From: a virus
DNA length: 46,178 nucleotides
Reading direction: 5' to 3' (one strand)
IMG/VR virus record: IMGVR_UViG_3300035681_000035
Span: 1 to 46,178 of that record
A program made the position numbers and the translations under genes. This document shows, piece by piece, positions 1 through 46,178 of this stretch; positions within the stretch are counted from its first letter, which is position 1, and every line of letters starts with the position of its first letter. A model generated the notes under the pieces. It was given only the letters and a program-made list of their open reading frames with translations, was not told the origin of the DNA and searched no databases.

Positions 1-242
1 TGCAAGAAAAAAAAATAGGAAAACTTCCGTTGGGGAAAGTTTCACCGCTCGATTTTTTTGGCACGATATTTGCTATGCTTTTCCCCCACGTTTGGGGGAT
101 AGTGGCACGTTCCCCACCATAGGGGGGGTTTTTCTGTTTTCCCCCCTTCCGAGGGGTCTGGCCCCAAAAGGCGGCGGTGGTCCAAAAACAATAGGCACCC
201 TCATATATAATTGGCCAGTTTAATAGCCACTTTCCCCATATA
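1..242. other. Non-coding left end with C/G runs and hairpins
   Basis: No convincing gene is seen in the first 309 bases. The segment differs from the rest of the window in having runs of C and G. Several short inverted repeats are visible: an AAACTT/AAGTTT pair around 22-43, CCCCC/GGGGG at 83-98, CCCC/GGGG at 112-127 followed by a T run, and CCCCT/AGGGG around a TCCG loop at 143-156. The word TGGCACG occurs near 59 and near 102. The position just upstream of the packaging genes makes a packaging (cos or pac) site or a regulatory leader possible, but nothing here proves either. Confidence 0.5.
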
Positions 243-278
243 TAAAAAAAGAGCAAGCATCAAACGACACTTGCCCCT
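243..278 (-). terminator. Rho-independent terminator of the minus-strand HTH gene
   Basis: Read on the minus strand, GGGCAAGTG and TGCTTGCTC form a nine-pair stem (some G-T pairs) around a short loop, followed directly by seven T residues. It lies about 30 bases beyond the stop codon of the small DNA-binding gene at 310-519, the right place to end its transcript. Confidence 0.7.
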
Positions 279-309
279 TTTAGAACGCAGAAACTATCTT
301 CTAGAAACT

Positions 310-519
310 TCAGATATTAGTATTTTCCATATTCTTTTTTCTACGACCTCTAGGTTTGCTAATGCCTAGTTTTCGTCTTTGACGTCGTATCATGCTGCAA
401 CTAACAGTTTCACCTGTCATTTGGCTTAATTTTTGAGCCAACTCAATATCGCTAAACGACGATAAATTATCCTTAATATACTGCAATTCTGCGTCGCTCC
501 ATCTCTTATAGTTTGCCAT
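310..519 (-). CDS. Small basic helix-turn-helix DNA-binding protein
   Basis: This 69-residue protein begins MANYKRWSDAELQYIKDN and ends in a very basic tail (KPRGRRKK). The segment WSDAELQYIKDN...DIELAQKLS...VSCSMIRRQRRKLGI looks like a Myb/SANT-like or homeodomain-like helix-turn-helix, as in many small phage DNA-binding proteins. The start at 519 is chosen because AAGGA lies about eight bases upstream; the longer frame adds a 20-residue leader with no ribosome site. It is the only minus-strand gene at this end and is divergent from the packaging operon, so it may repress or tune the shared intergenic promoter region, but that role is inferred. It could also be a small homing or packaging accessory factor. 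Confidence 0.65.
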   Translation of the reverse strand: MANYKRWSDAELQYIKDNLSSFSDIELAQKLSQMTGETVSCSMIRRQRRKLGISKPRGRRKKNMENTNI

Positions 520-533
520 AAACATTTTCCTTT

Positions 534-561
534 TTGACAAAAAGTGTACAAAACATAATAT
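534..561 (+). promoter_or_regulatory. Candidate sigma-70-type promoter of the packaging operon
   Basis: A perfect TTGACA at 534-539 is followed 16 bases later by TAATAT (556-561), inside a very AT-rich stretch that also contains TATAAT at 561-566. It precedes the strong ribosome site (AGAGG) of the gene starting at 599. The same interval is upstream of the divergent minus-strand gene, so it may serve as a two-way control region. The -10 assignment is uncertain because several AT words compete. Confidence 0.45.
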
Positions 562-598
562 ATAATATACTTTGGTCACTTTAACGCAAGAGGTTTTT

Positions 599-769
599 AT
601 GAATATTGACCATATTTCCCCCAGTACCCTTCATGTTACTGCTACAGAAAATCTTAATATACAAGATGATTTGGCCAAAGAAGGTACCAAAACCATAGCA
701 CAATTAATAAATGAAAAAACCCAAAAAGACACCGACGAAACTCAAAACGAAACATCCACTAACAGTTGA
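599..769 (+). CDS. Small acidic hypothetical protein
   Basis: This 56-residue protein starts MNIDHISPSTLHVTATENL and has an acidic, Asp/Glu/Thr/Asn-rich C-terminus. No known family is recognised. The start at 599 is supported by AAGAGG five bases upstream, the best ribosome site in this part of the window; the longer frame from 572 lacks one. The last 59 bases overlap the next gene in a different frame. It is first in the packaging operon, directly after the candidate promoter, a place where phages often carry small regulators or leader peptides that couple translation. Confidence 0.5.
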   Translation: MNIDHISPSTLHVTATENLNIQDDLAKEGTKTIAQLINEKTQKDTDETQNETSTNS

Positions 770-1361
770 TGAAAACGAATTTCTTAATGTAGTTAATATA
801 ATAGCAAAAAAATTAGCCTACAAATTTAAATTTGGTTATCATGACTACGACGATATGAAACAGCAGATTAGCATATTTGCTTTGGAAGGCTTAAAAAATT
901 ACGACCACAAAAGGCCCCTCGAAAACTTTCTTTGGACCCACGTTCGAAATCGACTATTCAACTACAAAAGAGATAACTATCAACGACCAGACAAACCGTG
1001 TTTGAGTTGTCCCCTATACGACCCCCACTGCAAAAAGAGCATTAGTGGTTGTGTTGACTACTCTAACAAAGAAGACTGTGAACTATATGAGAATTGGCTA
1101 AGTCGTAATAATACCAAAAAGAATCTTATGCACCTTACCACCATTGATGAAATTAAAGATTACGGAAACGCTTTTAGTAGTGATGATAGTTTATTAACAA
1201 ATTCCATAGCATCCAACGAAATTTTTAAGTTGGTAGAAACACACTTAACAGGAGAATATCGCACAATATATCTTAAAGTTAAGAACGGATCCAAAGTAAC
1301 CAAGAGCGATATGGATAAGTTAACATCTAAACTACAGGAGATCATGAACGACCATGGCTAA
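711..1361 (+). CDS. Sigma-70-like transcription factor with Cys cluster
   Basis: The protein has 216 residues. Residues about 25-95 (NIIAKKLAYKF..., then YDDMKQQISIFALEGLKNYD and FLWTHVRNRLFNYKRD) resemble sigma-70 region 2, which binds core RNA polymerase and the -10 element. Next comes a Cys-rich insert (CLSCPLYDPHC, SGC, and a Cys after KED) that could bind zinc. The C-terminal part includes LTGEYRTIYLKVKNGSK, a possible weak region-4-like helix pair. Phage sigma-like factors redirect host polymerase to late genes, and the position at the head of the structural operon fits. No ribosome site is clear; translation may be coupled to the overlapping gene upstream. The next gene overlaps by eight bases. 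Function is inferred from motif resemblance only. Confidence 0.55.
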   Translation: MKKPKKTPTKLKTKHPLTVDENEFLNVVNIIAKKLAYKFKFGYHDYDDMKQQISIFALEGLKNYDHKRPLENFLWTHVRNRLFNYKRDNYQRPDKPCLSCPLYDPHCKKSISGCVDYSNKEDCELYENWLSRNNTKKNLMHLTTIDEIKDYGNAFSSDDSLLTNSIASNEIFKLVETHLTGEYRTIYLKVKNGSKVTKSDMDKLTSKLQEIMNDHG

Positions 1362-2175
1362 AAAACGCGGACAACTAAGTTTAGACGAAGAGAAATTTAT
1401 TACTGATAATATTAACTCTCTTAGCATAGAAGCTATTGCAGAGCAACTTAATCGTAATGTGGAACCAGTCAATCGTTATATTGATGAAAATCAATTATTT
1501 AGCAGCGAAGAAAAAAATGAGAATGAAACTCTTCGGCGCAAGCTACGAAGTAAAACTTTCTGGACCGAAATAGTACGACAGTTTGATGAACACACGGGCG
1601 AATTAGAATACTTTGAAAATACGTGGATTGGCCTTATTAAACAATTCAGAGAAGACGTTTTGCCCGCCGAAGAACTTCAGATCAAACAGTTTATCACCAT
1701 AGATATTCTTATTAATCGTAGCATGAAAGAGCGAAAACGACACATTAGTGAAACTGAAAAATTACAAAAATTGGTTGATAAAGAATACGAAAAGCCCGAA
1801 GATCAACGAGACATTCCTAAACTCGCTAATTTAGAAGCTCAATTAAGTTTCGCCCGCAACAGTATAGCAAGTTATACAAATGAATATACTAAGCTTTTAA
1901 ACGAGCAACAAAAAATTAGCAAGGACCTTAAGGCTACGAGAGAGCAACGTATTAAAAGAATCGAAGATGGTAAAAGTAGCTGGGTTGGTTTAATACGTAT
2001 GCTAGAAGACGAAGAGATACGAGAAAAAGAAGGTCGTGAGATGGAAATATTGGCCTTGGCTACAGAAAAAGCTAAACAGACCCTTTATGGATATCATCAA
2101 TATTCTGATCATAGTGTTGATTGCCCCATACTAAATGAGGAGGCAGTAAATCTTAATGACTCGGAATTACAATGA
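1354..2175 (+). CDS. HTH and coiled-coil protein, possible small terminase subunit
   Basis: The 273-residue protein has an N-terminal helix-turn-helix-like segment (SLDEEKFITDN...SIEAIAEQLNRNVEPVNRYI, residues about 8-43), then a long charged, helical region with likely coiled coils (residues about 120-225). This plan, and the position upstream of the large terminase, match small terminase subunits, which recognise phage DNA and load the packaging motor. No family-specific motif is recognised, so the assignment rests on architecture and context. The start overlaps the previous gene by eight bases and its end overlaps the HNH gene by 20 bases, consistent with translational coupling. A general DNA-binding structural protein is the main alternative. 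Confidence 0.45.
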   Translation: MAKKRGQLSLDEEKFITDNINSLSIEAIAEQLNRNVEPVNRYIDENQLFSSEEKNENETLRRKLRSKTFWTEIVRQFDEHTGELEYFENTWIGLIKQFREDVLPAEELQIKQFITIDILINRSMKERKRHISETEKLQKLVDKEYEKPEDQRDIPKLANLEAQLSFARNSIASYTNEYTKLLNEQQKISKDLKATREQRIKRIEDGKSSWVGLIRMLEDEEIREKEGREMEILALATEKAKQTLYGYHQYSDHSVDCPILNEEAVNLNDSELQ

Positions 2176-2437
2176 TCCTCAATATAAACAATGGAGAAAA
2201 TTAATAAAAACAAGAGATAAAAATACTTGTCAATGGCCCGGTTGTAAAAGCCACTATAAAATTCATGCTCATCATATTCAAAAATGGGCCGATTTTCCCG
2301 GCTTAAGATACCATCCTCAAAACGGTATTTGTCTCTGCAAAATTCATCATGATCTTATAAAAGATAACGAAGAAAATTATAGTCAATTTTTTAGCACACT
2401 AATACTAAATAAACTACGAGCTTCCAATGAAAAGTAA
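2156..2437 (+). CDS. HNH endonuclease
   Basis: The 93-residue protein is a compact HNH (beta-beta-alpha-metal) nuclease. Zinc-type ligands are visible as C25 and C30 (CQWPGC) and C61 and H64 (CLCKIHH); HAHHI at 37-41 supplies the first catalytic His, with N56 and H65 completing the motif. HNH proteins beside terminases in many siphoviruses support DNA cutting during packaging, and this gene lies two genes before the large terminase, so that role is plausible. A free-standing homing endonuclease is an alternative, but the tight overlaps (20 bases upstream, 11 downstream) argue for an integrated operon member. Confidence 0.85.
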   Translation: MTRNYNDPQYKQWRKLIKTRDKNTCQWPGCKSHYKIHAHHIQKWADFPGLRYHPQNGICLCKIHHDLIKDNEENYSQFFSTLILNKLRASNEK

Positions 2438-2897
2438 TGATCCTTTTACTATAATAGTAGATACCAGAGAGCAGATGCCATGGGAATTTGGCTTTCACAA
2501 TACTGCTAAACGTAAATTAGATACTGGGGATTATAGTATAGAAGGATTTGAAAGCTTATTTACTATAGAAAGAAAAAAGAGCGTTAGTGAAATTGCTAAT
2601 AATATTACAGAAAGTCGATTTAAAGATGTATTAGAGCGTTTGGGAAGTATACCACATAGTTTCATGATTATGGAATTTAGTTTGGATGAAATTTATCAGT
2701 TTCCTGTGGGTAGTGATGTTCCTAAGAAAATGTGGGACAAGTTGCGTATTAGTGGTAATTATATTATGAAATATTTAATAGAAGCACAATTAAACTATAA
2801 TATTCATATACTATTTTGTGATGATGCCGAGAATGCTGAAAGAGTAGCTGTTAGTATTATGAAAAGAATATACGAAAAATATGGTACTAAAAAGTAA
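2427..2897 (+). CDS. ERCC4 (XPF/Mus81)-type nuclease
   Basis: The 156-residue protein is a stand-alone ERCC4 nuclease domain. The diagnostic order is IIVDTREQMPW (D12, R14, E15), then GDYSIEGFE, then IERKKSVSEI, matching the metal-binding nuclease core of the XPF/Mus81/ERCC4 family, which cuts branched or flap DNA. No helicase or tandem helix-hairpin-helix region is present. It overlaps the HNH gene by 11 bases and the large terminase by 17, so it is produced with the packaging machinery and may clear branches from concatemeric DNA before packaging. The family is well supported; the packaging link is inferred from position. Confidence 0.8.
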   Translation: MKSNDPFTIIVDTREQMPWEFGFHNTAKRKLDTGDYSIEGFESLFTIERKKSVSEIANNITESRFKDVLERLGSIPHSFMIMEFSLDEIYQFPVGSDVPKKMWDKLRISGNYIMKYLIEAQLNYNIHILFCDDAENAERVAVSIMKRIYEKYGTKK

Positions 2898-4908
2898 TCT
2901 ACTATATGACAATGCGTGGCTAGGACTTGGAGATCTTAGTCAAATAATTATTCCGACCAATCACATGATTGGCCGAACCAAAGAAGATATAGAAAATCCT
3001 GATCTTCATTTGTTAAGACTATTACGAGATCCTCATTATTTTGGAACCACAGCGAAACTATTATTTGATATTGAACTTCATCCTATTCAAATAGCAATAC
3101 TACAAGAGTTTTGGTTACGACCATTTCCTATGTTTGTGGCCTCTCGTGGTTTCGGTAAAAGTTTTCTTATGGCTATGTATTGTACGCTTAGGTGCATACT
3201 GGTTCCTGGAACAAAGATTGTTGTGGTTGGTGCAGCTTTCCGACAGAGTAAAATCATATTCGAATATATGGAAACGTTGTGGCGTAATAGTCCCATTCTT
3301 CGTAGCATCTTTAGTGGAAACGATGATGGTCCGCGTCGAGATGTTGACAGATGCACTATGAGACTGGGCGAAAGTTGGACAATTGCGGTTCCTATGGGCG
3401 ATGGTAGTAAGATCAGAGGTTTAAGAGCACACATTATCATCGCAGACGAGTTCGCATCAATCTCACCAGATATTTATGAGACAGTAGTATCAGGGTTCGC
3501 TGCTGTAAGTGCCAGTCCTATTCAGAACGTTAAAGAGGAAGCTAAAAAAGCAGCAATGTTAGAGGCTGGATTATGGAATGATGAATTAGAGGCAGTACAA
3601 ATTAAAAAGGGTAACCAAGCTATTATTGCTGGTACCGCAGACTATAGTTTTAAGCATTTTGCCAGCTACTGGAAAAGATACAAAGCTATTATTAATAGCA
3701 AGGGAGATAAGCATAAACTAGAAGAAATCTTTAAGGGTGAAGTACCAGATAGTTTTAATTGGAAAGACTATAGTATTATTCGTATTCCATACGAGTTAAT
3801 TCCAAAAGGATTCATGGATGACAAACAAGTAAGTAGAGCTAAGGCTACTATTCATACTGGCATATATAATATGGAATATGCTGCTTGTTTTACAGAAGAT
3901 AGTGATGGATTCTTTAGGCGTAGTCTTATTGAGAGTTGTGTTACTAATGAATCTAGACCAATTAGTGTTAATGGAAATAATGTTTTATTTGATGTGAGTA
4001 CCAAAGGCAATCCTGATCTTCAATATATTTATGGTATTGATCCAGCGAGTGAAAAAGATAATTTTACTATAGTTATTTTAGAGTTACATAAAGATCATAG
4101 TCGTATAGTTTATGGATGGAGTACTAATAGAAATAATTTTAAAGATCGACAGAAAACAGGACTAGTAAACGAGCACGATTTTTATGGTTTCTGTGCTAGG
4201 AAAATTCGTAATCTGATGAAAATTTTTCCTTGTACTCGTATTGGCATGGATGCTCAGGGTGGTGGTGTTGCAGTAGAAGAGGCTCTACATGATCCTGGTA
4301 AGTTAGAAGAGGGTGAAAATTTAATATGGCCAGTAATAGATATAAATAAACCAAAGGATACTGATGATCAATCTGGTTTACATATTTTAGAATTAGTGCA
4401 ATTTGCACGAGCAGATTGGACAGCACAGGCTAATCATGGTTTAAGAAAAGACTTAGAAGATAAAGTATTATTATTTCCACGTTTTGATCAAATTACTCTA
4501 GCGTTGGCTCTGGATAGAGAAAATAAAGATATTATGACTGCTGATCTTAGTAATCTATATGATAGTGAAAGCGAATGTGTGTTAGAAATAGAAGAACTTA
4601 AGAATGAATTAACTACTATTGTTATGACACAAACTAGTACCGGACCAAATGCTCGTGATCGGTGGGATACTCCAGAAATTAAATTACCAAATGGTAAAAA
4701 GGGTAAATTAAGAAAAGACCGATATAGCGCTTTATTAATAGCTAATATGTTAGCTCGTCAAATGAGTAGAACTTTAGAGCCAACACAATTTGATGTTATT
4801 GGTAATAATTTGGCCGATGTTGAAAAAAAAGAGGGGCAAATGTATAAAGGGCCAAGCTGGTTTACAGACAATGCAAATGCTAATATATATGGTGGAATTT
4901 ATAGATAA
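2881..4908 (+). CDS. terL: Terminase large subunit (packaging ATPase-nuclease)
   Basis: The protein has 675 residues, a normal size for a large terminase. The ATPase half carries a Walker A-type SRGFGKS (88-94) and a Walker B IIADE (D189 and E190 catalytic). The nuclease half shows the RNase H-like acidic triad candidates D387 (IYGIDPAS), D457 (IGMDAQGGG) and D613 (RKDRYSALL). The enzyme translocates phage DNA into the prohead through the portal and cuts it to unit length. Its start overlaps the ERCC4 gene by 17 bases; the portal gene follows after 50 non-coding bases. Motif content and gene order make the call secure. Confidence 0.93.
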   Translation: MVLKSNLLYDNAWLGLGDLSQIIIPTNHMIGRTKEDIENPDLHLLRLLRDPHYFGTTAKLLFDIELHPIQIAILQEFWLRPFPMFVASRGFGKSFLMAMYCTLRCILVPGTKIVVVGAAFRQSKIIFEYMETLWRNSPILRSIFSGNDDGPRRDVDRCTMRLGESWTIAVPMGDGSKIRGLRAHIIIADEFASISPDIYETVVSGFAAVSASPIQNVKEEAKKAAMLEAGLWNDELEAVQIKKGNQAIIAGTADYSFKHFASYWKRYKAIINSKGDKHKLEEIFKGEVPDSFNWKDYSIIRIPYELIPKGFMDDKQVSRAKATIHTGIYNMEYAACFTEDSDGFFRRSLIESCVTNESRPISVNGNNVLFDVSTKGNPDLQYIYGIDPASEKDNFTIVILELHKDHSRIVYGWSTNRNNFKDRQKTGLVNEHDFYGFCARKIRNLMKIFPCTRIGMDAQGGGVAVEEALHDPGKLEEGENLIWPVIDINKPKDTDDQSGLHILELVQFARADWTAQANHGLRKDLEDKVLLFPRFDQITLALALDRENKDIMTADLSNLYDSESECVLEIEELKNELTTIVMTQTSTGPNARDRWDTPEIKLPNGKKGKLRKDRYSALLIANMLARQMSRTLEPTQFDVIGNNLADVEKKEGQMYKGPSWFTDNANANIYGGIYR

Positions 4909-4958
4909 CTAGTGTATTATTAAATTAATACTTATTACAATACTATTATAATACTATT

Positions 4959-7178
4959 ATGCCAAGAAAAAAACCTATAAAAAGCGATAATATACCGATA
5001 GCTCCTAATGTTATGCCAGATAATGCATATGTTACATGGGACGATAATGATTTAGCCAGTAAGCAAAAAGCCTTAGATGAATCATCCAGAAGCTTGGATG
5101 AATATGGCCTTTTTAGCAACAAAACTACTGCTGCAACTAGTCGCTTTAGAAACTTCATGAATCTTGATGGTCAAACATCTGGCCGTCCTGGTTTAACAAA
5201 AAGTGATTATGATTATTTTCGTCCAGACGAAGCTATTCCAACAGAAATCAAAGCTATTTTTGCTATGGCAGATCAAATCTATAATCGTGTTGGTTTAGTT
5301 AAAAACGTTATTGACCTTATGGGTGATTTTGCTAGTCAGGGTATTCGTCTTGTTCATCCCAATAAAAGAATAGAAAGATTCTATCGTAATTGGTTTGAAA
5401 AAGTCAAAGGCGAAGAACGTAGTGAAAGATTTTTAAATCATTTATATCGTGTTGGTAATGTAGTTATTAATCGTCAAACAGCAAAGATTAGTGTTAAAGT
5501 TGCAGAAGATATGTATAAGGCTAAAGCATCTCCTGATTTTATCGTTACTAATGATGAACCAATAGTTGAAAAAAGAGAAATACCTTGGAAGTATACTTTT
5601 ATTGATCCAAGAGTAGTTGATATTGCAGGAGCATCATTGGCATCGTTCGTAGGGAAGAAAAATTATTACATTACAATTCCAGCATCGTTAAGAAAAATTA
5701 TTAATGCTCCTAAAAACGAAGCTGAAAAATCTATTATAGATCAATTACCAGCAGCTATAGTTGAAGCAGCTAAGAGTAAAAAGCCATATTTATTAGATCC
5801 AGAAAAGACATTAGTATTTCACTATAAAAAAGACGATTGGAAAACTTGGGCATTTCCCATGATCTATAGTATTATGGACGATATTAGTATTGTTGAAAAA
5901 CTAAAGCTCGCAGACCTTGCCGCTCTTGATGGTGCTATCAGTAATATTCGTATTTTTAAACTTGGTAGCTTAGAACACAAGATTGCTCCAACACAAGCTG
6001 CTGCTAGTAAACTTAGTAGTATATTACAGGCTAATGTTGGTGGCGGTACAATGGATTTAGTATGGGGTCCGGATCTTGAATTAATTGAAAGTAAAACTAG
6101 TGTTCATCAATTCTTAGGAGAGGGTAAATATACTCCTCACTTAAATAGTATTTATGCTGGTCTTGGCATTCCTCCCACCCTAACCGGAACGTTTGGTGCT
6201 GCTGGAACAACAAATAATTTTATTAGTCTAAAAACATTAACACAAAGACTACAATATGGTCGCAAAGTCTTAATGGCATTTTGGAAAAATGAAATTACTA
6301 TGGTTCAAAAGGCGATGGGCTTTAGATTTCCAGCAAAAATTGAATTTGATAGAATGGATCTTAGTAATGAAGATGCTGAAAAGGCATTACTCGTACAATT
6401 AGCAGATAGAAATCTTATCAGCGATGAAATGCTACAGAAAGCATTTGGTTTTGATCCTGAAATTGAAAAGAGTAGACTTAATAGAGAAAGCAGAGAAAGA
6501 AATAGTGATCGTATGGTACAAAAGGCTGGTCCATTTTTTGATGGTGGTACTTTTGATAATAGTATGCGTAAGATGGCTTTACAGTTAGGGCTAGCCACTC
6601 CTAGTCAAGTAGGACTAGAACTAGAACCAAAAAAGAAAGGCGAAATGAATGCTGTTGAGGTGAAGTCAGAATTTGCTATACCTAAATTGCCATTTGGTGG
6701 AGGCGGAGTAAATCAAGAGTCAGCTCCTAAAGGACAACCACAACAAGGACGTCCTAAAAATTCTAAAGATAGTAAGAAACGTAAAACTAAAGATTTTGCC
6801 CCACAAACAGGAGCATCTTTATATCTATGGTCTATTGAAGCCCAAGATAAAATTACAGATATTTTAAATCCACAATTATTAGAATTCTATAACAAAAAAA
6901 ATATGCGTAGCTTATCAAAAACTGAGTACGATGAAGCAGAAGCTACAAAAACTAAAATCTTTTTTTCTTTGGATCCATTTGCTACGATAACAGAAGAAGT
7001 AGTTTTAGCAAAACTCAATACTATCAATAGTATTGATAATAATCTAAAAGTATCTAAATACTATAATTTAATTAAGGCTATCTCTAGTGAGATTAATAGA
7101 ATCCCCACAGCCGAAGAATTAAAGTATACCAAAGCCTATTTCTATCAAACGGTGTATAACCCCACTAATGAGTCCTAA
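4959..7178 (+). CDS. Portal protein
   Basis: The 739-residue protein follows the large terminase directly and has the expected make-up of a phage portal: a helical N-terminus, a central body with DPRVVDIAG and KTLVFHYKKDDWKTWAFPM segments, an IYAGLGIPPTLTG segment followed by a long helical stretch, and a charged, low-complexity C-terminal region (residues about 560-620). Portals form the dodecameric ring at one capsid vertex through which DNA passes and to which connectors attach. It is long for a portal; the extra C-terminal part from about residue 620 is of unknown role. No strong ribosome site precedes the ATG at 4959. Confidence 0.85.
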   Translation: MPRKKPIKSDNIPIAPNVMPDNAYVTWDDNDLASKQKALDESSRSLDEYGLFSNKTTAATSRFRNFMNLDGQTSGRPGLTKSDYDYFRPDEAIPTEIKAIFAMADQIYNRVGLVKNVIDLMGDFASQGIRLVHPNKRIERFYRNWFEKVKGEERSERFLNHLYRVGNVVINRQTAKISVKVAEDMYKAKASPDFIVTNDEPIVEKREIPWKYTFIDPRVVDIAGASLASFVGKKNYYITIPASLRKIINAPKNEAEKSIIDQLPAAIVEAAKSKKPYLLDPEKTLVFHYKKDDWKTWAFPMIYSIMDDISIVEKLKLADLAALDGAISNIRIFKLGSLEHKIAPTQAAASKLSSILQANVGGGTMDLVWGPDLELIESKTSVHQFLGEGKYTPHLNSIYAGLGIPPTLTGTFGAAGTTNNFISLKTLTQRLQYGRKVLMAFWKNEITMVQKAMGFRFPAKIEFDRMDLSNEDAEKALLVQLADRNLISDEMLQKAFGFDPEIEKSRLNRESRERNSDRMVQKAGPFFDGGTFDNSMRKMALQLGLATPSQVGLELEPKKKGEMNAVEVKSEFAIPKLPFGGGGVNQESAPKGQPQQGRPKNSKDSKKRKTKDFAPQTGASLYLWSIEAQDKITDILNPQLLEFYNKKNMRSLSKTEYDEAEATKTKIFFSLDPFATITEEVVLAKLNTINSIDNNLKVSKYYNLIKAISSEINRIPTAEELKYTKAYFYQTVYNPTNES

Positions 7179-7195
7179 AAATAAGGGTTAATAAT

Positions 7196-8671
7196 ATGCA
7201 TATTTATGAAATCGAAAAATTGGATGGTTTAACTGAGACCCTATCTGCAAAATCTTCTATTGTTTATGCTTCACTATTAGAAAAATCTGATCATGAAGTG
7301 AATAATTCACAAGTTAAACAAAACCTAAAAGCTTTAGCCGGTATCGAGGATACCGATTTATACTATACCCAGTCTATTTTAGTGACCACATCTTGGAATA
7401 AAAATGACGATATTTTTGATGCACTAGAAGTTTGGAATGCACGATCAACACCCATGCACAAACCCACTAATCTAGAACATGACGAAAAAACTATCGTTGG
7501 TCATATTACCTCAAATTGGCCAATAAACGAAAATGGTGAGTTGATGGATGAATCTATGGAATTAAATCAATTACCAGAAAAGTTTCATATATTAACTGGA
7601 TCAGTAATATACAAAGGTTTTACAGAACCTGAATTAAGAGCAAGAGCCGAAAATTTAATTGAAGAGATAGAATCTGGCGAAAAATATGTTAGCATGGAAT
7701 GCTTTTTTAAGAATTTTGATTATGGATTAATTAATAAGAGTAATGGTAGTTATCATATTTTACCACGAAATGAAGAAACAGCATTTTTAACAAAACATTT
7801 AAGAGCATATGGTGGTCAAGGAGAACATGAAAACTATAAAATAGGTAGGGTTTTACGTAATATTACATTTTCTGGTAAGGGTTTTGTTAATAGACCCGCT
7901 AACCCAGAAAGTATTATATTTACGAAAGATAATCTAAAAAATACTTCAGAATCTGCTAATATGATAAAAATTTTAAATGAAAAAAATGACGATTCCGTAG
8001 AAGAAGGTGTATTTTCAAATCAAGCCAATTTAAAGGAGACCAATATGAGTGTTGAATCCGCAACAACAACAGAAGAAGTAGTAACAGTAGCCGAAACAGA
8101 AGTTACAACAGTAACTGAAACAGAAGCCACAGACGTTGCTCCAACTGTTGAAAACGAGCAAGCCGAAGCAGCCAAAAAGATGAAAGAAGATATGATGAAG
8201 AAAGAAGAAGAAATGAAAAAGATGAAGGCTGCCCTTGAAGTTGCTCAAGCTGAACTTAATGCTGCTAATGAAGTTTTAGCAGGCTACAAAATGAAAGAAG
8301 AAGAGATGGCCAAGAAAGAAAAGAAAATGAAGAGAATGGCCGCTCTTATCGAAAGTGGTGTTGAAGAAGAAGTTGCTAGTGCAACTATTGATAAGTTCGA
8401 AAATCTCGATGACACTGCTTTTGAAAGTATTGCCGCTCTAGTTGCTGCTGTTAAACCAGCTAAGACAGAAAAGAAAGAAGAAACTAAAGCAGAAGAAACA
8501 ACAGTCAAAAGCGAAGATGTTTCGCTAGCTTTAGAAAATGTTGAGACAAATGATCAAGAAATTGATCTAAGTGTTGGTAGCGAAACAGAATCAGAAATGC
8601 AGAACACTAGAGCTGCCTTAGTTGACTTTGTTTGTATCAGACTAGGTAAAAAACTTAATAAGGGAGAGTAA
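7196..8671 (+). CDS. Prohead protease fused to scaffold domain
   Basis: The 491-residue protein has two parts. Residues 1 to about 245 look like a capsid-maturation serine protease: a HDEKTIVGHI segment could give the active His, YVSMECFF the active Ser region, and FSGKGFVNRPANPES the C-terminal motif shared with prohead proteases. Residues about 284-450 are Glu/Lys/Ala-rich and strongly coiled-coil, as in scaffolds. Fusion to a scaffold, with the protease removing it after assembly, is known in lambda-like and other phages. A strong in-frame internal start at 8045 probably makes the scaffold alone. The decoration gene follows after two bases. The protease call rests on motifs and place. Confidence 0.75.
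   Translation: MHIYEIEKLDGLTETLSAKSSIVYASLLEKSDHEVNNSQVKQNLKALAGIEDTDLYYTQSILVTTSWNKNDDIFDALEVWNARSTPMHKPTNLEHDEKTIVGHITSNWPINENGELMDESMELNQLPEKFHILTGSVIYKGFTEPELRARAENLIEEIESGEKYVSMECFFKNFDYGLINKSNGSYHILPRNEETAFLTKHLRAYGGQGEHENYKIGRVLRNITFSGKGFVNRPANPESIIFTKDNLKNTSESANMIKILNEKNDDSVEEGVFSNQANLKETNMSVESATTTEEVVTVAETEVTTVTETEATDVAPTVENEQAEAAKKMKEDMMKKEEEMKKMKAALEVAQAELNAANEVLAGYKMKEEEMAKKEKKMKRMAALIESGVEEEVASATIDKFENLDDTAFESIAALVAAVKPAKTEKKEETKAEETTVKSEDVSLALENVETNDQEIDLSVGSETESEMQNTRAALVDFVCIRLGKKLNKGE
8032..8038 (+). promoter_or_regulatory. Internal ribosome binding site for free scaffold
   Basis: AAAGGAG sits six bases before an in-frame ATG at 8045 inside the protease-scaffold gene. It is among the best Shine-Dalgarno matches in the window and falls exactly at the boundary between the protease-like part and the coiled-coil part, so chance is unlikely. 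Confidence 0.75.
8045..8671 (+). CDS. Nested in-frame scaffolding protein
   Basis: From the internal ATG the product would be 208 residues beginning MSVESATTTEEVV, with a Thr/Val/Glu-rich leader, a long Lys/Glu/Met/Ala coiled coil (KKMKEDMMKKEEEMKKMK and onward), a small AALIESGVEEEVASATIDKF-like helical unit and a basic C-terminus that could contact the capsid protein. This is the arrangement of lambda C and Nu3, where a scaffold is made from an internal start in the protease gene. The scaffold role is inferred from composition, position and the strong ribosome site; whether both products are made needs protein evidence. Confidence 0.65.
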   Translation: MSVESATTTEEVVTVAETEVTTVTETEATDVAPTVENEQAEAAKKMKEDMMKKEEEMKKMKAALEVAQAELNAANEVLAGYKMKEEEMAKKEKKMKRMAALIESGVEEEVASATIDKFENLDDTAFESIAALVAAVKPAKTEKKEETKAEETTVKSEDVSLALENVETNDQEIDLSVGSETESEMQNTRAALVDFVCIRLGKKLNKGE

Positions 8672-8673
8672 CA

Positions 8674-9132
8674 ATGGCTTTAAAATCAGATCGCGTTGAA
8701 GCTTACACAGATATTTCATTCTTCTGCAATGATGCATCAGCAGAGCGTGGTGTTGTTGTTGTACACAGCACTGGTGGTAGCGGCGTTGCTATGGACGATT
8801 CACTCGCCGTAGTAACAGTTTCTGCCTCACAGTCTGGTACCAAACCAGCTGGCCTATTGCTAAACGATGTTGTTAGTCTTGATCTAACAAGACAACACAT
8901 TAACTGGCATCGTGATGAAGTTCAAACAGGTAGTAAAGTAACACTATTACGCCAAGGTCAAGTAACAACAAATATGGTTGTTTCTGGCGTAGCACCAACA
9001 ATAGGGCAAGATGCTTATTATGGTGCAAATGGTAAACTAACCAATGTTAGCACAAACAGTGTTAAGGTTGGTCGTTTCCTAAGTGTTCTAGATGCCGATG
9101 GTTACATCAAAGTAGACATTAATATAACTTGA
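8674..9132 (+). CDS. Head decoration-like protein
   Basis: This 152-residue protein is rich in beta-strand and small residues (RGVVVVHSTGGSGVAMDD, LAVVTVSASQSG, KPAGLLLNDVV, GSKVTLLRQGQV). Size, composition and the slot between scaffold and major capsid protein match decoration or stabilisation proteins that sit on capsid surfaces. GGGAG precedes the start. Like the major capsid gene, it uses more C-ending and G-ending codons than its neighbours, which fits high expression. It lacks a diagnostic motif, so another capsid-associated role is possible. Confidence 0.6.
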   Translation: MALKSDRVEAYTDISFFCNDASAERGVVVVHSTGGSGVAMDDSLAVVTVSASQSGTKPAGLLLNDVVSLDLTRQHINWHRDEVQTGSKVTLLRQGQVTTNMVVSGVAPTIGQDAYYGANGKLTNVSTNSVKVGRFLSVLDADGYIKVDINIT

Positions 9133-9146
9133 TAAGGGAGAAAAAC

Positions 9147-10163
9147 ATGGCCAATAGAAAATTTGAACCAACATCAGAATTAACAGATCTTCTTGTTAAG
9201 TCTGGTTCTGCTCACAAAGAAGAAGCTCTTGCTGCAAATCATGAATTTGCTAAGGCTCTAGAACTTCCTCTACGTCAAGGCGTTCTTAGTGGTAATATCC
9301 TAGATGACATTTTCGAGCCAATCCAACTTGCTCAAAGTGCCACTCCAGAATTCCCATTAGATTTCCTTGCTCCTGGTACTGAAAAAGACTTCGTGGCTTA
9401 TACCATCCCAAATCATGGTTATATTCCACAGAAGCATGTTGAGGGCGATTATGTCATGGTTCCAACCTATGACATTGGCGCTAGTATCGACTATCTTCTA
9501 AAGTATGCCCGTGACGCCCGCTGGGACGTTGTTGGTCGTGCTATGGAAGTTCTCGAAGCTCAATTTGTTAAGAAGATGAATGACGATGGTTGGCATACAC
9601 TTCTTGCTGCTGGTGTTGATCGCAACATCGTAGTATATGATACCGATGCTAATGATGGTCAATTCAGCAAGAGATTAGTAAGTCTCATGAAGACTGTAAT
9701 GCGTAGAAACGGTGGCGGTAACTCTGCCAGTAACAACCGTGGTATGCTCACAGATCTTTATGTTAGTCCAGAAGCTATGGAAGATATCCGTAACTGGGGT
9801 CTAGATCAGATCGACGAAGTAACTCGTCGTGAAATCTACACAGCAGCCGACGGTACTCTTAACCGTGTATTTGGTATTAATCTTCATGATCGTGATGAGC
9901 TAGGTGAAGGTCAGCAATATCAACTATTCTATGAAAACATCCTCGGCGGTTCACTACCCGGCGATGAAACTTTCCAGAAGGTTGAACTTGTTGTTGGTCT
10001 TGATCTACGTAAGAGAGACAGCTTTATAATGCCAGTTCGCCAAGAAGTTCAAATCTTCGAAGACGATACACTACATCGTCAGAAGAGAGCAGGCTTCTAC
10101 GGCTGGGCCGAGCAAGGTTTTGCTGTTCTAGACAATCGTAGAGTTCTCCTTGGTGCTCTCTAA
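9147..10163 (+). CDS. Major capsid protein
   Basis: The 338-residue protein starts MANRKFEPTSELTDLL; the start at 9147 is chosen because GGGAG lies seven bases upstream, six codons after the longest possible start. It follows protease-scaffold and decoration genes and precedes a strong terminator, the usual major capsid slot. The sequence has an N-terminal helical arm, a long helix (ARWDVVGRAMEVLEAQFVKKM), a central domain with TDLYVSPEAMEDIRNWG and a C-terminal KRAGFYGWAEQGFAVLDNRRV strand region, compatible with an HK97-type fold. Codon use is noticeably richer in C and G at third positions than in neighbouring minor genes, as expected for the most abundant virion protein. Confidence 0.88.
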   Translation: MANRKFEPTSELTDLLVKSGSAHKEEALAANHEFAKALELPLRQGVLSGNILDDIFEPIQLAQSATPEFPLDFLAPGTEKDFVAYTIPNHGYIPQKHVEGDYVMVPTYDIGASIDYLLKYARDARWDVVGRAMEVLEAQFVKKMNDDGWHTLLAAGVDRNIVVYDTDANDGQFSKRLVSLMKTVMRRNGGGNSASNNRGMLTDLYVSPEAMEDIRNWGLDQIDEVTRREIYTAADGTLNRVFGINLHDRDELGEGQQYQLFYENILGGSLPGDETFQKVELVVGLDLRKRDSFIMPVRQEVQIFEDDTLHRQKRAGFYGWAEQGFAVLDNRRVLLGAL

Positions 10164-10190
10164 GATTAATGTCTTAGTATGACTAAAGAA

Positions 10191-10220
10191 AAGGCTGGCC
10201 TTGTGCCGGCCTTTTTTTTT
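10191..10220 (+). terminator. Strong rho-independent terminator after capsid gene
   Basis: AAGGCTGGC and GCCGGCCTT form a nine-pair stem with one G-T pair around a CTTGT loop, running into a tract of eight or more T residues. It ends the head-gene transcript and separates it from the connector genes, which therefore need their own promoter or read-through. Confidence 0.92.
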
Positions 10221-10271
10221 AGGTGTATTATACTATATGATCTAGTTTTTTCTTTTTAGAAGGATAGTAAT

Positions 10272-10796
10272 ATGGCATGGCAAGATGAAATGATAATTAC
10301 TACAAGAGTTTTAATTAATGATTTAGATACTCCATATGAATTTAGTGATGATAGATTAGAGCAAATTTTAGTAGTAGCTGGTAAATATCTACAAATTGAT
10401 GTGGATTTAAACTATGTCTATACGATAGATATCGTAAATAAAGAAATTACTCCGGATCCAACAAGCAATAATGATAACGTCTTTACTAGTTTAGCATGTT
10501 TAAAAGCTGCATGTATTATAGATCAAAGCAATTTAAGAACCAAAGCAGCCTTAGAGGGCATCAGAACAGCATTAGGATCAGCTAATTTAAGTTTTGGTGG
10601 ATCTTTAACAGGATGGCAGTCTATTATAGATAAAGGCCCTTGTGCTTTGTATGAGCAAATAACTAGTTACTGGGATATCAAAGAGGCTACTGCTTGGGCC
10701 GCAGTATTGTCTCCATTTGTGAGTAATAAATTTGATCCAAGATATCTTAATGTTGGTCCATTTCGCAATGTGGGAAATAATGACTTTTATTCATAG
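10272..10796 (+). CDS. Head-tail connector (adaptor) protein
   Basis: The 174-residue protein begins MAWQDEMIITTRVLINDLDTP and continues with FSDDRLEQILVVAGKYL, a segment pattern familiar from head-tail adaptor proteins that bind below the portal. The C-terminal part is rich in aromatic and small residues (ATAWAAVLSPFVSNKFDPRY). It starts the post-capsid operon with an AGAAGGA ribosome site and leads into three further connector or tail-completion candidates. The adaptor assignment is by motif resemblance and position; direct family proof is lacking. Confidence 0.6.
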   Translation: MAWQDEMIITTRVLINDLDTPYEFSDDRLEQILVVAGKYLQIDVDLNYVYTIDIVNKEITPDPTSNNDNVFTSLACLKAACIIDQSNLRTKAALEGIRTALGSANLSFGGSLTGWQSIIDKGPCALYEQITSYWDIKEATAWAAVLSPFVSNKFDPRYLNVGPFRNVGNNDFYS

Positions 10797-10804
10797 AAAT
10801 TATT

Positions 10805-11413
10805 ATGACTAATATAAATTTTCCTAATTTACAAAATATATATAATGCTCATATAGATTTATTATTGGCTAATACTGGACTAACAACAAGATGTGATTTT
10901 AATTTTGGTACTACTAATACAAACATTTGTCCTAATTGTATATACGATGTTAGTTTAAAAAAATCGTCTGGTAAATATAAAAATGGTGGTCCTATTCCTT
11001 TTACTCTTGGAAAGATATGTCCATATTGCAACGGACTTGGTTCTTATGGCGTTGTCCATACTTCAACAGGATATTTAGCTGTTATTTGGGATTATAAAAA
11101 ATGGATAAATCCGCCCCCTCAGATTGATAATCCTAATGGATATATTCAAACTATTTGTCATAAAGATTATTTAGCACAGATAAGACAGTGCAAGGATATG
11201 ACAGTAATTTATAATTCTGTTGGGGCTAATCCTATTTTTCAATTATATGGAGAACCCAACCCCGCTGGATTGGGAGATAATAGTTATTTATTTTGTATGT
11301 GGAAAAAAATTGGAGTAAATAATTCTGTTCCTGTTACTGTCACACCAACTGTTTCTATGACTCCTACACTTACTCCCACTCCTACTGTGACTCCAACCCC
11401 ATCCATGTTATAA
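10805..11413 (+). CDS. Head-closure candidate with CxxC pairs and Thr-Pro tail
   Basis: The 202-residue protein carries two CxxC pairs (CPNC at about residue 39 and CPYC at about residue 74) that could bind one zinc, like a small zinc ribbon, then a beta-rich body. Its last 25 residues are an abrupt low-complexity tail of repeated Thr-Pro units (TPTLTPTPTVTPTPS). It sits eight bases after the connector gene, where head-closure or stopper proteins are found. The Thr-Pro tail resembles the mucin-like gene at 35786 and is unusual for a connector; it could be an exposed, glycosylated extension. Function is inferred from position only. Confidence 0.5.
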   Translation: MTNINFPNLQNIYNAHIDLLLANTGLTTRCDFNFGTTNTNICPNCIYDVSLKKSSGKYKNGGPIPFTLGKICPYCNGLGSYGVVHTSTGYLAVIWDYKKWINPPPQIDNPNGYIQTICHKDYLAQIRQCKDMTVIYNSVGANPIFQLYGEPNPAGLGDNSYLFCMWKKIGVNNSVPVTVTPTVSMTPTLTPTPTVTPTPSML

Positions 11414-11425
11414 TTAAAAGTATTT

Positions 11426-12064
11426 ATGAATATATCTTTAAAAATATTAGAAAGTAATTCTCAAATACAACAAAGTATTATGGAAGCTTTATTGCCACAA
11501 ATTAATGATTATATGAAAGATGCAATAACCACTATTAGAAAAGAGATAGGAACTATTATTAGCAATGCTATTGTTAATACTCCAGAATATGAGTCATTAG
11601 TATCTGGTAAACTGAAATATGAACTTGGTATACCAGATGCCAATGCTAAAATTGCTGGTTTATTAGATATTTGGACTAAAAATATATATATAGAATATAT
11701 GCCTCCTAAAATTATTAGTAGTAAAATTAAAAGTAGTTTTAGCGCTAGTTTAATTAAATCTAGTTTTGATGATGTGTTATCTACAGACTTGGCTTATGTA
11801 ATAGATAATATCTATCAATATAGATTACCATGGCTAGAATGGTTATTATTAGAAGGTAATAAAATTATTGTAAAAAAACAAGAAGTAGTAATGGGGCCTA
11901 ATCCTAGATCTCGTACCGGATTTGCATTAATGAGAGGATCCAATAAAAACTGGAAAGTTCCAGCAGAATTTGCTGGTACCATTAGAGATAACTGGATCAC
12001 TAGAGCCATAGATAATACAGAAGCAGAAATAAATAATCTATTAGAAAGAGCACTACAACAATGA
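11426..12064 (+). CDS. Probable tail-completion or neck protein
   Basis: The 212-residue protein has a helical N-terminal half and a C-terminal half containing VVMGPNPRSRTGFALMRG, NWKVPAEFAGT and DNWITRAIDNTEAEI. This resembles HK97 gp10-like or neck proteins, which join the head to the tail. The final four bases overlap the next gene. The position between head-closure and tail-tube genes supports the call; the specific family is not certain. Confidence 0.5.
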   Translation: MNISLKILESNSQIQQSIMEALLPQINDYMKDAITTIRKEIGTIISNAIVNTPEYESLVSGKLKYELGIPDANAKIAGLLDIWTKNIYIEYMPPKIISSKIKSSFSASLIKSSFDDVLSTDLAYVIDNIYQYRLPWLEWLLLEGNKIIVKKQEVVMGPNPRSRTGFALMRGSNKNWKVPAEFAGTIRDNWITRAIDNTEAEINNLLERALQQ

Positions 12065-13014
12065 GTCCTTGTGAGCATAATACAACATTTAAAGGTGTTG
12101 ATAATATTTCTCAAGATTTATTATTAAATATCTTAGAATCTAATTTTAAAATGTATTTTGACTGGGCCTTTTTACATATTGGCGCTTGGTTTGATATAGA
12201 GTCACCAGATGAAACACTATATGGAACCAATACTCACTATCAATTATTACCAGTTAATGATCCAGCATTTTTAGACGGACAAGTATGGCAAGGAATAAGA
12301 AAAGACTGGGTATGGGAAACCGGAGTGGATTACAACAGTACTTCTCCTATAGTGATTAATAGTGTAAAGGTTAATAATTCAGTAATAAATAAAGCTAATA
12401 ATTTTATTGTGAATTATCCTTTGGGTAGAATCATATTTAATAGCCCCATTTCTATAACTTCTGATGTGAGTCTTGACTATAGTTATAGATTTATACAAAC
12501 ACATAGGGCTAGTGATAGCCCATGGTTTAATATCGTTCAGTACAGCTCATTTAATACATCTAATGAGGATATCCAAAGAACAGATGATGGTGAGTGGGCT
12601 ATAGGAGGTAACCATAGAATACAATTGCCAGCCATAGTAATAGAATCACTACCAAGATCCCGCTCAAGACCTTACGAAATTGGTAATAGTTTATTATGGC
12701 TAGAGCAAGATTTGGCTTTTTATGTATTAGCCGAAAATAAAAATGATAGAAATAAAATTTTAGATATACTTCGATTGCAACAAGATATTACATTACAACT
12801 ATTTGATACTAATATTTTAGCTCAAAACGATAACTATCCATTAGATTATAATGGAGATATTAAAAATGCAGCTTTAATGTATCCAGATATTATAGAGACA
12901 TATCCTTGGAGAAAATGTTTAATTAAAAATATTAGCCTTTTTGAAATTGATTCTCCTAATCCTAATTTTCATCAAGGTATGGCACGAGCTACTGTGGAAG
13001 TAATTTCAACATGA
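12061..13014 (+). CDS. Probable tail terminator or neck protein
   Basis: The 317-residue protein begins MSPCEHNTTFKGVDNISQDLL and overlaps the previous gene by four bases (ATGA-type junction). It contains WAFLHIGAWFDI, a beta-rich middle (PLGRIIFNSPISITSDVSLDYSY) and LPAIVIESLPRSRSRPYEIG. Position directly before the tail tube gene fits tail terminators or completion proteins that cap the tube. It is larger than typical tail terminators of 130-200 residues, so it may be a fused or expanded version. No diagnostic motif is recognised. Confidence 0.45.
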   Translation: MSPCEHNTTFKGVDNISQDLLLNILESNFKMYFDWAFLHIGAWFDIESPDETLYGTNTHYQLLPVNDPAFLDGQVWQGIRKDWVWETGVDYNSTSPIVINSVKVNNSVINKANNFIVNYPLGRIIFNSPISITSDVSLDYSYRFIQTHRASDSPWFNIVQYSSFNTSNEDIQRTDDGEWAIGGNHRIQLPAIVIESLPRSRSRPYEIGNSLLWLEQDLAFYVLAENKNDRNKILDILRLQQDITLQLFDTNILAQNDNYPLDYNGDIKNAALMYPDIIETYPWRKCLIKNISLFEIDSPNPNFHQGMARATVEVIST

Positions 13015-13102
13015 TTTTAATATTTATGTGTATCTATACAGAGAAGAAGAGTATTTAATTCGCTTTCCTCATTACAATACAATACTATAGTGGAGATTAA
13101 TT

Positions 13103-14218
13103 ATGGCCAATAATCGTATTTACTATGCAATTCAACAGGTTGTACTCGGTCAAGCTGCTGGAACACTTAACACAGATAAGTTACCAGTTCACGGCCTTCA
13201 AACTGTTGGTATCACAACCAACTTTAATCTAGAACAAGTATTCGAAATGGGTCAGTTGGCCATTTATCAAAACGTTGAAAACGTACCCGACGTTGAAGTA
13301 ACACTAAATAAAGTTCTTGATGGCTATCCTCTTATTTATGTACTAGCTACTGAAAAGGGTTCTAGTGTTGCTACTGGTTTAACTGCTGTTAATCCCACAA
13401 TCCCAGGTCGCCAAAATGCTCGTTGTGATATGCAACTTGCTATTTTCAGCGACACCAACGTTAGTTCCAGCGGCAGTTCATTTAGTGCTGTAACCTGCTC
13501 TGGTATGTATGTTAGTAGTGTTAGCTATACATTCCCAGTTGATGGTAATTTCACAGAAGACGTTACACTTGTTGGTAACAATAAGGTTTGGGCTGGTACT
13601 CAGACTGGTGCATTTAATGGAAATGATGATGCTCCACTATCAACAACTGGCGTTGGCCGTAGACAGTATCTAAATATGGGTACTTCTCGCTTCCCAAGTC
13701 AAATCCCTGGTATTACAGTTGGTGGTGTAAACGCACTAATCGGTAATGGTAGTGGACACGCTGCACATTTCCAAAATATCACAGTAAGCTGTGATTTTGG
13801 TCGTGAAGCTATTCAAGAACTTGGCACATTAGCTCCTTACCATCGTTATGTTACATTCCCAGTAGAAGTAACAAGTGAATTTGAAGTTGTAGCAGTTAGT
13901 GGTGATATGATCAACGCTACAGAAAGTGGTTACTATAGTGGTTTAACTGGCAATACAGTTGCTACACCTAGTGATACTGGTTGTATTGCTCGTCATAATC
14001 TACTTGACCAGACCATCTTCCTTGAAACTTGCGAAGGCACAAGAATTTATCTTGGCACCAAGAATAAGCTTACTAGTGTTAATTACACTGGTGGTGACAC
14101 TGGTGGTGGTAATGTTAGTGTAACATATAGTTACTCAACATTCAACGACTTCGTAGTTGCCCATAGTGGTGGTAATTTCTATAGTCAGTTGGCAAATAGT
14201 ACCTATACCCCAGCCTAG
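13103..14218 (+). CDS. Major tail tube protein
   Basis: The 371-residue protein starts MANNRIYYAIQQVVLGQAAG, with GGAG upstream of the ATG. It is rich in Gly, Ser, Thr and Val and has beta-barrel-like stretches (VEVTLNKVLDGYPLIYVLA, FPVDGNFTEDVTLVGNNKVW, FPVEVTSEFEVVAVSG). Placement before the chaperone-like genes and the tape measure is the standard tail tube slot. It shares the more C/G-rich codon use of the capsid and decoration genes, fitting an abundant protein. No neighbouring sheath gene is seen, which supports a non-contractile tail. An 88-base gap before the gene may contain its own promoter. Confidence 0.75.
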   Translation: MANNRIYYAIQQVVLGQAAGTLNTDKLPVHGLQTVGITTNFNLEQVFEMGQLAIYQNVENVPDVEVTLNKVLDGYPLIYVLATEKGSSVATGLTAVNPTIPGRQNARCDMQLAIFSDTNVSSSGSSFSAVTCSGMYVSSVSYTFPVDGNFTEDVTLVGNNKVWAGTQTGAFNGNDDAPLSTTGVGRRQYLNMGTSRFPSQIPGITVGGVNALIGNGSGHAAHFQNITVSCDFGREAIQELGTLAPYHRYVTFPVEVTSEFEVVAVSGDMINATESGYYSGLTGNTVATPSDTGCIARHNLLDQTIFLETCEGTRIYLGTKNKLTSVNYTGGDTGGGNVSVTYSYSTFNDFVVAHSGGNFYSQLANSTYTPA

Positions 14219-14231
14219 TAATATTACTAGG
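14214..14231. repeat. Perfect 18-base palindrome at the tail tube stop codon
   Basis: CCTAGTAATATTACTAGG is a perfect inverted repeat that includes the TAG stop of the tail tube gene. As RNA, the pairing extends three more positions (CAG with TTG, one G-U). Without a T run it is not a classical terminator; it may be an operator or an RNA stability element. Confidence 0.6.
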
Positions 14232-14268
14232 TTGGTTACGATCAAGACAATGGATTTTTATAAGGATT

Positions 14269-15321
14269 ATGGACCAAAGAACGTTAGGGATTTATTTATC
14301 TAGGATATTATCTGGTTTTTATATTTTTCTCTGTGGTGGAGAGAAATATAAACTTATTTATCCAGATATGAATATTAAATATGAAGCAGAATTATATGCT
14401 CAGGAAGAATATGAAAATAATAAATTTAATGATTGGATTCATGACGATACTATTGTTGATACCCTAGTTAGTATGGGGGTTTGGAATTATAATGGAGATG
14501 ATAATCTAAAAAATTTAGAAAAACAAATAGAAGATTTAAAAGTAGACTTATATAAAAATGTATTGAATCCTAATAATATTAAAACTTTAAGGCGCACACT
14601 CAATAATACTAAAGCAGCATATAATAGAGCTTATGAGATAAGACATTCATTAGATCAATATACTCCATCAGGATATAGTCAAACTCTTAAAAATCAGTAT
14701 ATTTTAATGTATAGTATATATACTAAAAATAATATATTATTATTTAATAATATTGACGATATAGACTTTAATTTATTAAATCGTATATCTACTACTGTTG
14801 CAGAAAATACTATAGATATTAATATTTTTAGACAACTCGCTAGAAGCGATATATGGAAAAATTATTGGTCTGCAAATAGTGATAATTTATTTTATAAACC
14901 TACAATTGGTTGGACGGATGAGCAAAAAACCTTAGTTGTTTTAACTAAAATGTATGATAGTGCATATCAGCATCCTGATTGTCCTCCAGATAAAGTGTTT
15001 GAAGACGATGATATGTTTGATGGATGGATGATTTTTCAACGACGGGAAAATGAAAAAACTAAAAATAAAAATAGAACAGAAAAACTTTTAGAGGGTAAAA
15101 AATTAGATAAAGCTGGAGAAATATTTGTAATGGCTAATTCCCAAGAAGAAGCACAAAACATATATGACTTGAACGATCATACATCTCGACATATTATAAA
15201 GGAAAGACATATAACAATACAAAAAAATACAGAAGCTATTCAAGATTCTAGTTTGCCAGACGTACAAAGACAAATTGTTGTTCAAACAAATGATCAATTT
15301 AAAAATTCTAGGAAAAAATAA
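14269..15321 (+). CDS. Tail-region protein of unknown function
   Basis: The 350-residue protein is charged, helical and rich in Asn, Lys, Asp and Tyr, with coiled-coil potential at about residues 84-125. The C-terminal third (TEKLLEGKKLDKAGEIFVMANSQEEAQNIY and onward) is also charged and helical. It follows the tail tube gene with an AAGGA ribosome site. Tail-assembly chaperones occupy this interval in siphoviruses, but no family motif is recognised. The frame ends in a run of six A and a TAA, three bases before the next ATG; the next gene is in the -1 frame. Confidence 0.5.
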   Translation: MDQRTLGIYLSRILSGFYIFLCGGEKYKLIYPDMNIKYEAELYAQEEYENNKFNDWIHDDTIVDTLVSMGVWNYNGDDNLKNLEKQIEDLKVDLYKNVLNPNNIKTLRRTLNNTKAAYNRAYEIRHSLDQYTPSGYSQTLKNQYILMYSIYTKNNILLFNNIDDIDFNLLNRISTTVAENTIDINIFRQLARSDIWKNYWSANSDNLFYKPTIGWTDEQKTLVVLTKMYDSAYQHPDCPPDKVFEDDDMFDGWMIFQRRENEKTKNKNRTEKLLEGKKLDKAGEIFVMANSQEEAQNIYDLNDHTSRHIIKERHITIQKNTEAIQDSSLPDVQRQIVVQTNDQFKNSRKK

Positions 15322-15323
15322 TT

Positions 15324-15602
15324 ATGGAAAATCAAGAAAAAAATATTTTAACAAAAAGATTTCAAACTACAATGATAGGTTCTTTATTTGAATTTGAAAA
15401 AATGTTTGGATATTTATGGGGACACACTAAAGAAGAAGAGGATCTCACCGATAATGAACTTGAATTTTTAGATAAATGGGATAGTGTGAGAAATCAAATA
15501 TTAAACAACGGAAATAACCAATTGCGTAAAGCTATTGCAGACTTAGATAAGGCTAAAGGTAACATTAGATATAATTATTATTTTCATAAAAGAGAGGACT
15601 AA
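15324..15602 (+). CDS. Small tail-region protein, possible assembly chaperone
   Basis: The 92-residue, acidic and helical protein includes TTMIGSLFEFEKMFGYLWGHT and LTDNELEFLDKWDSVRNQIL. The small size and the position two genes before the tape measure fit a tail-assembly chaperone. Genes before and after are separated by only two bases each. No known family is recognised. Confidence 0.5.
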   Translation: MENQEKNILTKRFQTTMIGSLFEFEKMFGYLWGHTKEEEDLTDNELEFLDKWDSVRNQILNNGNNQLRKAIADLDKAKGNIRYNYYFHKRED

Positions 15603-15604
15603 AT

Positions 15605-16483
15605 ATGAAGACTAGAACTTTTAAGGCTTTTGTTGATGGCAAAGAACGAGAAATGTTTGTTCGATCTCCTTCTTTACAGGATCAGAGAGAGGCTACCAAA
15701 GTATATAACCAAGCATTTACAGAAGCTTTAAAGTCTAAGGCTGTGGTTAGAGCTAAATTAGACGATCTATTAGTGGAACAGGGTTTATGGGATGGTATCA
15801 AACAGGCTAAATTTACAGAATTACAAGCTGAAATTCTTGAAGGTGAACGTAAGTTAGCAAAAGGTGGTATTTCTTTAACAGAAGCTAAGAATTTGGCCCT
15901 TAAGATGAGAAAAACCAGAGAAGACCTAAGAGAACTTATTTCTGTTAAGACCAATCTAGACACCCACACTGCTGAAGGCCAGGCAGATAATGCTAGATTT
16001 AACTATTTAGTTTCAGCATGTACGGTGTATAATGATACTAAAGAGCAATATTTTAAGAGTTATGAGGAGTACAACAATAGAGCCACAGACCCTGTTTCTA
16101 TTCTTGCTGCTCAAAATTTGGCTAATATGCTATATGGTTTGGATAATGATTATGAAGATAAATTGCCAGAAAATAAGTTTTTAAAGCAATATAAATTTGT
16201 TGATGATAAACTAAGATTAATTAATAAAGAAGGTAAATTAGTAGACGAAAATGGTAAACTTATTGATCAGAATGGTAGATATATAAATGAAAAAGGAGAA
16301 TTTGTTGATAAAGATGGTAATTTGGTTGATCAACAAGGAGACTACATTGTAGAATTTAGTCCATTCTTGGACGATGACGGTAAACCAATTATTGTAGAAG
16401 ATAAGAAGTCAGAAATTACTGCTACTAAGGAAGAGGAAGTCGATGATTCAATCAAACCAACAGAAGAGACTAAAGCTTCATAG
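15605..16483 (+). CDS. Probable tail-assembly protein with Gly-led heptad repeats
   Basis: The 292-residue protein starts MKTRTFKAFVDGKEREMFVRSPSLQDQREA, a helical, charged domain to about residue 195. Residues 210-251 are six uninterrupted seven-residue repeats, each opening with Gly and a charged or polar residue followed by a hydrophobic pair and acidic or amide residues (GKLVDEN, GKLIDQN, GRYINEK, GEFVDKD, GNLVDQQ, GDYIVEF). The tail is acidic. It lies just before the tape measure gene, so a chaperone that wraps the tape measure is a fair guess. The N-terminal segment recalls tape-measure-chaperone genes, but the assignment is by position. Confidence 0.5.
   Translation: MKTRTFKAFVDGKEREMFVRSPSLQDQREATKVYNQAFTEALKSKAVVRAKLDDLLVEQGLWDGIKQAKFTELQAEILEGERKLAKGGISLTEAKNLALKMRKTREDLRELISVKTNLDTHTAEGQADNARFNYLVSACTVYNDTKEQYFKSYEEYNNRATDPVSILAAQNLANMLYGLDNDYEDKLPENKFLKQYKFVDDKLRLINKEGKLVDENGKLIDQNGRYINEKGEFVDKDGNLVDQQGDYIVEFSPFLDDDGKPIIVEDKKSEITATKEEEVDDSIKPTEETKAS
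16232..16357 (+). repeat. Six seven-residue repeats in a tail-assembly gene
   Basis: Six 21-base units encode a heptad pattern of Gly, polar, hydrophobic, hydrophobic, acidic or Asn, and two polar residues. The units have diverged at the DNA level, so the periodicity is kept by selection on the protein rather than by recent duplication. Confidence 0.8.
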
Positions 16484-16517
16484 TAGTATTGCGTTTATTT
16501 ATTGTAATCTATCAATT

Positions 16518-16554
16518 ATCCTCACACTACCTAGTTGGTACTGTGGGGATTTTT
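16518..16554 (+). terminator. Terminator-like hairpin before the tape measure gene
   Basis: ATCCTCACA pairs with TGTGGGGAT, and the loop contains an inner TACC/GGTA stem, giving a long hairpin followed by a short T tract. It lies between the chaperone-like gene and the tape measure ATG at 16577. It may reduce read-through, setting a lower amount of tape measure relative to tail tube and chaperones. Confidence 0.7.
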
Positions 16555-16576
16555 GTTTAATAGGATATAAATAATA

Positions 16577-19500
16577 ATGGCTAAAGGTTTTAATCTAACA
16601 GCACAAATTAATTTGCAGGGACCATCTAATCTTAAACCTATAGTTGCTGACATTAAAAGGCAATTAGGTACAGTATCGTCTAATGTAAAAATTAATTTAG
16701 ATGCAAAATCTGCTAAGGCTGTTGATAATGTTACTAGTAGATTACAAGCAATGAACGCTGTATTAGTACAAGCTAAACAAAATACAGATTCTTTAAGTGC
16801 TTCTTTAAGAAATCTCTCGTCATCGTTAGGAACGGTACAATCTGCTGGATCTAAGACGTCTTCTGCTATGAATAATACTGCTGTAAATGCTAAAAACGTA
16901 GCTAAAAATCTAAAAGTTGCCACGACTGAAATGGAAGAATTTGGTAAGCAATCAGCATTAGCTATTAGAAGATTTGCTGCATTTAGTATTGTGACTAGTG
17001 GAATATATGGTTTAATCAACGCTATTAATTCTGGTTTCAAAGCTTTTATTAACTTTGATAAAGAACTTATCAAGCTACAACAGGTTACAGGTAAAGGTGC
17101 CACTGGTATAGCCCTATTAGAAAAAAGTATAACTAGTTTAGCCACATCTCTTGGTGTTAGTAGTGAGAGTTTAATCTCTGTTGCTAGTACATTAGCCCAA
17201 GCTGGTTTAAGTGCAGAAGATACCAGAATAGCACTAGCAGCATTAGCTAAAACCGAACTTGCTCCATCATTCGATAATTTAACAGATACAACAGAAGGAG
17301 CCATTGCTGCATTGAGACAATTTGAATTACAGGCCGGTGAACTAGAAGGGGCTTTAGGTTCTATCAATGCTGTAGCGGCTGCGTTTGCTGTTGAATCTAA
17401 AGATATAATTTCTGCTATTCAGCGTACTGGTGGTGTGTTTGCCGCTGCTAGTAAAGGAGTTAGTGAAGGAACAGATGCTCTTAATGAATTCGTCGCTATT
17501 TTTACAAGTGTTCGTCAAACTACGCGTGAAAGCGCTGAAACTATTGCTACTGGATTAAGAACTATTTTTACTAGAATACAAAGAGCTAGAACTATAGATC
17601 AGCTTAAACAATTTGGTGTTGAATTAACAGATTTAGAAGGTAAATTCGTTGGACCATATGAGGCTATTAAAAGACTTAGTGAAGGATTAAGAGGACTTGA
17701 TCCACGAGACTTAAGATTTAGTCAAATCGTAGAAGAACTTGGTGGTTTCCGACAGATTGGTAAGGTTATTCCATTAATTCAACAGTTCGCAGTTGCTCAA
17801 GAAGCATTAAAAGTGGCTCAAAAAGGACAGGGTAGTTTAGCAGAAGCTCAAGTTGTGGCACAAAAAAGTTTAGCTAATCAAATTGCTAAAGTTAGGGAGC
17901 AATTTCTGGCCTTAATTAGAGATGTTGGTAAGAGTTCTGCTTTTCAAGGAATGTTTCAAATAGTAACAGGACTAACCAGCGGTTTAATTAGTTTAGCAGG
18001 AGCATTTAAGCCCATATTACCTATATTAGCTATCATGGGAACAGTCAAGGGTATTAAAGCTATAGGTGAATTTGGCAGTGGGTTTGTTGGAGGTCTTAAA
18101 AAGGGTGGTGGTGCTGGTAATGTTGGTTCTAATATCGGTGGCTCGATTAGTGGTGCCAAAGACAAAGAAAAAGCAGACGCTACCAATAGAGCCTCTAAGG
18201 TCATTCAAGATAATACTAATGCTATTCAAACATTAACTAGTGCTATAAATAAATTAACATCAGCAGTTAGTTCTAAAACATCAGGAAGTACCACTCTTAA
18301 TAGTGGTGGTATTGTAAAATTTGCTACGGGTGGTGTTGTCCCAGGAAGCGGAAATAGAGACACCGTCCCTGCTTTACTTACTCCCGGTGAATTTGTTATA
18401 CGTAAAAAAGCTGTAGAAACTATTGGTGCTGGTAATTTGCATAAAATGAATAAATATGCACTTGGAGGAAAAGTAGAACTCAGTGGTCAACAACTAAAAG
18501 CCACCTATAAATCATTATCTGATATAGTAAATAATAAAGAAAAATATACAGCAAATGTAGTACCAGTACCTATTGATGATATCTCTGTTATCAAAGATAT
18601 GAAAAAACGTAAGGATAAATATCCTTCTATGCCTCAATGGAAAAATTTTGAAGTGTCTGTAGGTAAAAAATATGGATTGCCTACCGCTGGTGGGAATAAA
18701 TTCTTAGATTATCCAAGTAAACCTGGAGAAGCTAAGTTTTTACGTCCAGATCAAGGATATGGTAATGATCCTGAAACTGGATTTATTAAAGGTAACAATA
18801 ATGAAACCATGTTGGCTAAACTTATAGGTGCTGGTTTATACCGTCCTAATAGAAAGATTTATACATATTATCCTAAAAGCTTAAGTAAATTTAATCAATT
18901 TGCTATTGGCGGTTTGGTTCAAAAGTTTGCTGGTGGAGGTAAGGCGCTAGGTGCTAGAAGTAAATTTAAAGAACTTACTTCAGAAGAAATGGATCAACTA
19001 AGTACTCAAGAATTAATTCAGTATGGCAAAGATTTAGCACAAGATATTTTTACTACTGGTGGCGCTGGTATGGCAGTTGGACATGAGTTTATAGAGGTTC
19101 CAAAAGAAAAAATTATTCCAGAACTAGACCAATATCTCACATCATATATTGGTAAAAGAGGATTTTGGAAAGAAAAAATAGCTCGTTTTGGTCAACCAGC
19201 AAAAATTACTAAAAATAATGATGTTTCTAATAGACAAAATGCATTAGAATCTCAAGTTGCTAGACAGTCAGACGAAGTAGCAGCAAGAGAACAAAACTGG
19301 ACAGCAATCAAAGCCGGATCTGCTATAGACAATTATTTATTACAATCTTTACAAGATCCAATATTAACAGACTATAAAACTGTTAGAGGTAGTGGTTCTT
19401 TAGATAAAGCATTTCATAATACCAGACTACGCCAAGCAGTTAATAAAGCTCTTGAGAATTACGATGATTTTGATTACTCTGCTGCAAATATAGATAAATT

Positions 19501-22500
19501 AGTAAGCAGTATGGCTGCTAAAAGATTTATGTATGGTGGACCAGTACAAAAATTTATGGCTGGTGGAGTAGCAGAGTCTTTATCAGCAGATAGTTTATAT
19601 GCACAAATACTAGAATTAGGTAATCCACAAGATGTTAGAGGACTTGCTGGAGGCTCTTCTTTTATAGATCAAAAATTAAAAGCCGTTCAGACTAGCGATA
19701 AGCCAGCTACAAGTAAAGAAATCTTTAAAAAGAACTTTTTATTAAGTGATAGAAGTAAACCATACCTATCTACTATACAAGAATTACTGGAAATTGCTAA
19801 TTCTAATAAAAAAAGACCAAGGATATTCACAGATGCAGAAAAAGCTAGCGCTACTAAACTAGGATTAGTTGGTATGTTTCCTTTTGGTGTGGATGAATTG
19901 CTATATGAACAAATTGGTGATCGTATTGTAGCAATTCAAATGAAGAGTTTGACACAGGATAAGGCTGGTATTGTTGATCAAATGAGAAAAGAAATAGATG
20001 CAGTTTTAGGTAGAACTACAGCATCTCTCTATGGAACATCTGGCCAGGATCTTAGTACTACTACTAAAGAAGGTTTAGGTTTAGGTAATCTAGAAGGATA
20101 TATGATTGAAGCTATTTTAGCAAAAGCTGGAGCTAATCCTGGTAAATTAGACGATAGATCGGTAGACTATGCATCCGGTTTGGGAAATGCTGCTAGCCTA
20201 TTCGGAATAGACCCAAATATTCCTACAGAAGTTAAAAGAGATGTTAAGGGAGGACTCAGCAAAGCCAGAGATAATTTTAAAAACTATTTTGCTAAATTTG
20301 CTTTTGGCGGTAAAGCCACTGGTCCATCTTTTGAAGATGTCAGGAAACAAATTCTAGATAAGTATCCACAAATTAATTTTAGAATTAGTAAAAGAAAACG
20401 TGGTTTTGGTTACAATATATTAGGTGGCCTAAAACAAGAAGGAGATAATGTTGGTAATTATGCTGATTTTCAACAAGCTTCTAATTTAGAACAACTGTCA
20501 GCACTAGCTGATAAAATGGCTAATCAATTACAATATGTTTATGGTCCAAATATTGATCCATCTTTATTAAAGAAAAAACAGAAAAAGTTTGCTTTAGGCG
20601 GATTAGCAGAAGCCACAGGGGAAATGTCTTCTTTAATGAGTGGATTATATGGTAATAGATCTCAAGAGCAAAACTTACCACAGAAAAAAGAAAAAGAATT
20701 TGGTAAGATTGGTCTTAGATCTGATGGATCAGAAATAACAGCCACCTATTTTAAAAATCAAACACGAGAGGGCTTTGTTACTGCTAAAAAAGCTGCTGAT
20801 AATTTATATACTGTAGGATTATCTAAAGCTACTAAGGGTTATGGTCCTAGATTATATGATGTTGTTATGGAAGCTGCAACATCTGCTGGTGGTATGCTTA
20901 CATCAGATAGAAATAGTGTTAGTGGTGCTGCTCGTGCTGTTTGGGATTATTATTTTAATAATCGAGGAGATGTTAAAAAGACACCATTAGATCCATCACA
21001 ATGGACTAAGAATCAAAGTCTTATAGATCCAAAATTATACGGTAAGAAAGAAACATGGCCACCATCAACTGACCCAGCCTGGATTTTACAAAGTGGATAT
21101 AGTAAGAACGCTGAATTAATAAATAGTTCAGAAATTATTAATATGAATGATCCAAAATATAAACAATTTTTGGATTCTCAAAAAGTATCATTCATGACAC
21201 AAGCTGTGTTGGCTGGTAATATGCGTAATAATGGTGGTAGTATCAAAAAATTTGCTAAGGGAGGATCAGCAGAAGATACTGTACCAGCTCTGTTAACTCC
21301 TGGTGAATTTGTTATTAATAAAAAAGCTGCTAAACGCATAGGATATAATAAATTACATAAATTAAATAAAGCAGATAAACTACAAGGATATAATAAGGGT
21401 GGTTCTGTTGGTATGATACAAAAATTTGGTGCTGGAGGTTCACCACAACCTTGGCCCAAAGATTTAATGAAATATACCACAGAGAATAAACTAGCATTAG
21501 CGGCAGAACAAGCAGAGTTTTTTGCATATAAAGCCAAAGAGGCTGGTCAAACAGTTAGTCAATTTAGTAAAACATTAGCAACTAAAGTTGTTTCAAGAGC
21601 TAGGGATTTACAGACTAATTTAAAAAATAAACAAACAGGACTAAAATATAGTGTCTTAGGTCAGGCTGATGAATTAAAGGGTAGTAATAATAAAGATATT
21701 CTTAAAAAAGCAGTAGAAGATTTTAGTAATCAGATTCAAGAAATAGATCCTTCTAAATCTGCTGATGAAGTTAAGAAAACAGCACAGGCTATAGTAAGAG
21801 GATTAAGAGATGGATTATCTTTAGATGCTATTAAAAAGAAAAGTCAAGATGTAGCGGATGTATTTTCTAAAGTATATAAAGAAGGAGAAGCTACTCAAGA
21901 AGCATTGAAGTTAGTAGCTAAAGAAGCTGGAATGAGTTCTGAAGCGCTTCAAAGAGGAGTAGGATCTAATAGAATTCGTCAAGAACAATTTATTCAGAGT
22001 GATGCTGGCCAAAATTTTGGTCGTTTAGCACAGTTAATTCCTGATAAACTAGAAAAATTATCTAAAACTGGTTTTGGTAAGGGATTTACTGGTTTGGCTA
22101 ATGCTTTGAGTGGTAAAGGACTATCCGAAAAACTAGAAAAAAGTTTTGGTAAAGTTGGTGGTTTTATTGGAGATAAATTAGATGCTATAGGAGGCCCACT
22201 AGTAGCGCTCGGATCTGCTACAGCAATACTAGGTGAAAAATTACCTTCTCTATTAGGTAGTCAGTATGCGACTAGTACTACTGCTGCTGGTGTGGCTGGA
22301 GGTATTGGTGGTGCTGGTCAAGGTTTAGCTAGTGGTGCTTTGTTGGGTATGCAAATAGCTGGTCCTGTAGGAGCAATGATTGCTGGTATTACTGGAGCTG
22401 TTGTTGGTGGTATAAGCGGAGCCTTTGAGGCATTTAATCAAAAGAAATTAGAAAATAATCTTAAGGCTTTAGAAAAAACTAGTGGAGATTTATCGGCAGC

Positions 22501-25500
22501 ACTTAAAAGATTATCTATAGAAGCTAGCGATGTTAACATTAAAAATGTAAAATCTGCACTGGGTGCTGATTTACGAAATTTAGAAAATGTTGGACAACAA
22601 GCTCAGTTTGGTGCTAGTGGTAGTGCTAGAGATTGGCTGGAATTTACGCGAAATCTTCCTCTTATTGGTGGTTTGGTTACCAGTGTTACTGGAGGTAATC
22701 AAGAAGCTGAAGCTAGACAAGCTGTAGTAGCTGGAATAGAAAGGGCTTTTGATAGCGCTAATAGGCTGGGAGATATTAATAGATCTGGTGCTCCATTAGC
22801 TCAAATACAAGGATTATTATCACAGGCTAATCAAGCAGCCGAGGATGCTGGGGGCATAAAAACAGAAGCTGGACAAAAAGCTAGAGATGAAATTTTAGCT
22901 CGTGGAAGTCAAGCATATCAACAACTCAGAGCACAAGGTGCTAGTGCAGACTCCATATTTAAAGCTGCTGGAATGAAAGAAGCACAACAGCAGGGCAGAG
23001 ACGTATCTAAAGAATTAAAAATGCCAGGAGGTGAACAAAAATTAATAGAAGAAGGTAAAAGAGCATTAGCTATTCAAGAAGAAGCTGCACTCAAACAAGA
23101 ACTAGTTGCCGATGCTATGAGAAACGTATCGGTACAATCTGATAATTTGATTGATATGTATCGAAGAATGCAAGCAGGATTAGAAAGACTTGGACAAAGT
23201 ATAGATACTATTAAAAATAGAGCTAATGATGCGGCTAATGTTTTAATGGGTCAGGCTTCCATTACTAATGTAGATAGACGTAGTGAACAAGTCCTAGGTA
23301 ATATAAGTGCTTATTCATCTAATGAAGTAGCATCTGTGGCTGAACAAACGGCAGTTATTGCTGGCGGGGGTGAAGAGGGTAAAAGATTAGCAGATCAAAT
23401 TAAAGCAAATAAGTTATTAACAGATCAGTTACCCAAACTATTAAAAGGGGCTACTGGACAAAATGTTGGTGGTGTAGTTGACGAACTAGAAAAAATGTTT
23501 GCACAAGCTCAATTAACAGCACCGGCTGGATTATTTGATTCTATTGAACAAGAGCTACAAAGTAAACTACAAGGAAGAGAAGAAAGTTCTATTGGAGATT
23601 TAGCAGAAGAGTTGGATATTGTTGGAATAGCATCTAAAACAACTGGTGAAGCCTTAAAAACTTCACAAATTTTGCAAAAACAATATAATGATGCTACACA
23701 AACCGTGACCGATTTAATGAATCAATATGGAAAAGCTCTCAATGAAGCTACTGAATGGCAATTAAGGGCCACAGATATTAGAGCCAGAGCAGATATTCAA
23801 TTAGCGGAAACTTTAGGTAAAACATTAAGTTTAGCTGAACAAAATGCACCACAACAACAAAGAATTTTAGGTTTAACTAGTGGTGTTATACAAGGAGGCT
23901 CTTTAGATCCTAATAAGATTTTTGCCACAATGACCGCCGCTATAGCAGAATTAGGTCAAGCAGGAACGGAAAATAAACCAGCTACAGGTATGTATGCTGA
24001 ATTAGACAAAGTCAAAGGAACCCCAGCAGAAGCAGAACAGCTAGCACTAATTGCAAAACAGAACAATGCTATTAATAATAGTAGAAAAGCATTAGAAGAG
24101 CTAGCAAACGATGGTTCAGCAGCAGCTAATGCATTAAAAAGACTACAAGAGCAACAGAAGGTGGCAGCAGGATCTGTAAACTTTTTGCAAAAAGTATTAA
24201 CCAGTGATGCTACTGAATTGGATAAGATGAATAAAGGACTAGCTGCATATACTAAATTAGTGAGCGGTAAAGCTACGGCTGGTGATATTAATAGTCTACA
24301 ATTTAGACAACAGGCGTTTGGTGGTTTGCAAGAAATGCAGGGACTATTACCAGATAGTGTGTTCAATCAGATGCAAGCTAAGATGAGTGAAGCTATGATT
24401 GATGCTATGCCTGGTGGATCAGATATGTTGGATAGAAGTACAGGTGCATTATATACTGCCGATGAAATTGATCCCGCTACTGGACAAAAAAGGGCAGTTA
24501 CTAAAGAAATGACCTTTAGACAAGCTTTAAGGATGAGGGCAGAAGGTAAAGATCCAGTGCAGCAACAATTTATAGATGCTTATAACGCTGCTGTACAGGC
24601 CCAACAGGACGCTGCTAGGCTTTTAGCCACCTCGTCTGTTCAAGCTGCCGAAACTTTTAAACAAGCAGCAACAGAGGCACTACAAGCAAGAAATGAAGCA
24701 CCACGATCAATTTTAGAAAGAGCCAAAACAGAAGCAGAAGCTGTGGTAACTCCACCAACAGAAAAACCAAGAGAAAATACACTAGTTAAAACCGAAGCAC
24801 AACTTGATGCAGAGGCGAAGGATAAAGATCCTTTATCTTTAGGCTTAGAAAATGTGAACACAAGTATATCTAATCTTACTACAGCTATATATACTTTGGC
24901 CGGTACTATTACAGCATTAGTTGGTGCTATAGCAGCATACAAAACCATACAATCTGCTGGTGGTATTGGTAATGCTATAGGAAGCGCTGTGGATATGGTT
25001 CGTGGCCGTCGCAGAAGAACTGGATTTGGTGGTTCTGACGCTCCATCAGCAGGATCTCGCGCTGCTGGAAATGCTAGAAAAAATGCTCGTTATGATTCAG
25101 ATGGTGTTCGTGGAGAAGCAAGTCGCGCTCCTAAAACACAAGCAGATATTGATGCTCAAAGAAAAAGGATTGAAGCTAAACGTACGAAAGCAGAGCAAGG
25201 CACAACTCCAAAAAAACCAGTAGTGGCCACGCCCACTCCAGATGTCAAACCCAAAGTTTCAGTTACTCCACCTCCTGTTCCTGGTAAAACAATTGTTGGC
25301 CAATTTCCACCACCTGAAGCTCCCAAACCTCAAGTTAAACCAGATATTGTACCACCACCAGTTCCTGGAAAAACAATAGTTGGCCAATTTCCTCCTAAAA
25401 CTGAAGCATCACTACCAAAATCAGCCACAAAAGCAGCTGGTGCTGTAGTTGATGCGGCTTCATCATTAGACGAAGTTGTTACCGTTGCTCAAAGCGTTGC

Positions 25501-28060
25501 AAATATTGCTAGTGGCCAAGGCACAGCACAAGATGTTGTATATGGAGCAACCAGCGCTTTAGAAATTGCTAATCAGACTGGTGTTGCTAGTAAAATGCCA
25601 GGATTAGCCAAGGCTGGAGCTGGTGTTAGTGGCACATCAGGATTCTTAGCATTAAATACAGTTATTAGTGGCATAACTAATGCTCTTGAATTTGCTATGG
25701 ATCGAGCAAAATACTCTCAGAAGATGCAAGATAAATCAGATACTGGGCTAGAACGAGCACAGACTAGAGATTATACTGGTTTTATTACTGATAGTTTATA
25801 TGGCGCGTTAGAAGGTTTAATGGATCCTATTGGTAAAATTGTAGAAGCTAGATATGTTATTAAAGATTTATATAGCGATGTATCTAATACTGTTGAAGCT
25901 GAAGCTAAAACAAAAAGAATTGAACAAAAAGGCAAAGACATTAGAGCCGAACAACGAGGAGAACAAGGCAAGGCACTAAATGCCTTACCTATGATAGAAC
26001 AAAATAGAGCTATGGAAGAAGCTCAAAATAAACTAGAGCTTAAGAAGGCTCAAGAAATTAAAAATCGCGGTGGTTCATTAGCTGATTTTGCTAAAACATT
26101 CGATGTATCAGAATCTTCATTAGGCGTTGGCTCATTAGATGAATTGATAGCCAAACGAGAAGCAACTATTCAAGCATTACCGCAAGATAGAATGGGAGCT
26201 AGAAAACAAGAGAAGAAAGGAACATGGGACTGGAGCAGCAATGCCGACCCCAAGGGCTTCTCAGATGCTGTTCAACAAGAACTTGAATTTAGAGAATCTC
26301 AACTTGGTAAACCATTATCTGCAATGGAGCAGATGGCTAATGAAGCAACTAAGCCGGGTAGTATTTATACTCATGATATTCATTTAGCTAAAATTTTAGA
26401 AAAATTTGTTGGTGGCTCAAGCGTTGCCGGTGCCGCTGCCTCAATGATAGATAATGAATCTCTTAAGAAAATATCAGAAGGTGCTGGACAAGCACTACAA
26501 AAGGGTGCAACATCTATTTATGATACTTTAACTAACACAGATAAGATGAAAAATGTGACCCAAAAAGCTACCACAACACTACTTAATCCTAATGAAAGTT
26601 TAGCTAAGGGCAAGGATTATATAACATCATTCTTTAAGACTAAGTCCCCAGGTATGTCAAAATTGGCAGATGCTAAACTCGATACGAATAATAAAGATAT
26701 TATTAAATACTTTACTGATCCTAATGCTTTTAATCTTAAAACTGCTGATGGTATGGATGTTCCAACAGCAACTACCAGTTGTGAATGTGATTTATTAACT
26801 CAAATATTAGCCGCTATTAAAGACTATTATAATGCACTCAATCAAAAAATTACATCACCCACATCTTTGACACCATCAGCACCTATAGCCGCACCAACAC
26901 CTCCAGGAGTTATACCGCCAACAGATATGGCACCAACTCCTATTCCAACACCAGAAGTAAAACCCGAAGTTGTTGCTCCAGCAGAAAAAGAAAAAACTAA
27001 TGAATTTACTCTAGGCGAAGACTACGTAACACGCGCTGAAAAACAATATGCTCCAACACCAGAAAGAAAAGCATTTGTACAAAACGAACTTAAGGATGCT
27101 AGAAAAAGAGCAAGAATGGGTAAGAAATCTGCTACTGATGATAGTGTTATTAGTGCTAGTACTTTTGAATTAAGAAATATAGCACAAGCTGAAAAAGTTA
27201 AGAAGAGAGAGGAATATCTATTAAAACAAAATCCAAAAACTCGTGCTAGACTAATGACTAAGGCTGAAAAAGAAGCTGGCTTAGGAGACAAGCTAGAAGC
27301 TATTGAAAGAGATCGTGAAATATCTAGTCAAGGATATGCTACTAAAAATATTAATGATACTACTAATGGAAAAATGACAGTTATTGGTACGAGCCAACCA
27401 ACACAATTTGATAAAGATAATAGAATGGCAATGCCAACAGCTACTGCATTAAATCCCCAACAACAAGAAGCCTTAAATAGAGCTGGCGCAATGGCTCAAG
27501 AACATAATCAAAAAATGTCTGAATTACAACGTAGACAAGATGCTGGAGAAACATTAACGCCACAAGAAAGCAATGCTCTATCTGTTCATAGAAATGGGCA
27601 AACAGCAGAACAAAATATATTAAGTCAGTATCCAACACCAGTACCATCTAATATACCTAAGCCAGTAGAATATACTCGTCAGGTTCAAACTACTGAAAAT
27701 AGAGGATCATTAGATGGTGGAGCACAAGGGGATAGAAATAATATTAATGGAATGAATGGTGGTTTACTATCTATTGATCCTAAGAGTCTAGCAGGACTTA
27801 CCACATTTAATAGTTCTTTTGCTACTTATGTTGATAAATTAGTTAATCATCAATTCCCACCAATCGAAGGTAAGGTTGATATTAATCATAAATTAGAAGT
27901 CAATATGACAGGGGCGGCATCTATAGCTACGCTTGAAAAACGCTTACAAGAACTAGCAGTAGCATTAATTGCTCCAAAGATCGAAGAATTACGTAAAGAC
28001 ATTAAGAAATTTATACCAGATCTACAACCATCAGGAACCAAGGGCGAAACTAAGAATTAA
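16577..28060 (+). CDS. Giant tail tape measure protein
   Basis: At 3827 residues this is the largest gene. Residues about 150-370 match TP901-type tape measures (FDKELIKLQQVTGKG, LGVSSESLISVASTLAQAG, then FVAIFTSVRQTTRESAETIATGLRTIF). Hydrophobic segments lie near residues 460-490, 1905-1950 and 2767-2790. DTVPALLTPGEFVI occurs near residues 595 and 1567, marking a middle section (about 580-1621) of small domains between GG hinges. One inserted domain near residues 1375-1465 (YGPRLYDVVMEAA, then VWDYYFNNRGDV) recalls an acyltransferase-like domain found in other phage proteins. Long Ala/Gln/Glu helices follow. The protein sets tail length and may enter the host. AGGA precedes the ATG. Confidence 0.92.
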   Translation: MAKGFNLTAQINLQGPSNLKPIVADIKRQLGTVSSNVKINLDAKSAKAVDNVTSRLQAMNAVLVQAKQNTDSLSASLRNLSSSLGTVQSAGSKTSSAMNNTAVNAKNVAKNLKVATTEMEEFGKQSALAIRRFAAFSIVTSGIYGLINAINSGFKAFINFDKELIKLQQVTGKGATGIALLEKSITSLATSLGVSSESLISVASTLAQAGLSAEDTRIALAALAKTELAPSFDNLTDTTEGAIAALRQFELQAGELEGALGSINAVAAAFAVESKDIISAIQRTGGVFAAASKGVSEGTDALNEFVAIFTSVRQTTRESAETIATGLRTIFTRIQRARTIDQLKQFGVELTDLEGKFVGPYEAIKRLSEGLRGLDPRDLRFSQIVEELGGFRQIGKVIPLIQQFAVAQEALKVAQKGQGSLAEAQVVAQKSLANQIAKVREQFLALIRDVGKSSAFQGMFQIVTGLTSGLISLAGAFKPILPILAIMGTVKGIKAIGEFGSGFVGGLKKGGGAGNVGSNIGGSISGAKDKEKADATNRASKVIQDNTNAIQTLTSAINKLTSAVSSKTSGSTTLNSGGIVKFATGGVVPGSGNRDTVPALLTPGEFVIRKKAVETIGAGNLHKMNKYALGGKVELSGQQLKATYKSLSDIVNNKEKYTANVVPVPIDDISVIKDMKKRKDKYPSMPQWKNFEVSVGKKYGLPTAGGNKFLDYPSKPGEAKFLRPDQGYGNDPETGFIKGNNNETMLAKLIGAGLYRPNRKIYTYYPKSLSKFNQFAIGGLVQKFAGGGKALGARSKFKELTSEEMDQLSTQELIQYGKDLAQDIFTTGGAGMAVGHEFIEVPKEKIIPELDQYLTSYIGKRGFWKEKIARFGQPAKITKNNDVSNRQNALESQVARQSDEVAAREQNWTAIKAGSAIDNYLLQSLQDPILTDYKTVRGSGSLDKAFHNTRLRQAVNKALENYDDFDYSAANIDKLVSSMAAKRFMYGGPVQKFMAGGVAESLSADSLYAQILELGNPQDVRGLAGGSSFIDQKLKAVQTSDKPATSKEIFKKNFLLSDRSKPYLSTIQELLEIANSNKKRPRIFTDAEKASATKLGLVGMFPFGVDELLYEQIGDRIVAIQMKSLTQDKAGIVDQMRKEIDAVLGRTTASLYGTSGQDLSTTTKEGLGLGNLEGYMIEAILAKAGANPGKLDDRSVDYASGLGNAASLFGIDPNIPTEVKRDVKGGLSKARDNFKNYFAKFAFGGKATGPSFEDVRKQILDKYPQINFRISKRKRGFGYNILGGLKQEGDNVGNYADFQQASNLEQLSALADKMANQLQYVYGPNIDPSLLKKKQKKFALGGLAEATGEMSSLMSGLYGNRSQEQNLPQKKEKEFGKIGLRSDGSEITATYFKNQTREGFVTAKKAADNLYTVGLSKATKGYGPRLYDVVMEAATSAGGMLTSDRNSVSGAARAVWDYYFNNRGDVKKTPLDPSQWTKNQSLIDPKLYGKKETWPPSTDPAWILQSGYSKNAELINSSEIINMNDPKYKQFLDSQKVSFMTQAVLAGNMRNNGGSIKKFAKGGSAEDTVPALLTPGEFVINKKAAKRIGYNKLHKLNKADKLQGYNKGGSVGMIQKFGAGGSPQPWPKDLMKYTTENKLALAAEQAEFFAYKAKEAGQTVSQFSKTLATKVVSRARDLQTNLKNKQTGLKYSVLGQADELKGSNNKDILKKAVEDFSNQIQEIDPSKSADEVKKTAQAIVRGLRDGLSLDAIKKKSQDVADVFSKVYKEGEATQEALKLVAKEAGMSSEALQRGVGSNRIRQEQFIQSDAGQNFGRLAQLIPDKLEKLSKTGFGKGFTGLANALSGKGLSEKLEKSFGKVGGFIGDKLDAIGGPLVALGSATAILGEKLPSLLGSQYATSTTAAGVAGGIGGAGQGLASGALLGMQIAGPVGAMIAGITGAVVGGISGAFEAFNQKKLENNLKALEKTSGDLSAALKRLSIEASDVNIKNVKSALGADLRNLENVGQQAQFGASGSARDWLEFTRNLPLIGGLVTSVTGGNQEAEARQAVVAGIERAFDSANRLGDINRSGAPLAQIQGLLSQANQAAEDAGGIKTEAGQKARDEILARGSQAYQQLRAQGASADSIFKAAGMKEAQQQGRDVSKELKMPGGEQKLIEEGKRALAIQEEAALKQELVADAMRNVSVQSDNLIDMYRRMQAGLERLGQSIDTIKNRANDAANVLMGQASITNVDRRSEQVLGNISAYSSNEVASVAEQTAVIAGGGEEGKRLADQIKANKLLTDQLPKLLKGATGQNVGGVVDELEKMFAQAQLTAPAGLFDSIEQELQSKLQGREESSIGDLAEELDIVGIASKTTGEALKTSQILQKQYNDATQTVTDLMNQYGKALNEATEWQLRATDIRARADIQLAETLGKTLSLAEQNAPQQQRILGLTSGVIQGGSLDPNKIFATMTAAIAELGQAGTENKPATGMYAELDKVKGTPAEAEQLALIAKQNNAINNSRKALEELANDGSAAANALKRLQEQQKVAAGSVNFLQKVLTSDATELDKMNKGLAAYTKLVSGKATAGDINSLQFRQQAFGGLQEMQGLLPDSVFNQMQAKMSEAMIDAMPGGSDMLDRSTGALYTADEIDPATGQKRAVTKEMTFRQALRMRAEGKDPVQQQFIDAYNAAVQAQQDAARLLATSSVQAAETFKQAATEALQARNEAPRSILERAKTEAEAVVTPPTEKPRENTLVKTEAQLDAEAKDKDPLSLGLENVNTSISNLTTAIYTLAGTITALVGAIAAYKTIQSAGGIGNAIGSAVDMVRGRRRRTGFGGSDAPSAGSRAAGNARKNARYDSDGVRGEASRAPKTQADIDAQRKRIEAKRTKAEQGTTPKKPVVATPTPDVKPKVSVTPPPVPGKTIVGQFPPPEAPKPQVKPDIVPPPVPGKTIVGQFPPKTEASLPKSATKAAGAVVDAASSLDEVVTVAQSVANIASGQGTAQDVVYGATSALEIANQTGVASKMPGLAKAGAGVSGTSGFLALNTVISGITNALEFAMDRAKYSQKMQDKSDTGLERAQTRDYTGFITDSLYGALEGLMDPIGKIVEARYVIKDLYSDVSNTVEAEAKTKRIEQKGKDIRAEQRGEQGKALNALPMIEQNRAMEEAQNKLELKKAQEIKNRGGSLADFAKTFDVSESSLGVGSLDELIAKREATIQALPQDRMGARKQEKKGTWDWSSNADPKGFSDAVQQELEFRESQLGKPLSAMEQMANEATKPGSIYTHDIHLAKILEKFVGGSSVAGAAASMIDNESLKKISEGAGQALQKGATSIYDTLTNTDKMKNVTQKATTTLLNPNESLAKGKDYITSFFKTKSPGMSKLADAKLDTNNKDIIKYFTDPNAFNLKTADGMDVPTATTSCECDLLTQILAAIKDYYNALNQKITSPTSLTPSAPIAAPTPPGVIPPTDMAPTPIPTPEVKPEVVAPAEKEKTNEFTLGEDYVTRAEKQYAPTPERKAFVQNELKDARKRARMGKKSATDDSVISASTFELRNIAQAEKVKKREEYLLKQNPKTRARLMTKAEKEAGLGDKLEAIERDREISSQGYATKNINDTTNGKMTVIGTSQPTQFDKDNRMAMPTATALNPQQQEALNRAGAMAQEHNQKMSELQRRQDAGETLTPQESNALSVHRNGQTAEQNILSQYPTPVPSNIPKPVEYTRQVQTTENRGSLDGGAQGDRNNINGMNGGLLSIDPKSLAGLTTFNSSFATYVDKLVNHQFPPIEGKVDINHKLEVNMTGAASIATLEKRLQELAVALIAPKIEELRKDIKKFIPDLQPSGTKGETKN
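18314..21439 (+). repeat. Recurrent 'KFAxGG' hinges separating tape measure domains
   Basis: Eight short hinges recur: VKFATGG, KYALGG, FAIGGLVQKFAGGG, FMYGGPVQKFMAGG, AKFAFGG, KKFALGG, IKKFAKGG and IQKFGAGG. They divide residues about 580-1621 into unrelated globular stretches of about 90-240 residues. The first and last pairs flank the DTVPALLTPGEFVI motifs. Confidence 0.75.
25268..25396 (+). repeat. Duplicated proline-rich motif in the tape measure
   Basis: PPPVPGKTIVGQFPP is encoded twice (25268-25315 and 25352-25396), joined by a short Pro/Lys linker. The two DNA copies differ at third positions, so this is an established duplication. Confidence 0.85.
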
Positions 28061-28073
28061 ATAGGATAAACAT

Positions 28074-29798
28074 ATGGCATCATATAATACTCAATTACAA
28101 GTTTATTATTGTAAACAAAGTGAAAGTCCAGGAATAATACATCGGATAGCACCAGCACCATCTATTAGTATTAGTCCAGAAATTTACTATGCTAATGATA
28201 ATGTTATTGGATATACATATAATATCACATTAAATGGTTACGCAAATGCCTTAAGAAAAGAACTAGACGCTGGATCCACAGATTTTGGCTTACCAGATAC
28301 CATTACACATATGGGTGATTTAAGAGCAATCTTTAATGTGAACGGAGGCAATCTTTATATCAAACAAGGATCACAGAATCTACTGATTGCTAAAGGCGCC
28401 ACAATAAAAAGTATACAATTTAGTGAATCTGATAATAGATGGGTCAATTATGCGCCCTTTACTATTGAGTTAGAATTTAATGAGGTAGATTTTATAGGAT
28501 GTGATGGTAATGACACCATAGGTTGCAATAGTAGTATTTTTCATCAAATTAATAATGCAAAAAATATTGCTGATAAACTTATAGATATTAAACAATATAA
28601 AATTAAAGAATTTACTGATAGATGGACTATTACTATAGATAATAAAATATATGAAAATACTAATGGTGTTTTTAGAGTTAACTATAATATTTCGGCCACG
28701 GGTAAAAATTATCATATAAATGATAATCTAGTACCAGCTTGGCAACAAGCTAGATTATTTGTACAAGATAAATTATATAAACAAGTATATAGTTTAATTA
28801 ATGGTAATTTACAAATAGATAGTGATAGTGGCTGTTCAGCAACTAAGAGCTTAGATCAGCTGCATCATACAGATAATACATCTCCACGACAGAGTGGTTT
28901 ACTACAGGGTTTTAATACATTACGAGATGGTGGCTTACCAGTTTATGATATTTATAATGAGCAAATATCATGTGATTGTTCAGAAGCAGATGGATCCTTT
29001 TCTGTGACATATGAAGCACTAGTTAAACAATATGATAGTTCTAAAAACCCATTAGCTAATGCCGCATTACATACATATACTAAAAATATTACAACAAGCA
29101 CTGACCAAACTACAGAAGTTACCATTGCTATTCAAGGTAATATTCAAGGTTTAGTAAGAGGAGGTTTTATATATTATGCTGGTAATGATTTTATTTTACC
29201 TCAAAGTGGTACGTTTATTACTTCAGTAGATGGAGCAGAAACGAAATACAGTAATGCTTTAAGTTTTTATGGTACAATTGGTAGCACTACTGATCTATAT
29301 GATTCAGTTAAATCTACACTAAATATAACTAAGAGTCAATTATTAATTAAAGGTACTGATGGTCTACCTTCGCCATCAAATTTTACATTAGACCATAATT
29401 ACACCGATGGTACATTATCTTATAATGCAACATATGAAAAATCTTTAGTGACAGCTTTAGAGAAAGGTTATACTAATGTTAGTATAACAAGACAAGATCC
29501 TGTTGATATTGTGCAAGAATTTATTATACCAGGTAGAATTCAGGGGCCTTTAATACAAAAACTAAATATGAAAACAGCACGCACAGTATCTGTTAATATA
29601 GAAGGTTGGTCAGAAAGCAATAAGGGTTGTGAAATAACAGACATATGTAGTGGTATTCCATATTTTAATATTAAAAATTTTCAAAACTTATTAGTTGAAA
29701 ATAATAATTGGGTAAAAACTAAAGAGGATTATAATGTAAATAAATTAGATGGTTCTTATTCTATTTCATTAGAATATATGATTAGGAGTTGTTCATGA
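28074..29798 (+). CDS. Tail-tip protein, paralogue A
   Basis: The 574-residue, beta-rich protein follows the tape measure gene, with AGGA seven bases before the ATG. It shares a full-length pattern with the next gene: APSISISPEIYY then VIGYTYNITLNGYA near the N-terminus, PAWQQARLFVQDKLYKQV in the middle, YDIYNEQISCDCSEADGSF further on. The slot after the tape measure normally holds distal tail and tip proteins, so a tail-tip or baseplate-like role is likely. Conserved Cys residues (CDGNDTIGC, SCDCSE) may form disulfides or metal sites. No database family is recognised. Confidence 0.55.
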   Translation: MASYNTQLQVYYCKQSESPGIIHRIAPAPSISISPEIYYANDNVIGYTYNITLNGYANALRKELDAGSTDFGLPDTITHMGDLRAIFNVNGGNLYIKQGSQNLLIAKGATIKSIQFSESDNRWVNYAPFTIELEFNEVDFIGCDGNDTIGCNSSIFHQINNAKNIADKLIDIKQYKIKEFTDRWTITIDNKIYENTNGVFRVNYNISATGKNYHINDNLVPAWQQARLFVQDKLYKQVYSLINGNLQIDSDSGCSATKSLDQLHHTDNTSPRQSGLLQGFNTLRDGGLPVYDIYNEQISCDCSEADGSFSVTYEALVKQYDSSKNPLANAALHTYTKNITTSTDQTTEVTIAIQGNIQGLVRGGFIYYAGNDFILPQSGTFITSVDGAETKYSNALSFYGTIGSTTDLYDSVKSTLNITKSQLLIKGTDGLPSPSNFTLDHNYTDGTLSYNATYEKSLVTALEKGYTNVSITRQDPVDIVQEFIIPGRIQGPLIQKLNMKTARTVSVNIEGWSESNKGCEITDICSGIPYFNIKNFQNLLVENNNWVKTKEDYNVNKLDGSYSISLEYMIRSCS

Positions 29799-31633
29799 CA
29801 TCAATTTATCAGCCGGAAACTAAGATTTTTTATGGCGAACTAATATCAGATAATAGATTAATTCCAGCTCCTAATATGTCTATTTCTATAGAATATAACT
29901 ATAGTAATGATACTATCATTGGCTATACATATATAGTAAATCTAACAGGTTTTGCAACATCATTAGATCTACGTTCGCTAAACTATGGAGATCCCATACC
30001 AGAACCATCAGAGTATAATACCGGCGCTGTATTAGATCAAATACATAAGTTACGCAAAACATTAAGTCAAAATGGGAGTATTTTACATGTTGTTGATGGT
30101 CAAGATAATCCTATTCTAAAAGCTAAGGGTGGTATTTTACGTTCATTTAGTGTTGATGAATCTTCTAATAATTGGACACATTTTGCAAACTATACAGCTT
30201 CTTTAGAGTTTCATAGCATAGATTTTGGAGATGCTGTAGAAGATTGCTCGTCTATTTTCTTGGACCCATCGACATATAATACTTCTGGTATATTAGATAT
30301 TACTAATTATAAGATTAAATCTTTTAGTGATAGTTGGTCATTTAGCTTTGATGAGAATGAATCTTTTGCTAAAATTAAAAATAATGAACTAAATACTAAT
30401 CTAAATATTAATAATCATAGTTTTAATATAGAATATACAATTAATGCTGTTGGTAAACATGTTTTTAACTATACTAATGAAGATACCGGCGACTCAACAA
30501 TTTTACCAGCTTGGGAGCAAGCAAAAAACTTTGTTCAAGATAGATTATATAATCAGGTTACCAATCTTATTAATAATGTTATTAAAGACTCATATAGCTC
30601 TGCATGTGTAAGCTCTGATGGATTAGATGATATCTTAGCGCCGGGATCTGGAAGTGGATTATTAAAAGGTATGAATGATGCTCAATATAATATATTTAAT
30701 GAGCAAATTACATGTGAAGCATCAGAGTCCGCAGGCTCTTTTTCTGCAACATACTCAGCTATTGTTAAAAGTAGATTAGGAAATACTAGCTGGAGTTCTC
30801 AAAATACTCGTCATACAGTTTCTAAATCAGTTGCCACCACAACAGAACGCACAGGACAAAATAATACTAGTATTAGTATAAGTGGAACTATAGAGGGCTT
30901 AATTGAAGGAGGATTAGTTAGAATTAATCAGCCTATCCAACTACCATCTAATGGTGCAATTTTAATAGCCAATAATCCTTCAACCACAAAATATAACAAT
31001 GCTAAAGCTTTATTAGATCAAATTTATAGTGATTCTGATTATGGTGGTGGTTTAGGAGAGTGTGGAAAAAGAGATTTAAAACCATCTTTTAAGACAGCAC
31101 TAGGTATAACCTTAGCCGCAATCAATACTTCACCAAATCCCAACGATTGCACCCCTGATGCACCACATCCTATATCTTTTAACTTGACACATGATTATAA
31201 TGCTGGTACTATTAATTATAGTATAGAGTATAGTAAAAGCAAAGCTTGTGGTAAAAAATTTAGTGATATTTCAATACAGACCACTAATCCTACCAAAGTT
31301 TTGGCCGTTTTTAATATTCCTAATAGTTATAATTGCCCAATTGTACAAGAATTAGGAACCTATACATCAAAAACAGTGTCTTTAACCATACAAGGAATAG
31401 ATAGTAGTGAAATTGGACAACCTACTAATTTGGATATTGTTAGTGAAATTACTAAAGAATTAAGTTTAGGATGTTATGATATGGGATATTTACCAGTCAC
31501 ATTACCACCAGCAGGCACATATATTATAACACAAAAACAATATACAAGAAATCCAATAGATGGATCTTTTACTATTAATATAGCATATATTTGTGGCACT
31601 ACTGGCTGTTCTATACCACCATTTTTAGCTTAG
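29795..31633 (+). CDS. Tail-tip protein, paralogue B
   Basis: The 612-residue protein is a diverged paralogue of the preceding gene (APNMSISIEYNYSNDTIIGYTY, PAWEQAKNFVQDRLYNQV, YNIFNEQITCEASESAGSF). The start at 29795 is chosen because AGGAG lies six bases upstream and the ATG overlaps the stop of paralogue A (ATGA). The tandem pair may form a hetero-oligomeric ring at the tail tip. It is slightly longer than its partner, with an added C-terminal Cys-containing segment (CGTTGCSIPP). Function beyond a tail-tip location is not known. Confidence 0.55.
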   Translation: MTSIYQPETKIFYGELISDNRLIPAPNMSISIEYNYSNDTIIGYTYIVNLTGFATSLDLRSLNYGDPIPEPSEYNTGAVLDQIHKLRKTLSQNGSILHVVDGQDNPILKAKGGILRSFSVDESSNNWTHFANYTASLEFHSIDFGDAVEDCSSIFLDPSTYNTSGILDITNYKIKSFSDSWSFSFDENESFAKIKNNELNTNLNINNHSFNIEYTINAVGKHVFNYTNEDTGDSTILPAWEQAKNFVQDRLYNQVTNLINNVIKDSYSSACVSSDGLDDILAPGSGSGLLKGMNDAQYNIFNEQITCEASESAGSFSATYSAIVKSRLGNTSWSSQNTRHTVSKSVATTTERTGQNNTSISISGTIEGLIEGGLVRINQPIQLPSNGAILIANNPSTTKYNNAKALLDQIYSDSDYGGGLGECGKRDLKPSFKTALGITLAAINTSPNPNDCTPDAPHPISFNLTHDYNAGTINYSIEYSKSKACGKKFSDISIQTTNPTKVLAVFNIPNSYNCPIVQELGTYTSKTVSLTIQGIDSSEIGQPTNLDIVSEITKELSLGCYDMGYLPVTLPPAGTYIITQKQYTRNPIDGSFTINIAYICGTTGCSIPPFLA

Positions 31634-31643
31634 GAATTTTATT

Positions 31644-33254
31644 ATGTCGGATTGTGATGTATTGTTTGCTCCAATTAAATTTTTAGGCGCTAGCGTATTA
31701 TCATTTAATGCGTCTTTAGGCTTAGGTTCATCAGAGAGCAGTTTAAATGTTGATTTAGTAGAAGATTGTGAAAATAATGATCAATTTATGCCAATAAATG
31801 GATTAATCGGAGTTGGAGCACCAGCGTATTTTAGTGCTGGTACTTTTCAATTTGGTGGTGTTTTAACTAATTGGACAGCAACACAGGGCGCTTCTGGACA
31901 AACATTTAATGTTAAGATTGTTGATCCAAGACAACTTTTAGAAAACACAGCCGTAGTAACAGATTCTTATCTTGGACCACCAGTTCAAGGTCTTAATTAT
32001 TTTAATGCCTATGCATACTGGGAATCTCAGGTTCTTCAAGGAAATTGTGTTGTTTTTGGATCATCTCTTGGTGGAGAACGAGGTATGCCATATCAGAAAA
32101 TTATAGAAGCTCTACAAGGAATGAATCCAACAATTTATTCCCCTACTGGCTATGCTTATACTATCAATTTTAGTAGTTTTCCTAGTGGTTTGCCAGAATA
32201 TTATAGGGTTGCTGGACCCAGTGTTACTCTTTTACAGCTTTTACAAGATGTTTGTGATGTTATGGGTTTTGATTTTTATGTAAATTTATTGCCTGGAGCT
32301 ATAATTAATATAGGTTTAATAAATCTAAAAACTCCTGTAACTTCTTTTAGTAGCATAGTAGCAGCTTACAATAGCATAGCTACAGATTTAAGTTATGGTC
32401 AAGAACTTAGAAATGAAGTTACAAAAACAGTATTATTTGGTGAATATCAACATTATCTTAGTCAAGTTAATAAGTTTAATTATTTTTTTGGCGAAGATTT
32501 AATAGATGGAGAATATGTACCAGTAGTTCCATATAGATATGATGAGTGTGGATTTTGGATTAGAAAAAGGGTAGAAGCTTTAAATCTTACTTTACGTAAA
32601 CCATTGCCCACTAATGGCCCTTATACTATTCATGAATTAGATATTAGAGCAGCCATGGCGTCTCAAGACTTATGGAGAGAACGAGTAATGAGCGAAAGTA
32701 TCAATGGAAGTTTTAATAAAGCTGTTAGAGATAATTGGCCAGAAGCCAAAACAGATAGTAGAGCTAATGTTAATAGTATAGGACAAGCTTCTCAAGCCCT
32801 CGGCGCAACACAAGACGCACAAGGTAAACCATTATTTGTAGATGCTTTAAATCAAGCTAGACCTCAAAATCAAGAAGCTAATAAACCAGAATTTTTAGAA
32901 GATTTAGACAAAGTTTGGAATTTTATTAAATCTTTAGGTGATACATATTATGGAAAACAATTTATCACACCATTAAATCAAATTATTTGTTACTATCAGT
33001 TACCAGATGCGCCTCTGTCTGAAAAAGTATTTTCTGATATACCAACTAATGCTGGCGGATGGATTGAGGATGGTAATCCTGTATTACAACTTAATGAACC
33101 AGAATTAAGCTTTTTTAGAGAAGACGATGGTAGAATTAGTTGTTTTGCATTATTTAATAAAGATGGTAATGCTCCTGATGAAGAATCTACTAGTGGCGAA
33201 GCAAAGAGTAGTTTTACTGGTGACGTTAATCCTCCTACTAACCCAGTCGTTTAA
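31644..33254 (+). CDS. Putative tail hub protein
   Basis: The 536-residue protein begins MSDCDVLFAPIKFLGASVLSF. A long beta-rich N-terminal part (residues about 20-110) is followed by YRVAGPSVTLLQLLQDVCDVMGFDFYVNL, a pattern reminiscent of tail hub proteins of the gp27/GpD type that cap the tube and hold the tip. The C-terminal third is Gln/Asn/Ala-rich. It sits between the paralogous tip proteins and a large tail protein. The hub call is tentative and rests on position and resemblance. Confidence 0.45.
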   Translation: MSDCDVLFAPIKFLGASVLSFNASLGLGSSESSLNVDLVEDCENNDQFMPINGLIGVGAPAYFSAGTFQFGGVLTNWTATQGASGQTFNVKIVDPRQLLENTAVVTDSYLGPPVQGLNYFNAYAYWESQVLQGNCVVFGSSLGGERGMPYQKIIEALQGMNPTIYSPTGYAYTINFSSFPSGLPEYYRVAGPSVTLLQLLQDVCDVMGFDFYVNLLPGAIINIGLINLKTPVTSFSSIVAAYNSIATDLSYGQELRNEVTKTVLFGEYQHYLSQVNKFNYFFGEDLIDGEYVPVVPYRYDECGFWIRKRVEALNLTLRKPLPTNGPYTIHELDIRAAMASQDLWRERVMSESINGSFNKAVRDNWPEAKTDSRANVNSIGQASQALGATQDAQGKPLFVDALNQARPQNQEANKPEFLEDLDKVWNFIKSLGDTYYGKQFITPLNQIICYYQLPDAPLSEKVFSDIPTNAGGWIEDGNPVLQLNEPELSFFREDDGRISCFALFNKDGNAPDEESTSGEAKSSFTGDVNPPTNPVV

Positions 33255-33271
33255 CCACAAGGAATTATACA

Positions 33272-35782
<2,511 letters not shown>

Positions 35783-35785
35783 AAT

Positions 35786-36475
35786 ATGAGTATTTGTCCA
35801 TCAAACACACCAACACCACTTCCTTCATCGACGCGTCCAGTAACACCAACTGTTACGACTACTAGAACGCCTACTAGAACATTAACTCAAAGTCCTCAAG
35901 CAACATCGACACCAACCAATACTCCTCAAGTAAGTTCATCATCTATACCTAATAATAGTTTTTTAACACCAACCTTCATTACTGATACTCCTGTCCCCTC
36001 CCAGTCTGTACAAGTCTCTAATACTCCTACTCCGTCAATATCTCCAGCAAATACAACGACACCAACACCGACTAGAACATCTACACCAGGATCGACTATT
36101 ACACCAACTATATCTGTATCTCAATCTCATACTCCAACCAGAACATCAACTAGCTCACGAACTCAAACACCAACAGTTACACTGAGTCAGTCTGTCACAA
36201 AAACACCAACAAAAACTAACACTCCAACAAGAACAGTTACTCGTACGCCAACACGCACAGTAACAAAATCAGTATCTACAACTCCAACTTCTAGTTTTGG
36301 ACTTAATATTACGCCATCTAAATCACCAGCACCTACATCTCCTATATCTCGAACTCCTACTAGAACACCATATCCTACTAAATCCGTATCTGGTACTCCG
36401 GCACCGACTAAGACTCCAGGACTATCCGCAACAGTAACAAGAACACCAACCCCCACTAATTCTCAGTGTCCTTAA
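35786..36475 (+). CDS. Mucin-like Thr/Pro/Ser-rich protein
   Basis: The 229-residue protein is low complexity throughout: Thr, Pro and Ser dominate, with Arg or Lys recurring in TPTRT and TPTKT units. There is no hydrophobic core, no signal peptide and no membrane segment. The reading frame is supported by strand, by a three-base gap after the poly-Ser gene and by a seven-base gap before a glycosyltransferase gene in the same direction. Such sequences are typical acceptors for dense O-glycosylation and adopt extended rods. It may be a fibre stalk or a coat on the tail tip. Cys occurs only near the two ends (SICPSN and SQCP), which might link chains. Function is inferred. Confidence 0.6.
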   Translation: MSICPSNTPTPLPSSTRPVTPTVTTTRTPTRTLTQSPQATSTPTNTPQVSSSSIPNNSFLTPTFITDTPVPSQSVQVSNTPTPSISPANTTTPTPTRTSTPGSTITPTISVSQSHTPTRTSTSSRTQTPTVTLSQSVTKTPTKTNTPTRTVTRTPTRTVTKSVSTTPTSSFGLNITPSKSPAPTSPISRTPTRTPYPTKSVSGTPAPTKTPGLSATVTRTPTPTNSQCP

Positions 36476-36482
36476 AATTATA

Positions 36483-37691
36483 ATGAAAACTTTAGTTTGG
36501 ACTAGTGCAAATGATGAAATGTTTAGTCTGTTGACCCAATGGGTTATTAGCTTGCGCACACTAGGTCATTATACTGGTGAATTATTAATATTAGATTATG
36601 GCATTAGTGCATCAAATAAAAAACTACTTAATCAACTAGATGTTAAATACGTTTCTATGAACAATAGTGGACCTATTGTTAATCATAGATATATTGATAT
36701 TATTGATATATTAAAAAATTATAATTCAGAATATTTAATTCTTCATTTAGATGCAGATATTTGGTTTCAAAAAGATATGAATGGTATTTTTGATCTTATT
36801 GACAAAGAACAAGGCTGTCTTTTTTCTCCAGATGTACACTGGTATTCTCAACCATTTTTATCTAAAAACAATAATGAAAAAATATTTTATGAAAATAAAA
36901 TACGCCGTATTCATAACGCATACGATGGGACCATCCAGGGCGGATTATCTGCTGGAAAAAATATAAATTTAATTGCTAAGTATACATTAATGCATAATTA
37001 TTTTATAAATAATATAGTTAGAGATGAATATGGATCGGATCAATTTTTATTTAATATACTATTTGAAGAAAGCATTGATAAGGCAGATGCTCATCTATGG
37101 AACTGTATTGGTTCTGATATCGTTTATAATAATGGTATTTGGTATTCTAAAAAACATAGTAATAAACTAGTTGAATGCATAGGAATACATGTCGTAGGTA
37201 TGTTACGGCACGAAAAACATAGATTATTTAAATACAACTATAATCATTTAATATTAGAAAATTTAAAAGATATTAATCATAATATAAATAAAAATATATA
37301 TATAGAATCTTTACCTATAGACCACGGAAGTTGTATAGCTGATCAATTAATTAGTATTATTAATTTATGTAAAACTTACTATAATCATAATATAACTATA
37401 GGGTTTAATTATCAAGATATAATCTTATGTCCATACGATATTGGCTGTCAACGATTGGTTCCTTTGAACCATGGTCATGACCACTATTGGGATATTCTTG
37501 GTCTAGAAAGAAAACCACACATAGCCGATCCATTCAAGCTCTTTATTTCTGCTAAAGCTACAAATAATATTGCACAAATCCCCGTATCATATACTAAACA
37601 ATTATGTGATAAATTCTCATCGCATTGGCTAGATTTTATGTTAAGCATGATGATAAAACAACATCATATGTCATATGGTTTAATTATTTAA
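36483..37691 (+). CDS. GT-A glycosyltransferase with DAD motif
   Basis: The 402-residue protein begins MKTLVWTSANDEMFSLLTQWVISL and contains YLILHLDADIWFQKD, where D90-A91-D92 is the metal- and nucleotide-sugar-binding DxD motif of GT-A transferases, as in GT8-like enzymes. Downstream, GTIQGGLSAG and EYGSDQFLFNILF match the acceptor and catalytic side seen in that group. The last 130 residues are a less familiar extension. It is cytoplasmic, with no membrane segment. It lies seven bases after the mucin-like gene, so its likely acceptors are neighbouring virion proteins or glycans on them. The sugar donor is unknown. The 3' end overlaps the convergent GT-B gene by 12 bases. Confidence 0.75.
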   Translation: MKTLVWTSANDEMFSLLTQWVISLRTLGHYTGELLILDYGISASNKKLLNQLDVKYVSMNNSGPIVNHRYIDIIDILKNYNSEYLILHLDADIWFQKDMNGIFDLIDKEQGCLFSPDVHWYSQPFLSKNNNEKIFYENKIRRIHNAYDGTIQGGLSAGKNINLIAKYTLMHNYFINNIVRDEYGSDQFLFNILFEESIDKADAHLWNCIGSDIVYNNGIWYSKKHSNKLVECIGIHVVGMLRHEKHRLFKYNYNHLILENLKDINHNINKNIYIESLPIDHGSCIADQLISIINLCKTYYNHNITIGFNYQDIILCPYDIGCQRLVPLNHGHDHYWDILGLERKPHIADPFKLFISAKATNNIAQIPVSYTKQLCDKFSSHWLDFMLSMMIKQHHMSYGLII

Positions 37692-38711
37692 CATATTTAT
37701 CCACGAATTAATACAATCATTTTTATTTGATATTTTATTTATTAAATAATTATATGCATTATAAATTATAGTTTTTCTTAACTGTTCATCAAAAGCCAAT
37801 TGACTTGCTCTATAGCTCATCTCATCAGAACTATTGCATAAAAATCCAGTTTCTCCATTAATAATTAGTTCTGGTAAAGCATAGTTATTTTCTGTTACTA
37901 TTGGTACACCAGCAGCATAACATTCTGGAACTATACGACAGTAACTTTCTCTACTACCACCAGTTTTATGTATTAGACAATGTAATTTATTATAACAGTC
38001 TTTTACTGGAATTCCGCCAGGACTCCAGGTTTGCCAATCCAATCCTTGTGGCGCTGATCCACACTTTTTAAAGGCGTTTTCTCCAAAGCCCAATATAAAA
38101 GTTTTAGTTGGTAGTGGGGAACTCACTTTATAAAAAATATTCCACATATCACTAGAAAATTTAGATCCATCATCTCTTGAAATCCTACCCATACAAAAAT
38201 AGTCTTTAGGTATTCTATAATTAAATTCTAAATTTTGTGCTATATTATTTGGATTAAAATATGGTTGATATTCATTAAAAATATTTACATCTATACCAGT
38301 TTTTTCTTTGATGGTTGATAATAGCATATTTTGTTGATATTTTGATACAAATCCATGATAGTCGATCCATTTATTTTGTATTGCAATAAGTTCATTATCG
38401 AATAACCAAGTCATACAATTAAACCAAATGATTAATTTAGGTTTACCATATTCCATAATTTCTGGTAATTTTTTTAAGAATTCTCCATTACAAAAAGACA
38501 CAACTACTTTATCTTTAAAAATATCTTTTGTATAATCTATGGTTTTACATCCTCTGTTGTCACAAAGCTTTCTCATTTTACTATCACACCCAAACATAGG
38601 AACTAAATTTACATTAATATTATATTCTCTCCATAAGTCAATATTATGATCTAGCTCAGTATCAGCGCCACCAACAAAAGATGGATATCCGGCAACCCAT
38701 ATTTCATTCAT
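37680..38711 (-). CDS. GT-B (GT4-type) glycosyltransferase
   Basis: The 343-residue protein has a typical two-lobed GT-B plan. The C-terminal lobe carries RIVPECYAAGVPIVTENNYA followed by LPELIINGETGFL, the EX7E-like donor-binding region of GT4 enzymes. The N-terminal lobe begins MNEIWVAGYPSFVGGADTELDHN, with a Gly-rich acceptor loop. It is the last gene of the minus-strand operon and overlaps the methyltransferase gene by four bases. It would transfer a sugar from an activated nucleotide donor, extending a glycan begun by another enzyme of the cluster; donor and acceptor are not known. Confidence 0.8.
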   Translation of the reverse strand: MNEIWVAGYPSFVGGADTELDHNIDLWREYNINVNLVPMFGCDSKMRKLCDNRGCKTIDYTKDIFKDKVVVSFCNGEFLKKLPEIMEYGKPKLIIWFNCMTWLFDNELIAIQNKWIDYHGFVSKYQQNMLLSTIKEKTGIDVNIFNEYQPYFNPNNIAQNLEFNYRIPKDYFCMGRISRDDGSKFSSDMWNIFYKVSSPLPTKTFILGFGENAFKKCGSAPQGLDWQTWSPGGIPVKDCYNKLHCLIHKTGGSRESYCRIVPECYAAGVPIVTENNYALPELIINGETGFLCNSSDEMSYRASQLAFDEQLRKTIIYNAYNYLINKISNKNDCINSWINMLNN

Positions 38712-39307
38712 ATTTTAATTCTCGACATCCATGCTATTTGTAATAGAAATTCTTGTTGAAAAAAGACCAATTTATCTATATTAGAAATATCACTATTTTG
38801 TATTTCGCACCAATTCCAAATTTTATCTTTCATATGTTGCTCAAAATACTCAGCGTTCGGAGCATAATCGTGTGCCATAATAACGTCTCCAGCTTTTAGT
38901 AGTGGAGCTATAGTATTATATTCGCATTTCTTGCATCCGCCATCGCACAAAATTAAAGACAAACCATCCTGTTGTATAAAAGATTCTATTTCATATTTAG
39001 CTTCTTCATTTATAAATGTATTATTATCATAGTCAAACAAATTTTTTGTTCTTACATCCACATTACGATCTTTTACTAGTGGTTTTAAAAATTCTTGATC
39101 ATGTATATCATAGGTTAATATAGGATTATTTTGTAATCCTAGTTCATCCATAATATCTCTTAAACAGAGCGTTAAACCTCCATGAAAAGTTCCTATTTCT
39201 AGTATTCTGGCGGGTTTCGTTTGTGATAAAAACTCCTTAAATACTTTGGGAGTATCAGGATGCTGACTCATAAATAGATATCCATAAGCAAATCCACCTT
39301 CAATCAT
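38708..39307 (-). CDS. SAM-dependent methyltransferase, CmcI-like
   Basis: The 199-residue protein has a class I methyltransferase motif I, ARILEIGTFHGGLTLCL (residues about 33-49), followed by ILTYDIHD (motif II acidic position) and later LSLILCDGGCKKCEYN and DVIMAHDYAPNAE. This order matches the cephalosporin hydroxylase/CmcI or Methyltransf_24-type families that often act on sugars or small metabolites. In this operon it could methylate a sugar of the virion glycan, capping it. It overlaps both neighbours (four and eight bases). The substrate is inferred from context. Confidence 0.7.
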   Translation of the reverse strand: MIEGGFAYGYLFMSQHPDTPKVFKEFLSQTKPARILEIGTFHGGLTLCLRDIMDELGLQNNPILTYDIHDQEFLKPLVKDRNVDVRTKNLFDYDNNTFINEEAKYEIESFIQQDGLSLILCDGGCKKCEYNTIAPLLKAGDVIMAHDYAPNAEYFEQHMKDKIWNWCEIQNSDISNIDKLVFFQQEFLLQIAWMSRIKI

Positions 39308-40286
39308 TTAAACCTCCGAGATCTAACTTAGATAGTACATAATTTATATTATTCTGTAATGTACAATTTTTTACAAACCAACTTCTAGCATTATTTCTAA
39401 TAAAGTTTAAATATTCAATATCATCCTTAATTTTATTTAAATAATAAATTAAATATTCAGCAAACTCGCCATAATTTAAATACCAAGGATTACCATCCCA
39501 GTATTTACAATCAGTATAGCAACTAATATAATGATAGTTTGGAATAAGCGGATCAGGATACTGAATATTCAAATATGGTCTAATTACTGGAACACCAATA
39601 CCAAAACATTCTATATCTCTGTTGCATACTTCTGTTCCTCCGGGTAAACTTAGTGCAACTCTATATTGAGTTAAATCTTTAAGATAACTAATATAGTCTA
39701 ATGATTGATTATTAGTATTTCTATCAATAATTAATATAGATGGATCTTTAATATGATCAATCATATATTTTCTAAAATCCCATAAATAACCTCTAAAATA
39801 TAACTGTGGAATTGTAGACTCTATACTTGTTGATTTAAATAAGTCTTCTATAAACTCAAGAGAGCCATCCTCATATGGACCATAAAAGAAAGACTCATAT
39901 CTAGTTTTAATATCAGATGGACAATCTATGTCTGGATTATCTTTTTCATAATTTTTAAAACTAAAATAGTCAATATAATTAAAGCCACCAGGATAGAAAA
40001 ATTGAACCATTTTAGATGGTTTCCATCCCAAATGTTGCATAAAATGATACTTCCAATTATCAAAAAATGATATTAGTATATATTTTTGATTGATTGGATT
40101 AAGTATAGAAAAATTCATACAACTATAAATGCTACCATATCCATTATCTTCATATTGAGGTTCATTTTTAATAGTAAATGAATATTGAGGATAATCAATA
40201 CATAACTTATCATATAGTTTATTAAAAAATGTAGTTACATAATATTTTCCTAGATCTCTAAACTGATGTCTGACAATTAATTCCAT
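39300..40286 (-). CDS. Putative glycosyltransferase, GT90/exostosin-like C-terminus
   Basis: The 328-residue product starts MELIVRHQFRDLGKYYVTTF at 40286, chosen because this ATG overlaps the stop of the upstream gene; a start ten codons earlier is possible. The C-terminal half has YRVALSLPGGTEVCNRDIECFGIGVPVIRP, resembling the donor-binding region of GT90/CAP10 or exostosin-like GT-B enzymes, followed by a late helical segment. The N-terminal half is Tyr/Phe/Asn-rich and unfamiliar. Flanking genes encode sugar enzymes, which supports the assignment. Confidence 0.6.
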   Translation of the reverse strand: MELIVRHQFRDLGKYYVTTFFNKLYDKLCIDYPQYSFTIKNEPQYEDNGYGSIYSCMNFSILNPINQKYILISFFDNWKYHFMQHLGWKPSKMVQFFYPGGFNYIDYFSFKNYEKDNPDIDCPSDIKTRYESFFYGPYEDGSLEFIEDLFKSTSIESTIPQLYFRGYLWDFRKYMIDHIKDPSILIIDRNTNNQSLDYISYLKDLTQYRVALSLPGGTEVCNRDIECFGIGVPVIRPYLNIQYPDPLIPNYHYISCYTDCKYWDGNPWYLNYGEFAEYLIYYLNKIKDDIEYLNFIRNNARSWFVKNCTLQNNINYVLSKLDLGGLND

Positions 40287-41560
40287 AATATTGGACCAGT
40301 TATGGGATCGGCCCATCCTTTATTAATACTATGAGGCCATACTAACCAACTGTGTGGTTTTTCTTTTGTTATAAAACTTCTCCAAACTTTACAGTATCCT
40401 TCTGGATCATTTTTCATTCTGGATATTTCATCAGAATCAGCATCTTGTCTAAAAATATCATTTCCTTCTTTATCTTTAAAGGCAACAGCCCAAAAATCAT
40501 AATCATCTTCAGGCACCTGATCATAGCCAATATCAATACAATGTTTAAAAATTGGCTGCAATGAATCTTCAAATGCTTGATCAGATATTGTCATATTTTC
40601 CAACTTTGGCGGCTTATGATCAATCACATCTTGTGTTATAGAACGTGTACTAAATTGCATACCGGCATATTTTTCATAGTCTTTTAATGATCGAACATTA
40701 CCAAAACTATATTTACCAAAATCAATATCATTAATTTCATTATCCATACCGAATAATTTACGATTTCTTAGATGACATTTATTATTTTTGTCTACCCACT
40801 TAGTATCATCATCCCATTGTTTGCTGCGTCCCTTTCGCGTATATTCATGCCAACACACTACTTTATGAGGATAAAATATATCGTACCCATGAGTAAAAGC
40901 TCTAACAGCAACATTTATTTCTTCACCATGAAAATAATAGTTCGGATCATGTTTAACTTCTTTAGCAAATATTCCTAAAGTAAATGCAAAATGAGCACTA
41001 TAAAAACGGCCCATTAATGGTTCATCTAAATTATCTATATCAGAATTAAAGGAAGCAGGAAGAAAGAATACTGCACCTTCTGGTATGTATCTATCAAAGG
41101 TCATTTTCCATGGCTCTTGAACTCTAGCATCCGGATCATTATCAGGATCAAAACTAGGGATATATGCTGTTATAAGAGGCTTAGGATATCCTTTATCCTG
41201 AAGAGATAATAACATATCTATTAATATTTCATCCCAATTTTCTATAAATCTATGATGACTATCTAGTTGCAGAGTATACGTTTCACCCTGATATAAATTC
41301 TGGACCAGATTTCTCGCCCAACAAACTCCTTGACTATCTCTGTAGTCGATATCTATAATCTTAAAGCGACTATCATAAATATAATCATTTAAATGATCCC
41401 ATTCATCCAGATCACAATGTTGCCAGCATATAGCAAATCTTAAATTTTCTGGATATTTAGCTTTACTAATACAATCTTTTAATGTGGGTAATAATTGAGG
41501 ATCTCGATAAGATGCAATTTGTATAAATATAGTATTAGTTTTCTTTTCGTTCTGTTGCAT
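40277..41560 (-). CDS. GlcNAc-transferase-like glycosyltransferase (GT60 type)
   Basis: The 427-residue protein begins with TIFIQIASYRDPQLLPTLKD, then LRFAICWQH, ARNLVQNLYQGETYTLQLDSHHRF and later YFHGEEINVAVRAFTHGYDIFYP. This order matches the GlcNAc family that includes Skp1-type and trypanosome polypeptide GlcNAc-transferases. D100-S101-H102 is the DxH/DxD-like metal site. Known members put GlcNAc on hydroxyproline or threonine of proteins. Here it could begin glycan chains on the Ser/Thr-rich virion proteins. The C-terminal 130 residues contain WAVAFKDKEG and are unassigned. The gene overlaps its neighbours by 10 and 26 bases. Exact sugar and acceptor remain open. Confidence 0.75.
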   Translation of the reverse strand: MQQNEKKTNTIFIQIASYRDPQLLPTLKDCISKAKYPENLRFAICWQHCDLDEWDHLNDYIYDSRFKIIDIDYRDSQGVCWARNLVQNLYQGETYTLQLDSHHRFIENWDEILIDMLLSLQDKGYPKPLITAYIPSFDPDNDPDARVQEPWKMTFDRYIPEGAVFFLPASFNSDIDNLDEPLMGRFYSAHFAFTLGIFAKEVKHDPNYYFHGEEINVAVRAFTHGYDIFYPHKVVCWHEYTRKGRSKQWDDDTKWVDKNNKCHLRNRKLFGMDNEINDIDFGKYSFGNVRSLKDYEKYAGMQFSTRSITQDVIDHKPPKLENMTISDQAFEDSLQPIFKHCIDIGYDQVPEDDYDFWAVAFKDKEGNDIFRQDADSDEISRMKNDPEGYCKVWRSFITKEKPHSWLVWPHSINKGWADPITGPILWN

Positions 41561-43169
41561 GGTAATGGTGAACTCTGTTGTGTGTTATGGGACTAGCTAA
41601 AAGAATAGCTGGGTGTATTTTCTTCTCTTTGGTAAGAGTATAAATATGACTCATCCAGGTTTGTTCATATGGATGTTGCCATGTGGTATCTAGAAAACAT
41701 TTCTTATTGCCTGTCTGACTTATAATATGAGGCCAATTAGAATAGTAAATCTCTCCATCAGCATATGGAATACCATTAAGAGTTTTAATATTATCGAATT
41801 TAGTGGGTGGCTTTTGTTGAATATTTCCAAAGTATTCTTCTCTTAGAGATTGTGGAATATTATGCCAACTCCACTGATCACCATTATGACCATAAAATTC
41901 ACTAAAACTAAACTTAATAAAGTCATATTTTTCTTTATTCATAATCTTAAGCAAAGAAGAGTAGAGGTCTTTAACGTTCTTAGACAATCCAAAATTACAC
42001 AATCCCTCATAATCCAATAACATATCATCCTCAAAGAAAAACATATAATCAGCCCCTGATTCTGCAAAATGTTCGGCCGCTAATTGGCGACCTCCACAAA
42101 TGCCCAAATTACCTTTTCTAATTTCAGTAAAATTATATTGTTTGACAATTTGATCGTATTCTGGAAATAAACTACTATCAGTAGAATTATTAATTAAGAT
42201 CTTATTCGTTTGATCAATAAATTTAGGATCATGCTTCATAAATGAAGACAATACCATATTAACCTGTGACGGAGAATTAAATGTAATTATATATAGATTT
42301 ATTTGTTTATCTTTACTTTTAATCTTGGATTGTTGTAATTGTTCAAAAAAATAATATACTAATCCGTTGTCCTCTATCATTTCAAAGTGATATGTTTCTG
42401 GATCCAAATACGTCATAATAGTAAAGATACTTTCTTCAGTACCCATATATCCATTATTAAGAGTGTCTGCTAATAATTCATAGTATAATTGATTAGCTTT
42501 ACTTATACTATCTTTATGTCCTCCAAAAAAACCACCACGAGCTACTCTATTAACAGTATCGTTTTGTGAATATTTTTTCATTCCATCAATACCAAAACCA
42601 TGTATTTCTTTATCTGTTTCATAAGGAAATGCTATAAAAAGAAAATTATCAGATAATTTAAGAAGATTATTAATTACTATAGGATTATTAAAATATCCTA
42701 AGCTCATTGTGTTACTAAGTCCACCATCTATCCAATAAAAATAGGAACTGTTAAAAGGATCAAAACACTTAGCGTTATGCAGCAAAAACATCTTGCTCAT
42801 AACCATAGGATTATAATATGCTAATGATCCTTGTGTACTATCTTTAAGCCATTCTGCCTGATTATACCATTCTGGATTATTTCTGATATTTTGAATTTGA
42901 TCAAAAAATGGGAAAAAGGCTCCAGAGAAATCAGATTTGGTATGATAATAAATTCTGGTATTGTGGTGTTCTCGATGTTGCCACACCAGATCCTCCAAAG
43001 ATGGATCAATAAAAATAATTAAATTATAATCTTTGAGGTCTTTTAATAACTGGATAAAATGATTTTTATAATGATCAAAATTTCGTTGCCATCCTGGTTG
43101 AGAATTACCTCGATCTAAATCCCAGATACCAGTCACAAAAGTAATATTATTTTGCATTTTTTTTAGCAT
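41535..43169 (-). CDS. Two-domain glycosyltransferase (HtrL/YibB-like plus GT2-like)
   Basis: The 544-residue protein appears to be a fusion. Residues 1 to about 290 resemble the HtrL/YibB or WlaTC family: ITFVTGIWDLDRG at the start, YFYWIDGGLSNT (146-153) as a DxD-like site, and ARGGFFGGHKDS. From about residue 295, INLYIITFNSPSQVNMVLSSF begins a GT2-like domain with KGNLGICGGRQLAAEH and YMFFFEDDML, the acidic metal site. Such a fusion can add two sugars in sequence. It overlaps the upstream gene by 23 bases and the downstream one by 26. An alternative start at MQNNI removes only four residues. Confidence 0.7.
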   Translation of the reverse strand: MLKKMQNNITFVTGIWDLDRGNSQPGWQRNFDHYKNHFIQLLKDLKDYNLIIFIDPSLEDLVWQHREHHNTRIYYHTKSDFSGAFFPFFDQIQNIRNNPEWYNQAEWLKDSTQGSLAYYNPMVMSKMFLLHNAKCFDPFNSSYFYWIDGGLSNTMSLGYFNNPIVINNLLKLSDNFLFIAFPYETDKEIHGFGIDGMKKYSQNDTVNRVARGGFFGGHKDSISKANQLYYELLADTLNNGYMGTEESIFTIMTYLDPETYHFEMIEDNGLVYYFFEQLQQSKIKSKDKQINLYIITFNSPSQVNMVLSSFMKHDPKFIDQTNKILINNSTDSSLFPEYDQIVKQYNFTEIRKGNLGICGGRQLAAEHFAESGADYMFFFEDDMLLDYEGLCNFGLSKNVKDLYSSLLKIMNKEKYDFIKFSFSEFYGHNGDQWSWHNIPQSLREEYFGNIQQKPPTKFDNIKTLNGIPYADGEIYYSNWPHIISQTGNKKCFLDTTWQHPYEQTWMSHIYTLTKEKKIHPAILLASPITHNRVHHYHATERKEN

Positions 43170-43626
43170 TACTAATAGCTTTTTTTACTAAAATTTTTCC
43201 AGCCATATCAATAAATGGTAGTTTTCTTTTTGTTGCTTCTTCTTTTAGCCACCCTATGATAGTATCAATATTATTTTCACACCACTGTATGCCATTTTTA
43301 TCCATAAGACTCGCTCTTTTATTACACGAGCAGGTTGGAGATGCTTTGATTCCTATTTTATTTAGTAATCGCTTTAATTCTGTTCCAACGCCATTACCAC
43401 CAGTAGTACTAGATGCATTATAATCTATTGTTTTTTGTATGTCATTATTAGATATAAGAGATGGAGCATATCCAGGTTTAGTTTCTTTTGGAAATGCAGA
43501 ATGATCAGTATTAAGAATATAAATATCACCCTCTTGATTAACTATGCAATCTTTTATTTCTTCTAAAGAATATCCTTTAAGATAGCATAAAATATTTAGG
43601 GTTTTATTTGTGTACTGTTTTAGCAT
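43147..43626 (-). CDS. Small conserved-looking Cys-containing protein beside glycosyltransferases
   Basis: The 159-residue protein has a distinctive C-terminal block: GVGTELKRLLNKIGIKASP, CSCNKRASLMDKNG, WCENNIDTIIGWLKEEATKRKL. The CxC and WC residues could bind zinc. The N-terminal half is Ile/Asn/Asp-rich and unfamiliar. I recall similar blocks in phage and bacterial proteins next to glycosyltransferases but cannot name a function. It lies between the adhesin-like gene (seven-base overlap) and the two-domain glycosyltransferase (23-base overlap), so a role in glycan or adhesin modification is inferred only. Confidence 0.55.
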   Translation of the reverse strand: MLKQYTNKTLNILCYLKGYSLEEIKDCIVNQEGDIYILNTDHSAFPKETKPGYAPSLISNNDIQKTIDYNASSTTGGNGVGTELKRLLNKIGIKASPTCSCNKRASLMDKNGIQWCENNIDTIIGWLKEEATKRKLPFIDMAGKILVKKAISNAKKNAK

Positions 43627-46142
43627 GATGGTGGTGGATCTGGTACGAATGTTCCAGCAGTACCTCCGTCATTACAGGCGCTACCAGTAAAGGTGGCTGT
43701 TCCATTAACAAAACCCTTATTTCGGGATGAAACATTGAAGGTAGCATCTCCGTAAACAGTACCACTAGTATCATTTTCTGAACTACCATTAAATGTTGCA
43801 CTATCAACAGTTACAGTTGCATTATTACTAGATGTGCTATTGAAAAAGATCGAACCACCAGCTGCTGACACAATACCGTTATTGTCTGAGTCGCCATTAA
43901 AGTTTACTGCATAACCAGATGAGACATTAACAGTTCCATTATTAGCAGATGTAAGATTGAATGTGGTAGTACCATCTTGCACGGTACCATTATTTTCTGA
44001 ACTACCATTAAATATGGTGGTGCAATTATTCCCTCCAACAGTTCCTTTATTAATAGAGGAAACATTAAATGTCGAATCAACTTGTACCACACCATTAGTA
44101 TCATTTTCTGCATTACCATTAAAAGTTGCATTATGAACGATAGATTTATTCTTTGAATAATTATTAAATGTAATAGGACCACTGTTAGTTGGTATTGTAT
44201 TATTATTGGTTGAATAATTATTAAAGATTACTGGTTGACAATTATTAAGTGTTCCATTATTTGTATTTGATGATTCTCCATTAAATGTTACTGAAGAGTC
44301 GTTAATAGTTCCATCATTGAAGGTAGCATCAGATCCAGAACCATTAAATATTACACTACCTCCACTAACAGTACCAGAATTGTAAGATCCAGTATTAAAT
44401 GTAACAATTGTTGATGAAATTATGCGTCCACCAGAATTGATAGAACCATTATTTAATGTTGTATTTGCACCACTAAGTGTGGTCCCAAATAATGAGTAAG
44501 GCGCAATAGATGAATTATTAAGAGTTGCTGTTTCATAAGTGATATTACCTCTAAGACTACTATTATTAAATATAATAGTACCACCATTTACTGTGCCAGT
44601 TATCTCAGAACCATTAAATACCATGGTAGACGATCCTGTATGATTTAATATAATTCTACCGGAAATTGATCCGTAAGTAATAGTACAATTTTCTGTTACA
44701 TTAATAATAACTTTCCCATCTATTAATGGACAAGACTGGAAAGAATATATTCCAAACTCACCATCATTACCTACTAGATTTGCGCATGTTATGCTAATAC
44801 CTAAGTCCCCACCACTATTAACTGTGATAGTATTTAGTGTTGGTATAGTAAAATCATTTGGATAACTATCAATAACACCTTCAATCACAATATTGTTTCC
44901 ATCACCAGGCAAAGATCCTGCTGGACTATATCCGTCGGCATCTTGCCAATTATTTAAATTGGTCCATTCATTATCAATGGCCCCTGTGAACTTATAAGCA
45001 ACTCCTGGTCGAGGATCTCTCCATGCTTGACCATCACCTGTAGTTCCAACAACTAAGGGAGGACAAGTTAATATTGGCGCTCCCCATTCGTCACACACAA
45101 AATCTCCATTATTATTAATTGGTTCAGCACAAGCTCCTTGAGGAGCCCAATTTTGCGAAAAATAACGAGGAGGAAAACGATCATCAATAGTACCACATAA
45201 ACTTATACCATCGCTCCATGAATCAAGGGTGGACCATTCTCCAGCATTACAGTATGCTTGAAGACTAAAATCTTTACCTCCGAGACTATTATAGAATAAT
45301 GGTATAAAAGGATAAGGCACATCCATTAGAAAAGCATAATTATTTTGATAACCTATTATTCCACTAGCATAAATATAATTATCTTGATCAGTAATTTTCC
45401 AAATTGAATACGGTACGCAAGAACCACCTCCGCAGTTTTCACAAATAGAACAATCATATGGCCCACCAATCTGAGTATAGTCTGGCGGCGGTTCTGCTGC
45501 ACAAATATAAGTTACACATGGTGATGGTCTATATATTGTTTTTTCATAACAATAAACTTCGGTCCCACAACATCCACTTACTATTGGAGGTAAACAAACA
45601 TTTTGTTTATTATAAGGATCTAAACAAATATTGATGGTCATTTCAACATTTCCGCCAACAGTATCTCTTACAGATACCTCAAAAGATCTATCATTACATG
45701 AAAATAGGATACTAGGATAAGCATTAGGATCTTGACTAGGAATAGGATATGTTGGATCGTTTTGATCAGGTGCTGATCCGATAGTATGAGCGCCAACACA
45801 CTCACCATTTTCTGCAAGATAAGGGTGGCCCGGACCAATTGGACCACCACCAGTATCATAGTTTAAATCAATAGTGATACTTTGTCCATTTATTAATAAA
45901 TCATCATCAACACCACCTGAAATATTAATTTCTACTGGTAAAGCATATTCCTCTGGAATAGTAATTGTATGAATATGATCACTTTTCGCCCTCGTACAAT
46001 CTACCCCTGAATAGGGACTAAGCATACTACAAGTTAGTGTAACACAAGTAGATTCTGGACAACCACAACAACAACTTTCATTTGCTGCTAATTTATTATT
46101 ATCAATTAATAATTTACCATTATACAAATATAAGGGACTCAT
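43620..46142 (-). CDS. Large adhesin-like protein with FNxSS repeats
   Basis: The 840-residue protein begins MSPLYLYNGKLLIDNNKLAANES, then a CCCGCP cluster and a Cys-rich N-terminal region (residues about 25-350). Residues about 385-480 contain a beta domain starting YKFTGAIDNEWTNLNNWQDADG, similar in style to surface-protein repeats. From about residue 500 to the end are 17-18 diverged units of about 16-20 residues built on FNxSSxNxGTV, likely a beta-solenoid. It is a candidate receptor-binding or fibre protein. The repeats are very rich in Asn-x-Ser/Thr and in free Ser/Thr. It overlaps its neighbours at both ends, including a TAATG junction upstream. The C-terminal DPPPSC could be exposed. 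Confidence 0.6.
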   Translation of the reverse strand: MSPLYLYNGKLLIDNNKLAANESCCCGCPESTCVTLTCSMLSPYSGVDCTRAKSDHIHTITIPEEYALPVEINISGGVDDDLLINGQSITIDLNYDTGGGPIGPGHPYLAENGECVGAHTIGSAPDQNDPTYPIPSQDPNAYPSILFSCNDRSFEVSVRDTVGGNVEMTINICLDPYNKQNVCLPPIVSGCCGTEVYCYEKTIYRPSPCVTYICAAEPPPDYTQIGGPYDCSICENCGGGSCVPYSIWKITDQDNYIYASGIIGYQNNYAFLMDVPYPFIPLFYNSLGGKDFSLQAYCNAGEWSTLDSWSDGISLCGTIDDRFPPRYFSQNWAPQGACAEPINNNGDFVCDEWGAPILTCPPLVVGTTGDGQAWRDPRPGVAYKFTGAIDNEWTNLNNWQDADGYSPAGSLPGDGNNIVIEGVIDSYPNDFTIPTLNTITVNSGGDLGISITCANLVGNDGEFGIYSFQSCPLIDGKVIINVTENCTITYGSISGRIILNHTGSSTMVFNGSEITGTVNGGTIIFNNSSLRGNITYETATLNNSSIAPYSLFGTTLSGANTTLNNGSINSGGRIISSTIVTFNTGSYNSGTVSGGSVIFNGSGSDATFNDGTINDSSVTFNGESSNTNNGTLNNCQPVIFNNYSTNNNTIPTNSGPITFNNYSKNKSIVHNATFNGNAENDTNGVVQVDSTFNVSSINKGTVGGNNCTTIFNGSSENNGTVQDGTTTFNLTSANNGTVNVSSGYAVNFNGDSDNNGIVSAAGGSIFFNSTSSNNATVTVDSATFNGSSENDTSGTVYGDATFNVSSRNKGFVNGTATFTGSACNDGGTAGTFVPDPPPSC
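43650..44640 (-). repeat. Array of FNxSSxNxGTV repeats
   Basis: About 17-18 tandem units in the adhesin-like protein share TFNxSSxNxGTV (for example ATFNGSSENDTSGTV, STFNVSSINKGTV, TTFNLTSANNGTV). Spacing varies between 16 and 20 residues, with regular Phe-Asn pairs, typical of a beta-solenoid with one strand pair per turn. Confidence 0.8.
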
Positions 46143-46177
46143 TACTTATCCTTAGAGTCTTTACTCCATTTGTGCCA
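46142..46177 (-). CDS. Partial gene: C-terminus of the upstream operon member
   Basis: A minus-strand frame open to the window edge encodes WHKWSKDSKDK and ends in a TAA that overlaps the ATG of the adhesin-like gene (TAATG). This continues the overlap pattern of the operon, so a real upstream gene probably ends here, but too little is present to identify it. The same bases supply the AAGGA ribosome site of the adhesin-like gene. Confidence 0.4.
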   Translation of the reverse strand, partial: WHKWSKDSKDK

Positions 46178-46178
46178 T

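What the first reader, a model, noticed from the sequence alone, without database searches (positions are those of the whole stretch)
18314..21439. Beads-on-a-string domain cassette inside the tape measure
About 1040 residues consist of unrelated globular stretches separated by eight KFAxGG-type hinges and bracketed by two DTVPALLTPGEFVI motifs. This looks like a modular cargo zone: domains that may be delivered into the host with the tape measure, or swapped between phages. One stretch has GYGPRLYD and VWDYYFNNRGDV motifs reminiscent of an acyltransferase-like domain.
Basis: partly seen in the sequence, partly recalled or inferred. Interest (0 to 1): 0.65.

Follow-up and report, generated by a model that had tools for sequence, protein, structure and literature searches.

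The report
Swappable enzyme beads inside tape measure
The protein that sets this phage's tail length carries a string of unrelated folded domains, at least one of them shaped like an acetyltransferase, and related phages swap these domains at short conserved linkers, so the tape measure looks like a delivery vehicle with exchangeable cargo.

Summary
The 3,827-aa tape measure (16577-28060) has 8 [KR]F[AGM]xGG hinges (0.03 expected) and two DTVPALLTPGEFVI modules that bracket five unrelated domains, A to E. In 64 distinct relatives the flanks are conserved, while the bracketed zone runs from about 150 to over 2,300 aa. Domains are gained, lost, replaced and reordered. Of 144 identity breakpoints between close relatives, 47% lie within 3 residues of a hinge, against 7.6% expected. 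Two tapes whose DNA is 99.9% identical at the start differ by the whole of bead E. E has a GNAT (acetyltransferase) fold. Relatives carry ADP-ribosyltransferase, P-loop, HIGH-nucleotidyltransferase and HAD domains with signature motifs intact. One bead core, C, is in 51 of 55 long tapes but has no structural match. All beads are under purifying selection. Most likely this is a polyvalent-protein-like effector cassette carried by the tape measure. Swapping is shown; delivery into the host is inferred. The bracketing module itself is common in tape measures, lambda gpH included. New variant of a known kind.

The parts
16577..28060 (+). Tail tape measure protein, 3,827 aa, carrying the cassette
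   Evidence: PhageMin_Tail E 5e-21 at aa 183-388; PHROG tape measure families, best E 1e-23
16577..18301 (+). Conserved N-terminal tape measure core (aa 1-575)
   Evidence: about 51-75% identical in relatives that do not share the cassette
18299..18469 (+). Bracketing module 1: hinge KFATGG + DTVPALLTPGEFVI + LHKMNKYALGG (aa 575-631)
   Evidence: same module in over 1,100 phage records and in lambda gpH aa 701-782
18470..18898 (+). Bead A (aa 632-774): E-D-ExK pattern invariant in 5 sequences; function unknown
   Evidence: in 4 of 55 long tapes
18923..18940 (+). Hinge KFAGGG (aa 783-788)
   Evidence: hinge consensus
18941..19522 (+). Bead B (aa 789-982): GGAGMAxGxEF motif; function unknown
   Evidence: in 12 of 55 long tapes, before C in some and after C in others
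19523..19567 (+). Double hinge RFMYGGPVQKFMAGG (aa 983-997)
19568..20293 (+). Bead C (aa 998-1239); its core (about 20069-20293) is the near-constant bead
   Evidence: core in 51 of 55 long tapes; 32 of 32 database matches lie in giant hinge-bearing frames; AF2 pLDDT 88; no fold match
20294..20311 (+). Hinge KFAFGG (aa 1240-1245)
20312..20584 (+). Bead D (aa 1246-1336): FRISkRKrgFGYNiLGgLKqeG motif; function unknown
   Evidence: in 8 of 55 long tapes; dN/dS about 0.16
20585..20602 (+). Hinge KFALGG (aa 1337-1342)
20603..21247 (+). Bead E (aa 1343-1557): GNAT-fold acyltransferase-like domain
   Evidence: AF2 core pLDDT >90; all but three of the top 50 PDB fold matches are GNATs; in 14 of 55 long tapes and in 40 tape-like loci in a dedicated scan
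21248..21436 (+). Bracketing module 2: hinge KFAKGG + DTVPALLTPGEFVI + YNKGG + KFGAGG (aa 1558-1620)
21512..24676 (+). Conserved post-cassette tape measure region (aa about 1646-2700)
   Evidence: co-linear again in relatives at about 26-41% identity
22289..22441 (+). Glycine-zipper-like hydrophobic stretch (aa about 1905-1955), candidate membrane-inserting part
   Evidence: hydropathy; weak PdsO match at aa 1916-1999

Best explanation
This is a domain-cargo cassette built into a tape measure protein. Two copies of a common tape measure module bracket a zone in which compact domains are strung on FAxGG linkers. Related phages gain, lose and replace beads at the linkers (shown). The beads are under purifying selection (shown). 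At least E is a GNAT-fold, enzyme-like domain, and relatives carry ART, P-loop, HIGH-nucleotidyltransferase and HAD domains (shown at sequence or fold level). The beads most likely travel in the tail with the tape measure, probably unfolded or loosely folded. The membrane-active part downstream of the cassette would leave the tail first and form the channel, and the cassette would follow into the cytoplasm ahead of the DNA, where the beads modify host targets or disarm early defence (inferred). It works like a polyvalent protein, with the tape measure as carrier.
For: Non-co-linear cassette between conserved flanks. Cassette size about 150 to over 2,300 aa. 67 of 144 breakpoints within 3 aa of a hinge against 7.6% expected. 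Recent bead replacement: L044/L059, 99.9% nt identity over the first 1,450 nt, differ by the whole E bead, with DNA identity running into the hinge codons and then stopping. Lateral transfer: L034/L044 share a roughly 1,000-aa cassette stretch at 94% while their N-termini are 80% and the next region 53%. GNAT fold of E. ART domains above Pfam's gathering score in L010, L026 and L047 with FLSTS and ExE motifs. P-loop GxAGSGKSS, HIGH GGFSPTTAGH and HAD DFDxTL motifs intact. dN/dS medians 0.16-0.23 for all five beads. Globular composition. E also occurs in four short separate frames in other viruses (L134-L137). Precedents: T4 Alt is packaged and injected, and polyvalent proteins are predicted to be (PMC5512222); a tape-measure-like effector is packaged in a phage-tail-like particle and can take a foreign functional domain (PMC13277306); T5 pb2 is a tape measure with an enzymatic domain (PMC10038345).
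Against: Nothing here shows the beads in virions or in the host. Folded 20-25 kDa domains in several copies may not fit a tail lumen, so the mechanism needs unfolding and refolding. The GNAT call rests on Foldseek E about 0.015 (probability up to 1.0) with no sequence-level family match. The ART, P-loop, HIGH and HAD domains are in relatives, not in this window. A, B, C and D have no identified function, and the near-constant bead C has no fold match, so the most conserved part is the least explained. No cultured phage in the collection carries the cassette.
Confidence: 0.6

Rival explanations
1. Polyprotein: the FAxGG hinges and LTPGEF modules are protease sites. The tape measure is cut during tail maturation, and the beads are released as separate proteins, either loaded in the tail or used in the producing cell.
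For: Hinges keep a tight peptide consensus, GG-x-[VI]-Q-[KR]-F-A-x-GG-x-[VA], with varied codons (203 hinges in 59 tapes), as expected for a recognised peptide. The module matches lambda gpH aa 701-782 of 853, and lambda and T5 tape measures are cleaved during tail morphogenesis (PMC10038345). Iyer et al. propose autoproteolytic release of polyvalent domains (PMC5512222).
Against: No protease found by Pfam among the ten neighbours scanned. Gly-rich hinges are also plain flexible linkers. The lambda cut is near the C-terminus, not in the middle; that it falls near the matched module is my recollection of its approximate place, not tested.
Confidence: 0.2
2. Insertion-tolerant spacer: the zone between the modules tolerates any insert and mainly adjusts tail length or flexibility; the domains are passengers.
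For: Great size range (about 150 to over 2,300 aa); tape measure length sets tail length in general (established knowledge).
Against: Purifying selection on every bead (dN/dS 0.16-0.23), intact catalytic signatures in relatives, and one bead core kept in 51 of 55 long tapes. Mixed alpha/beta domains are poor rulers.
Confidence: 0.12
3. The beads act in the producing cell, late in infection, as tail-assembly or host-modifying enzymes while the tape measure is being made, and are not delivered.
For: T5 and lambda tape measures are processed in the producer (PMC10038345); nothing here excludes it.
Against: Fusing host-modifying enzymes to a virion protein is an odd way to use them late, and the domain classes match those of known or predicted injected proteins (PMC5512222).
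Confidence: 0.07
4. Artefact: chance motifs or chimeric metagenome assemblies.
For: All relatives are metagenome contigs.
Against: Hinge count far above chance. The same virus was recovered on a second contig at 100% (L001). Given architectures recur on separate contigs, e.g. L002/L003, L005/L006/L013, L010/L012. Frames stay open across the junctions, and breakpoints fall at hinges.
Confidence: 0.01

Closest known systems
Polyvalent proteins of phages and conjugative elements (Iyer et al. 2017, PMC5512222)
   Same: Many domains of disparate activity in one polypeptide, including ART and GNAT; rearranged architectures; solo versions of domains; predicted injection with the DNA
   Different: The examples read there are carried by head, portal, MuF, N4-RNAP-like or conjugative proteins; the word 'tape' does not occur in the paper. 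Here the carrier is the tape measure and the beads sit between two tape measure modules on a fixed linker
Tape measure proteins with enzymatic parts (T5 pb2, PMC10038345)
   Same: A tape measure carrying an enzyme domain; proteolytic processing known for T5 and lambda
   Different: The T5 domain is muralytic, at the C-terminal end and for envelope penetration; here several non-muralytic domains sit in the middle and are swapped
Tape-measure-related effectors of contractile injection systems, Sle1 type (PMC13277306)
   Same: Tape-measure-like carrier with exchangeable functional domain, packaged in a tail-like particle
   Different: One C-terminal functional domain and a cellular particle; here a phage tape measure with a multi-bead internal cassette
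Phage protein mosaicism (Smug et al. 2023, PMC10684548)
   Same: Tape measures gave a sequence-based mosaic signal
   Different: Those authors could not confirm any genuine case of recent mosaicism in tape measures; the L044/L059 pair here is such a case at 99.9% flank identity
T4 Alt and phiKMV Rac (as discussed in PMC7824862)
   Same: ART and GNAT used by phages on host proteins
   Different: Separate proteins, not part of a tape measure

Membership tests
Tail tape measure protein | PhageMin_Tail or tape measure profile; very long; in a virion gene cluster | tested here: met
   PhageMin_Tail 75.9 bits against cutoff 33.2; PHROG 4211, 167 and 28, with a terminase upstream; longest frame in the window
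Polyvalent protein | Two or more domains with disparate biochemical activities in one polypeptide | tested here: inconclusive
   Met across the family (e.g. L026: ART, HAD, P-loop, HIGH and GNAT in one protein). In the window itself only one enzyme-like domain (GNAT) is identified and four beads are unassigned
Polyvalent protein | Domain types shared with the published set (ART, GNAT) | tested here: met
   ART above gathering score in relatives L010, L026, L047; GNAT fold in bead E
Polyvalent protein | Injected into the host with the DNA | not testable with these tools
   Needs virion proteomics and translocation assays
GNAT acyltransferase (bead E) | GNAT fold: antiparallel strands, helix after the G-x-G turn, following strand and helix | tested here: met
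   Strands 36-76, helix 81-94 at the KGYGP turn, strand 98-101, helix 108-119; all but three of the top 50 PDB matches are GNATs, best E 0.015, probability up to 1.0
GNAT acyltransferase (bead E) | Sequence match to a GNAT family model | tested here: not met
   No match for E in PHROGs or NCBIfam, none in the whole-protein Pfam scan; called GNAT-fold, not a member of a named GNAT family
PD-(D/E)XK nuclease (bead C) | Conserved E ... D ... (D/E)xK | tested here: met
   E in 44/49, D in 49/49, D or E in 46/49, K in 38/49 sequences; a motif alone is weak evidence
PD-(D/E)XK nuclease (bead C) | Restriction-endonuclease-like fold | tested here: not met
   The pLDDT 88 model has no PDB or BFVD match at E<=0.001, and no PD-(D/E)XK enzyme is among the 50 listed; not filed as a nuclease
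ADP-ribosyltransferase (relatives only) | Curated profile score plus STS and ExE motifs | tested here: met
   PF03496 at 38.9, 30 and 26.4 bits against cutoff 23.4; FLSTS and ExE seen
Contractile-injection-system effector (Sle1/Tme) | Encoded in a cellular CIS cluster, without a phage genome | tested here: not met
   Window carries a terminase and a weak major-head-protein match

The most novel reading that the evidence does not exclude
A previously undescribed class of phage effector delivery: the tape measure itself is an exchangeable multi-effector magazine. Tape measure modules bracket a hot spot in which enzyme beads are swapped at FAxGG linkers, and a nearly universal bead of possibly new fold (C) serves the whole family, for example as a nuclease, release factor or docking domain.
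Probability: 0.4. Interest if true: 0.85.

Novelty: new variant of a known kind. Interest (0 to 1): 0.7.

Why it matters
Tape measures are usually treated as rulers and channels. Here the tape measure of a large uncultured phage group is also a rapidly re-armed protein, with exchange points readable in the sequence. It gives a clear case of recent domain replacement in tape measures, which a large survey looked for and could not confirm (PMC10684548). It accounts for tapes of up to about 6,500 aa, and it points to a catalogue of candidate early-infection effectors (GNAT, ART, P-loop, HIGH, HAD and unknown folds) that can be tested one bead at a time. The linker rule could be used to look for such cassettes in other tapes.

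Tried and rejected
Pfam on the whole tape measure found nothing in the cassette. DNA and protein searches of 50,697 phage records found no relative of the cassette. Bead E has no relative in genome contigs. From its motif I took C for a PD-(D/E)XK nuclease; the confident model gave no fold match, so this is kept only as a lead. Bead A has a similar E-D-ExK pattern, but its profile comparison with C is not significant. A joint fold of beads A to D was dropped because MAFFT placed A and some B rows on C. PDB sequence searches gave nothing for C, and nothing convincing for B, E or the P-loop/HIGH pair. Hinges as DNA-level recombination sites: codons vary across hinges, although flanking identity does run up to the hinge codons in recent swaps, so short shared DNA there may still help. 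A first dN/dS script timed out and was redone. The named phages that share the bracketing module (S-SM2, Bunnybear) were opened, but their tapes were not searched for cassettes.
Full report
What was checked. The window is a virus record of 46,178 bases. The finding lies in one frame, 16577-28060, a 3,827-aa tape measure protein. The stretches between hinges are A 632-774, B 789-982, C 998-1239, D 1246-1336 and E 1343-1557 (aa). The cassette is rich in aromatic residues compared with the rest.

Relatives. A first scan of viral contigs gave 13 loci, and a scan with the aligned N-termini listed 80. After removal of duplicates there are 64 distinct tapes. The N-terminal core and the region after aa 1646 align, but the cassette does not. 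The distance from the first to the second module runs from about 150 aa (L030, L045; positions) to over 2,300 aa (L028). Profiles searched through the 55 tapes of more than 1,600 aa find A in 4, B in 12, the core of C in 51, D in 8 and E in 14. B lies before C in the window and L018, but after C in L047, L074 and L086.

Exchange happens at the hinges. I aligned 24 pairs of close tapes and called identity breakpoints with a two-state model. Of 144 breakpoints in the zone, 67 (47%) lie within 3 residues of a hinge-like motif, where random positions give 7.6%; within 5 residues it is 51% against 11%. The pairs are not independent, so the binomial probability printed there should not be read literally. 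Counting from that list only 13 pairs that share no tape, about 30 of 81 lie within 3 residues, still about five times chance.

Sharp cases. L044/L059 are 99.9% identical over the first 1,450 nt, yet bead E (L044 aa 1929-2132) is replaced by another bead, with DNA identity running into the hinge codons. In window/L020, bead B is absent between A and C. In L080/L084, a 433-aa stretch is missing hinge to hinge. L004/L005 are 94% identical at the start, with unrelated beads up to a KRFALGG/SQFALGG hinge. L034/L044 share about 1,000 aa of cassette at 94% while their N-termini are 80% and the next region 53% identical, which is what lateral transfer of the cassette would give. The hinge is conserved as a peptide, with varied codons.

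What the beads are. Bead E: AF2 model with core pLDDT above 90 and the GNAT order of strands and helices. All but three (NDM-1 entries) of the best 50 PDB matches are GNAT enzymes, best E 0.015, probability up to 1.0. The KGYGPxLYD segment sits where GNATs bind the pyrophosphate of acyl-CoA (general knowledge of the fold). E is found in 40 tape-like loci, some of them duplicates, and in four short separate frames in other viruses. Bead C: confident model (pLDDT 88) with an invariant Asp and a mostly conserved Glu and (D/E)xK, but no structural match in PDB or BFVD. All 32 database matches of its core are in giant hinge-bearing frames. It is the constant bead and its role is unknown. A, C, D and E have no PHROG match and B only a chance-level one.

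Beads in relatives. ART domains occur in 9 of 55 long tapes (three above Pfam's gathering score, with FLSTS and ExE); a P-loop domain followed by a HIGH-type nucleotidyltransferase in 16; and HAD domains with DFDxTL, mostly next to C, in 25. The HIGH and HAD assignments rest on sub-threshold Pfam scores plus intact motifs. All five window beads are under purifying selection in comparisons between tapes (median dN/dS 0.16-0.23).

The brackets. The LTPGEF module is not special to this group: more than 1,100 phage records match it, it aligns to mycobacteriophage Douge gp16 (with a relative's module) and to lambda gpH aa 701-782. So the cassette is an expansion between two copies of a common tape measure module. 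Since lambda and T5 tape measures are cleaved during tail assembly, processing at hinges or modules is a live rival.

How it probably works. Shown: a swappable, selected, multi-domain cassette inside a tape measure. Inferred: the beads ride in the tail with the tape measure. In T5 the C-terminal end of the tape measure is at the tail tip, so the parts after the cassette, including the glycine-zipper-like stretch near aa 1905-1955, would leave first. The cassette would follow into the cytoplasm, where acyl-CoA, NAD and ATP are available to GNAT-, ART- and kinase-like beads. Adapting the fold to the tube lumen and folding after ejection has been proposed for a tape-measure-like effector (PMC13277306).

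Place among known systems. It works like the polyvalent proteins of Iyer et al. (PMC5512222), whose catalogue includes ART and GNAT domains and whose text does not mention tape measures. It also resembles the tape-measure-related effectors of actinobacterial injection systems, whose functional domain can be exchanged (PMC13277306). Smug et al. found a mosaic signal in tape measures but could not confirm a recent case (PMC10684548). I rate it a new variant of a known kind.

Limits. All relatives are metagenomic; no virion or infection data exist. Two structure jobs were allowed, so A, B and D were not folded. Pfam was run on 32 relatives' cassettes, some cut by contig ends or by a 2,000-aa limit, so bead counts are lower bounds. 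The literature library is open-access only, so an earlier description elsewhere cannot be excluded.

Noticed in passing
window 20069-20293 and 51 of 55 long tapes: The core of bead C is nearly universal in the group and was found only in these tapes, yet its confident model has no structural relative; it may be a new fold and the family's essential bead.
   Followed up: partly
L028:15059-16201, L049, L050, L043 and 12 other tapes: A P-loop domain is followed by a HIGH-type nucleotidyltransferase in relatives' cassettes (16 tapes); the pair recalls NadR-like or nucleic-acid-repair enzymes. No PDB sequence match.
   Followed up: partly
L134:5422-6663, L135:5719-6366, L136:5719-6372, L137:5575-6660: Separate short frames that encode relatives of bead E (GNAT fold) outside any tape measure, in other viruses.
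   Followed up: no
window 22289-22441: Glycine-zipper-like hydrophobic stretch in the tape measure after the cassette, weakly similar to PdsO; candidate membrane-inserting segment.
   Followed up: no
window 15605-16483, aa about 205-250: Short tandem repeats of the type KLVDENGKLIDQNGRYINEKGEFVDKDG (DUF3659-like, below cutoff) in the protein just before the tape measure.
   Followed up: no
window 41535-43169 -: Frame with a strong HtrL_YibB match (E 9e-15), on the opposite strand to the tail genes.
   Followed up: no
L010 and L012, tape measure 6,561 aa: The longest tape measure seen here, recovered on two contigs, with ART, P-loop, HIGH, C and E beads and many hinges in its first 2,900 aa.
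   Followed up: partly
window tape measure aa about 2897-2940: Proline-rich near-repeat PPPVPGKTIVGQFPP, present twice, in the C-terminal third.
   Followed up: no
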